A DNA stretch of 42,376 nucleotides from a virus. The notes under the pieces were generated by a model, which saw nothing but the letters and a program-made list of their open reading frames with translations, searched no databases and was not told where the DNA came from. A program made the translations under genes and the position numbers. The stretch is taken from positions 1 to 42,376 of the IMG/VR virus record IMGVR_UViG_3300036832_001683. One strand, 5' to 3'. Shown here in pieces: positions 1 to 42,376 of the stretch (the first letter of the stretch is position 1; every line of letters starts with the position of its first letter).

Positions 1-609
1 GCCGTCCCGTTCACGATCACCGCGCCGGGCAACTACTATTTGCCAGCCAACCTGAGCGTTTCTTCAGGAACGGGCATTACGGTTAACGCCAGTGCGGTAA
101 CTATCGATTTGAACGGACGTGCGCTCACCTCGACTGGCGGTTCAATCGGGATCAACGTGACCAATCATGAGGAGGTCGTTATCCAGAATGGCAGCATTGA
201 CAACTTTACTGCCGCGAATAAGTACGGGATTTTGTTTAACGCGGCGACCGTTGGCCAGAACCAGAAGAACTTGGTCAAAAACGTCAATTTCGACAATGAC
301 TGGATCGGGGTGCTGATTATTCGAGGCTCTATCGACGAGGTTGAACACTGCAATTTCGATGGGGGCACCTACGGAATTTACGATATTCTCTCTGATGGCG
401 GCGACCGGTTCCAGGCCGATAACAGCCAAAACCAGACCTTCGGCATTGTCTCGGTGAGTTCGCCTACGGCAGGTAATCTGATCGAAGATTGTCTGTTTGC
501 TAACGAATCGGCAGCAGGATTTTTAGCGGGTAACGGCGGCGACAGATTCCGCTTTAACAGCACAGTTAACGGAACCCTGCACATCGGAGGGGTTCTGCTT
601 GGATTTTAG
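1..609 (+). CDS. Right-handed parallel beta-helix protein, 5' end missing
   Basis: The reading frame is open from base 1, so the gene starts upstream and only its last 202 codons are here. The protein has the short-period pattern of NosD/pectate-lyase-like beta-helices: an opening like 'FTITAPGNYYLPANL', then T-[IV]-x-L-N-G and V-[IV]-x-N-G-x-[IL] steps and regularly spaced N, D and G turns. In phages this fold is usual in tailspikes and capsule depolymerases, but no catalytic residues can be assigned. It could equally be a secreted carbohydrate-binding protein made in infected cells. The downstream lipoprotein and cytochrome, both apparently exported, make an envelope role plausible. Fold fairly sure; function open. 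Confidence 0.7.
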   Translation, partial: AVPFTITAPGNYYLPANLSVSSGTGITVNASAVTIDLNGRALTSTGGSIGINVTNHEEVVIQNGSIDNFTAANKYGILFNAATVGQNQKNLVKNVNFDNDWIGVLIIRGSIDEVEHCNFDGGTYGIYDILSDGGDRFQADNSQNQTFGIVSVSSPTAGNLIEDCLFANESAAGFLAGNGGDRFRFNSTVNGTLHIGGVLLGF

Positions 610-1141
610 AATTTTGGTTTCGATCCACGCTGGGATAGCCAAGTGGAAAGGCGTTAGCGCGCGCAACCGCTTCCAAGCGCAGGTTCGATTCCTGCTCCCG
701 GCTTTTCTCTTGATTATTGCCGGATGCAGCAAACCTCCGGCAAGCGTAAGTGCCGTTCATCAGCCTGTAGAAGCGCAATCACCTAATCCAGGTTGGCTGG
801 AGAGTCCGGCGAATCCGGAATCATCTTCCTCACCTTTACCATTACCATCACCTTCCCCTCCGGCGTTAACGCCTCCGGCCAGCCAGGAGATTTCTTTTTC
901 AAATCCAGCTGCTAACACAGCCTGGAACCAGTACGTAGATTCGTTTGAATCGGTCCGATCAGTACCGGCGCCTCCGGACTTGAGTGAGCCGAGCGCGATT
1001 GCCGCGCACATAGAGGAGATCAACCGGCGCCTGGCGATATTGCAGCAATCGCGCGCTACTCTCATGGGAAATCTGACGTCGCCCGAAGATCAAAAACGGT
1101 TCCGAACCGCAGAACAGTCTCTAAGTGAATCATCACAATAA
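599..1141 (+). CDS. Proline-rich lipoprotein (overlaps the tRNA-like element)
   Basis: Predicted 180 residues from a TTG at 599, chosen because GGAGGGG (586-592) lies six bases upstream; no ATG precedes the signal sequence. Residues about 30-43 form a hydrophobic stretch ending in the lipobox I-A-G-C (Cys43), so the mature protein should be a lipid-anchored envelope lipoprotein. After Cys43 come a Ser/Pro linker (LPLPSPSPP) and a C-terminal helix rich in E, R and Q. A lipobox plus a proline-rich tether resembles outer-membrane spanins, but no inner-membrane partner is adjacent and the protein is longer than usual. Codons 11-36 lie in the tRNA-like sequence, so the signal peptide may have arisen from it. 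The stop sits in the first copy of a 27-bp repeat. Confidence 0.6.
   Translation: MDFRILVSIHAGIAKWKGVSARNRFQAQVRFLLPAFLLIIAGCSKPPASVSAVHQPVEAQSPNPGWLESPANPESSSSPLPLPSPSPPALTPPASQEISFSNPAANTAWNQYVDSFESVRSVPAPPDLSEPSAIAAHIEEINRRLAILQQSRATLMGNLTSPEDQKRFRTAEQSLSESSQ
629..703 (+). tRNA. tRNA-like element, anticodon arm non-canonical
   Basis: Three tRNA helices are visible. The acceptor stem is 629-635 with 696-702 (seven pairs, one G-T). The D arm is 638-652, with GCC/GGC and a loop carrying A14-, G18G19- and A21-like bases. The T arm is 679-695, with GCAGG/CCTGC and loop TTCGATT. Bases 636-637 (TA) sit where positions 8-9 belong, and the 75-nt length fits. The anticodon arm does not: 653-678 gives only a four-pair stem (656-659 with 668-671) around an eight-base loop without U33, or a three-pair CGC/GCG stem around TTCCAA. 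No amino acid can be assigned. It may be a decayed tRNA, a tRNA-like mimic, or a real tRNA with an unusual arm. No CCA is encoded. Confidence 0.55.
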
Positions 1142-1147
1142 TGAGGC
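1121..1147 (+). repeat. 27-bp direct repeat, copy 1
   Basis: Bases 1121-1147 are identical to 1295-1321. This copy holds the last codons and TAA stop of the lipoprotein gene, immediately followed by an ATG in the overlapping TAATG arrangement. Confidence 0.9.
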
Positions 1148-1159
1148 AAGGTGGCTTAA

Positions 1160-1270
1160 ATGTCTAAGATGGATGATCTAGATAGTCTAGAAAAAGCCGG
1201 AGACGATGATTTTCTTGAAGCTCGTTTGGCATGGCTTCTAATTGAGTGGACTCCGGAAGGAGATTATTAA
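1160..1270 (+). CDS. Acidic 36-residue mini-protein between direct repeats
   Basis: ATG at 1160, stop at 1268-1270; 36 residues (MSKMDDLDSLEK... ending EWTPEGDY). It is strongly acidic, likely helical, with a hydrophobic patch ARLAWLLIEW. No family is recognised and there is no clear ribosome-binding site. It is the only open frame of note in the segment between the two 27-bp repeats, so it may have come in with, or be carried by, the duplicated segment. It could be chance coding, but its composition looks protein-like. Confidence 0.45.
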   Translation: MSKMDDLDSLEKAGDDDFLEARLAWLLIEWTPEGDY

Positions 1271-1294
1271 ACGTATGGCCGTATCCCCCGAAGA

Positions 1295-1321
1295 CTAAGT
1301 GAATCATCACAATAATGAGGC
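1295..1321 (+). repeat. 27-bp direct repeat, copy 2
   Basis: Identical to 1121-1147. This copy provides the start codon (1315) and first codons of the di-haem cytochrome gene. The lipoprotein gene uses the same sequence in copy 1 for its stop. Confidence 0.9.
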
Positions 1322-2532
1322 TGTTCAGCGTTTTTATCTTACTGATCGCGGGGAATGCTTACGGCCAGATCGGCGCGCCATTAGCCGGGCTTAACGCAAC
1401 TGAAGCAGCTCAGTTTGCTGTCGGGTTAGCGGAATTCCAGCAGGTAGAAAGTATCGATGAGGGTATCGGCCCCCTGTTCAACAACCAGTCATGCGTTGCA
1501 TGTCATAATAATGCAGCGATTGGCGGTGCTAGCACGGTGACCGAGACCCGCTACATGAACGCTTTCCAAGCTTCCGACCTGTTGCATCAGTCGAGCATTG
1601 TACCGTCTTTTAACGGGTTCCAGATTCAAGATCAGGTTCCGCCAGACGCCACGGTGGTAGCGCATCGCAAAGCGACGGCGTTATTCGGGATGGGTTTGAT
1701 TGAAGCGATTGCCGACCAAGACATCAAGGCTAACGTGCACGTTCCCAAAACTGCGGACGGCGTTAGCGGGACCCCTTCGATCGTTAACGATCCTGCTGCC
1801 GGTCAGAACGGAACGCCGAATATTAATACCGTTGGCCGGTTCGGCTGGAAAGCTCAGGATGCCAGTCTGTTAGAGTTTGCGGCAGACGCGTACCTGAACG
1901 AGCTTGGCGTAACATCGCGCATTGCAGGATTTGATAAGGATATTGCGCCCAGCGGGGGTGTTACCGGCCAAAGGAACCAATCGGCGTTACTGGCGATTGA
2001 GCCTGCGTTAACAGGGTTCGCCTTTGATCAATTGCAGGATATCGAAAACGGCGGTCCACCGCAAACCGACGGCCATACGGCGAATATCGATGAGTTCGCC
2101 GATTTCATGCGGATGTTAGCACCGCCGCCGCCGTTGCCGTTGACCGCGCAGGCTCAGCTTGGCCAGAAACTTTTTACGAGCACCGACTGCGTAGTTTGCC
2201 ATCGACCTTCAATGACAACTACGGCCAGCAATATTCAAGCGCTCTCTTTTAAAAATGTTCCGCTCTATTCGGATCTGCTTTTGCATGATATGGGCACATC
2301 TCTGGGTGACGGTATCGTGCAGGCTGCAGCTGGGCCGACATTTATGAGAACAAGTCCCTTATGGGGTTTGCGGTTCCGAGCGCAGAACGCCTTACTCCAT
2401 GACGGGCGTGCGGCAACGCCCACGGCAGCGATCATGGCCCATGACGGCGAAGGAGCAATTGTCCGGGCAAAATTCGCGGCACTGCCTTTAGCCGATCAAG
2501 CAGCACTCATAGCGTTTCTGCTGAGTATTTGA
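1315..2532 (+). CDS. Exported di-haem cytochrome c, DHOR (di-haem oxidoreductase) family
   Basis: 405 residues. An N-terminal signal peptide (MRLFSVFILLIAGNAYG) sends it to the periplasm. Two covalent haem sites are clear: Cys60-Val-Ala-Cys63-His64, in the context GIGPLFNNQSCVACH, and Cys292-Val-Val-Cys295-His296. Family blocks include ALFGMGLIEAI, RFGWKAQ with SLLEFAA, LLLHDMGTSLGDG and PLWGLRFR with LLHDGRA near the C-terminus. These match the DHOR or 'thiol oxidoreductase-like' family, relatives of MauG and bacterial cytochrome c peroxidases, which do redox chemistry with two haems. It is somewhat short for the family. Haem attachment would need the host Ccm system. Its ATG lies in repeat copy 2, right after a mini-gene. 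A respiratory-type cytochrome beside phage genes is unusual; it is an auxiliary gene or host DNA. Substrate unknown. Confidence 0.88.
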   Translation: MRLFSVFILLIAGNAYGQIGAPLAGLNATEAAQFAVGLAEFQQVESIDEGIGPLFNNQSCVACHNNAAIGGASTVTETRYMNAFQASDLLHQSSIVPSFNGFQIQDQVPPDATVVAHRKATALFGMGLIEAIADQDIKANVHVPKTADGVSGTPSIVNDPAAGQNGTPNINTVGRFGWKAQDASLLEFAADAYLNELGVTSRIAGFDKDIAPSGGVTGQRNQSALLAIEPALTGFAFDQLQDIENGGPPQTDGHTANIDEFADFMRMLAPPPPLPLTAQAQLGQKLFTSTDCVVCHRPSMTTTASNIQALSFKNVPLYSDLLLHDMGTSLGDGIVQAAAGPTFMRTSPLWGLRFRAQNALLHDGRAATPTAAIMAHDGEGAIVRAKFAALPLADQAALIAFLLSI

Positions 2533-2549
2533 GGATTGACATTGAGATG

Positions 2550-2582
2550 TTATCCCCTCAGGAAATTTCTCTAAGGGGATAA
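2550..2582 (+). terminator. Stem-loop after the cytochrome gene
   Basis: A perfect nine-pair stem, TTATCCCCT (2550-2558) with AGGGGATAA (2574-2582), and a 15-base loop, 17 bases after the cytochrome stop. No T-run follows, so it is a weak or Rho-assisted terminator, or an mRNA 3'-end stabiliser, rather than a classic intrinsic terminator. Confidence 0.5.
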
Positions 2583-2639
2583 CCGAACGCCCCAGTCTGT
2601 GCAAAACCGTACCAGGAATTAAATAATACGGCATTTAAA

Positions 2640-2792
2640 ATGAAAAATAAGGAAAAAATCAAACAAACTGAAAAAGGCAAATTTCCTCCGGCAATCTTTA
2701 ATCGCGGTTACCTGGCCAAGAAGAGGGGGGAAGCGTATCGGCGCGAACGCGAGATGTTGAGCAAAACCAGCCTGGGAGACATGATCAAATGA
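2640..2792 (+). CDS. Small basic protein, 50 residues
   Basis: ATG at 2640, TGA at 2790-2792. The product is very basic (MKNKEKIKQTEKGK..., then AKKRGEAYRRERE) and probably an extended tail plus a helix. No family is recognised. The stop overlaps the next start as ATGA (2789-2792), suggesting translational coupling in a chain of tiny genes running to 3072. There is no good ribosome-binding site, so confidence rests on composition and the overlap. Confidence 0.5.
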   Translation: MKNKEKIKQTEKGKFPPAIFNRGYLAKKRGEAYRREREMLSKTSLGDMIK

Positions 2793-2878
2793 ATTTCAGT
2801 GATAGTTTCGACTGGCCATTCGCGTCACTGTTGTTCTTTGCAACCATTTTCGTATGTTGGATCTGGAACACCAAGTAA
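2789..2878 (+). CDS. 29-residue single-span membrane peptide
   Basis: ATG at 2789 overlaps the previous stop; stop at 2876-2878. About 17 residues (FASLLFFATIFVCWIW) form one hydrophobic segment after an acidic N-terminus (MNFSDSFDW), and it ends NTK. The charge pattern suggests the C-terminus stays inside. Peptides like this in phages can be holin-like, accessory lysis or membrane-modulating proteins; none can be assigned. Confidence 0.5.
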   Translation: MNFSDSFDWPFASLLFFATIFVCWIWNTK

Positions 2879-2929
2879 ATGGATATGCCGTTTAAACGAG
2901 CTATAAGCCGATTCTGGCGTGTTTTATGA
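2879..2929 (+). CDS. Possible 16-residue leader peptide
   Basis: ATG at 2879 begins right after the preceding TAA and the frame ends in TGA at 2927-2929, overlapping the ATG of the next small gene. Product MDMPFKRAISRFWRVL, a short amphipathic basic helix. It may exist only to couple translation. Too short to be sure it is a real gene. Confidence 0.25.
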   Translation: MDMPFKRAISRFWRVL

Positions 2930-3072
2930 GCGAGGAAGGGAATCTACCGGCTAAGCCCGGAATTCTCGAATTTAAGCCTATCGATCTTGGAACTGTTTTG
3001 AATCCGATCAGTCCGGATGATGACCTTCTGGCCGAGATGCTTTCCGGATTAGAGTTTCCAGGGCAAGAATAA
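2926..3072 (+). CDS. Small acidic protein, 48 residues
   Basis: ATG at 2926 (in ATGA with the preceding frame), TAA at 3070-3072. The product (MSEEGNLPAKPGILEF..., then DDDLLAEMLSGLEF) is acidic with a likely C-terminal amphipathic helix. No family is recognised. Its end overlaps the end of the leftward gene at 3008-3214 by 65 bases in antisense, so the two transcripts would converge. Composition looks like a real protein. Confidence 0.45.
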   Translation: MSEEGNLPAKPGILEFKPIDLGTVLNPISPDDDLLAEMLSGLEFPGQE

Positions 3073-3214
3073 GGTCTCCGGCAAGGTTCCAGGCTTTCAG
3101 GAATTCGGGTTCAAGATCTTTACCCGCAACAATCATATGGCCAAGGGTAACGCGCAAATCGCGAACCAGATCGCGCGCGACGCAGAGCTGCGAGATCATC
3201 TGTTCGGGCGTCAT
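3008..3214 (-). CDS. Small helical protein, 68 residues, unknown
   Basis: Leftward frame starting at ATG 3214, 68 residues, mostly helical (MISQLCVARDLVRDLRVTLG... LAGDLILALETLIRKA). No family is recognised. A GC-rich hairpin lies immediately upstream of its start (3226-3249), followed in the reading direction by a T-rich stretch, so it may be controlled by attenuation or may follow a terminator. It converges with the small rightward gene ending at 3072. Either of the overlapping pair could be spurious. Confidence 0.4.
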   Translation of the reverse strand: MTPEQMISQLCVARDLVRDLRVTLGHMIVAGKDLEPEFLKAWNLAGDLILALETLIRKASRPEGHHPD

Positions 3215-3216
3215 GT

Positions 3217-3249
3217 TAACAAAACGGGCCCCTCCACTCAGAGGGGCCC
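3217..3249 (-). terminator. Leftward GC-rich hairpin with T-rich tail
   Basis: A perfect nine-pair stem, GGGCCCCTC (3226-3234) with GAGGGGCCC (3241-3249), and a six-base loop. On the minus strand it is followed by GTTTTGTTAAC, giving intrinsic-terminator geometry for leftward transcription. It lies only a few bases before the ATG of the leftward gene at 3214, so it could also be an attenuator. Confidence 0.6.
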
Positions 3250-3321
3250 AGGTCAGTTGAATTGACCGATGCTTCTTTGTGCTTACTAGGATTTGTCCAG
3301 TGCTTAATTCTGGATTAAACC

Positions 3322-3606
3322 ATGGGAATGGACAAGAAGAATCCTCCGCAAGAATGGACTTTTGAAACGCCGGTTGGCGATATCCTCAGAGATATTTACA
3401 CCTTTAGCGACGAGCTGCTGGCCAATCCGCCGCGATTGATCAGGCTGTATGCCGAACGAGTACAGGCGAACTGGGCTTTGAGCGGGTTAACCGACGGCCA
3501 GGAAGGTACGGTACTGGAAATGACGTTCAGCTGCAGGCCGGTTAAAGAAGGAGCGATCAAGCCGAATCTGCCCGAGGAACAAGTCAAAACCTTTTCAACG
3601 CGATAG
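3322..3606 (+). CDS. Hypothetical protein, 94 residues
   Basis: Rightward gene between two leftward terminator hairpins. Start ATG 3322 (a second in-frame ATG follows two codons on). The sequence looks genuine, with a regular hydrophobic pattern: DILRDIYTFSDELL, RLIRLYAERVQANW, then the strand-like GTVLEMTFSC. No family is recognised. It is likely cytoplasmic. It is the only rightward gene between 3072 and 8028, so it must be read by run-on from the left or from its own promoter; I could not pick out a convincing promoter. Confidence 0.55.
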   Translation: MGMDKKNPPQEWTFETPVGDILRDIYTFSDELLANPPRLIRLYAERVQANWALSGLTDGQEGTVLEMTFSCRPVKEGAIKPNLPEEQVKTFSTR

Positions 3607-3623
3607 ATCGAAAGAAGGAAAAG

Positions 3624-3664
3624 AAAAACCCCCTTGCCGGAGAGAACTAGAAACCGGCAAGGGG
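3624..3664 (-). terminator. Intrinsic terminator of the leftward operon
   Basis: Stem CCCCTTGCCGG (3630-3640) with CCGGCAAGGGG (3654-3664): eleven perfect pairs and a 13-base loop. On the minus strand the hairpin is followed by a TTTTTCTTTT run (plus-strand A-run at 3619-3628), the classic Rho-independent signature for leftward transcription. It closes the operon whose last gene ends at 3705. Confidence 0.85.
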
Positions 3665-3704
3665 TCAAGAAACCAAAACCAAACAAACTATATGCTAAAC
3701 CAAA

Positions 3705-4256
3705 CTACAATAATGAACTTCCGTTTATATTGTCAGGTTCCGGAGAAGGCTGCAACAACATTTGCGCTTTTTTCTCTTTCCAGGCTTTAAGTTTCTGTTC
3801 GGCTTTTTCCAGGTCAAGTTTGCGCTGCTGGGCGCGGCTCATGCGCGCAGGACGTTGTTCCCACCCTGGTGGCTGCACCCAATTGGCCTGTTTACCCCTG
3901 CGTTTTTTCTGAACGTGTTCAGGTTCAACGATATCCAGCAGGAGCGCTAAGGCTTTGTTAACGTAATTGCTGCGTTCACCGCGCGGCATTGAATCGAGCT
4001 TCAGGGCGTACCCAACGTCAATCATGAAGTTCATCTTGGTTCTGGCTTTAGGTTTTGGCGGACGTTTGCCCCAGCCCGCGTTGCGCCTGCGGCCACCCCA
4101 ATTGCGCCCATGGCGAACGTTCCAGATGTTTTGCCATTCTTTTTTCTTTAGCGGGAACCCGGCAGCCTCGCGTTCGGCAGGGGTCGGCCTGCCTTTTTTG
4201 GAGTATTTCGGCTTAAGCTCTTTGAGAATTGAAATATCGTTTGGCTCATCACTCAT
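3705..4256 (-). CDS. Basic protein with ribbon-helix-helix-like segment
   Basis: 183 residues, last gene of the leftward operon. The N-terminal third is very basic (GRNWGGRRRNAGWGKRPPK). A central segment (KMNFMIDVGYALKLD, then PRGERSNYVNKALALLLD) has the strand-helix-turn-helix layout of ribbon-helix-helix DNA-binding proteins, with the usual R-S-x-x-[VI]-N start to helix B. The C-terminus is a long charged helix, probably coiled coil (RKLDLEKAEQKLKAWKEKK). It is probably nucleic-acid binding, perhaps regulating this operon. The start overlaps the upstream stop (ATGA, 4253-4256). The RHH assignment comes from pattern reading only. Confidence 0.6.
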   Translation of the reverse strand: MSDEPNDISILKELKPKYSKKGRPTPAEREAAGFPLKKKEWQNIWNVRHGRNWGGRRRNAGWGKRPPKPKARTKMNFMIDVGYALKLDSMPRGERSNYVNKALALLLDIVEPEHVQKKRRGKQANWVQPPGWEQRPARMSRAQQRKLDLEKAEQKLKAWKEKKAQMLLQPSPEPDNINGSSLL

Positions 4257-4750
4257 TGGATGTCTCCTTCCAGTTTAAGCAGGGTTTCATATTTTCCGGG
4301 CAATTCGCTATCGATTGAGCGCATCCGTTGTTCGATCCATTCGTTCCCTTGGAACCTGGGACTACAAAGCATTTCAAACTGCAAACCGATAAAGTCGGTA
4401 AACTCATCCATTTTCGCCGGAAGAATATGAAAACAACCGGTCTCGCCCGTCCGGTCATTACCGCCGAAGATCAAGCCGTAACCGTAGATCTCCATTTCGG
4501 AGTTATTTTTACTTTTCAGCTTGAAACGCGGATCGCCTGGGATTCTGTAAAGAAACTCATCGTCATAGACCAGATCGATGGTGTTAGAATTTTTCATTCG
4601 CACAATGGTTTTCATATCGATGCAGGAGCATCGGAGGATCTTATGCCAGTCTTCTAGCTCATCGCTTACCTCGATCATGTCGATCGATTGACGGTAAGGA
4701 TCGATCAGGAGACCGTGAATCCTGTGTGGTGTGTGTGTTTTGGTTTTCAT
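4253..4750 (-). CDS. DUF3846-like protein
   Basis: 165 residues. It opens with a nucleotide- or regulator-type 'LLIDPYRQSIDMIEV' strand, then VYDDEFL and the glycine-rich IYGYGLIFGGNDRTGE block. This arrangement recalls the small DUF3846 family common in phages and conjugative elements, whose function is unknown. The C-terminal third is acidic and helical. Its leader (AAAACCAATG) has no Shine-Dalgarno sequence. It overlaps the RHH gene downstream. Family identification is tentative. Confidence 0.5.
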   Translation of the reverse strand: MKTKTHTPHRIHGLLIDPYRQSIDMIEVSDELEDWHKILRCSCIDMKTIVRMKNSNTIDLVYDDEFLYRIPGDPRFKLKSKNNSEMEIYGYGLIFGGNDRTGETGCFHILPAKMDEFTDFIGLQFEMLCSPRFQGNEWIEQRMRSIDSELPGKYETLLKLEGDIQ

Positions 4751-4756
4751 TGGTTT

Positions 4757-5122
4757 TTACATTGTGTCCCAGATTGCCAAAGCATCTTTGGCCTGTTTTC
4801 TGACAATGGCATTAGGCGAGTGTAAATTAGCTCTCCATTGATCCATTTGACGCTTAGAAGGAACTCCGGGAGGTGGCGTCGGTTCGGGAATTTCCTTGCC
4901 TGTTTTCGGGTCAACTGGAACAAATCTGTAAGCCGGTTTTCTGGGTGTGGGATTAACGTAGACAGGCTCCGAAGGCTCCAGATTATCGATAGAGTCTTGC
5001 AGGTTTTGAACCTGATCTTGGAGTTCATCTATTTTATCGTTAAGGCTATCGATATCGTCATCAGCTCTTAAAGAGGAGGCCAGCAAAAGCAGGCTGGCTG
5101 CTGCAGTAATTAATATTTTCAT
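4757..5122 (-). CDS. Secreted coiled-coil protein with FVPVDPxTGKE motif
   Basis: The start was placed at ATG 5122 rather than any upstream in-frame start, because it puts a textbook signal peptide at the N-terminus (MKILITAAASLLLLASSLRA, cleavage after Ala20). The mature part begins DDD, then four or five heptads of coiled coil (residues 24-48: IDSLNDKIDELQDQVQNLQD), a proline-rich linker, and FVPVDPKTGKE at 67-77. It ends with a helical RQMDQWRANL...IVRKQAKDALAIW segment. 121 residues. It should act in the periplasm or outside the cell. The motif at 67-77 recurs, one residue changed, in the giant virion protein at 30013-34026. No family is known to me. An 11-pair stem-loop precedes it in the mRNA. 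Confidence 0.7.
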   Translation of the reverse strand: MKILITAAASLLLLASSLRADDDIDSLNDKIDELQDQVQNLQDSIDNLEPSEPVYVNPTPRKPAYRFVPVDPKTGKEIPEPTPPPGVPSKRQMDQWRANLHSPNAIVRKQAKDALAIWDTM

Positions 5123-5154
5123 TTGTGTGTTTTGGTTGCAGGGTTGACTGCTTT

Positions 5155-5183
5155 CTTCCCCTTCGGCAAAAGCGAAGGGGAAG
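5155..5183 (-). other. Intercistronic stem-loop in leftward operon
   Basis: Eleven perfect pairs (5155-5165 with 5173-5183) and a seven-base loop, in the gap between the stop at 5193 and the start at 5122. No T-run follows on either strand, so it looks like an mRNA processing, stability or attenuation element rather than a terminator. Its place just before a secreted-protein gene could uncouple that gene's expression. Confidence 0.55.
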
Positions 5184-5192
5184 CGAGCGCAA

Positions 5193-5666
5193 TCAGCTTT
5201 TCTTAGAGAGCAGGTCAATCAGCGCTGAAGCCTGACCCATGGTGAGGGTCTTTAGATCGAACAAGCCTTCGGTCAGGTTCGGCAATACCGACAACAGTTT
5301 ATGGATATGCATCGGAGTGACTGACATCACCGTTTCGGTTTGCCAGGTTGTGAACAGGCGTTTGTTGATCAACTTGTGCAGGAAGCGCAGTTGCGGCTCA
5401 GTAACCGGCCTAGGATCGTCCGGGCTCACTTTGCCTACGCGGTACCTTGGTTTATCGCCAGGAAGAGGTACAAGGGGTTTCCAGGGCCCTGGTAACGGTA
5501 AGGGAAGTTCCTTTTGCTTTTGCTTCTGATCGGCCAACGCTTCGGCTCTGCCAAAAGCCCAGCCTTGGATAAAGGCTGCTTTAATAGAGGCAAAATCGGC
5601 GTTTGGCAGTTCAGGGAAACCTTTCTCGCAATACCAATCTTCAAAAATCTCTTCCTTACTCTGCAT
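5193..5666 (-). CDS. Hypothetical protein, 157 residues
   Basis: The N-terminal helical region (EIFEDWYCEKGFPELP... FIQGWAFGRAEALADQ) has a conserved-looking 'F-x-x-GW-x-x-GR' segment. A basic/proline linker follows (KQKQKELPLPLPGPWKPL). The C-terminal part (PVTEPQLRFLHKLINKR ... LTMGQASALIDLLSKK) resembles a short helical domain frequent in phage and plasmid proteins, in which 'T-x-x-Q...L...L' is followed by 'LT-x-x-x-AS-x-[LI]I'. Function unknown. The start overlaps the end of the DUF7192-like gene by 11 bases, so it is probably translated with the AAA+ pair. Confidence 0.6.
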   Translation of the reverse strand: MQSKEEIFEDWYCEKGFPELPNADFASIKAAFIQGWAFGRAEALADQKQKQKELPLPLPGPWKPLVPLPGDKPRYRVGKVSPDDPRPVTEPQLRFLHKLINKRLFTTWQTETVMSVTPMHIHKLLSVLPNLTEGLFDLKTLTMGQASALIDLLSKKS

Positions 5667-6492
5667 AAGTCACCTCCTTAACGCTGCAAAGAGTGCTGAA
5701 CATCGCCTCTATCTGGGCAATAGCTTCTTTGACCGAGTGCAGGTGCATGTGCGGAACGATCAGATCATATTGATCGGAAGGAACCAGCGCGTTGATGCTG
5801 GCGGGTGTTCCGTAAGATCCGTTCGAAGTAAACCCGAAGGTGTTAACAACCTCCTTGGAACACTGCTCAACGAAACTAAAGAATATCCTGCGGAAACTTG
5901 ATGGATGGGTCAGATGAAACGCCATCAGGTCAAGGTGCACGGGTTCCTCGGCTCGTTTAAGGTTAACGAGCCAGGTTCCCTGATGTTGGGAGCCGCGCGT
6001 GCAGCAGTAAGCCATGTCCAGTTCTACGCGAACTCCGGAAGCTTCCAGTTTATCGATCAGGGCGAGGAGAGTAGCGCCACGCCAGCGGATAGTTTCGGGA
6101 GTAACTCCGGAACTGACCGACATGTTCATAAGCAAGCGGGCAACACGTGCGCGTTCGGGAACCGGTTCAAAGCGCATCATGTTTTCGGGTTGACCGGTAA
6201 CGTAAGCGCCGACATCAACAAAATCGCCGGTGACATCCCACCCTATCTGTTGAGTCTCGACATCCATCTGAGTCTCGACATCGGACAGGATATGACCGAC
6301 CAGTTCTCTCCCCTCCGGCCAGCCTTCCAGCGCAAGGGTTCTAGCTTCATCGAATGACTCGGAGCCGCACCACCTGTTGTAGAACGGATCAGAATCGCGG
6401 CTGGAGCGATGCTTAGCCTCGTAAGGCGCCGGTTTATCGGACAGAGCGCGAGCGAGATACTCTTCGTAAGAGAAACGTTCAAAGACGGTCAT
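5656..6492 (-). CDS. DUF7192-like partner of the AAA+ ATPase
   Basis: 278 residues. Recognisable blocks are 'FYNRWCGSESFDEARTLALEGWPEG' near residue 37, the region VTGDFVDVGAYVTGQPENMMRF, and RGATLLALIDKLEASGVRVELD. This layout matches the DUF7192 family found in phages beside MoxR/CobS-type ATPases; I rely on memory of the pattern. In cellular MoxR or CobS systems the second gene encodes a VWA-type partner (CobT-like), and a similar effector role is inferred here. Three His residues cluster at VPHMHLH near the C-terminus. The start overlaps the ATPase stop by four bases (ATGA), the usual mark of a co-translated complex. Confidence 0.6.
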   Translation of the reverse strand: MTVFERFSYEEYLARALSDKPAPYEAKHRSSRDSDPFYNRWCGSESFDEARTLALEGWPEGRELVGHILSDVETQMDVETQQIGWDVTGDFVDVGAYVTGQPENMMRFEPVPERARVARLLMNMSVSSGVTPETIRWRGATLLALIDKLEASGVRVELDMAYCCTRGSQHQGTWLVNLKRAEEPVHLDLMAFHLTHPSSFRRIFFSFVEQCSKEVVNTFGFTSNGSYGTPASINALVPSDQYDLIVPHMHLHSVKEAIAQIEAMFSTLCSVKEVTYAE

Positions 6493-7694
6493 ACAACCTC
6501 CAACCCGGCGATAACCTTGGCTTTCTCGGTTTCCTTCAGCCCCTGCCAGATGCAGGCGAATTCCACTTCGTCTCTGGACAGAACCCCGTCGGCGAGCGCC
6601 TTAGCGCCGTCATAACTTGCCCGAGGGCTGATCACGTGCCGGATACCGACTTTAGCGGCCGATTTTCGAACGGCCTGGACGTACTTGCACCAATCGGTGT
6701 TAACGCAGAGGGCAAGTTCCAGGGCATCGTCTTGATCCCATGAGATAAACTTGAATCGGGTAATGGTAGCAGCATCCAGCTGGTTGCGGCCGACATACTC
6801 GCGGTCAGCGCCACGGCCGAAGGTGTTCATGGCCACAATGACGATGAAATCCTTATGACGCCCGACGAGCTTGCCGTCCGGGAACCCGGCGTGGCTGTTA
6901 GCGGTAATCGCGTTGAGCACGGTCGCTACGTTGGCGTTAGCGGCATCAAACTCGTCTAGTAATACCACACCGCCAAACTCGAATGATTCCCGGATCACCG
7001 TAGAGACGTAACGCCCGGAAGCATCCATATAACCGACCAGATCGGACTTGGTCGTCTGGGCTCCAACCGAGATCGAGCGGAACTCCAGCCCCAGGGCTAA
7101 AGCGGCTTGGCGAGCGCCTTCGGTTTTGCCGGTACCGGCAGGTCCGACCAGAGCGCAATGCATGCGCATACGCAACCATGCTAAGAGCGATGGAAAGCGG
7201 AAATGCTGAACGCCAAGGTCTTTGCGCTCCTCAGTGTCACGGTTATAGACTTCAACGCGGGTCGGTTGCTGTAAGGAATCCAGATACGCTTTCAGCTCAG
7301 TCTGGAGATTGCCAATGCGCTCATTGAGCATCTGCTCATTAACGCCTGCAGCCAGCTTATTGCGTTTATTGAGGCGATTCTCAATCAGAGCAAACAGGTC
7401 ATCGTCAGATTCGCCGTTTTTAGCCGATGGCAAGCTGGGAGATTCCTGATAGGTCGCCAGATTTCCAAAGGTGTACCCGTTATTGGAGAAAGCTCCTGTG
7501 AAGATGTAATCACGCTGAGCGCTGGCTGTAGCGTTATGTAAATTGGTCTTAGAAACCCCATCGTTACGGGCAAAGGCGATCGCCTTACTAAAGGGACGCA
7601 TCCTGTCCCGATCCCAGTCTTGGCAATCCTTCCAGCCGGTCACGTGTCCGACGCCGTTAGCGTCAAACCATTCAATTGGGTCTTGATTTATCAT
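6489..7694 (-). CDS. MoxR/CobS-like AAA+ ATPase
   Basis: 401 residues. A helical/coiled-coil N-terminus (about 95-145) precedes the AAA+ core. Walker A is GPAGTGKT (184-191), Walker B is VVLLDEFD (243-250), and a sensor-1-like stretch IVIVAMNTFGRGADREYVG follows, with a loop naming R residues (ATITRFKFISWD). The order and loops fit the MoxR/CobS/dynein-related group (AAA_5) that remodels protein partners, often metal-centre or VWA proteins. The partner here is probably the next gene, 6492-5656. The N-terminal 90 residues match no family I know. It is the largest gene of the leftward operon, and its leader is A/C-rich without a Shine-Dalgarno sequence. Confidence 0.85.
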   Translation of the reverse strand: MINQDPIEWFDANGVGHVTGWKDCQDWDRDRMRPFSKAIAFARNDGVSKTNLHNATASAQRDYIFTGAFSNNGYTFGNLATYQESPSLPSAKNGESDDDLFALIENRLNKRNKLAAGVNEQMLNERIGNLQTELKAYLDSLQQPTRVEVYNRDTEERKDLGVQHFRFPSLLAWLRMRMHCALVGPAGTGKTEGARQAALALGLEFRSISVGAQTTKSDLVGYMDASGRYVSTVIRESFEFGGVVLLDEFDAANANVATVLNAITANSHAGFPDGKLVGRHKDFIVIVAMNTFGRGADREYVGRNQLDAATITRFKFISWDQDDALELALCVNTDWCKYVQAVRKSAAKVGIRHVISPRASYDGAKALADGVLSRDEVEFACIWQGLKETEKAKVIAGLEVV

Positions 7695-7726
7695 TTTCTT
7701 TTTGGTTTTGGAGTTCAGAAGAGTTC

Positions 7727-7876
7727 TTAAAGGTATTTTTCGATCAGCGCGTCTAAATGCGCGTTGATCACTTCGAGCTGGCTGGAACGGCAGATCGCCA
7801 CCCCGTCGGCCAGCAGGTAAAACGAGCGGTTGACCGCATCGATCGTTACTTCAATTCTTGGATATGCTTTGTTCAT
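7727..7876 (-). CDS. Small hypothetical protein, 49 residues
   Basis: ATG at 7876 chosen over an upstream in-frame start because AAGGAAA lies eight bases before it. Product MNKAYPRIEVTIDAVNRSFY... LEVINAHLDALIEKYL: two or three short strands followed by a C-terminal helix, a compact beta-alpha protein. No family is recognised. It is probably the first gene of the leftward operon, since the next gene begins 33 bases after its stop. Confidence 0.6.
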   Translation of the reverse strand: MNKAYPRIEVTIDAVNRSFYLLADGVAICRSSQLEVINAHLDALIEKYL

Positions 7877-7974
7877 GTTCGGTTTCCTTGATTCTTTGGG
7901 TAATTGTAACTTGTCATCTTTACCCCATCCTGTCAAGTTGTATTTATCGGCGCAGTTAACAAATACTTTAGCCG

Positions 7975-8027
7975 TTTATTTTTTTCCCTTGTATCTTTCC
8001 TCTTTCCCTTATCCTTTACCCTCTTAA
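7975..8027 (+). promoter_or_regulatory. Pyrimidine-rich leader before the terminase genes
   Basis: Nearly all T or C for about 45 bases just before the first morphogenesis gene, with no Shine-Dalgarno sequence before ATG 8028. The divergent region 7877-8027 must hold start signals for both the leftward operon and the late genes, but no convincing promoter pair could be fixed. The strand asymmetry is striking. Confidence 0.4.
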
Positions 8028-8762
8028 ATGCCCGCTAATGCCCCAGCCTTATCCCCTAAACTCATCAAGGATATCTCTGACTTCCTTTTCGAAGGCTTCA
8101 ATAATGATGACGTATCTTTCTACTTCGGTTTGCCCCCAGAACTTGTGCAGGCCATCAGGCTGGGAACCGCTTTTAAAGATGTGCGCCGCCAGGTCATTAA
8201 TCGCAAGCATTACCTGATCAGAAAAGTGTTAACCGGCAAGAAGCTAGCTCCGGGTATCGTCTGGTTCCTTGAACGCCGTTATCCACACGAGTTTAGTAAA
8301 CCAGAGACTCAGTTAGGGCTTGTTAATGGACCAAGTGTTAACAACACCTTAGTGGTTAGCGCTGAACTCGCCGAACGGCTCGTACAGCGCTCTAAACCGT
8401 TAGATGATCAACTTAACAAGTTATTAAAGGAGCGCGATCAGCGCTCCGTGCTAACTGATGTTAGTCATGTTAGCAAGGCTGATGTTAACGATGCGTTAAC
8501 AGAGGAAACTTCGCCAGAGGGTGACCATCAGACGTTGGAGCCCGAAGGCCATGCACCACTGGTACCCCCGCCGGTGACTGTCGGCCACTCGAGCCCCTCC
8601 TCTGATAAAAATCTCAAAATTTCAGATTCCAGCCCCTCCTCTGGTGAAAATCCTGAAATTTCGAATTCCAGAGGAAAGCGGAAATCGATTCTTGATCAGC
8701 CGAAATATCAGGAACTGCAGAACAGACGCAAAAGAGGAAGCTCGAAGAAACTAAATGCTTAA
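8028..8762 (+). CDS. Terminase small subunit (probable)
   Basis: 244 residues, two genes before the large terminase. The N-terminal 45 residues look like a helix-turn-helix (KLIKDISDFLFEGFNNDDVSFYFGLPPELVQAI), the DNA-recognition part of small terminase subunits. The middle has the family-like 'FLERRYPHEFSKPE' stretch and a helical oligomerisation part (LAERLVQRSKPLDDQLNKLLKERDQ). The C-terminal half is a disordered Ser/Pro-rich region ending in basic residues (RRKRGSSKK), perhaps contacting DNA or TerL. Its job would be to bind the packaging site and load TerL. Identification comes from layout and position; sequence families here diverge fast. Confidence 0.7.
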   Translation: MPANAPALSPKLIKDISDFLFEGFNNDDVSFYFGLPPELVQAIRLGTAFKDVRRQVINRKHYLIRKVLTGKKLAPGIVWFLERRYPHEFSKPETQLGLVNGPSVNNTLVVSAELAERLVQRSKPLDDQLNKLLKERDQRSVLTDVSHVSKADVNDALTEETSPEGDHQTLEPEGHAPLVPPPVTVGHSSPSSDKNLKISDSSPSSGENPEISNSRGKRKSILDQPKYQELQNRRKRGSSKKLNA

Positions 8763-8810
8763 ATGCTTTAAGGGAGGGACAGGGGGTACACCCGAAATGT
8801 TCAATCTTTT

Positions 8811-8999
8811 ATGAAAAATCTTTCACCGCAAATTGCCGAAAAGCTTTCGCCGGAAGTCTCTGGCTATATTGAATCTGCCCTGCTTTTGATTGAGCAGACT
8901 CTTGCTGAGCCTGATCCCATCGAGTTTAAGCGCAAGTCCAAAGCGTTAAAGGCTTTACTTAGGAAAGCTTACCGGACTCATCATGCGCAAAGAGCTTGA
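8811..8999 (+). CDS. Small helical protein between terminase genes
   Basis: 62 residues, all helical: LSPQIAEKLSPEVSGYIESALLLIEQTLAEPD then KRKSKALKALLRKAYR. No family is recognised. Its end overlaps the start of the large terminase by 17 bases, so it is likely translated with it. It may be a packaging accessory protein or chaperone, inferred from position only. Confidence 0.55.
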   Translation: MKNLSPQIAEKLSPEVSGYIESALLLIEQTLAEPDPIEFKRKSKALKALLRKAYRTHHAQRA

Positions 9000-10413
9000 G
9001 GATGTCTTAGCCTTTGCCGAGATCGGTCTGGGTGTCCCTCTTTACCCTTGGCAGCATAAGATCGCTCTGGCGGTCGATAAAGGCGCTACCCGGGAACGTA
9101 TCAAGATCGCTCTTAGCGCTCCTAACGGCGCTGGCAAATCTGAGCGTGTTATCGGCACTTGCGTCCTACGCTGGCTTAACCGCTTCCCACGAGGCCGGGT
9201 CATCCTCACTTCCGCTGACGCTAAACAGATTGATTCGCAGATAATTCCTGCCCTTAAGAGTCATCAGGCGAAGTTTCCAAGCTGGGAGTTCTTGGGCCGC
9301 TCGATCCGCACCCATGATAACGGCTTTTTCCTCAGCTTCACTACAGACGAATCCTCGCGCGCAGAAGGGCATCATACCAATCGCAATTCTCCGCTCCTCA
9401 TCATCATCGATGAAGCTAAATCCGTTGATGCAGATATATTCCAGGCTTTTGATCGCTGCTCCTTTAATGTTCAGCTGCTGGTCAGCTCTCCCGGCCTGAA
9501 ACAAGGCCGCTTCTATGATGCATTTACTACTCACCGGGATCAGTTCTTTGTTGTTGAATCCGTTGGTCTAAACGATTGCCCGCACATTAGCAAGGAACGG
9601 ATTCGCGACGTTATCGAGACTTATGGCGAAACTGCTCCTTTCGTGAGATCGACTATCTATGGCGAGTTCATGGCCGAAGATGAATCCCAGCCTATGGCCG
9701 TTTCTTATGAGAAACTCATGGAGGTAATCAATTCTCCCCCTCCGGCTCGCCTGGCTAAACATGAGTATTGCGCTTTTTGCGATTTTGCTGCCGGTGGTGA
9801 TGAGAACGTCTTAGCTATCCGTTGCGGTAATTCGCTCCTGGAACTTATCGGCTTCCGTGATCGTGACACTATGGCTGCGGTCGGTCGTTTCATTATAGAG
9901 TTCCGTAAACATGCGCTTAGACCTGCCCAGATCTGGGGTGATGCCGGTGGCCTTGGCCATGTCATGTGCGACGCTTTGCGCGATTCAGGCTGGCCTATTA
10001 ACCGCTTCGAGTTCGGCGCTAAACCTAGACAGGATAACCTTTTTAAAAATCGCGCTACCGAGATCTGGATGCATCTCTCCAAACTTATTGATCGACGCGA
10101 GATTATCCTCTTTCATGATAATGCCCTCATCGCTCAACTAACTTCTCGCAAAACCTTTTACGATATGCGCGGTCGGCTCCGGCTGGAATCTAAAGATGAT
10201 CTGCGCTCGCGCGGAATCAAATCTCCCGATCGCGCTGACGCTGTTGCCGGTGCTTTCGCCCATGGTAACCTGGTCTTTGCCGAGTTCTCTAAACGCGAAT
10301 CCCCATGGGCCCAACTGGACGCTTATTGGGAAGGTTTTGATCGTGAATCCGACCTGGTCGGTGACGCTAAAGCCGAAAAAATCCAGAAACAGATGGGATG
10401 TTGGACTGGATAG
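8983..10413 (+). CDS. terL: Terminase large subunit, packaging ATPase-nuclease
   Basis: 476 residues. ATPase half: Walker A APNGAGKS (46-53), Walker B LLIIIDEAK (138-146), and coupling motif LLVSSPG (165-171). Nuclease half (RNase H-like): Asp267 in FCDFAAGGDE, Asp320 in IWGDAGG, and Asp416/Asp419 in SPDRADA, which would hold two metals. It pumps DNA through the portal into the prohead and cuts concatemers. The core is complete and of usual length. The start ATG 8983 lies inside the end of the small upstream gene. It is the most reliable phylogenetic marker in the window. Confidence 0.95.
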   Translation: MRKELEDVLAFAEIGLGVPLYPWQHKIALAVDKGATRERIKIALSAPNGAGKSERVIGTCVLRWLNRFPRGRVILTSADAKQIDSQIIPALKSHQAKFPSWEFLGRSIRTHDNGFFLSFTTDESSRAEGHHTNRNSPLLIIIDEAKSVDADIFQAFDRCSFNVQLLVSSPGLKQGRFYDAFTTHRDQFFVVESVGLNDCPHISKERIRDVIETYGETAPFVRSTIYGEFMAEDESQPMAVSYEKLMEVINSPPPARLAKHEYCAFCDFAAGGDENVLAIRCGNSLLELIGFRDRDTMAAVGRFIIEFRKHALRPAQIWGDAGGLGHVMCDALRDSGWPINRFEFGAKPRQDNLFKNRATEIWMHLSKLIDRREIILFHDNALIAQLTSRKTFYDMRGRLRLESKDDLRSRGIKSPDRADAVAGAFAHGNLVFAEFSKRESPWAQLDAYWEGFDRESDLVGDAKAEKIQKQMGCWTG

Positions 10414-10439
10414 AGTTCTCTTCAGGGGTGGGAATTGCT

Positions 10440-10468
10440 ACAAGGGGAGGGGATTTTTCACCCCTTGT
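10440..10468 (+). other. Stem-loop in the 206-base gap after terL
   Basis: ACAAGGGG (10440-10447) pairs with CCCCTTGT (10461-10468), with a 13-base loop. A competing pairing, GGGGTG (10425-10430) with CACCCC (10459-10464), is also possible, so this may be a switchable or regulatory structure. No T-run follows. The gap 10414-10619 otherwise holds no gene I can support. Confidence 0.4.
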
Positions 10469-10619
10469 CAAGCTTATTCGCTCATATGATTGCTTTTCTG
10501 TTCGAAGGCTTGAAATCAGTCGATATCGATTTTCTATTCGCGCTTTTCCAGAACATTCTTTCCCTCCGGCAATAGATTTTTCTTGAGCTTGTTGCACCCA
10601 AATGCTTTAGCGCTCTTTC

Positions 10620-10994
10620 ATGCCAACCCCATATGACAAGTCATCAAGCCACGAGCGTAAGGAGAATGATCGTAAGCAGGAGCATGAGCGCAAGGAAATC
10701 CATAGAGAAGGCGATGTTCCCGAAAAAGAAAGATTCCCTAAAGAAGGTGAGGCCCCTTCTCAATTGGCTGCAATCGCTCCTGGAGCCTCGATTCCTACCT
10801 CAACAACCCTGGCCGCTTTCATTCCCTTGATTTTTACCAATAAATCTGCCGCTCTGGTTGATGGCAATCTGCGGGTTACCGCTATCGATGCTCAATCCTT
10901 TATTCTCGATTGGGGTACCGCTCAGCAGCCTACCGCCGCTTATCTCTATGTCCAATCGCGGCCGGTAGCGCCAAACACTATTGCTGTGCAATAG
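10620..10994 (+). CDS. Hypothetical virion-region protein with charged N-terminus
   Basis: 124 residues between terminase and portal. The first 45 residues are almost entirely charged and disordered (SSSHERKENDRKQEHERKEIHREG). The rest looks like a small beta domain (AAFIPLIFTNKSAALVDGNLRV ... ILDWGTA ... AYLYVQSRPV). Some phages place a head-decoration or portal-associated protein here, but no family is recognised. It ends 13 bases before the preferred portal start. Confidence 0.5.
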   Translation: MPTPYDKSSSHERKENDRKQEHERKEIHREGDVPEKERFPKEGEAPSQLAAIAPGASIPTSTTLAAFIPLIFTNKSAALVDGNLRVTAIDAQSFILDWGTAQQPTAAYLYVQSRPVAPNTIAVQ

Positions 10995-11007
10995 GCGGTG
11001 CAATAGG

Positions 11008-13038
11008 ATGCCTGATTCCGAGATTTCTGATCTTTATCAGCTCATCGTTGACGATATCAAGGATCGGCTCGACTGGGAAGGTCGCGTTCTGCTCTGGCAT
11101 AAGATGCGGACCGAAGGCGTTAAACGACCTCGTAAACCCTGGAGCGGCGCTGCCGATATGCATGTCCCTTTGGGCGATACCATTATCGGTAAGCTCAAAG
11201 CCTATTATATGCAGTGGGTCTTTGGCCCTGAACTTCTTGCCTCTTTCTATTCGGTCGAGGATCAAGGCGATTCTTATACCGATTCGGTCGCTCAATGGTT
11301 CGATTTCCAGCTGCGCGAGAAATCCAATTTTACCGAGATGATGATGTGCGCTCTGGATAGCACTCTCCAGAACGGTATTGGTATCCTCAAAACTTATTGG
11401 GATTCTCGCCGTGAACGGCTCGCTTTTAGCTCCATCCATCCCTATTTCCTGGTTGTTCCACCATGGACCGCAGAAATTCAACGTGCTGATCGCATCTGTC
11501 ATGTCATGCACATGTCCGAAGACGATTACCGGCGTTCCGGCGAGGAGTGCGGGTACAACATGGATGATGATTTTATCGAATCCATTAAAGGCGAAGGCAA
11601 GCCTAATCAGCAGAATTTCCGGGAACAGGTCGCCGTTAGCGAAGGTCTCAGCTATAGCCGGATCAAACAGCTGATCACTCTCTGGGAAGTTTATGTTAAA
11701 GGCGATGATAACGTTATTCAGGTTCATACCTTTTCTCCTCTTAACCCAGAGGATGCTGCTCGCGATACCTTTAAGATCCCCTACGATCATCGGAGCTTTC
11801 CGTTTTCCGTTCTCCCTTACGAATTGACGGACCCATCTTATTATTCCAGTCGCGGTGTCATGGAACTCGTTCAGATGTACGAGGCGTCAGCTTCCAAGAT
11901 GTGGAACGAGAAACTCGATTTTATGAGCATCGCTAATCGGCCCGTCTTGAGTTCCCAGGGCGGTAGCGTTAACGCCCAAAATATCAGATGGGAACCAGGC
12001 GCAGTCTATGACGCAGCTCTACAGCTTGTTCAACAACCACCGCCACCGGTTAATTTCGATGAGGAAATCCAGTCGAATCGCTCTTTTGCTGAGCAACGGG
12101 TCGCTCTGCCCGATTTCGGTATCGGTCAGGATAATACCAACCAGAAATCGCGTACCGCTACCGAAGTCAACTCCATCACCACGGTCATGCAGCAGTCAAA
12201 CGATCTGCGGGCCAGAGTAACCAAAAACGCTGTTAACGCCGTTTTCGATCAGGCTTGGAGCATTCTTAAACAGTATAAACGCGATGATCTGGATTATTTC
12301 TGGCGTAAACGCCGTATCCAGCTTCCTGACGCCGCTTTGGATAACAAGTATATCCTGCGGCCGAACGGGTCGGTCGACGGCTATTCCAAGGATAAAGAAG
12401 TCCAGAAACTCATGCAGTTGCGGCAACTTTCCCAGAATTCGCCCTGGTTGCTGACCCCTGAAATTGATCGAAAAATCGTTGAACTCATGGATTCCGGCTG
12501 GATACCTCAGGTTTATCAGGAACCGCCCGTGGTTACCGCTAACGAGCAGTTTAAACAAGCTGTTGAAAACGGCACCATGATGGAAGGGTTCCTGCCTCAA
12601 GTATCGCCGGACGACGATCATCTTACCCATCTGCAAACCGCTGACGGTTATATCGGCTGGCTCAGTCAGCGCGGACAGCCGCTTTCACCCGATCTGTTGA
12701 CCATCTTTATGCAACACATGCAACAGCACGTTTTGGTCGCTCGTCAGGACGCAGCCTACATGAAAGCCCATGGACCTGATATCGAGCAGTTCGCTTCCAA
12801 GATCGCCACCACCATGAAACAGATCCAATCCCAGCAGCAGGCCGGGCAGATGGCTCAGGCCGGGATGGCTAACCTGCGCGGGAACGGTGCTCCTCCAACC
12901 ATGCCGGGAGGGTCGGCTCCTGCCGGGGTCGCTGGCCGGATGCCGCCACCGGTGAGCCCCCCTCAACCGCCGCAGCCAGGACAGGTTCCTTCTACCCCAG
13001 CTCCAAACCCGACCAACGGCCAGGCTCCAGTTCCATGA
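11008..13038 (+). CDS. Portal protein
   Basis: 676 residues from ATG 11008. A TTG start 27 bases upstream would add a Cys/Arg-rich tail unlike portals and is disfavoured. The N-terminal part 'RVLLWHKMRTEGVKRPRKPW... ADMHVPLGDTIIGKLK' is typical of podovirus-type portals that open with a helical clip-and-wing region. The middle has the AASKMWNEKLDFMSIANRPVL and FDEEIQSNRSFAEQRVALPDFGIG stretches. The C-terminus is long, helical, then Pro/Gly/Met-rich (about 600-676), probably facing the capsid interior or scaffold. Twelve copies would form the packaging and ejection channel at one vertex. Its stop overlaps the next start (ATGA, 13035-13038). Confidence 0.85.
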   Translation: MPDSEISDLYQLIVDDIKDRLDWEGRVLLWHKMRTEGVKRPRKPWSGAADMHVPLGDTIIGKLKAYYMQWVFGPELLASFYSVEDQGDSYTDSVAQWFDFQLREKSNFTEMMMCALDSTLQNGIGILKTYWDSRRERLAFSSIHPYFLVVPPWTAEIQRADRICHVMHMSEDDYRRSGEECGYNMDDDFIESIKGEGKPNQQNFREQVAVSEGLSYSRIKQLITLWEVYVKGDDNVIQVHTFSPLNPEDAARDTFKIPYDHRSFPFSVLPYELTDPSYYSSRGVMELVQMYEASASKMWNEKLDFMSIANRPVLSSQGGSVNAQNIRWEPGAVYDAALQLVQQPPPPVNFDEEIQSNRSFAEQRVALPDFGIGQDNTNQKSRTATEVNSITTVMQQSNDLRARVTKNAVNAVFDQAWSILKQYKRDDLDYFWRKRRIQLPDAALDNKYILRPNGSVDGYSKDKEVQKLMQLRQLSQNSPWLLTPEIDRKIVELMDSGWIPQVYQEPPVVTANEQFKQAVENGTMMEGFLPQVSPDDDHLTHLQTADGYIGWLSQRGQPLSPDLLTIFMQHMQQHVLVARQDAAYMKAHGPDIEQFASKIATTMKQIQSQQQAGQMAQAGMANLRGNGAPPTMPGGSAPAGVAGRMPPPVSPPQPPQPGQVPSTPAPNPTNGQAPVP

Positions 13039-13409
13039 AAATATTTTTCAGAAATCTAATCTGGAAGCTGATCAGTGTCCCATTTTACCGCTCCGTTAAC
13101 TGGACGCTCGATGACAGAAACTCTTTAGACGCTTTTTTAAAAACCGGTACCGGAGCAAAATTTTTAGAACTCTTGAGGCAAATAGTTGCTACGACAACGT
13201 TCCAAGCCGTTTACCAGAAAGGTGAGCGCGAATGCGGTCGGGCGACTGGGTTTCAAGATTTGTTAACGGCAATTCATCGTCTTAGACGTTTTCCTTTCGA
13301 GGAGAGCTTGCCTTACCAGGACGAGAATATTGAGCCGTTACCCTCGCAACGAACCTTCTTTGATGGCTCGAGGTTCAATGTAGGCGGCGGGAATAGCGCC
13401 ATCAGATAA
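13035..13409 (+). CDS. Hypothetical protein after the portal
   Basis: 124 residues. The N-terminus is hydrophobic and basic (MKIFFRNLIWKLISVPFY). The middle has 'W-x-x-DDRNSLDAFLKTGTGAKFLELLRQI', a pattern (D...FL.T..G..LL..L) recurring in small proteins between portal and scaffold genes of many podoviruses. The C-terminal third contains ERECGRATGFQDLLTAIHRLRRFPF. Function unknown, possibly portal or head assembly. The four-base overlap with the portal gene implies coupled translation. Confidence 0.6.
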   Translation: MKIFFRNLIWKLISVPFYRSVNWTLDDRNSLDAFLKTGTGAKFLELLRQIVATTTFQAVYQKGERECGRATGFQDLLTAIHRLRRFPFEESLPYQDENIEPLPSQRTFFDGSRFNVGGGNSAIR

Positions 13410-13413
13410 AGTC

Positions 13414-14283
13414 ATGAGCGAAGAAGTAGCATCAGTAGCGCAAGGCGCCGAAAGCTCTAGCGAACAGTCGAGCGGACAATCGTTTGATAGCTCGCAAAGT
13501 ACCCAAGCAGCGCCAGCGCAGTCAAGACCCGTTCCAGGTCAAGGCCAGGATCAACCGCAAAAGAAAGAATCCAGGTACGAACAGACCAAACGCCAGAAAG
13601 CCGCGTTTAAAGCGCGGCAAGCTGAGTTTGAAAAGGAACGCCAGGATTTTAACCGGCAACGGCAGGAGTTTGAGGCTTCCAAGGCGCCCGCTAAGCCGAC
13701 TTATACGCTGGCCGAACTCAAGCAGTATCGCAAAGAGTGGGCTGGCGAGGCTGAAATGGGTGTTCCTGGCCGCGAAGAACTGGTGGAAAAGGCTGATCAG
13801 CGCATCATGCAGATGGAGGCCGAAGAGAAGCAGAAGGTGATGCAGTACGAGATGCCGAGGTTCGGCACTCCGCAACATCGCCAGATATGGGAAGCCTCGG
13901 AACAACAGTTGCGATCCGAAGATCCTGATTTCATGAGGTCAGGTTCCAGGCTCGATACCAAGATCCGAGAAATCCTTAGCGGACCTAACGCCCAATTATA
14001 CAAAAACCATGCCTACGGCATCTATGCAGCGTACGACACTGCGCAAAAGGAGATTCTGAAGGAAGATAATTTACAGCTTCAGAACAAAATCAAGGAGTTA
14101 ACAACAGAGCTGGAGCGTGTTTCGGGCTTTAGTTCGATTAGCGGCGGTGCTCCCGGTCAGGTAACCCTGAACGGTAAAATGTCAGGCGACTCTAAAGAGT
14201 TCTCGAAACTCTCTAGTGCCGAAATGAAAAAGCGCATTCTCGCTCACCAGAACAAGCCCGACACCTCCATGCCCTGGATGTGA
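13414..14283 (+). CDS. Scaffold or internal assembly protein
   Basis: 289 residues. A Ser/Gln-rich disordered N-terminus (about 1-55) is followed by a long highly charged coiled coil (about 50-95; RQKAAFKARQAEFEKERQDF, then NRQRQEFEAS) and a second helical region near residues 205-245. It ends with a basic C-terminal tail (AEMKKRILAHQNKPDTS). Low-complexity coiled coil of this length, directly before the major capsid gene, is the usual form of phage scaffold proteins, which shape the prohead and then leave or are cleaved. It cannot be confirmed by motif, because scaffolds diverge too far. Confidence 0.75.
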   Translation: MSEEVASVAQGAESSSEQSSGQSFDSSQSTQAAPAQSRPVPGQGQDQPQKKESRYEQTKRQKAAFKARQAEFEKERQDFNRQRQEFEASKAPAKPTYTLAELKQYRKEWAGEAEMGVPGREELVEKADQRIMQMEAEEKQKVMQYEMPRFGTPQHRQIWEASEQQLRSEDPDFMRSGSRLDTKIREILSGPNAQLYKNHAYGIYAAYDTAQKEILKEDNLQLQNKIKELTTELERVSGFSSISGGAPGQVTLNGKMSGDSKEFSKLSSAEMKKRILAHQNKPDTSMPWM

Positions 14284-14323
14284 AGTAGAGTAAAACGTAA
14301 AAATTAATTGATCTAATTAAGAT

Positions 14324-15349
14324 ATGGCAACAGTAAACCAACCCCTGTACGGAGCAGTCTCCACGACAGACAAAGCGTCTGAGTACAGGATTTATTTCGC
14401 GAAAAAGCTCTTGGAGCATCAGATTGATAAGCTCCAGCTAGAACAGTACGGCTATCAAGCCGAGATCCCGCAAGGTCAGGGTTCCAAGACCATGCGGATA
14501 TTCAGGGCGCCTCCGGCCAATATCGCTAACGTCATCACCTTAACAGAAGGCACCCCTCCTACTCAGGCTCCGTACAAACTCATCTTCGAGTTCATTACCC
14601 GAACCCTGCAGCAGTACGGTTCGTACGGGCAAGTGTCCGATATTGTCGACGAAACCGAATTCTTGAACACGGGCGAGGCGCTCATGACCAAGTTCGGCGA
14701 GGAAGCCGCGCTCTGGTGCGATACTCTGATCAGGAACGCTTGCATTAATGGGACAACCGAGGAACCAACCAAGTTCGGTCGATTGTACGCAGGTACCGCG
14801 ACAGATTTTGCATCGCTGGTCGCCTTAACAGGCGCTACTGGGCGCATGTCCGGCGATGATGTCATCGATTCGACAACCAAGTTGCGCGTACAGAAAGCTA
14901 AATCTTTCGATGATGGCACTTTTGTCGCGGTGGTTTCACCGGAACAGGAACGCGACCTGATCGAGGAACAAGGTTCAGCCTGGGTGTACGCTTCTTCTTT
15001 CAATAAACCTGACCAGATCTGGAAGGGCGAGATCGGTACGCTAAGCGGTATCAAGGTCGTGCGCGGTACTAACCCGATGTACCAGACGAGCGGCGGTGGT
15101 GAAGGTGTTTCCCAGACTACCGGCCCGATTATCGCAGCGTTGGTGTTCGGCAAAGATTCTTTCGCTGTGCCGAAACTTTCCGGCGAGAACCCGCCAAGCC
15201 CAAAGGTTTATACCATCACCAACCCGGATAGTGGGAATCCTTTTGGCCAATGGATAACCTACGTGTGGAAAACCTTTTACAACGCAGTTTGTCTTAGCAC
15301 ATGGAACGGCATTGTGCTACAGAGCCAAACTGCGTATACTGGAACGTAA
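14324..15349 (+). CDS. Major capsid protein, N4-gp56 type
   Basis: 341 residues, HK97-fold-type capsid subunit by family. Family-like blocks are VITLTEGTPPTQAPYKLIFE (about 81-100), ITRTLQQYGSYGQVSDIV just after, and SVSP-like loops later (AVVSPEQERDLIEE). There is no cleaved N-terminal delta domain to see, fitting the separate scaffold. An AT-rich leader (14303-14323) with imperfect dyad TTAATT-5-AATTAA precedes it; such leaders often favour high expression. The gene stops four bases before the end of an antisense HNH gene, so the late gene order is interrupted just after the capsid gene. Confidence 0.88.
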   Translation: MATVNQPLYGAVSTTDKASEYRIYFAKKLLEHQIDKLQLEQYGYQAEIPQGQGSKTMRIFRAPPANIANVITLTEGTPPTQAPYKLIFEFITRTLQQYGSYGQVSDIVDETEFLNTGEALMTKFGEEAALWCDTLIRNACINGTTEEPTKFGRLYAGTATDFASLVALTGATGRMSGDDVIDSTTKLRVQKAKSFDDGTFVAVVSPEQERDLIEEQGSAWVYASSFNKPDQIWKGEIGTLSGIKVVRGTNPMYQTSGGGEGVSQTTGPIIAALVFGKDSFAVPKLSGENPPSPKVYTITNPDSGNPFGQWITYVWKTFYNAVCLSTWNGIVLQSQTAYTGT

Positions 15350-15353
15350 TTAC

Positions 15354-16031
15354 CTAATAACCAAGCATTTGCAAAAGATTATTCCATGCTTTTGGATGGT
15401 CGTTGCACAACTTAACTGCATGCCATACAAGGTCAAGAGGAACGTTGTTAGAGCTAGCAAAGGACGAAATGGATTCACCATTTGGAAGCCGGATGTTTCG
15501 ATTGGTATTCCATGTTTGTTGATTCTTTGGAATGAAACGGCAATTCTCTGGATAGTAACCTTGTTTGACATCGTTACGTTCAAGTGTCAGCGATTGGTTG
15601 TCTTTGTATCCAGCTTTTTGGGCCCATTCAAAAAATCCTTCGAATGTTTCCCATTCAGGACAATACGTGATGCCTTTCCCGCCGTAATATTCATACCCGG
15701 TTTCTCTGGGATCAGTACAACGGCGTTTCATGTGAAACCAGGCTATATACAGAGGGGTTCTGCTCATGCCGTGCGTGCGATTAGCCTTGCCGCTAGCAGA
15801 GCGAGCAGCCTGTTGTTTGACCGATTTCGTCTCCCTCTGGCATCCGCAATTTGTGGAGATACCTCCACGCAAATTGGTGGAATCGACCCAGCCGGTGTTT
15901 CCACACTGACAGGTACAAAACCACATAGTGCGGTTTCCTCGACCGTCTGGACGTGGCTTGGATTGATGTGGACCAGTGACGGTCCAATGATCGAAAGTTT
16001 GGTTTTTTAGTTCAATGAATGGTTTACCCAT
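15354..16031 (-). CDS. Free-standing HNH-type homing endonuclease, antisense
   Basis: 225 residues on the minus strand between capsid and decoration genes, while neighbours for 20 kb run rightward. The N-terminal zinc ribbon is WFCTCQCGNTGW...TNCGCQR (about 36-67). The nuclease-like centre contains KRRCTDP, YEYYGGKGITYCPEW (a YGG-x-GI block) and the HNH-like run SLTLERNDVKQGYYPENCRF. A C-terminal NUMOD-like segment (ISSFASSNNVPLDLVWHAV) probably contacts DNA. This layout is typical of phage homing endonucleases that cut alleles lacking the gene and spread by gene conversion. Its insertion 4 bases from the capsid stop, near an invariant target, is typical. Activity cannot be judged from sequence alone. 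Confidence 0.8.
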   Translation of the reverse strand: MGKPFIELKNQTFDHWTVTGPHQSKPRPDGRGNRTMWFCTCQCGNTGWVDSTNLRGGISTNCGCQRETKSVKQQAARSASGKANRTHGMSRTPLYIAWFHMKRRCTDPRETGYEYYGGKGITYCPEWETFEGFFEWAQKAGYKDNQSLTLERNDVKQGYYPENCRFIPKNQQTWNTNRNIRLPNGESISSFASSNNVPLDLVWHAVKLCNDHPKAWNNLLQMLGY

Positions 16032-16072
16032 TCTTTATATATCGACAATGAAGACATTAACTAAAGGGATTT

Positions 16073-16558
16073 ATGGCAACCCTGGTTAAAAACGCTTTTC
16101 ATAGCGGTCCTGGCAGTCATTGCAATCTCTGGCTCGATAGCGTCAGCGGGTTGTCGCTCGGTTCGGTGATTACTGTTGGTAACAAGTACACGGCGATCAT
16201 TGAAGCGCTGCTTCCTTTTAATACGGTGAAGGTCAGAATGACTTATATGGCTGCGCCGGGAACGGTTGGCACTATTCTGCGTACCGGCGCTAGCGTCGGG
16301 TTGATTACGATCAGTTCGTTAGCGCCCAGTACTGCGGTACACGGCACCAGCGCCTTTACCCTGACTGTTAACGGGGGAGGGTTCCAGAACGGGTGTGTGG
16401 TCTTGTGGGGCGGTTCAGCCAGGCCGACCACCTTTGTCAGCGCTACTCAGGTTACCGCACAGATTTCCGCAACCGATATTCTAAATGCGGGCACTGTGTC
16501 CGTTACCGTACAGACCGGAGGCAACAGCAGTCCGGGAAGCAACTTCACTATTACTTAA
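16073..16558 (+). CDS. Capsid-region protein with IPT/TIG Ig-like domain
   Basis: 161 residues; AAAGGGA lies five bases before ATG 16073. Residues 1-80 are a beta-rich domain of unknown family (NLWLDSVSGLSLGSVITVG). Residues about 80-161 match the IPT/TIG fold: 'ITISSLAPSTAVHGTSAFTL', V-x-G-x-G-F, 'VLWGG', T-x-[FV]-x-SATQVTA, and GTVSVTVQTGGNSSPGSNF at the end. These Ig-like domains occur in phage decoration proteins and tail-tip adhesins. The place just after the major capsid gene suggests capsid decoration, perhaps with sugar-binding Ig domains on the shell, but head-tail use is possible. Confidence 0.7.
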   Translation: MATLVKNAFHSGPGSHCNLWLDSVSGLSLGSVITVGNKYTAIIEALLPFNTVKVRMTYMAAPGTVGTILRTGASVGLITISSLAPSTAVHGTSAFTLTVNGGGFQNGCVVLWGGSARPTTFVSATQVTAQISATDILNAGTVSVTVQTGGNSSPGSNFTIT

Positions 16559-16574
16559 ACGAAAGGAAAACAAT

Positions 16575-17006
16575 ATGGCAGCACTAATAGGAGTTTCAGT
16601 CAAACCCGGTGCCGGAGGCGGTGATGATAGTTATGTCTGCACGGTTCCTCTGGACCTGTTATCGGAGGACGGGGTTCCTCCAGCCGAAGGAGACAAGGTC
16701 AGCTACTCGGTGGACGGCACCGTTCAGTCCGTGGACGGTAACAATGCGAATGTTGAGATCGACGCTGTTAACGGGCAACCCGTTGAAGGATCAGCAGCCG
16801 AGGAAGCCGGAGAATCGCCGGAGGAAGAAGCGAGCGAAGATCAGGGAACCGGAGCAAACAAGCCTCCGGTAGCCGCAGGTGGCAAAAAGGCTATGGGTCC
16901 GATTCCACCGGTAACCGGTATCCCGCCAGTCAATAAAGCGGCTACTGCTTTGATGGGTAAAAACCTGCGAAAGAAAGCGGCGGCAAACTCGCTGGGAATG
17001 TTTTGA
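16575..17006 (+). CDS. Hypothetical virion protein with acidic low-complexity centre
   Basis: 143 residues. Start ATG 16575 chosen for the GAAAGGA site eight bases upstream. The N-terminal half is a strand-rich domain with repeated VDG turns (SYSVDGTVQSVDG). The middle is very acidic (AAEEAGESPEEEASED). The C-terminus is Pro/Gly then basic (KAATALMGKNLRKKAAAN). It could be a head-associated or decoration protein; no family is recognised. Confidence 0.6.
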   Translation: MAALIGVSVKPGAGGGDDSYVCTVPLDLLSEDGVPPAEGDKVSYSVDGTVQSVDGNNANVEIDAVNGQPVEGSAAEEAGESPEEEASEDQGTGANKPPVAAGGKKAMGPIPPVTGIPPVNKAATALMGKNLRKKAAANSLGMF

Positions 17007-17167
17007 ACATCATCGTCAGGAAATCTGGCCCTGAGTCTGAACGGAAAGCCAAGGAGTATCTGGATCAGACTCGGCGCCATTATTATAACCGGGAGATTCG
17101 TGACGGATCTCGGTTTCGCAGCAAGGCTGGAACCAAGGAACAGATCAGGAAAGTCCTGCAACAGTGA
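17003..17167 (+). CDS. Small basic protein, 54 residues, TTG start
   Basis: A TTG at 17003 overlaps the stop of the preceding gene (TTTTGA), and the frame ends TGA 17165-17167, overlapping the GTG of the next gene (GTGA). The product is basic and helical (MNIIVRKSGPESERKAKEYL... KAGTKEQIRKVLQQ). No family is recognised. Overlap at both ends makes a real gene likely although there is no ATG. Confidence 0.55.
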   Translation: MNIIVRKSGPESERKAKEYLDQTRRHYYNREIRDGSRFRSKAGTKEQIRKVLQQ

Positions 17168-17637
17168 GAAACGTTGATTTAACGCCCAGAATCGAGAAGC
17201 TGGATTTGATCAAACAGTTGTATGGCAGTTTCGATCTGGATGTTAACTCCGGCCGTCCAAACTTGCAGTGGGAACATCGTAACCTGGCCAATGTCAGATT
17301 GCCGTTCCTGCTCCAAAGCACCTGGTTTCCAGAATTCTGGTATCGGCGAATTCCTGTTAACCGGCGAGCGGCAGATTCCCTGCTGAAGATCATGACGGAC
17401 CTTTCCGTGCTTTACACGCCTGAATCTATGGCCAGGAACGGTCTGGATCAGTTTGTGCGCTGTTACGGGTTCGGGGTCGGTGAACCCAATCTTTTCTGGT
17501 ACGGGGCAGGCTGGGAACTTGCGCCGACGGTTACCGGCGAAGTACTGGCCGACGCCATCAAACTATTTCTGAAACACGGTTGGACCTATAACGGGTACGA
17601 GGAGCGAAAAAAACTTCGTGAATTCGAATACTGGTAA
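17164..17637 (+). CDS. M15 peptidase-like protein lacking metal ligands
   Basis: 157 residues from GTG 17164. Residues 44-110 follow the layout of phage M15/VanY-type peptidases: VRLPFLLQSTWF, then RRIPVNRRAADSLLKIM, and LDQFVRCYGFGVG (94-106), where the family usually reads LGLDLFGGCYN-R. The metal site that should be S-x-H-x-x-G-x-A-x-D is NLFWYGAGWELAP here (109-121), so His is Phe111 and Asp is Glu118. The C-terminal His of M-H-F is missing in LREFEYW. All three zinc ligands are lost while the scaffold remains, so a non-catalytic binding or structural role is inferred, not shown. It heads a lysis cassette, so peptidoglycan recognition is plausible. Confidence 0.55.
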   Translation: MRNVDLTPRIEKLDLIKQLYGSFDLDVNSGRPNLQWEHRNLANVRLPFLLQSTWFPEFWYRRIPVNRRAADSLLKIMTDLSVLYTPESMARNGLDQFVRCYGFGVGEPNLFWYGAGWELAPTVTGEVLADAIKLFLKHGWTYNGYEERKKLREFEYW

Positions 17638-17966
17638 TGGCAGAAAATGGGAAATCTGTGCTCAACGTGCTGGCTGGGAGCGGCAATCAGCTTGTGCAAC
17701 TTGGCACTCTTGGGCTGGTCGCGGTTTCCGGTCTTACGAGCTTTTTCCAGACCAATCAGGTGGGTGAACAAGGCAGGGCGGACCGGGACAAGGCTATTCG
17801 CGAGATTCACCAGCTCTACGATAAGGTGGACGATTTCGAGAATCGACAAAAGAAGGTTTTGGAGAACCAGGCTCAGATGTTGAGCAACCAGGATGCCGTG
17901 TTACGCGTGTTGCGCGACAACCAGCAGCGTTATTTGCATGACATAATTCCCAAGCAAGGACCATGA
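17637..17966 (+). CDS. XhlA-like membrane protein (holin or antiholin candidate)
   Basis: 109 residues. One hydrophobic segment near residues 20-38 (LVQLGTLGLVAVSGLTSFF) is followed by a charged coiled coil from about 48 to 105 (RDKAIREIHQLYDKVDDFE ... ENQAQMLSNQDAVLRVLRDNQ). The order is reversed relative to classic XhlA (coil then anchor), but the size and single span fit accessory lysis proteins. It lies between the M15-like gene and the chitosanase-like gene, with one-base overlap upstream and a four-base overlap downstream. Confidence 0.6.
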   Translation: MAENGKSVLNVLAGSGNQLVQLGTLGLVAVSGLTSFFQTNQVGEQGRADRDKAIREIHQLYDKVDDFENRQKKVLENQAQMLSNQDAVLRVLRDNQQRYLHDIIPKQGP

Positions 17967-18610
17967 ATAAAATAAAAACTATCGGTGGGGTAGCTGTTTA
18001 TGAGGAAGGGAACGCTTTCCTGTACAAGACAGGAGCAACGGTAAACGGTGATGGAGCCCCGCACTGTTATCATCCGGACGATTCGAAAGGTCTGGATTAT
18101 CTTGCTAATGCCGGTGAGCCCGGCAATTGGTGGGGAGTTTATGCGCCCAAAGGGAGCCCGGTAACTCAGACAATTTATCATCCTGCGCCCGGTTACTATA
18201 TCTCGACAACCGCGCTTTGCGATTCCAGCTATCCGGAAGATCACCCGTATCATTACATTGATTCAGAACGTTACCCGTTCATGGTTGTTCCAGGCAAATT
18301 TGGGGAAAACTGGCAATTGGGCGATGTGGGATTCTGCTATAACGAGAACACCGGCGACAACATGTATTGTGCTACCGCCGATATCGGACCCCAGAACCAT
18401 ATCGGTGAGGTTTCCATCATGCTGGCGAATTGTCTGGGCCTGGATTACAGCCCGAAAAAGGGAGGTGTTGAATCGGGCATTGTGTACATAGTGTTTCCTG
18501 GCAGCGATCCTTGGTACAAGCCTTGGAGCGACAAGTGCAAGATCGCTATCGATACTTTTGAAACTTGGGGCGGGTTAAGAAAGCTCCAAAAATTGATGCC
18601 ACATTTATGA
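17963..18610 (+). CDS. GH75 chitosanase-like enzyme, probable endolysin
   Basis: 215 residues; no signal peptide, so release would need a holin. It matches the GH75 chitosanase family: DGAPHCYHPDD, LDYLANAGEPGNWWGVY (44-60), then PAPGYYISTTAL, RYPFMVVP, QLGDVGFCYNENTG, and the catalytic block ATADIGPQNHIGEVS. Asp140 and Glu149 are nine residues apart, the same spacing as the catalytic Asp/Glu pair of the Fusarium GH75 enzyme. VYIVFPGSD closes the fold. GH75 enzymes cut beta-1,4 glucosamine polymers; in this lysis context the target is inferred to be peptidoglycan or a capsule with de-acetylated sugars. The stop overlaps the next start (ATGA). Confidence 0.75.
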   Translation: MNKIKTIGGVAVYEEGNAFLYKTGATVNGDGAPHCYHPDDSKGLDYLANAGEPGNWWGVYAPKGSPVTQTIYHPAPGYYISTTALCDSSYPEDHPYHYIDSERYPFMVVPGKFGENWQLGDVGFCYNENTGDNMYCATADIGPQNHIGEVSIMLANCLGLDYSPKKGGVESGIVYIVFPGSDPWYKPWSDKCKIAIDTFETWGGLRKLQKLMPHL

Positions 18611-18786
18611 TCTCTGCGCTCATCAGCTGGCTGGTCTTGGTCATTATCGTCTGTTTGCTCTACTGGATCTTGAGCCAGTTCGCACCACAACCAATTTTGA
18701 AAATCTGTTTGGTTGTCTGTGTGGTGATCATTGTTCTAGGCTTGGTTTTTTTGCTGTTGCCGTTGGCCGGAGTACATCATTTGTGA
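18607..18786 (+). CDS. Holin candidate, two membrane spans
   Basis: 59 residues from ATG 18607, which overlaps the chitosanase stop. Two hydrophobic helices (about 3-25, ALISWLVLVIIVCLLYWIL, and 30-55, ILKICLVVCVVIIVLGLVF) are joined by a short polar hinge FAPQP. No family can be named, but small two-helix proteins directly after an endolysin gene are the usual form of class II holins. It would form the membrane lesion that lets out or triggers the GH75 enzyme. The stop overlaps the next start as GTGA (18783-18786). Confidence 0.65.
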   Translation: MISALISWLVLVIIVCLLYWILSQFAPQPILKICLVVCVVIIVLGLVFLLLPLAGVHHL

Positions 18787-19583
18787 GTGCAACCGATATA
18801 GTTTTTTCTCCACAAAGCATTACGGCCATGAAACTGAACCTCATGGTTAAGGAACTCAATGCGGCAATTGCTGCCGGAGGCGGTGGCGGAACTGTTTCGG
18901 GTACCCTGATCTATGGAGAGGTTCCGGCCGGGACCGTGAACGGTGTTAACAAGGCTTTTACGACTGCCAATGCCTATCGTCCGAACCTGTTGTCCGTTTT
19001 CCTGAATGGCGTTCGTCAGCGGCGCACGAACGATTATACCGAGACCAGTAATAATTCCTTCAGTTTTGTGGCTGCTCCGGTATCTGGCGATATCCTGAGT
19101 GTCGATTATATGCAGGGAGCCGGGTTTGGGGCGGCAGTGACCGCTTTCGGTTCTCAGACTCCGGCTAGTACCAATCCCGGGTCGTACACGCTTGGGAACA
19201 CTTTTCAGTTTCCTTCGGCGGGACAGATTACCGCGTTGGGATATTATCGTTCCAACTCCGGCAATTCCGCCAGCCACACGCTACGGATATGGAATACTGG
19301 CGGGACGCAACTGGTGAGCGTATCAACTTCAGGGGAAACGGGTACCGGGTGGAAAACAGCTGCATTGACCACGCCTTTGGCAGTGTCGGTTAATCAAAGC
19401 CTGATTGTTACCGCTGATATTCTGACTACTGACTATTTTGGCTACTCGGCGGCTCCAGTAACATCGGACACTACTTATATTTCCTGGGTTGAAGGGCGCT
19501 ACGGGACGACTATTGGAGCCTTTCCATCCACTTCAGGTGCCTACAATTATTTTGCAGACGTGACTTTCCAACCGGCACTTTAA
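18783..19583 (+). CDS. Fibre-like protein with DUF4082 domain
   Basis: 266 residues from GTG 18783. A short helix (KLNLMVKELNAAI) is followed by a Gly run and a linker module (residues about 42-115), VPAGTVNGVNKAFTT ... VFLNGVRQRRTNDYT ... VSGDILSVDY. The same module ends the protein at 19584-20606. Residues about 135-266 match DUF4082, an Ig/galactose-binding-like fold: YTLGNTFQFPSAGQITALGY, GYYRS, HTLRIWNTGGTQL, GTGWKTAALTTPL. DUF4082 domains are carbohydrate-associated, so this is a receptor-binding appendage candidate. Confidence 0.65.
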   Translation: MSATDIVFSPQSITAMKLNLMVKELNAAIAAGGGGGTVSGTLIYGEVPAGTVNGVNKAFTTANAYRPNLLSVFLNGVRQRRTNDYTETSNNSFSFVAAPVSGDILSVDYMQGAGFGAAVTAFGSQTPASTNPGSYTLGNTFQFPSAGQITALGYYRSNSGNSASHTLRIWNTGGTQLVSVSTSGETGTGWKTAALTTPLAVSVNQSLIVTADILTTDYFGYSAAPVTSDTTYISWVEGRYGTTIGAFPSTSGAYNYFADVTFQPAL

Positions 19584-20606
19584 ATGGCTACTACCCAGAT
19601 TCGCGGCAATACCCAGATCATCGGGCTGACCGTGGCGGACGCACAGGTCGCTGCAGCTGCAGCTATTCAGACTTCCAAGCTGCAGGACGGCGCGCTTTTC
19701 GTTAAAAGTGACGGGAGCGTAGCGATGACCGCTTCGCTCAACCTGGGCACCCACACAATTACCAATGTGGTTGACCCGGTAAATCCGCAGGATGCCGCGA
19801 CCAGGGCTTGGGTATTGGCGAATGTTGCCGGAGGGGTGGTGAGTTCCACTACGGTGATGGTTGCGAGTACCGCTAACTTGACCCTTTCAGGCACGCAAAC
19901 TGTCGATGGAATTGCCCTGGCAGCTGGTAACACCATTCTGGTTAAAGATCAGACCACCCAGAGCGGGAACGGGATCTATGCGGTTGCGTCAACGGCGTGG
20001 ACCAGGTTGGCGGCCATGGATACCTGGGCTGAAGTGCCTGGTATGATTGTCTCGGTCCAGCAGGGCACTGCCAATCACGATACCATCTGGTTATCGGTGG
20101 CCGATGCTGGCGGCACGCTAGGCACTACCGCAATCACCTTTGCCCAGATCCCTGGACCCTCGGATATCACGGCTGGAGCCGGTCTTCTGCGCACCGGTCA
20201 GGTAATCGATGTGGTGGCAGCGGACACTTCGATGACCGTCAACGCCGATAGCCTGGGCGTTAAACTCGATCCTGCGCGCGCGGTTGGGCTCGGGGCTGGA
20301 GGCATCGGAGTCAATGTCGATGGAACAACTCTGGTCATCAGCGCCAATACCTTGGGCGTTAAACCGGGCACTTATCTGGGAGCAGCCAACATCGTGACTC
20401 GCGAAACGCCAACTGGAGCTGTTAACAGTTCGAATGTGACTTTTACTCTTGTGGCAACACCTACGGCTGGCACCGAAGAAGTGTTCTTGAACGGTCTTCT
20501 GCAGGAACCGGGCGCGGGCAACGATTACACGATCAGCGGAGCAACCATTACCATGCTGGCTGCTCCGATCACCGGTGACCGACTAAGGGTAAACTATCGG
20601 AAATAA
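19584..20606 (+). CDS. Tail-fibre-like protein
   Basis: 340 residues. The N-terminus MATTQIRGNTQIIGLTVADA is the common attachment-type start of podovirus and siphovirus fibres. A glycine/alanine/threonine-rich beta-structure follows, with the typical fibre phrases LNLGTHTITNVVDPVNPQDAA and GLGAGGIGVNVDG. A domain in the middle (DTWAEVPGMIVSV, TIWLSVADAGGTLGTT) is probably a beta-rich insert. Its C-terminal ~65 residues (TPTGAVNSSNVTFTL ... VFLNGLLQEPGAGNDYTIS) repeat a module also in the previous gene. Probably a trimeric fibre or adaptor. It touches the genes on both sides without gaps. Confidence 0.7.
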   Translation: MATTQIRGNTQIIGLTVADAQVAAAAAIQTSKLQDGALFVKSDGSVAMTASLNLGTHTITNVVDPVNPQDAATRAWVLANVAGGVVSSTTVMVASTANLTLSGTQTVDGIALAAGNTILVKDQTTQSGNGIYAVASTAWTRLAAMDTWAEVPGMIVSVQQGTANHDTIWLSVADAGGTLGTTAITFAQIPGPSDITAGAGLLRTGQVIDVVAADTSMTVNADSLGVKLDPARAVGLGAGGIGVNVDGTTLVISANTLGVKPGTYLGAANIVTRETPTGAVNSSNVTFTLVATPTAGTEEVFLNGLLQEPGAGNDYTISGATITMLAAPITGDRLRVNYRK

Positions 20607-21154
20607 TGTCAGCAACACTCATACGCGGGCGACAAGTTCTGGATGCAAGCATCCAAAGAGTTGATCTGGACACTGTTACTTCCGGGCAGGCGGTAGCAAC
20701 CAAAATTGTTCAGGGCGCCGGGATTACCCTGAGTTCTACCGGAGTCGATTCCGGTACCGGAGACGTGACTGTTTCCGCTACAGCCGATCCAGGCACCTGG
20801 ACAACACCGAGTTTTGCAACAGGATGGAGCGACGGAGGTTCGTGCGCTTATCGTATCCAGGTTATTGGTTCAGTGTCAACGGTGTTTTGCCGTGGAATAG
20901 CTCTACAAGCTGCAGCTGCCGCCGCTGCCGCCTTTACCTTGCCCTCCGGCGCCAGGCCTTCTATGTTGCGCGTTTGCAATTTAGGAGGATTCCAAAATGA
21001 TGATGATGCTACTCAGGTACTGGTTCTTTACGCGGCACAGATCGCTACCACCGGCATTGTCAGTATTTATCCGGTAATCAAATACTCGGCAGTTTGGCCG
21101 ATCAACGCCTGGGCCCAAAATGTGTATTTAGATTCACTAATCTTTAGTTTGTAA
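20606..21154 (+). CDS. Fibre tip-like protein
   Basis: 182 residues. The first 35 are a fibre-base type start (MSATLIRGRQVLDASIQRVD, as in 'TQIRG...QI' of the preceding protein). A beta-rich body follows (GDVTVSATADPGTWTTPSFA) with an Ala-rich stretch (LQAAAAAAAAFTLPSGARPS) near residues 97-117. The C-terminal half contains a LPSGARPS knob motif seen in some tail-fibre tips. Receptor contact is a possibility but there is no recognised family. Its start overlaps the previous stop by one base. Confidence 0.55.
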   Translation: MSATLIRGRQVLDASIQRVDLDTVTSGQAVATKIVQGAGITLSSTGVDSGTGDVTVSATADPGTWTTPSFATGWSDGGSCAYRIQVIGSVSTVFCRGIALQAAAAAAAAFTLPSGARPSMLRVCNLGGFQNDDDATQVLVLYAAQIATTGIVSIYPVIKYSAVWPINAWAQNVYLDSLIFSL

Positions 21155-21157
21155 ATT

Positions 21158-22486
21158 ATGGCCGACATTGTCACTACGCGCATATTTCAGGACGGCGAAA
21201 AAAATATCACCGCTCAAAAGCTGAACGATATCGTTGCCAGTTCCACGATTCAACCGGCGTTCGTATCGTCAAAGCCATCGACTTCCACTATTGCCACTAC
21301 CGATAACCTGCTGGTCTTGCAGACGGCGGGCACTTACGCCAAGGCTCCGTTCCAGACGGTGATCGATTCGGTCAGTGCCGGAATAAATAGCGATGCAGAA
21401 ATCTGGAATGTTCGCTTAAGGTCATTTAACGCCATAGGCAATCCGACATTCGAGGTGGATCAGCGCAACGCCGGTATCGGGATAACGGCTATTGCGAACG
21501 GAGCTTTTATTCAAGATCGCTGGACCTATAGCAAGGTAGGAACAATGGTGGTCAACGCCAATCCGGCAACTCCCACTGCGGCTGGAGCTGAAATCCTGAT
21601 ACCTGGAACCAATTACAACATCAGTCGGTGTTTTACTCGTCTTACTTTAACGACGGCAGAAGCAAGTTTAGCAGCGGGTGATTATATCGTTTTTACCCAA
21701 TCTGTCGAAGGACCAAATATCAGAGAATTATTTAAAGATGTCCATTCATTTCAGATCTTGTGTCGGAGTACAGTTGCTAATCTGAAATTCGGAATCTGCT
21801 TTCGTGATCCCGGGCCAGCCTCGAAAAGTTTAACTAAACTCTGTAGTTTAGGAGCAGCGAATACCTGGTCATTGATTACCCTACCGGGCTTACCGGTATT
21901 CCCGTCCGGGAACTTTACCACTGCGCCAGGAGCTAATGGCTTGCAACTTTCTATTGCTTTAGGTGTTGGCACCACTCTTACATCACCAGCCAATGACACT
22001 TGGCAAAATGGCAACTTTTTGGGTGCTGCTGGTCAGGATAATTTTGCTGGTAAACCTGTTAACAGCACTTTCGACGTAGCTTTCGTGCAGCATGAGCCGG
22101 GACCGGTTTGCTCCACACCGATGGATTGCCCGTTTACGCAAAATTTGGATGCGTGTTTGCGGTACTATTGCAAGAGTTACGATTATGATGTGGCCGTAGG
22201 GGCGGTTACGAATTTAGGCCAAATCATGTGGTGGCAGCAGAATACTACGGTTTTAAGTAACGGTATTCGATTCCCAAAAGCAATGGCTAAAATCCCGACC
22301 GTTACCCATTACAATACCAGTACGGGCGCAGCAAATTCCGTCAATTTTGGCGGAACCAATTATGCGACAAGTTCCATTATTAATCTTGGTAAAGGAGGTT
22401 TTAACGGTATCACAACGGCCACGTTGCCCGCAGTAGTTGCCGGGGCCACTGCCCCCGGTCAGTACACCGCCGATACCGGCTGGTAA
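21158..22486 (+). CDS. Tail-appendage protein with conserved DRW fibre domain
   Basis: 442 residues. The N-terminal ~85 residues are a short adaptor (FQDGEKNITAQKLNDIVASSTIQPAF). The rest follows phage tail-fibre and appendage proteins with FEVDQRNAGIGITAIANGAFIQDRW (about 107-131), later CFTRLTLTTAEASLAAGDYI and, near 330, LDACLRYYCKSYDYDVA. A jelly-roll or carbohydrate-binding fold around the DRW region is typical. It is the largest and last of four fibre-type genes and may be the main receptor-binding protein. Confidence 0.65.
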   Translation: MADIVTTRIFQDGEKNITAQKLNDIVASSTIQPAFVSSKPSTSTIATTDNLLVLQTAGTYAKAPFQTVIDSVSAGINSDAEIWNVRLRSFNAIGNPTFEVDQRNAGIGITAIANGAFIQDRWTYSKVGTMVVNANPATPTAAGAEILIPGTNYNISRCFTRLTLTTAEASLAAGDYIVFTQSVEGPNIRELFKDVHSFQILCRSTVANLKFGICFRDPGPASKSLTKLCSLGAANTWSLITLPGLPVFPSGNFTTAPGANGLQLSIALGVGTTLTSPANDTWQNGNFLGAAGQDNFAGKPVNSTFDVAFVQHEPGPVCSTPMDCPFTQNLDACLRYYCKSYDYDVAVGAVTNLGQIMWWQQNTTVLSNGIRFPKAMAKIPTVTHYNTSTGAANSVNFGGTNYATSSIINLGKGGFNGITTATLPAVVAGATAPGQYTADTGW

Positions 22487-22509
22487 GCAATGAAAGGAAG
22501 ATAACAAGT

Positions 22510-23511
22510 TTGACTGTAGCAGATATTGCGAACTTTGCCTGTGAGACGGTCGGGGACACAAGTTCTGATATGCAGGATTATGCCCGTACTGCAATCCGGC
22601 TGAAGTATCAGACGCTTTATGACGGACACGCCTGGCGCGAAAGTATGCGTGTCATTGACCTGGTCATCGATCAATCCTTGAACGGGACATTTTTTATTCC
22701 GCTGGATACCGAAGAGGTAATCTTCCTGAAATTCTCCAGGGACGGCACAAATTATGAACGGCTCGACTATCGTGAACGAGACTGGATCGAGCGCAAAGGA
22801 TATGTGATCGGCCCGTATAACACCTCGATCTTTTATCGAGCGGAAAACCTGGGCTGGCCTTATCTGAATCCCGGCAAGCTGACGATACAGACTTCCGAAA
22901 TTACCCCGTTACAGGTGCATATCGAAGGCGTTGACGCTAACGGGTATGGCGTTCAGGACGACTTCCAGATGGTCGCAACTCAGAGCGGTTCCACGATCAT
23001 CCCGGCCAGCGTGATTACCGCAAATTCTTATGCGAACGTGACCATGTTCTCGAAGGGGTACGGAGGTTTAAGCGTTTTTTCGGAACATCCCGTTAACACG
23101 ATGACTATCCAGGCTCCTCAACAGGTTACCGAACTCGTGTTCTCGCAGTTCTGCATTTATCCCAACCCGATAATTCCGGATTCTAACGGGAACCCCCAGG
23201 ACTGTTTCGCGCAGATCCAGGTAAAGCTAAAGGCTGACGTGCTCAACAACGATATGAGCGTACCCAGGATCTCGCACATCTGGGATTGTCTGATCGAGTA
23301 TACTTTAAGTTCGCTTTACACCAGGATGCGCCAACTGGCCAAGGCCGATATGCGCGAACAGAAAGCGATAGGTCATTTCCAGGCGGCGATTAACGTGGAA
23401 AAAGCCCAGTCCGAATATCGGCAACAGGCTGTTCCGACCATTTACGATACCGGCGATTACCTGCGAATGGGGTCCGGTTACATAACCAGCTACAATCCGT
23501 GGGGATGGTAA
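22510..23511 (+). CDS. Tail tube (head-to-tail) protein, gp11-like
   Basis: 333 residues from TTG 22510; AAAGGAAG (22493-22500) lies nine bases upstream, and the next in-frame ATG is 20 codons in. The sequence opens with helices TVADIANFACETVGDTSSDMQDYARTAI (a pattern shared by podovirus tail-tube/adaptor proteins, 'D-x-x-R-x-[IL]') and has a long middle beta-rich part. The C-terminus is helical (LADMREQKAIGHFQAAINVEKAQSEYR) then SGYITSYNPWGW. With the following beta-propeller it matches the gp11-gp12 type pair that closes the neck. Called by order and layout rather than sequence match. Confidence 0.65.
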   Translation: MTVADIANFACETVGDTSSDMQDYARTAIRLKYQTLYDGHAWRESMRVIDLVIDQSLNGTFFIPLDTEEVIFLKFSRDGTNYERLDYRERDWIERKGYVIGPYNTSIFYRAENLGWPYLNPGKLTIQTSEITPLQVHIEGVDANGYGVQDDFQMVATQSGSTIIPASVITANSYANVTMFSKGYGGLSVFSEHPVNTMTIQAPQQVTELVFSQFCIYPNPIIPDSNGNPQDCFAQIQVKLKADVLNNDMSVPRISHIWDCLIEYTLSSLYTRMRQLAKADMREQKAIGHFQAAINVEKAQSEYRQQAVPTIYDTGDYLRMGSGYITSYNPWGW

Positions 23512-23512
23512 A

Positions 23513-25066
23513 ATGCCTGCATGGAATAACGCTACTGACGACGAGCCGATTGTTGACTCGAGCATTCCGATCAATGGCGTTAACAACACTCTTCCGCCAT
23601 CGATTATCGATAAAAGCCTGGCCAGCCTTTGCGTTAACAGGCTAGCAGCTCCGGATAACCTGAATCGGCCAAGGCCTGGCATTATTGCCAAGATGCAAGC
23701 TGCCGGAGGCCATTTCGATTCGATTCATCATCTGGGTACCGGCGTGTTCTTATATAATAACGGCCCGAACTGGGGCAAGTACGATTCGCGCAGCGGAGTT
23801 AACATCGGCGGATTAACCGGAGGCCCGGCATTTGCTAACGGCGATCAGGTGTACAGCGCTCTTTGCGATCAGGTGCTTTATTTTTCCAGGGGCGCGACTC
23901 TATGGAAATACACGCCTGCTACCGGCCTTTTCGCTAGCGTCACGATCCCTTCACAGTGGCCCAACGCTTCGTACCCTCTGTGGGCGTTTAGCCGGTTGAT
24001 TTACGTTTATCAGAATAATCTGGTTATCTCAGATATTCTTGATCCGGAACATTTTGATCCGGCAACCCAGGAACTTACCCTGGACCCGATAGCTTCGGAT
24101 CAAATTACCGGTCAATGCGTCTGGCAAAACCAACAACTGGCAATTTTCAGGAACGGCTCAACCTGGGTTGTCGAAACCGGCCCGAACCTGGATGTGGTCA
24201 ACTGGGAAATGAATAAAGCGAGTTCCACGGTCGGGTGCGCTTGTCACGGAACAATCGTGCAGTGCGGCGTCGACGTGTTCTTTTTATCGGAAACCGGTCG
24301 TGGCGTGTACGCGTTATCCCAGATGCCCTCCTCTCAGCAGATGGGCGTCTGGATGCCGATTTCCGGTCCGGTAAAGAAAGATATCGATCGCATAAATTGG
24401 GCTGCGATCAAAAACGCCAGGGCAACTTACTGGAACGATCTTTATCTGTTAAGCGTGCCGCTGGATGGAGCGAACTACAACAATTTCATCATGGTGTATT
24501 CGGTAACGTTGAACACCTGGCAGGGAACCTGGTGCTTTGATGTTAACGGGACAGATTACGGGTTTCGCGATTCGGCCAGGGACCGGACCAACCCCAACGA
24601 AACCCTGCTCTTGATCGGCACTTCCGCTAACGGGATAGTGTCGCAGGTCACCTACCAGACCGATCTCAGAAATTACGATACGGACCTCGCCAGCAATCAG
24701 TACCCAATCGAGTCTACCCTGATAACCCGCTCGTTTACGTTTGGCGAAGCTATGGCCAGGGTTCAGCCCTCCAGTGTCAAGCTACAGTTCCTCGAAAGCG
24801 AGGAGGACGTTGATGTGACCGTGATCCTTGACCGGACAATTGAACCGTTAACCAAAAACAGCCCGACAAGCGGATCGCTGCTGCAGCTGACCATTCCATC
24901 GTTACCATTCGATCTGGATGTCATGGGTTATTACAACTTGCCGATATCGCTGATCGGGACCGGTATCTGTAACGAGATCCAGCTCCAGATCGAGGGTACC
25001 GGAAACTGGACCCTGTTCCAGGTTAAGGTCGCCGCCTGGGAAACTGTGCCGCTAATGTTAACATGA
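23513..25066 (+). CDS. Beta-propeller tail nozzle or hub protein
   Basis: 517 residues. A repeated strand pattern runs along residues 60-360 (GAFLYNNGPNWGKYD-like, LYFSRGATLWKYTP, VYQNNLVISDILDP, WQNQQLAIFRNGSTWV, VQCGVDVFFLSETGRGVYAL). This is the beta-propeller layout of tail hub proteins such as P22 gp10/T7 gp12-like nozzles. A C-terminal beta-domain follows (SSVKLQFLESEEDVDV, TIPSLPFDLDVMGYYN). It would cap the tail tube and hold DNA in. The stop overlaps the next start (ATGA). Confidence 0.65.
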   Translation: MPAWNNATDDEPIVDSSIPINGVNNTLPPSIIDKSLASLCVNRLAAPDNLNRPRPGIIAKMQAAGGHFDSIHHLGTGVFLYNNGPNWGKYDSRSGVNIGGLTGGPAFANGDQVYSALCDQVLYFSRGATLWKYTPATGLFASVTIPSQWPNASYPLWAFSRLIYVYQNNLVISDILDPEHFDPATQELTLDPIASDQITGQCVWQNQQLAIFRNGSTWVVETGPNLDVVNWEMNKASSTVGCACHGTIVQCGVDVFFLSETGRGVYALSQMPSSQQMGVWMPISGPVKKDIDRINWAAIKNARATYWNDLYLLSVPLDGANYNNFIMVYSVTLNTWQGTWCFDVNGTDYGFRDSARDRTNPNETLLLIGTSANGIVSQVTYQTDLRNYDTDLASNQYPIESTLITRSFTFGEAMARVQPSSVKLQFLESEEDVDVTVILDRTIEPLTKNSPTSGSLLQLTIPSLPFDLDVMGYYNLPISLIGTGICNEIQLQIEGTGNWTLFQVKVAAWETVPLMLT

Positions 25067-25509
25067 TCTTACATTCTCCAGTGTTCATGCAACGGATGAA
25101 GAGAATTGTTCCGTTTGTTCGCGAGAATTACGATCCTTACCGGATAATGCCGGAAAAGCATACTTACGACACTCTGGCCTGGTATTGGAACCGGGGCTTG
25201 ATATCGATCGTCGAGGACCGGCTTGAAGTTAGAGGAGTTTGCCTTATCCGGATCATAGAAAACCTGGATGATTTCCTTGATCCTCTGGCGTTCTATCCAA
25301 ACGGAAACTTTATCTGGGTAGAACTACTGATCGCTACTGACCCTCTTGCTATTGCCGGGTTGTACGAAGATCTTTTTTTGAGATGGGGCAAGCGCGAAAC
25401 CATTCTCTGGGATCGCGGTGAAAGAACACAGGGCGGAACACCCAGAATGTACCGGTGGGATCAGTATAAAAAATTAGCCAACCGCCTAAGCTATGGGCTT
25501 ATAAAATGA
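25063..25509 (+). CDS. Hypothetical GNAT-like internal protein
   Basis: 148 residues. The alternation of helices and strands (HTYDTLAWYWNRGLISIVED, EVRGVCLIRIIENLDD, FIWVELLIATDPLAIAGLYE) resembles an acetyltransferase-like (GNAT) fold. Many podoviruses encode one at the start of their internal virion protein genes, where it is thought to be structural or regulatory. No acetyl-CoA pyrophosphate loop can be identified, so it may not be an enzyme. The start overlaps the beta-propeller stop by four bases. Confidence 0.45.
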   Translation: MILHSPVFMQRMKRIVPFVRENYDPYRIMPEKHTYDTLAWYWNRGLISIVEDRLEVRGVCLIRIIENLDDFLDPLAFYPNGNFIWVELLIATDPLAIAGLYEDLFLRWGKRETILWDRGERTQGGTPRMYRWDQYKKLANRLSYGLIK

Positions 25510-25524
25510 AAAGGAGTAAAAATT

Positions 25525-26052
25525 ATGGGCGCAGCCCCTAAAACACCTGACGTAGTTCATCCCGGCGAAGCCGCGCAAGCGGCCATGGGCACCGCAGGCG
25601 CCGGTGAAGCGATGAGTGTCGCTAACCAGCCGATCGAACAATACGCGAACCTGGCAACTACCAGGGCACTGGGACCGGCAGAAATGCAAGCGCAACAGGC
25701 TATAGCTAACCAGGCCGCGTACCAGGGCGCTCAGGCGCAACAGGATATCCAGAGCAGGGTTGACCCGATGGCGTACGCTCAACGGCAAATGCGGATGCAA
25801 GCCGCTAACAGGCGCCTAGGCCAGTTGTATAACGTAGATCCAACCGCGTACACGTACAGAGCGCCAAACGCATACGCGATGCCTACGGCAAGCAGCACAC
25901 CGTCTTTAGCAGATTTACAAAAGCTGGGAGCAGCAGCGGCTAGTAATCTTTCCATGGGTTCTGTTGACAGGTCTGGAGGCAATCCACAGCTGATTGATCC
26001 AAGTAATCCGCAGGCGATGCCGGTTATTAAACAACCAACTTACTTGACGTAA
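25525..26052 (+). CDS. Ala/Gln-rich internal virion protein
   Basis: 175 residues after a good AAGGAG site (ATG 25525). Highly Ala- and Gln-rich: about 45-90 forms a long amphipathic helix (MQAQQAIANQAAYQGAQAQQ), with VDPMAYAQRQ, a motif recalling the IDPTG[FY]AQ.Q stretch of the next two proteins. This suggests a distant third member of the same family. Probably part of the internal head core or ejectosome. The gene stops directly against the next ATG. Confidence 0.5.
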   Translation: MGAAPKTPDVVHPGEAAQAAMGTAGAGEAMSVANQPIEQYANLATTRALGPAEMQAQQAIANQAAYQGAQAQQDIQSRVDPMAYAQRQMRMQAANRRLGQLYNVDPTAYTYRAPNAYAMPTASSTPSLADLQKLGAAAASNLSMGSVDRSGGNPQLIDPSNPQAMPVIKQPTYLT

Positions 26053-27474
26053 ATGGCTACTCCGGTTCTAAGCCAGACCCAATTCACGAATGTGATGGAA
26101 GCGATCCAGCCTGGATCGTCACAGTATGCGCAAGGGATGGCGGAAGCGTACGCTCAGTACAAACAAGATCCGGAAAAGTACGCGAAGACTTTGCCGGGAG
26201 CGGGTACGGCAAACAATGATATTTCTCAGAGATTTAACAGTTACGCTGCACTGGTCCAAGGTCAGGGAACAGGAACGGGAACAGCAGCGGCAACGCCTGC
26301 AGCTCAATCTCAAAGTTATTTAGGCGGTAGCGGAGCTTCCGGAGCAACTTACGGAGCATACGGAGGCGGCACCACTACTAGCTCGAGCGGTGACCCTAAC
26401 GCTACGCAGCAAGGCGAACAACCTCCCAACATGGATTATGCGCGCGCTTATTTGCGGCAGATGGGCGGTCGTCCGCTGGATGACACCAGTTTTGACGCAA
26501 GCGTCAGCGATGCTGATGTAATGAATTTCTGGAATCAGCAGCATCCAGCACCAGCGCAAGCGGCTGCTCCCGTAGATAACACGCAACCTGAGACGCGCGC
26601 GCTAGCGCAAATGGCGCAGATCGATCCGACCAGTGAAGCGTTGCGCCAGAATCTCGGGATGAGTTATCTGGCAAATCTGAATCAGACCCAGGCGCCCACA
26701 TTTACTCCAGGTCAAGCTCCGAAAGCAGCAGATGTCCAGGGGTACCTGAACCTTTACAAGCAAATCGATCCGACCGGATACGCGCAACACCAGGATCTGG
26801 CGACTGCGATGAATTCGTATCTCGCACAGCGCCAGCAGCAGGCCGCGCTCGGCGCCCAGCTCGATCCCTCGACTCAGCGCGAGGTAAGCCAGGCTGCGCG
26901 TCAGGCGCAAGCAACACGGGGAAACGTTTATGGAACACCCCAGCTCGTTCAGGAAACGATGCAAAGAGGGTCGGCTGGCGAAGCTCGGTTACAGCAAAGG
27001 CAGGCTGCACTTGGCCAAGCCCTTGGGCAACAGCAGGGTTATCTCGCTAGCGGCACTGGCCTGGGCGACATTGCTAACGCGCTTTACGGACAAGGGTTCT
27101 CGAGGAACCTAAGCGAATACCAGACGCGCCTTGGTGCCATGAACCAGGCCCAGCAAAGCGCTCAAGGTTATCTTGGTAGCGGCCAGACACCGTACCAGGC
27201 GGGCGCATCTTACCTGAATACCGCTCAACAGAACGCTGCTAACGCGGCCCAAGGCGGTCCTCAGTACAACCCGTCCTCGTTGTCGCCTGGTATGACAGGC
27301 ACCTCGCAGCAAGCTCCGCAGTATGGGCTCGATATCGGAGCGCAAGGCCAGAATTATTATCAGTCGATGGGATACCAGAACATGATGCAGCCGCAACAGC
27401 AGAATAATACTGGCGCGTACATCGGAGCTGCCGCTAACGTCGCCGGATCTTTAGCAAAGAGTTTCGCTAAATAA
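26053..27474 (+). CDS. Ejection-type internal protein, tandem paralogue 1
   Basis: 473 residues, very Ala/Gln/Gly-rich. After a ~120-residue unique N-terminus comes a domain shared with the next gene: [13 protein letters not shown] ... [26 protein letters not shown]. Then a long Gln/Ala helix region follows ([14 protein letters not shown] ... [50 protein letters not shown]...). It ends GAYIGAAANVAGSLAKSF, a small-residue hydrophobic segment. Low-complexity amphipathic helices at the end of podovirus morphogenesis genes are the usual ejection-protein form. It is probably packed in the capsid and released to form a DNA channel across the envelope. Confidence 0.6.
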   Translation: MATPVLSQTQFTNVMEAIQPGSSQYAQGMAEAYAQYKQDPEKYAKTLPGAGTANNDISQRFNSYAALVQGQGTGTGTAAATPAAQSQSYLGGSGASGATYGAYGGGTTTSSSGDPNATQQGEQPPNMDYARAYLRQMGGRPLDDTSFDASVSDADVMNFWNQQHPAPAQAAAPVDNTQPETRALAQMAQIDPTSEALRQNLGMSYLANLNQTQAPTFTPGQAPKAADVQGYLNLYKQIDPTGYAQHQDLATAMNSYLAQRQQQAALGAQLDPSTQREVSQAARQAQATRGNVYGTPQLVQETMQRGSAGEARLQQRQAALGQALGQQQGYLASGTGLGDIANALYGQGFSRNLSEYQTRLGAMNQAQQSAQGYLGSGQTPYQAGASYLNTAQQNAANAAQGGPQYNPSSLSPGMTGTSQQAPQYGLDIGAQGQNYYQSMGYQNMMQPQQQNNTGAYIGAAANVAGSLAKSFAK

Positions 27475-27479
27475 GAATT

Positions 27480-28625
27480 ATGGCAGGCGAACAACCTCCA
27501 GACATCAATTATGCGCGAGCCTATTTGCGGCAAATGGGCGGGGTTGCGTTGGATGACACCAGTTTTGACGCAGGCGTTAGCGATACCGCAGTGATGGATT
27601 TCTGGAACCAGCAACATCCAGCGCCAGCGCCATCGCCAGCCGCGTCTTCTGCACCTCCGGAAACTGCTGCGTTAGCGCAGATGGCGCAAATCGATCCGAC
27701 ATCGGAAGCACTCCGGAACCAGCTCGGTCAAAGTTATACTCAACGCTTAGCGCAGACTCCGACTCCAGCTCTTAATACCGGTCAAGCGCCAAGTGCGAGC
27801 ACTCTTCAGAGTTATCTGGACACTTATAAGCAGATCGACCCGACCGGGTTCGCGCAACGCCAGCAATTGGCTGGCGCCGAAAACTCTTACCTTCAACAGG
27901 CTCAAGCTCAAGCCGCGCTCGGCGCCCAGCTTGATCCGTCCACCCAGCGTGAAGTCAGCCAGGCTGCGCGCCAGGCCCAGGTTGCCAGAGGCAACGTTTA
28001 CGGTACGCCCCAACTGGTTCAGGAAGCTATGCAGCGCGGCAGCGCGGGTGAACAGCGTTTGCAACAGAGGCAAGCCGCGCTCGGCTCAGCGCTCGGCCAG
28101 TACCAGGGGTACCTGGGCGCCGGTCTCGGGGTTGGCGATCTTGCTAACCAACTTTACAACACCGGATTCAGCCAGAACCTGCAATCGTACAACACCCAGC
28201 TGGGAGCACTGAACCAGGCGCAAGGATCGGCTTTAGGGTATCTAGGGTCAGGCCAGACACCGTACCAGGTTGGCGCGGCCTATGTTAACCAGGCGCAAAA
28301 TACCGCCGGGTCAGCCGCGCAAGGAGGTCCGCAATATAACCCGCAAGCTTTAAGCCAGGGCCTTACCGGCACAGCGCAACAAGCTCCGCAATACGGTTTG
28401 GACATCGGGGCGCAAGCCCAGCAATGGTACAATAGCATGTCGTATTATTCCGGAATGCAGCAGGGAGGTACGCCGCAAAAGAATCAGGCTTTGAGCGCAG
28501 CGACCGGAGCTGCTACCGGGGCATTATCAGGAGCAACTGCCGGTTCGGTAATTCCAGGAGTTGGTACCGCAATCGGGGCAATTGCCGGTGGTATTCTAGG
28601 TGGGGTGGGGGGCTACTTCGGCTGA
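27480..28625 (+). CDS. Ejection-type internal protein, tandem paralogue 2
   Basis: 381 residues, starting five bases after its paralogue and sharing its domain order nearly throughout: [20 protein letters not shown], the [10 protein letters not shown] and [16 protein letters not shown] blocks, [14 protein letters not shown] and [10 protein letters not shown]. The N-terminal unique part of copy 1 is missing. Its C-terminus differs: [20 protein letters not shown] then [16 protein letters not shown], a glycine zipper typical of membrane-inserting proteins. This fits DNA ejection through the inner membrane. DNA-level identity is still high, so duplication is fairly recent. Confidence 0.65.
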
Positions 28626-28657
28626 GCCTTAATTGGAGCAATCAACGGTGCAATCAT

Positions 28658-28813
28658 ATGCCACTTAAAAAAGGAACATCAAAAGCAACGATCAGCTCGA
28701 ATATTCGGGAAATGATCAAGGCCGGTCATCCGCAGAAACAAGCGGTAGCAGCTTCTTTGGACACAGCCCGCAGAAGCGGGGCAAAACTCAAGAAACCTAA
28801 ATCCTACCTCTAG
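28658..28813 (+). CDS. Small basic phage protein, DUF6496-like
   Basis: 51 residues. [20 protein letters not shown] ... [20 protein letters not shown] matches a very common short phage protein (opening MPLKKG-S, then I..NI.EM...G.P.KQAVA.AL), often put under DUF6496. The protein is helical and basic with no known function. It lies between two internal virion genes; the distance to each neighbour is short (33 and 2 bases). Confidence 0.7.
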
Positions 28814-28815
28814 AC

Positions 28816-30009
28816 ATGGCAGCAGTTAAGCAATCCAGGTATTTCAGGTCGAGCAGACCAAGGATGCCGTACGGCAACCAGGGTCAGCAGATCCAGCAAA
28901 CCGGAAAAGAGATCGGTTCGGCTATCGAGGGGTTCGGTGACCTGTTCAAGAAGATTCGTCAGGACAAGATCGCTAACCAGCTCATGAATCAGGGCCCTAC
29001 CGGCCAGCCGGGAGGAGGCGTAACTACCAGCCTAGGGCAAGCTCCAGGGAGTCCTACCGATCAGCCGGTTGCCCAAGATTTTTCTCTCCCCTCCGGCCAG
29101 GGGATAGGAGGCCAGACGGTCGGTTCCCTGATCCATACCGGAGGTACGGATGAGCTGGCTCTGCGACAGAATTATCAGAAAGCGCAAACCGCTCAAGCCT
29201 TGGAAAACGCAAAGCTAGCCGATTTTCAGGCGAAAGCAGCGGGCACCGGCAGGTACGCCCCTAAACCTGGAGTAACTGTCGGCGGCGGCAGCGGATCGCG
29301 CTGGCAACAACAGGCCGGTCAGGCCGGAGGATATGGAGGTAAACCCCAGAAACCGGCCGCATACGTTGCCGGTAGCTCTGACCCGAACGATCCTTCAAGC
29401 GACGATATGTCCAAGGTCAGAGCGGATTACGACCTTATTCACGGCAAAGGTTCGTTTGACAAAGCGCAACAGAATATAAACCAATGGACGATTCAAAACG
29501 GCCAGTATGTGCTTCCCGGTAAGCCGGATGCGCAGGGTAATCCCACTTATCAAGCACAGATGAGCGTGGATGAGGGCAATAAATGGATATTGCGAACCAA
29601 TGCAGCTCGTATGGCTCAAGGGTTGCCGCAACTTCCGGTCGCGGTTCCGGTTGGAGGTTCCAACCCGAAATCGACAGACCCGCCTGGCTCGTTAACAAAC
29701 CCGTACAAGCCGACAAATGCATTGGAATCGCGCGGGATACCAAATGACTCGTACCTGGTCGATCCAACGACAGGTCAGACTGTGCATAAGAGAGCGAACC
29801 AGGACTACAAGAAACCGCAAGATCAGGCAGCGGTAGAATCTAAACCGGCAGAACCGGATACTTCCAGCACTCAAGATACTTCCAGTACGGATAACACGGG
29901 ATTGGGCGATGAAGAGTTAGCCAATGAAGCTACCACCAGCTCTGGCCAGGACAGCAGCGTGGATGACGCTATCGCCGAAGCAAGAGCTAAACGCGACATG
30001 TACGCCTGA
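28816..30009 (+). CDS. Internal virion protein, Gly/Pro/Gln-rich
   Basis: 397 residues. An N-terminal amphipathic helix (IQQTGKEIGSAIEGFGDLF KKI) precedes Gly/Gln-rich low complexity (QAGGYGGKPQKPAAYVAGSS) and a compact stretch KVRADYDLIHGKGSFDKAQQ. The acidic C-terminus (STQDTSSTDNTGLGDEELAN) carries a final helix. No catalytic motif. Order and composition fit a structural or ejection protein, co-translated with the giant protein that starts four bases on. Confidence 0.5.
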   Translation: MAAVKQSRYFRSSRPRMPYGNQGQQIQQTGKEIGSAIEGFGDLFKKIRQDKIANQLMNQGPTGQPGGGVTTSLGQAPGSPTDQPVAQDFSLPSGQGIGGQTVGSLIHTGGTDELALRQNYQKAQTAQALENAKLADFQAKAAGTGRYAPKPGVTVGGGSGSRWQQQAGQAGGYGGKPQKPAAYVAGSSDPNDPSSDDMSKVRADYDLIHGKGSFDKAQQNINQWTIQNGQYVLPGKPDAQGNPTYQAQMSVDEGNKWILRTNAARMAQGLPQLPVAVPVGGSNPKSTDPPGSLTNPYKPTNALESRGIPNDSYLVDPTTGQTVHKRANQDYKKPQDQAAVESKPAEPDTSSTQDTSSTDNTGLGDEELANEATTSSGQDSSVDDAIAEARAKRDMYA

Positions 30010-30012
30010 CCT

Positions 30013-33000
30013 ATGCCAACGCTGGAGGAGGAGCTTAATAAACGCGCCGTTGCTGATTCCTTGCTTTCCAGCCAGGAACAATGGCTGCAGGTTCCTCCAG
30101 ACGATGATGTCGAACCGGCAGTTGAAGACACTACCCGTGATCAGCCGGAGAAACCAAGAACACTGGATGATTCCGATATCGGAAATGCTCCCCCGCCTCC
30201 GGCAAAACCTGAACCGTTACCTCCTCCAAAGGGTGCAGTTGCTTCGGAAGCCTGGACCGGCAAAGGCTCTTACTGGCAACCGTTAACAGATCCTGAAAAT
30301 CAGGCACCTCCTCCGGAACCTGCCCCGGACACACTCGATCAGGTCGAACGAGCTGAGCTGGTCAAAATGCCGGATAAGCTTTCGCCGGAGGCGCAGGCAG
30401 CGGTAGACCGGGGCGAGCTGGTAACGCCGGAAACCCCTTCGATTGTTCCGCGTGGAACAACTGAACCTGCTCCGGGCACTCTCACGCAGGTTGAAAAAGC
30501 TCAGCCGGTAACGACACCTGCTCCAGCAACATTAACACAGGTTGAACGCGGCGATCTGGTCAGCGTTCCGCCAGGCACAGCGCCAAAAGCGGTTGGCGTT
30601 GCAGCACCAGTTGCTACTGTTCCCTCCCCTCCGGTAGTAAAGCCAGCCGAACCGGCACCTGGTGCGACAGCGCCTCCTCCAGCTCAATCCACGCTAAAAG
30701 CTACCGGATCGACTTTTGTTCCTGTCGATCCAACTACCGGCAAGGAACTTCCTGTCCCTCCGGCAGAAAAACCAGCTACGGCTGTTCAACCTGCTGCTCA
30801 ATATGCCCAGCCTGACGGTAATCCTTATCCGGAAAGGGTTCAAGCGGTTGACGGTTCTGATCCTGCCGCATTTATCGCACATCATACATCGGGGCGCGGA
30901 ACGGTGGACGGTGTTATCTCGACACTGAAAGAGCGTCATCTCGGCGTCGAGTATGTAATGGATCGTGACGGCAAGATCTACGCTACCGGTCCTGCCGGTT
31001 CCAGCCAGATTCTCCCCGGGTGGGGGCCGAAAGGAACAGGCCTGAATAATCAGAACACGGTCGGCATGGAGATAATCGCCAAGGACGATGCCGACGTTAC
31101 CGACGCACAGAAAAAATCTTTTGCCCAGTTCATTGCGACCCGTTACCCGAACACGCCGATCTTTGGGCATGGCGAGGTTAACCCAGGTCACAAGGAAACC
31201 GACGAGGGAATGTCCACCAAGAACGCTGCTCTGGCTTTACGAACCAGCGGCGGTGATCAAGCTGCGCCAGTTGCACAGGCGGTAACGGACAAGAACGGTC
31301 TTTATCAGAACGAGAAACCGGAAGATTTCGTTACTGGGCGATCGACGACATTTTCCGGTCCGGCCGATATCAAGAGTGGTCAGGATAGCGGTATCGGTGC
31401 ACCGAAACTTGGTCGCCTGGCAACGTCCGATGTTGCCGGGGTTGCGGTGCCCGAATGGGTGCTTGTTAACAAGTTCGGCAATAATCCGGCGGCATGGCGC
31501 AAGGCCAGGGCGGACGTGATTGGCCCTGATGGCAGAAGACTCAGATTACCTATCGTCGATCTTGGGCCTGGCCCAGACCAGGATAACGCTGGCGTGGTGG
31601 TGGACATGACGCCAAATGCTTCCAGGTTCTTTGGCGGTGACGGCAACGTTGCCGTTAAGCTGGTTGGCAACGCCGGTCCTGACGTTAACAAAAACCCGAC
31701 ACAGTGGGCTGATGAACAGGACGCTATTAAACACGGATTCGATTCGGCTTCCCTGACGCCGGGCGCGACAAAAATATCGAAGGCGTTGCCGTACACCTAT
31801 GAACCCGTAGACACAAAACAGGCAACTGCCGCGCAACAGGCCGATATCGATCGGCAGACAAAGATCATTAGCGATCTGAGACAGAATAACCCGAACGCGG
31901 CTGGCATGACAAAGGTGCTCAGCCAGAAAATACCCGGAGTCAGTGACGGTGTGCGCCAGGAGGTTGCCGATAATTTCAAGGCAGAGGTAACTAAGGAAGC
32001 CCAGAAATTCTATAACGAGCCCGATCCGGACAAGGCTTATGCCAAGGCGATGAGTAACGCCGGGCCGATCGAACTGGCTTCAGATTTCTGGCATAAGGTT
32101 ATTGCCGGAGCGCAGGGATATCAGGTGATCGCAGCGCAAGCAGGTCCGTACGGAACGGCTAAGAACGATATCAACTCATTTTTCGGTAAGGCGGGAATCA
32201 CCAGTGAAACTGATCAGCACGCGTTCCTAGCCAAAATGGCCGGGATGTCGCATGAGGACCGCGCAAAAGCGATTACCGCTGCGTTACCTCCGACCATTCC
32301 CGGGGTAACTCCTGATTTGGGGCCATCTACGAACCCTGAATATCTCTCGAGAGCGTTTGATAAACTGTTCGATCCTAAATTCAAAGAGCAGCAAGACCAG
32401 GAAATTGCCAGGGTTAAAGCGGAAGTAGCCAAAAACCTGCAAACTGACCCAAGGTTAAAAGGCACTTTTGCGGGCGACGCCTCCAGCATGATCGGTCAAT
32501 CGGTAGCCGACATGGCCACTATGGCGACTCCGGCGTTATGGCCGGTATTCGCAGCCAAGATTTCCAGCCAGATACACGATCAGGTTAAGGAACAGCACCC
32601 GGACTGGTCCGAGGAACAGATCCAGAAAGCCTCTACTTACGGAACACTGGTAGCCACCTTGGGAACAGTCGGCGCACAGCATGTTTTTAGCGCAATAGCC
32701 GAACCGTTACTGCGCGGAATAGAAGCACCGCTAACAAGAGCTTTAGCCAAAATAGGCATAGGCGGAATAGGGACAGCCGGAGTGACCGGCGGTGGCCAAG
32801 CTGCTGTTAACATCGCTACCGGCCAGCCGATCGGAGCGGGCGTTGCTCAAGCCGCTGTTACCGGGGGGTTTATGGGAGCGGCTGGAGCTGCAATGCACGG
32901 ACCTGGAGAATATGTTCCAAAACCAGGGCCCGAAATTCCCCTAGAAGAACATGGGCCCCCGGCATCGGTTGGGCCTCCGGTTGCTCCGGTTCGGGAACTC

Positions 33001-34026
33001 GGCTATACGCCTCCTGAATCAAGGACAGGTCCGACAATTATCGCAAAAGGTCCGCACGAAGTTACCGGGACTGACGTGCTTGGGCCACAAACCCCGGAAG
33101 AAACAATGCCATGGTACAAGCCGGGACCGATTGTTACCAGGGCTGAGGAACGGACGGCGTTCAGCCCGCAAGAGTTGCAGCAAGCAATTGAGGAAGCTCG
33201 TCAGAAAGGGACACCTGAACAGGTCCGGCAAGCTATGGAACGTTTACAGCCGGAGCTGGACTGGCAAAGGCAAAATGTTTATTTGCACCAGGACGAACCG
33301 CTGGTTGAACCTGCCGGAGGGGTCAAGTTAACACCGGAAGAAAAAGGGCCTCCCGCGCCGGAGGCCACAGGATCTGATAAGTTCGTTTCCAGCATTGCTA
33401 ACAAGTTTGTTGAGCCAAAAATTGATGCAGGACAAATCGGTGAAGTAGCGCCAGGCCAAGGGTATTCCACCAAGGATTTCATTGCTTCTGGCGAGAAGAT
33501 GTCGCCTGAGGAGGTTCAGCAGCACATAAACGATTTTCTACAGACCAACGAAGGCTCGAAACAACAGGCAGCAGCAATCAGGATGAGGGAAGCGCAATTG
33601 CTTTCACGTTCTAACCAAGCTTCGAAGATGGCTGAGGCTAACCCTGATGATGCTGCAGCACAAGCCCAGGCTAAACAGGCTCTTAATGCTGTTACGGCAT
33701 TTCATAACGGACCACTAGCCGCGCTTAAAAACAATTGGCACGCACAAGGTATGTTTATGCAAGGCGAACCTGAAGTAGATTTATCAACATTGAACGGGCA
33801 AAAGTACAATTGGACGCAAGACAACAATGGCAAATCTCCACCGGAATCTATGGACCCGGTTTTCAAGAAATCTGTGGCTAAGGTCAAGCAGGCTGTTAAC
33901 GATGAGGCTGTTGCCATGAAAAATTACAGTGACGCCATTGGCAAATCCAAGATGAAAACCATGGATGACATTGCAGCCAGGGACATGATAATGAAAATAA
34001 TGAAAGTAGAACCTTGTACAATGTAA
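30013..34026 (+). CDS. Giant multi-domain ejection protein with amidase and barrel domains
   Basis: 1337 residues. Residues 1-260: Pro/Glu-rich linker, with three copies of an 18-residue motif (P-x-TL-x-QVE..., about 103-120, 151-168, 168-185) and FVPVDPTTGKE near 234. About 285-410: N-acetylmuramoyl-L-alanine amidase-like (amidase_2/PGRP); zinc ligand candidates are H289/H290 in AHHTSG and H387 and H394 in FGHGEVNPGHKETDEG, with YVMDRDGKIYATGP between. About 440-560: RlpA-like double-psi barrel; blocks PADIKSGQDSGIGAPKL, VAVPEWVLVNKFG and IVDLGPGPDQDNAGVVVDMT. About 825-960: hydrophobic helices and a Gly-rich segment that could cross the membrane. It probably digests peptidoglycan during DNA entry, then forms the channel. 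Barrel function is less certain than the amidase. Confidence 0.75.
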   Translation: MPTLEEELNKRAVADSLLSSQEQWLQVPPDDDVEPAVEDTTRDQPEKPRTLDDSDIGNAPPPPAKPEPLPPPKGAVASEAWTGKGSYWQPLTDPENQAPPPEPAPDTLDQVERAELVKMPDKLSPEAQAAVDRGELVTPETPSIVPRGTTEPAPGTLTQVEKAQPVTTPAPATLTQVERGDLVSVPPGTAPKAVGVAAPVATVPSPPVVKPAEPAPGATAPPPAQSTLKATGSTFVPVDPTTGKELPVPPAEKPATAVQPAAQYAQPDGNPYPERVQAVDGSDPAAFIAHHTSGRGTVDGVISTLKERHLGVEYVMDRDGKIYATGPAGSSQILPGWGPKGTGLNNQNTVGMEIIAKDDADVTDAQKKSFAQFIATRYPNTPIFGHGEVNPGHKETDEGMSTKNAALALRTSGGDQAAPVAQAVTDKNGLYQNEKPEDFVTGRSTTFSGPADIKSGQDSGIGAPKLGRLATSDVAGVAVPEWVLVNKFGNNPAAWRKARADVIGPDGRRLRLPIVDLGPGPDQDNAGVVVDMTPNASRFFGGDGNVAVKLVGNAGPDVNKNPTQWADEQDAIKHGFDSASLTPGATKISKALPYTYEPVDTKQATAAQQADIDRQTKIISDLRQNNPNAAGMTKVLSQKIPGVSDGVRQEVADNFKAEVTKEAQKFYNEPDPDKAYAKAMSNAGPIELASDFWHKVIAGAQGYQVIAAQAGPYGTAKNDINSFFGKAGITSETDQHAFLAKMAGMSHEDRAKAITAALPPTIPGVTPDLGPSTNPEYLSRAFDKLFDPKFKEQQDQEIARVKAEVAKNLQTDPRLKGTFAGDASSMIGQSVADMATMATPALWPVFAAKISSQIHDQVKEQHPDWSEEQIQKASTYGTLVATLGTVGAQHVFSAIAEPLLRGIEAPLTRALAKIGIGGIGTAGVTGGGQAAVNIATGQPIGAGVAQAAVTGGFMGAAGAAMHGPGEYVPKPGPEIPLEEHGPPASVGPPVAPVRELGYTPPESRTGPTIIAKGPHEVTGTDVLGPQTPEETMPWYKPGPIVTRAEERTAFSPQELQQAIEEARQKGTPEQVRQAMERLQPELDWQRQNVYLHQDEPLVEPAGGVKLTPEEKGPPAPEATGSDKFVSSIANKFVEPKIDAGQIGEVAPGQGYSTKDFIASGEKMSPEEVQQHINDFLQTNEGSKQQAAAIRMREAQLLSRSNQASKMAEANPDDAAAQAQAKQALNAVTAFHNGPLAALKNNWHAQGMFMQGEPEVDLSTLNGQKYNWTQDNNGKSPPESMDPVFKKSVAKVKQAVNDEAVAMKNYSDAIGKSKMKTMDDIAARDMIMKIMKVEPCTM

Positions 34027-34029
34027 TTT

Positions 34030-35616
34030 ATGGCAGCGTGTTATAATGGTCCTAATCCGGCTGATGAAGATCCTCGTTTACGGCCAACCATCTGGAAGTG
34101 GACGAAAGAAAATGCCATCGATAAAGGCTTGGATTTAAGCCAAACTAAAGATGCTATCAACAACCATTTTTTTGCTGGCCAAGCTAAAGACAAATGGTTG
34201 AACGACATCATTGGTGGCCGCAAAACTCCGTTCCGATCCGTTGCTAACGCAGCCTGGAAAGCGCAGTTCAATCGCAGGCAGATTATCAAGCAAGCCCAGA
34301 ACTTGAGCAAGACTCAGGCTATGGGGCCAATTGGCAGAGCGGCTGCTTTTGCAGGTGATATTCCAAGAGAACTAGCGACGATTGGACATGCAGTTGTTTT
34401 CCCCATATCACATGCGGGCGATCTGTTAATTAACCCTTTGAGATGGGGCACGGTGTTCCGAGGTATTTTTAATACCTACAGAAGCGGGTGGTATGGAAAA
34501 GGATCGCAAATTTTTCATGACCAGATGATGAAAGACCTTAAGAAGAAAAGTCTCTATGACCTTGGTTTAAGAAGCAGCGTGGATATATCCGAGAAATCAC
34601 ATGCGACTGGTTTGATTTCGAGAATTTTCGGTAAGTCATCTGAACGCGCCTGGGACGCTCTGAAGGTCATGCGTTACGAGTTGTGGGAACAGCGAATGAA
34701 CAAGTATCTGAAGCCCGATATGACTCAGGAACAACAACTTGAGCTTGGCAAAGAGATGGCGAATTGGGCTAATCACGCTACCGGCTCGGTAAAAACGGTT
34801 CCAACCATTGGCGGATTGATGTTCGGCCCTAAGTTAACAGCATCAAAACTTGCCAGGCTTGGCGCTGACCCATGGGATACGATCAAAACCTTTGCCAACT
34901 GGAACAACGCAACATACGGCCAGAAAGCGGTAGCCTGGACCCGGCTTGCCGGTGCTACGCAGTACGGTGTAGGACTTGCTGGGTTTCTGGCAGTTAACCA
35001 AGGGTTTTTATGGGCAACACACAGCAACCAGAAGGTCAATTGGAGCGACCCCGATAAACCCGATTTCCTGGCTTTTAAAGGATTCGGAATGGAAGGTTAC
35101 ATACCCGGATTGCATACGGAGATCAGGACTCTGGCGCAAATTCTGGCTACAGCACGATTAAATCCCAGGACTCCAGGCTTGGCAAATTGGCAGAAACAAG
35201 ACGCAAAAGATAAATTCGGAGCAATAGCCAAGATTGGCGGTCAATACCTCATGCACAAAGCGACTCCAGGTCTTGAGGAAACGTTGGAACTCGCAACCGG
35301 CCAAGATTATCAGGGGCGTCCGTTACCTGCATTGCCTTGGGTTAATCAACCTGGAACAGCCAAGAAACCAAAGTACGATTGGACCGAATATGCGTTAACG
35401 CACGCTCCGATACCGCTTACCGGTCCAGTAGGTTATTTCTATAAGAAGTTGAGGGAAGGTGGCACCAGTTCACTGGATGCGACAGCTATTACCAGGGCAC
35501 TGATTATTTTTGGTATTGGAATGACCGGCACCCATATTGCTGAAGACAAGCCCAATCAAAACATGGATGAAGCTGCTCAAGTAGCAAAAGCTAAACACAT
35601 CCTGCTGGGTTATTGA
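34030..35616 (+). CDS. Large internal virion protein
   Basis: 528 residues, starting three bases after the giant protein's stop. Helical, basic regions (WKAQFNRRQIIKQAQNLSK, LGKEMANWANHATGS) alternate with hydrophobic segments (YGVGLAGFLAVNQGFLWA, ALIIFGIGMTGTHIAE). The pattern is like the C-terminal 'associated domain' of large phage polyvalent or ejection proteins. It probably travels with the giant protein into the host. No enzymatic motif is visible. Its end overlaps the convergent leftward gene by 26 bases, marking the end of the late operon. Confidence 0.55.
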   Translation: MAACYNGPNPADEDPRLRPTIWKWTKENAIDKGLDLSQTKDAINNHFFAGQAKDKWLNDIIGGRKTPFRSVANAAWKAQFNRRQIIKQAQNLSKTQAMGPIGRAAAFAGDIPRELATIGHAVVFPISHAGDLLINPLRWGTVFRGIFNTYRSGWYGKGSQIFHDQMMKDLKKKSLYDLGLRSSVDISEKSHATGLISRIFGKSSERAWDALKVMRYELWEQRMNKYLKPDMTQEQQLELGKEMANWANHATGSVKTVPTIGGLMFGPKLTASKLARLGADPWDTIKTFANWNNATYGQKAVAWTRLAGATQYGVGLAGFLAVNQGFLWATHSNQKVNWSDPDKPDFLAFKGFGMEGYIPGLHTEIRTLAQILATARLNPRTPGLANWQKQDAKDKFGAIAKIGGQYLMHKATPGLEETLELATGQDYQGRPLPALPWVNQPGTAKKPKYDWTEYALTHAPIPLTGPVGYFYKKLREGGTSSLDATAITRALIIFGIGMTGTHIAEDKPNQNMDEAAQVAKAKHILLGY

Positions 35617-36004
35617 TTTGTATTTCTTTCAGGCACCGGTCACACAACTCGGCGTGTATAGAGACGGGCACGCCGCAGGAAGAACAGAGCCGGAACTGAA
35701 ACCGAGGCAGCACCAGCACGCTAGCCAGACAACCGTTCCTGGTGTTACGCCGAACCTTTTTACCATCCTGATCCAGTTTCCGGCAAACCATGTCGCTGCG
35801 AAGCAATTCACTGCAACGCGCACTGGCCGTCTGATGCGCCATATCGAGAATCACCTCAAGCTCATCACAGGTAGCGCCATGTTCTGCCAAGGGAAGGAGC
35901 GCCTCCAGAATTCGCTGCTGGTCACGATGTTTGTTCGTGTGCGCATTCGCTCCATAGCTCTCCTCGTTCCCGCCATGATAGTTCTCGCAGATATCGTCAT
36001 TCAT
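35591..36004 (-). CDS. Winged-helix regulator with C-terminal zinc ribbon
   Basis: 137 residues. A winged helix is visible at about 30-85: RDQQRILEALLPLAEHGATC DELEVIL, then MAHQTASARCSELLRSDMVC (recognition helix), a basic stretch RKLDQDGKKVRRNTRNGCLA and strands. The C-terminal ribbon has CSSC (Cys108/Cys111-type) and CDRC. This 'T..E...L...HQTASAR...L...G' winged-helix family occurs in phages as small regulators. It is convergent with the late genes, and its start overlaps the stop of the upstream membrane protein gene (ATGA), so the two form a small operon. Confidence 0.7.
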   Translation of the reverse strand: MNDDICENYHGGNEESYGANAHTNKHRDQQRILEALLPLAEHGATCDELEVILDMAHQTASARCSELLRSDMVCRKLDQDGKKVRRNTRNGCLASVLVLPRFQFRLCSSCGVPVSIHAELCDRCLKEIQINNPAGCV

Positions 36005-36474
36005 TGTTCCATAACCGGATCGATCCAGACGCCAGGCGCAACCCAGACAAATTCGTAAGTGCCGACCGAGTAAGCGTCGCCGATATGGTTGCCGATAAGC
36101 GGTAAACTTTCCTGGCTTGGAACACTCCCCAGGTATCGGGTCATCAGTTTCTCGCCGTAAGGCATCAGTGTTTCCCGGTGCAAGATATATCCTGCTTTGC
36201 GCACCTCGACAACCGGGACCGGAAGCGGTGTGGGAGTCGGCAGAGGGACAGGGGTAGGCGTAGGGGCAGGCATTTCATGGCGTGATAACAGAGCGGCTCC
36301 AATCACCGCAGAACAGATTAGAACAACAGAAAAAGCGAGCCAAACGGCTGGCCGTTTCTGTTTTTGTTTCGGCTTAACCGGCCTGATATAAGAAGGAGGC
36401 GGGGCTGGCGATCGATAACGTCGGCGCAGTTGATCAGGGAGTACGGTTTCGAATCGTTCATTGTGTTGGTTCAT
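36001..36474 (-). CDS. Membrane-anchored protein with Pro-rich stalk
   Basis: 157 residues. A basic cytoplasmic N-terminus (RRRYRSPAPPPSYIRPVKPKQ, about 17-37) is followed by one transmembrane helix (about 43-63, VWLAFSVVLICSAVIGAALL), a PTPTPVPLPTPTPLPVP stalk and a C-terminal soluble domain of about 70 residues (ILHRETLMPYGEKLMTRYLG ... GTYEFVWVAPGVWID) outside. It is a candidate envelope or exclusion protein, made with the winged-helix regulator and from a separate promoter region (36475-36535). The domain is unknown to me. Confidence 0.6.
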   Translation of the reverse strand: MNQHNERFETVLPDQLRRRYRSPAPPPSYIRPVKPKQKQKRPAVWLAFSVVLICSAVIGAALLSRHEMPAPTPTPVPLPTPTPLPVPVVEVRKAGYILHRETLMPYGEKLMTRYLGSVPSQESLPLIGNHIGDAYSVGTYEFVWVAPGVWIDPVMEQ

Positions 36475-36480
36475 GATAAT

Positions 36481-36537
36481 TCAACTTTATGCTTGATTTT
36501 TAATTTTTCAATCCGTATTATGAAAAAGTTGAAAAAT
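36481..36537. promoter_or_regulatory. Divergent control region with inverted repeats
   Basis: Two overlapping dyads: ATTTTTCAA (36503-36511) with TTGAAAAAT (36529-36537), and TCAACTTT (36481-36488) with AAAGTTGA (36525-36532). They lie between the leftward regulator operon and the rightward replication operon, and cover the HNH start codon. They are candidate binding sites for the winged-helix protein. Confidence 0.55.
36493..36521 (+). promoter_or_regulatory. Sigma70-like promoter for the replication operon
   Basis: -35 TTGATT (36493-36498), 17-base spacer, -10 TATTAT (36516-36521). Start would fall near 36528, giving a very short leader before ATG 36536. It overlaps the dyads, so repression by the regulator made from the divergent operon is likely. 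Confidence 0.6.
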
Positions 36538-37021
36538 GACTATAAAGCAGAAACATTCTGCTTCGGCAAGATTAAGGTACGCCGTAAAGATTGGGCGCAT
36601 CATTAAGCCAGGGCAGTGTTCCCAGTGCAATAGATCGGGGATAAAAATTGAAGGACATCATCCAGACCACAACTTCCCTTATGAAGTGCAATGGCTATGT
36701 CGTTCGTGTCATCGAATCATAGAACATTGGGCTCATGATTCTGCTTACATACCAAGAAGACGGAAATTATTATTTATGAAAAAAAAATCAACATCTTCTG
36801 ACCAGCCTCAGTCGAAGATTGTCAAAAAAAGCGAGGCAATTCGGATGCTGAACCGGGTTATCTATCAGGATGCCGTTAAGGCAGGCTGGTTGCGACCATG
36901 CGCAGTAAAGCCCGGAAAAGTACGTCCGATAGCTTCGGTCTTCTACAGGCTTGAAGATGTAGAAGCGGTTGCCAATCGTATTCGCAGCGAAGACCCGACC
37001 GAATACCCAGTAACCAAATGA
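36536..37021 (+). CDS. HNH-like zinc nuclease fused to a helix-turn-helix tail
   Basis: 161 residues. HNH-type zinc region: Cys28-x2-Cys31, then IEGHHPDH (His41/His42), WLCRSCHRIIEH (Cys55, Cys58, His59, His64). Residues 97-160 look like a helix-turn-helix (KKSEAIRMLNRVIYQDAVKA GW) plus wing (VRPIASVFYRLEDVEAV). The join is at residue 80-81, where an in-frame ATG (36776) and a nine-base A run (36779-36787) occur, so the second half may be made separately or be a fused ancient gene. There is no clear Shine-Dalgarno; a short leader from the divergent promoter is likely. The stop overlaps the RecT start (ATGA). Confidence 0.65.
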   Translation: MTIKQKHSASARLRYAVKIGRIIKPGQCSQCNRSGIKIEGHHPDHNFPYEVQWLCRSCHRIIEHWAHDSAYIPRRRKLLFMKKKSTSSDQPQSKIVKKSEAIRMLNRVIYQDAVKAGWLRPCAVKPGKVRPIASVFYRLEDVEAVANRIRSEDPTEYPVTK

Positions 37022-37821
37022 CTGACCAATCTATTATACCAATCGATGATCGTGGGTTTGTCTACGACAACTACGGAACCCTGGAAGCTATCTGTAAAAA
37101 GGTGCTGGATTCTGGGATTTCTAAACTCGGAAACATCCAGCAGATTGCCCTGGTGATCGTCAAGGGCAGATCCCTTGGCCTGGATCTGTTCGATAGCTTG
37201 GAGAACATCCACGTAATTAATAACAAGACCACGCTATCGGGCGATCTGGCCATGTTCTTGGTCGAACGCAGCGGGCTTATTGAGGATAAGGAACACTCTT
37301 TCGAAGGCGAAGGCGATACCCGCAAATGCACGGTCACGGTGACCCGCAAGGGGCGCAAGCCGAAGGTCTGGTCTTTCTCTATGCCGGAGGCAAAGAAAGC
37401 GGGGCTCTTAGACAGAAAATCCAGCCCTTGGATAACGTTTCCTGACAGCATGCTCTATTATAGAGCGTTGGGGTTCGCGTTACGCCGCGAGTTTCCGGAC
37501 GTGCTGCGCGGCCAGCATCTGACCGAGGAACTTGATCAGTTGCCGGAAGAGAAACCGGCCCAGGCGTCCGAGGTCAAGGTTTCTCCTCCTCCGGCAAAAA
37601 ATAACGATGCGCCTATTGCTGAAGCTATTCCAGCTGCGGTTTCTCCTCTGGAAAACCTGATTGCGTTTGCTGCCGAGAGAGGGTTCGGGATGGAACAGCT
37701 GACCGACGTGGTAAAGAAACTCAGACAGGCAAATTCCCTGGAAGAGCTGAGCCCTGAAAAAATCGAACTGCTGATCAAGCATTGGAGCAGCGTTGAGAAG
37801 AGCATGGGAGTAAAATCGTGA
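37018..37821 (+). CDS. recT: RecT-family single-strand annealing protein
   Basis: 267 residues. RecT core: IQQIALVIVKGRSLGLDLFD, then NIHVINNKTTLSGDLAMFLV, EDKEHSFEGEGDTRKCTVTV, and WSFSMPEAKKAGL with WITFPDSMLYYRALGFALRR EFPDVLRG, the family's closing block. It binds single strands and promotes annealing. The C-terminal 90 residues are a disordered Pro-rich linker and a helical tail (PLENLIAFAAERGFGMEQLT), typical of phage versions that bind partners. It shares overlaps with the HNH gene before and the exonuclease after (GTGA), as expected for a recombinase pair. Confidence 0.85.
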   Translation: MTDQSIIPIDDRGFVYDNYGTLEAICKKVLDSGISKLGNIQQIALVIVKGRSLGLDLFDSLENIHVINNKTTLSGDLAMFLVERSGLIEDKEHSFEGEGDTRKCTVTVTRKGRKPKVWSFSMPEAKKAGLLDRKSSPWITFPDSMLYYRALGFALRREFPDVLRGQHLTEELDQLPEEKPAQASEVKVSPPPAKNNDAPIAEAIPAAVSPLENLIAFAAERGFGMEQLTDVVKKLRQANSLEELSPEKIELLIKHWSSVEKSMGVKS

Positions 37822-38897
37822 GTATCGAAGAACGAGGAACATTCCCCAGTGCCAGCAGCGTATCTAGGCTGATGGCTTGTGCGGCAAGTCATCGGATGGG
37901 TGCCCTAGCCGAAGAATGGGGGCAGCTGGCCGAGGTAGACAAGATATGGGCAGAACAAGGAACGTCTGTCCATGCTGCCTTACAGCTGTCGGATTCAACA
38001 GGGTTAGAAACGGACGAACAGCGTGTTCTATACGCCAAGCTCCAACATAAACGTGCAGAGTTCCTGCAATACTGGCACGCGAACGACGATGACAAAGTTA
38101 TTCAGGAAAAACGTCTCTGGATGCATAAAGGAGTGTTCCCGGTATTCTCGGGTCAGCTCGATTATGCCAGAATTAACGGCACCAGGGCCTGTATCCTAGA
38201 CTACAAGACAGGCTGGAGCAAAGCGCCGGAACCAAAGGACAATCACCAGCTAAAATCGCTGGCGGTACTTCTCAAGATTGAGCATCCGGAAATTGAGACA
38301 GTTACCCTGCAGGTGCTGAGCCCTTACTACACGCATTACCCTTACGTGATGAACGCCGAGGGCATCGCCGATTACGAAACAGCGCTGCGTTTATTACTCT
38401 TCGAAGCAGTCAATCAAAAACAAGAACCGGTTCCCGGTGAGTATTGCAAACATTGTGACGGACTTCTCATATGTCCTGCGGTCAGAAAAATTGCTGGCAG
38501 TAATTTTGCGCTGATGAAACCGGATAAGACCGGTAACCTGCCGGTTCCTTTGCCGGAGGGTGAGAAAGGCGCCAAGCTGTTGACCGAGATCGCGCTGCTG
38601 GAAAAATTCATAGAAGCTACTCGCCAGCATTACAAGTTATTGTTAAGAGAGAATCCTTCGGCGGTACCCGGCTGGATGTTATATCCGGGCAAGGAGATCA
38701 GGTTTTTTACGGACGCGGCGAAAGCTGCTCCGATTCTATTGGAAACCATCGGCCAGGAAAAATTTTGGCAAGCGGTAACGATCTCGGTAACCGAAGTGGA
38801 GAAGGCTTTGCCGACCGGCTCTGCTAACATTCTGGAAGCGCTGGTTAGCAAAAAGCAGAACGCCGCCCAGCTCGGAAAATCGCGAAAAAGCAAATAA
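37818..38897 (+). CDS. Cas4/RecB-like exonuclease, DUF2800 type
   Basis: 359 residues from GTG 37818. N-terminal SASSVSRLMACAASHRMG carries a Cys as in Fe-S versions. The PD-(D/E)XK core is SGQLDYARINGTRACILDYK TGW (D-x-K lysine in DYKTGW). A Cys trio GEYCKHCDGLLICPAV (about 210-225) would finish an iron-sulphur cluster. This is the DUF2800/Cas4-like exonuclease usual beside phage RecT genes; it resects DNA ends to give single strands for RecT. The C-terminal ~110 residues are helical and probably regulatory. Directly overlaps recT. Confidence 0.8.
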   Translation: MSIEERGTFPSASSVSRLMACAASHRMGALAEEWGQLAEVDKIWAEQGTSVHAALQLSDSTGLETDEQRVLYAKLQHKRAEFLQYWHANDDDKVIQEKRLWMHKGVFPVFSGQLDYARINGTRACILDYKTGWSKAPEPKDNHQLKSLAVLLKIEHPEIETVTLQVLSPYYTHYPYVMNAEGIADYETALRLLLFEAVNQKQEPVPGEYCKHCDGLLICPAVRKIAGSNFALMKPDKTGNLPVPLPEGEKGAKLLTEIALLEKFIEATRQHYKLLLRENPSAVPGWMLYPGKEIRFFTDAAKAAPILLETIGQEKFWQAVTISVTEVEKALPTGSANILEALVSKKQNAAQLGKSRKSK

Positions 38898-38974
38898 GGT
38901 CACTGGAAAAAAATCCCAAAATTCGAGTTTTCCAAGTTGACTTTTTCTGAAATAATCCGATTTTGACTTTCTAT

Positions 38975-39169
38975 ATGAACATGGTGAACATGGAAGACAA
39001 TTATAATGCTTTCGGTGATTGGCTAACAATGCTCAATGAAAACGAGCTAAGATATTGGCGCGATCGAGCAAGAAAAGAAAACAAACGTTGCTTGGGTGAA
39101 ATCCTTAATGACGAACTACAGGAAAGGCGCCTACCCAAATTTTATACTAACCCTGAATGTAATGAATGA
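38975..39169 (+). CDS. Hypothetical protein, 64 residues
   Basis: Start taken at ATG 38975; an upstream TTG (38963) is less likely. Acidic then basic helical protein (NYNAFGDWLTMLNENELRYW RDRARKENKR). No family known. The upstream gap 38898-38974 has TTGACT at 38937 but no good -10 at proper distance. The end overlaps the following gene by eight bases. Confidence 0.5.
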   Translation: MNMVNMEDNYNAFGDWLTMLNENELRYWRDRARKENKRCLGEILNDELQERRLPKFYTNPECNE

Positions 39170-39500
39170 AAAAAGAATCAACTCGCTCCGCAAAGGGAAA
39201 GCCGGTGAACGGTCTTTCCGGGATAAATTACGCGAACACGGTTTCCCTGCTGAACGCAGCCAGCAGTACAAAGGGACGCCCGCTTCATCTGACCTTAACT
39301 GTCCGTCTTTACCCTTCGCCTTCGAAGTTAAGCACGTGGAGCGGCTGGATCTCTACGCAGCAATTAGAACGGCTGAACATGATGCTGGAAACCTTACTCC
39401 AGTTGTTGCCCATCGACGAAATCGATCGCAGTGGTACGTCACACTGAGTGCCGATGATTTCCTGAACATCGTTCGAAGATCGGACATTGTAATCACATGA
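39162..39500 (+). CDS. PD-(D/E)XK Holliday-junction resolvase-like nuclease
   Basis: 112 residues from ATG 39162 (an upstream start at 39096 would overlap the previous gene deeply and adds a poor sequence). Catalytic layout: GKAGERSFRDKLREHGFPAE (Glu14-like), SSDLN (Asp), FEVKH (Glu-x-Lys). It matches small phage resolvases and VRR-type nucleases acting on branched DNA. It lies among recombination genes. Its stop overlaps the next ATG (39497-39500). Confidence 0.7.
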   Translation: MNEKRINSLRKGKAGERSFRDKLREHGFPAERSQQYKGTPASSDLNCPSLPFAFEVKHVERLDLYAAIRTAEHDAGNLTPVVAHRRNRSQWYVTLSADDFLNIVRRSDIVIT

Positions 39501-39571
39501 CTGACATCATCCTGCTAATAATGGTGAGCATCATGGGATGCGCCATGATCTATCTCAGTTTTACCAAATGA
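39497..39571 (+). CDS. 24-residue membrane peptide
   Basis: ATG 39497 in ATGA with the previous stop; TGA 39569-39571 overlaps the next ATG. MTDIILLIMVSIMGCAMIYL then SFTK: a single hydrophobic span with an acidic N-terminus and Lys C-terminus. Too short for homology. Overlap at both ends suggests it is real or at least translated in a coupled way. Confidence 0.45.
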   Translation: MTDIILLIMVSIMGCAMIYLSFTK

Positions 39572-39750
39572 AAAAAGAAACCGAACAGAAACAAATCATC
39601 CTGCAGAAGCTTTCTATTATCAGGAGCGCTATGGAAGTGGCCGCGCACAAGGTGGCTAATGAGAAACTGGACACAGCCGCTAAATGGCTGGTCCAGATAA
39701 ATGAACAAACCAAAGAGTTAACAAAATACTGCGAAAAGGAATTAAAATAA
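39568..39750 (+). CDS. Small coiled-coil protein, 60 residues
   Basis: ATG 39568 chosen because it overlaps the previous stop and fits the helix start; an earlier in-frame start exists ten codons before. Charged helix: KKETEQKQIILQKLSIIRSA then NEQTKELTKYCEKELK. No family known; the DUF669 protein follows two bases on. May be a small accessory or SSB partner. Confidence 0.5.
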   Translation: MKKETEQKQIILQKLSIIRSAMEVAAHKVANEKLDTAAKWLVQINEQTKELTKYCEKELK

Positions 39751-39752
39751 TT

Positions 39753-40103
39753 ATGCCAAGATATATATCAGGCCAAGCCGGGAGCGGCACTCTGCCAGAT
39801 GGCGAGTATCCGTTCGAAGTAATCGGAGCAACCCTCAAAGTAAGCAAGAACGGGAACGAAATGATCGAGCTGGTTTTACAATTCCCCGAAGGCGTTCGGG
39901 TCTGGGACAACCTGACTTTCATCAAGTCAGCTTTCTGGAAAATTGATCAGTTCATGGAAAGTATCGGTGAACTGATCTTGCCCGAAGAGGAAGTTGACGT
40001 TAACCCTTCTGATCTGATTGGCCGCAAAGGGAAAGCATCCCTGAGCACGGATACCTTCGAAGGCCGGGACCGCAACAAGATCGGGTCTTACATAAAAGCC
40101 TAA
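39753..40103 (+). CDS. DUF669-like protein, probable ssDNA-binding role
   Basis: 116 residues. The pattern LPDGEYPFEVIGATLKVSKN then IELVLQFPEGVRVWDNLTF, WKIDQFMESIGE and DLIGRKGKASLSTDTFEGRD (all about 15-110) is the DUF669 type found next to phage replication or annealing genes. A single-stranded-DNA role is expected for this family, not shown here. The following terminator separates it from the primase genes. Confidence 0.75.
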   Translation: MPRYISGQAGSGTLPDGEYPFEVIGATLKVSKNGNEMIELVLQFPEGVRVWDNLTFIKSAFWKIDQFMESIGELILPEEEVDVNPSDLIGRKGKASLSTDTFEGRDRNKIGSYIKA

Positions 40104-40120
40104 ACCCTGGGGAGGGAATA

Positions 40121-40148
40121 AAAAGCGCCGGGAAAGCCCGGCGTTTTT
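40121..40148 (+). terminator. Intrinsic terminator inside the replication operon
   Basis: CGCCGGG (40126-40132), loop AAAG, CCCGGCG (40137-40143), then TTTTT (40144-40148), preceded by AAAA. It lies just after the DUF669 gene and before the primase genes, so it could reduce run-on or be bypassed by antitermination. Confidence 0.85.
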
Positions 40149-40154
40149 CATGTC

Positions 40155-40394
40155 ATGCGCAAGTTGACGAACATCATGATTTTAAAGGGTCGCATCACAA
40201 AAAACGAACAGCGGCTCGTCCAGATCAAGAACCAGATGCTGGCGGCGGCAAATGCGCCCGGTCACGTGCCTTACGCGTCATTTAAACGCTGGGAAAAACA
40301 GACGCGCGAGATCCGCAAGAAGATCAACTGGTTGCAAGGGAACTTACGCAGAAGTCTGAAAAAACCTGCAATAACTTATTATGAGCAGAATTGA
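40155..40394 (+). CDS. Small basic coiled-coil protein, 79 residues
   Basis: MRKLTNIMILKGRITKNEQR, then KNQMLAAANAPGHVP and WEKQTREIRKKINWLQGNLR R: two helices joined by a short loop, net basic. No family known. Begins seven bases after the terminator's T-run, so it may be poorly expressed unless transcription passes the terminator. Its stop overlaps the primase start region (ATG 40381). Confidence 0.5.
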   Translation: MRKLTNIMILKGRITKNEQRLVQIKNQMLAAANAPGHVPYASFKRWEKQTREIRKKINWLQGNLRRSLKKPAITYYEQN

Positions 40395-41361
40395 CGATAT
40401 CAGGAAATCGGTATCGATCGCATCAGCCTGGTATTATCTGGACCTGCCCGGCAAGCCTGGACGGACGTGCATGTCACCGTTTCGCGAAGATCGCAAACCT
40501 AGTTTCTCAGTCTATAAAGGCCAGGATGGAATTGAGAAATGGCTGGATCACGGAACGAGCGAACGCGGCGACGTCGTTGACCTTTGGGCAAAAGCAAAAG
40601 GATCAAGCATCGAGCAGGCGTTAACCGAGATCGAGAGCATCTATCGGCTGGGCCTATTCAAGCCTGCTGCTTCGGTCAGTGTTTACACAACCGTCGAAGA
40701 TGCTCCGGAAAAGTTGGAAAAGGTGGTTATTCACGGGTTGCGTGAACCGACACCCATGGAATGCCATCATCTGGGAGAATTGCGCGGGTTATGGCCGGAA
40801 TCGTTCTTTCTGGCTGGCAGGATGGGAACACTGAAAATCGGCCCATACCCCGGAGCCGGAGGGAAGGAGGACCTCTGGTGGATCACCGATGAGCGCGGGA
40901 TAGCGGCCGAGGGTAGAACGTTTACCGGTAAAGATTGCCAGACTAGCGGCAAGAAATGCGCGGCGTTTCCCGGATCTAAGAAAGATTGGCCGATCGGCTT
41001 GTTAACAACGAATTCCGCGTACGACGATCTGAAAAAAATCGTGCTGGTCGAGGGAGGTCCGGACTATTTCGCCGGGCTCCAGCTGGCGATTGAATGCAAT
41101 GTAAACTTCCGTGTTGCGGCGTTACTTGGAGCGGGCGTTAATCTAGGCGAGGAGGCCTTAACCAACCTTCAAGGAAGCGAAATCTTGATCATTCCCCATT
41201 CCGATCCGGAAGGCTGGAAAGCCGCTAATCGCTGGTCAGAACAGCTGAAGAAATTCGCTAAAAGCATCAAGGTCCAGCGGCTACCCGAGGGGCAAGATCT
41301 AAACGACTTCCTAAAAACCGCGAATAATCACGAAACATGCCAATTGTTGAAAGGATTGTAA
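40381..41361 (+). CDS. Toprim primase with degenerate zinc finger
   Basis: 326 residues. N-terminal CHC2-like part: CMSPFREDRKPSFSVY, KWLDHGTSERGDVVDLWAKA, but only one of the four usual zinc ligands (Cys30) is present; the rest are R, L, H and G. This zinc-poor version occurs in some phage/plasmid Toprim proteins. Toprim: LVEGGPDYFAGLQL (Glu) and IIPHSDPEGWKAANRW, with H-S-D in place of the usual D-x-D. The ending RLPEGQDLNDFLK is the normal family close. It should prime lagging strands at the fork, with the adjacent helicase. A 4-base gap precedes the helicase. Confidence 0.75.
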   Translation: MSRIDDIRKSVSIASAWYYLDLPGKPGRTCMSPFREDRKPSFSVYKGQDGIEKWLDHGTSERGDVVDLWAKAKGSSIEQALTEIESIYRLGLFKPAASVSVYTTVEDAPEKLEKVVIHGLREPTPMECHHLGELRGLWPESFFLAGRMGTLKIGPYPGAGGKEDLWWITDERGIAAEGRTFTGKDCQTSGKKCAAFPGSKKDWPIGLLTTNSAYDDLKKIVLVEGGPDYFAGLQLAIECNVNFRVAALLGAGVNLGEEALTNLQGSEILIIPHSDPEGWKAANRWSEQLKKFAKSIKVQRLPEGQDLNDFLKTANNHETCQLLKGL

Positions 41362-41365
41362 ATAA

Positions 41366-42376
41366 ATGGTAATTCCTGAAGTAGAAGTCAAAGAAACTGA
41401 AACTGAACTTGAATGGCCGGAAGCTCTCCGGACAGGTAAATTGACAAGCCTTGATTTATCAAAATTGGAAATTGTTCCCAGGAAAATGGTGTCAGGAGGG
41501 TTTTGTTTCGAGGGTGATCTCGGGTTTATCTTTGCCGCTCGCGGTTTAGGGAAAACGTGGTTAGCAATGCATTTGGCAAAGTGCATAGCGCTATGCCGGG
41601 ATTGTGGTCCTTGGGAAATCAAGGAAGGGTTCAAGGTTATTTATGTCGATGGAGAGATGCCTCCGAGCGACATCAAGGCTCGCGATATTCTCCTGGGTAT
41701 TCCAACCGATCGGTTAACGTACCTGAATCACGAAATTTTGTTTGAAAGGTCTGGTCTGACAATCAGCATGGCGGACCCTGAATTCCAGAAAGCGTTTCTG
41801 GAGATGGTCGTTAAAGAAGAGTTCAAGGTGGTGTTTTTCGACAATCTGAGCACTCTGTCGCCTGGCGTCGATGAGAACAAAGGTCCGGATTGGGATCAGA
41901 TCTTGCCATTCCTGATGCAGCTTCGCCGAGCGCATATCACAGTGATTTTCGTGCATCACTCCGGACGTAACGGTCAGATGCGCGGCCATTCTAAGCGTGA
42001 AGACCCTAGCGCTTGGATACTTCGGCTAGACAGTCCGAGCGAGGATGACATGGACGAAGGAGCGCATTTTATCAGCCGGTTCACCAAATGGCGCAATGCC
42101 AGCAGACAACCGGCAAGCCTGGAATGGATATTTCAATCCAAGAAAGACGGCGGAATCCACATCGAGGTGCAGACGGCCAGCAACATCGATATCTTCCGCG
42201 ACCTGGTTGAAAGCGGGATCAATACCAACAAGAACATTGCCGAGGAAATGGGAGTTTGTAAGCAATACGTAAGCAAAATGGCCAAGAAAGCGGAGTCAGA
42301 AGGCTGGCTGAAAATCACCGGTTTGAAGTACGAAGTTATTGAACAGAAAAACAGGTATTCAGCAGCAAGCTCGGAC
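41366..42376 (+). CDS. RepA-like replicative helicase (AAA_25/RecA fold), 3' end missing
   Basis: 337 codons to the window edge with no stop, so incomplete. RecA-type core: Walker A FAARGLGKTWLAMHLAK (Gly-x-Gly-Lys-Thr), then VIYVDGEMPPSD (DGEM motif), Walker B VVFFDNLSTLSPG, and a sensor IFVHHSGRNGQMRGHSKRED. It is of the RepA/AAA_25 class that opens DNA as a ring hexamer. The C-terminal 80 residues hold a helix-turn-helix (NKNIAEEMGVCKQYVSKMAK). The start (ATG 41366) lies four bases after the primase stop. Together they would form the replisome. Confidence 0.85.
   Translation, partial: MVIPEVEVKETETELEWPEALRTGKLTSLDLSKLEIVPRKMVSGGFCFEGDLGFIFAARGLGKTWLAMHLAKCIALCRDCGPWEIKEGFKVIYVDGEMPPSDIKARDILLGIPTDRLTYLNHEILFERSGLTISMADPEFQKAFLEMVVKEEFKVVFFDNLSTLSPGVDENKGPDWDQILPFLMQLRRAHITVIFVHHSGRNGQMRGHSKREDPSAWILRLDSPSEDDMDEGAHFISRFTKWRNASRQPASLEWIFQSKKDGGIHIEVQTASNIDIFRDLVESGINTNKNIAEEMGVCKQYVSKMAKKAESEGWLKITGLKYEVIEQKNRYSAASSD

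Follow-up and report, generated by a model that had tools for sequence, protein, structure and literature searches.

A phage-borne gene for a predicted exported di-haem cytochrome c oxidoreductase, linked to genes for other exported proteins

The window, which here means the whole 42,376-base stretch that was analysed (a linear virus record, IMGVR_UViG_3300036832_001683), carries at 1315–2532 (+) a gene for an exported di-haem cytochrome c oxidoreductase (DHOR) that is almost certainly a phage gene. Sequence analysis establishes that the gene lies in phage DNA, recurs in distinct phages, is under purifying selection and is linked to genes for a lipoprotein, a right-handed beta-helix protein and a small protein; it likewise establishes the export signal, both haem sites and the fold of the product. 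The product is predicted with high confidence to be an active di-haem enzyme. We propose that DHOR is the main enzyme of a phage 'moron' cassette, its likeliest role being the reduction of peroxide or another oxidant in the periplasm during infection.

The DHOR gene and the predicted fold of its product

The gene is intact, begins with ATG and encodes 405 amino acids. Its N-terminus carries the signal peptide MRLFSVFILLIAGNAYG followed by Q (1315–1365, +), recognised by eye from the n/h/c-region pattern. The first haem site, CVACH, lies at 1492–1506 (+; residues 60–64), the second, CVVCH, at 2188–2202 (+; residues 292–296), and an LHDGRA motif at 2395–2412 (+). Two CxxCH sites and a signal peptide had been noted in a sequence-only reading of this DNA, and both were confirmed at these positions, as features that chance would hardly produce. 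That reading had also proposed the DHOR family, and this assignment is borne out by a match to Pfam DHOR (PF06537), a family of di-haem oxidoreductases and putative peroxidases, over two stretches (E=1.2e-45, 156.4 bits versus a cut-off of 22). The protein retains the GP before the first haem, both CxxCH sites, YxDLLLHD, RTxPLWGL, LHDGRA and HxGE, positions that are near-invariant among 47 aligned phage and bacterial DHORs. Since the score for CCP_MauG (PF03150) is 14.6 bits, below the cut-off of 25.6, the protein was filed as a DHOR that is kin to CCP_MauG proteins by fold. A PHROG search with the window DHOR matched no family and, to our knowledge, bacterial DHORs are biochemically little characterized.

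An AlphaFold model computed from the 47-row alignment (pLDDT 88, pTM 0.88) predicts the two-domain di-haem fold of the bacterial cytochrome c peroxidase (bCCP)/MauG type. Foldseek placed MauG first (E 4.5e-6, probability 1.0), followed by bCCP and hydrazine synthase gamma; ranks 1–3 were MauG/pre-MADH complexes, which were also among the top VIA-align rows. In VIA-align, MauG, bCCP, BthA and hydrazine synthase gamma were tied (Z about 15–16 over ∼220–250 residues). Because MauG, the peroxidases and hydrazine synthase gamma score alike, the fold is compatible with either a peroxidase or a protein-oxidising role. A sequence search of the PDB with the single window protein gave no match, and the same search with a DHOR profile matched bCCPs. 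In the profile match to Shewanella BccP (3o5c), the Glu/Asp of the DHOR NELG/NEMG motif aligns with the glutamate of NPKEMG, the presumed acid-base catalyst in bCCPs. DHOR shares with bCCP and with MauG/BthA the predicted fold, two c-type haem sites, an HDG motif and an aligned acid-base Glu, but is only ∼15–24% identical to them in sequence, with the sub-threshold CCP_MauG score given above. The sixth ligand of the electron-transfer haem is Met in bCCP and Tyr in MauG; in DHOR, modelled without haem, one candidate is Met326, which is kept in most DHORs and replaced by Thr in one phage copy (L109) and Val in another (L115). The viral structure library BFVD gave no match to the DHOR model at E 0.001.

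The cassette and the phages that carry it

The window encodes a portal, a major head protein, tail fibre proteins, RecT, an exonuclease, a primase and a DnaB-like protein/primase-helicase. No end repeats were found in it. It also contains a gene pair (5656–7694, −) for a DUF7192 protein and an AAA ATPase (phrog_249, labelled porphyrin biosynthesis) and an HNH endonuclease gene (15354–16031, −) on the strand opposite to its neighbours. A host search with the capsid protein of this phage against 384 genomes of the class of the Spartobacteria relative gave no match.

The cassette occupies the left end of the window. Its first gene (1–609, +) encodes an exported right-handed beta-helix protein and has lost its 5' end at the contig edge, leaving 202 of ∼238 residues. 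It is followed by a lipoprotein gene (599–1141, +) with the lipobox LIIAGC and a Pro-rich stretch, then by DHOR and, as the last gene, one for a small basic protein of 50 residues that contains FPPAIFNRGYLAK (2640–2792, +). The same genes occur in the same order in a second virus contig, G001 (IMGVR_UViG_3300036832_002070, 35,742 bases; its DHOR locus is L002). There the beta-helix protein, 84% identical to that of the window, is 238 residues long and has a signal peptide, the mature part of the adjacent lipoprotein is 86% identical, DHOR is 83% identical, and the 50-residue homologue (62% identical) overlaps the DHOR stop codon. The lipoprotein and beta-helix neighbours pointed out in the sequence-only reading are thus real. 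On one side the G001 cassette is flanked by genes for a Sak4-like annealing protein, an exonuclease and a primase, and on the other by a collagen-like tail fibre gene and two linked genes common to the window (76 and 45% identical), beyond which lie the terminase and major head protein. The latter two belong to phrog_2 and phrog_1328 in G001 versus phrog_5902 and phrog_1357 in the window, so the cassette is common to phages with different head modules. G001 further carries a phosphoadenosine phosphosulfate reductase-like gene (34915–35742, equivalent to 18915–19742 of L010) with a weak PHROG match (5.8e-07).

These observations bear on whether the gene might be host DNA at a contig edge or the product of a chimeric assembly, an alternative that the sequence-only reading had itself raised, with a possible phage–host junction at 2532–2640. 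DHOR does lie close to the left edge of the linear window, and host flanks do occur in the collection, as in L111. The G001 cassette, however, is embedded in a phage genome and has phage genes to either side of it, and the supposed junction lies within the cassette, since the 50-residue gene directly follows DHOR both in G001 and in L109 (70% identical), which likewise comes from a phage. The tetranucleotide composition of 1–2532 is ordinary for the window phage (0.775, versus 0.58–0.84 for other 2.5-kb windows of the same phage), and the window DHOR falls in a clade of phage proteins only, as described below. Given G001 and the position of the cassette boundary, we reject a host origin of this region, which is hardly credible on this evidence. 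The excess of GTTAAC that had been taken to tie the region to clear phage genes is real but modest (52 observed versus 36.7 expected in the whole window, with five copies in 1–2532). It is weak evidence taken alone and is absent from G001 (5 versus 5.1), and was therefore not used as proof of phage origin. Among other hexamers, GCCGGC is missing from the window (1–42376; 0 versus 26.7 expected), as are GAGCTC, GGATCC and CCGCGG. GCCGGC is also nearly missing from G002 and G003 but not from G001 or G004. The absence of these sites looks like escape from host restriction.

Several small elements accompany the cassette. A 75-nt tRNA-like element (629–703, +; detected by ARAGORN, Rfam tRNA 43.3 bits) sits in frame within the 5' part of the lipoprotein open reading frame, and a 72-nt counterpart in G001 (L002 8718–8789; Rfam 50 bits) lies in front of the cassette, upstream of the beta-helix gene. 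By hand reading, the anticodon loop has no U33. The element was considered as a general phage signal and set aside, as its exact 36-base pattern was found only in G001. A perfect 27-bp direct repeat is present at 1121–1147 (+), where it spans the end of the lipoprotein gene and a DHOR-like start codon context, and at 1295–1321 (+), where it contains the DHOR start codon. The 174-bp step between the copies holds a 37-residue open reading frame (1160–1270) and is missing from G001, in which the stop codon of the lipoprotein gene and the start codon of DHOR share bases in TAATG.

Further DHOR-bearing virus contigs, all of them fragments, were found with a profile made from phage and bacterial DHORs. 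Three DHORs (L107, L108 and L109) are 45–50% identical and occupy differing genomic slots: between the terminase and portal genes in L107, after the tape-measure gene of a tail-sheath phage in L108, and, in L109, with a tail-linked gene on one side and on the other an early operon close to the one in G001. In these three and in G001, DHOR is flanked on both sides by phage genes, so that the gene is interior to independent phage contigs, which supports the reading that DHOR is encoded by the phage and shares a cassette with genes for exported proteins. In L108 an HNH endonuclease gene (7272–7763, −) adjoins DHOR on the strand opposite to its neighbours and might help in the spread of DHOR. DHOR also follows terminase, portal and head-morphogenesis genes in L113 and L114, lies between DNA polymerase and endolysin genes in L115, and occurs on a 4.6-kb piece with a terminase in L112. 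Two candidates were not counted: L111, which appears to be host DNA adjoining a Zot-bearing prophage and whose DHOR groups with Burkholderiales copies, and L110, a long-branch row with no neighbours recognised as phage. Among isolate phages, the window protein and L115 found no DHOR, and L107 gave one weak, partial match (28%) to an unannotated faecal phage record.

The sequence-only reading had held that a complete genome of this phage type lacking the gene would count against it. The terminase relatives G002–G004, in which DHOR is absent, come close to this, but they are fragments and show only that DHOR is an accessory or 'moron' gene. The terminases of L107 and a further phage, L008, are 86% identical, and yet their terminase–portal slots differ in content, with DHOR in L107 and a beta-helix protein, a lipoprotein and an exported GH10 enzyme in L008. 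This contrast gives a picture of exchangeable accessory genes. The L008 beta-helix protein, to which Pfam Beta_helix matches weakly, is 67–69% identical to that of the window and its gene adjoins the lipoprotein gene, although by BLAST the lipoprotein is unrelated to the window's. The glycosyl hydrolase of L008 (2477–3874) is of family 10, the xylanase family (PF00331, 1.7e-18).

Descent and selection

A two-row profile scan of genome contigs found no DHOR, whereas an eight-row profile recovered 80 bacterial loci. The alignment and tree that had been suggested in the sequence-only reading were made with 66 DHORs (IQ-TREE, mixture model). In this tree a clade with 100/99 support and no bacterial member unites the window copy with L002, L107, L108 and L109; the four members other than the window come from IMG records 3300036785 to 3300036832 and may share one sampling project. 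The nearest bacterial DHORs by identity (∼45–50%) are from Verrucomicrobiota and two MAGs labelled beta-proteobacterial. A single origin of the window clade together with L112–L115 is rejected (p-AU 0.0025), whereas the test does not reject a single origin when only L112 and L115 are joined to the window clade (p-AU 0.39). L113 and L114 are placed elsewhere in the tree and represent a separate capture of DHOR. Phages thus acquired the gene from bacteria no fewer than two times, and in one case it then evolved within phages for a long period.

Between the window and G001, dN/dS is 0.078 for DHOR, 0.10 for the mature part of the lipoprotein and 0.11 for the beta-helix protein, ratios that are rough because synonymous sites are near saturation. 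Even so, the three cassette genes tested are plainly constrained by purifying selection, and it is this that would speak for their use during infection.

Proposed role and relation to known systems

An exported protein with two haem sites depends for its maturation on a host that possesses cytochrome c maturation. We propose that, during infection, the host Sec system would export DHOR and the host apparatus for cytochrome c maturation would attach its two covalent haems. Once in the periplasm, the enzyme would most likely draw electrons from the host respiratory chain to reduce peroxide or some other oxidant, such that envelope and respiration might stay working until lysis. In this fold class, bCCP and BthA reduce peroxide with electrons from small cytochromes, and MauG oxidises a bound protein (PMC6405878). 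We give a role in handling peroxide or respiratory electrons the highest rank, since such a role calls for no dedicated partner and some phages have DHOR but not the lipoprotein and beta-helix genes; as to the putative substrate, however, this ranking is tentative. The conservation of DHOR in several distinct phages suggests interference with the envelope redox chemistry of infected bacteria.

The main task of the protein could instead be that of a MauG-like maturase, oxidising a partner protein rather than free peroxide. Possible partners include the lipoprotein or small basic protein of the cassette, an envelope protein of the host and a phage receptor, and the oxidation would change the cell surface or a virion part. 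The first three Foldseek ranks, the export of the cassette partners and the linkage of the 50-residue gene to DHOR across an identity gap of 45% are all in keeping with this, but bCCP structures score within 1 Z unit of MauG, DHOR has neither the lipoprotein nor the beta-helix gene beside it in L107–L109, and L008 has the beta-helix gene without DHOR. It follows that neither the lipoprotein nor the beta-helix protein is an obligatory substrate. We regard MauG-like action as unlikely, but keep it as the main rival because three phages have the 50-residue gene in linkage with DHOR. It is improbable that the phage-specific DHOR line works with the small protein, and in some phages with the lipoprotein, in MauG-like oxidation of envelope proteins; such a viral periplasmic protein-oxidation system would have receptors of the host or tail parts of the phage as candidate targets.

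Morons with exported or lipid-anchored products are typical of lysogenic conversion and superinfection exclusion systems, and related phages (L107 and L008) carry different exported proteins in one variable slot, as would be expected if the cassette altered the envelope to keep out other phages and its redox activity were secondary. Such a function is nonetheless quite unlikely, with no integrase among the scanned proteins (a subset of open reading frames) of the window and G001, and with DHOR among the late genes in L107 and L108. A link between DUF1111 proteins and imelysin has been described, with a proposed role in iron uptake (PMC3143127), and plasmid-borne DHORs of Thermus, Sinorhizobium and Pseudomonas adjoin imelysin genes, so that DHOR might act similarly in iron or haem handling and aid iron uptake by the infected cell. 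Against this, an imelysin or transporter gene was seen in no phage cassette and, as judged by eye, the nearest bacterial relatives (L026, L029, L091, L027 and L028) have no imelysin neighbour, which makes iron uptake less likely and, in our estimate, very improbable.

Very little is known of phage genes for redox enzymes with covalently bound haem. Here an intact di-haem enzyme has been captured more than once, has moved among different phage backbones and is maintained by selection. Should it be active, it would give phages access to host respiration or peroxide handling by way of the periplasm, relying on host cytochrome c maturation, and the phage clade could open a way into the poorly characterized DHOR family. 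No description of a phage DHOR was found in the open-licence papers searched, nor were any such papers found on PF06537, or on cytochrome c peroxidase together with viral AMGs. Phage auxiliary genes are of a known kind, and what appears to be new is the DHOR family in phages, with its own clade and cassette. The window copy resembles other DHOR/DUF1111 proteins in both CxxCH sites, the near-invariant motifs and the strong profile match, but differs from them in being phage-borne, in its separate clade, ∼45–50% identical to the nearest bacterial copies, and in having beta-helix, lipoprotein and 50-residue genes as neighbours instead of imelysin or Rieske genes. Cytochrome b5 binds b-type haem non-covalently and has another fold. 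It is encoded by giant viruses (PMC11814380) and is comparable to DHOR as a virus-encoded haem electron-transfer protein, but these are viruses of eukaryotes. Phages also carry the sulfur-oxidation AMGs soxC and soxD, and both reported phage SoxD proteins miss one or both haem motifs (PMC8190135). Phage SoxD is, like DHOR, a phage-borne c-type cytochrome protein of periplasmic electron transfer, but it belongs to another family, and the DHOR haem motifs, by contrast, are intact and conserved in five phages.
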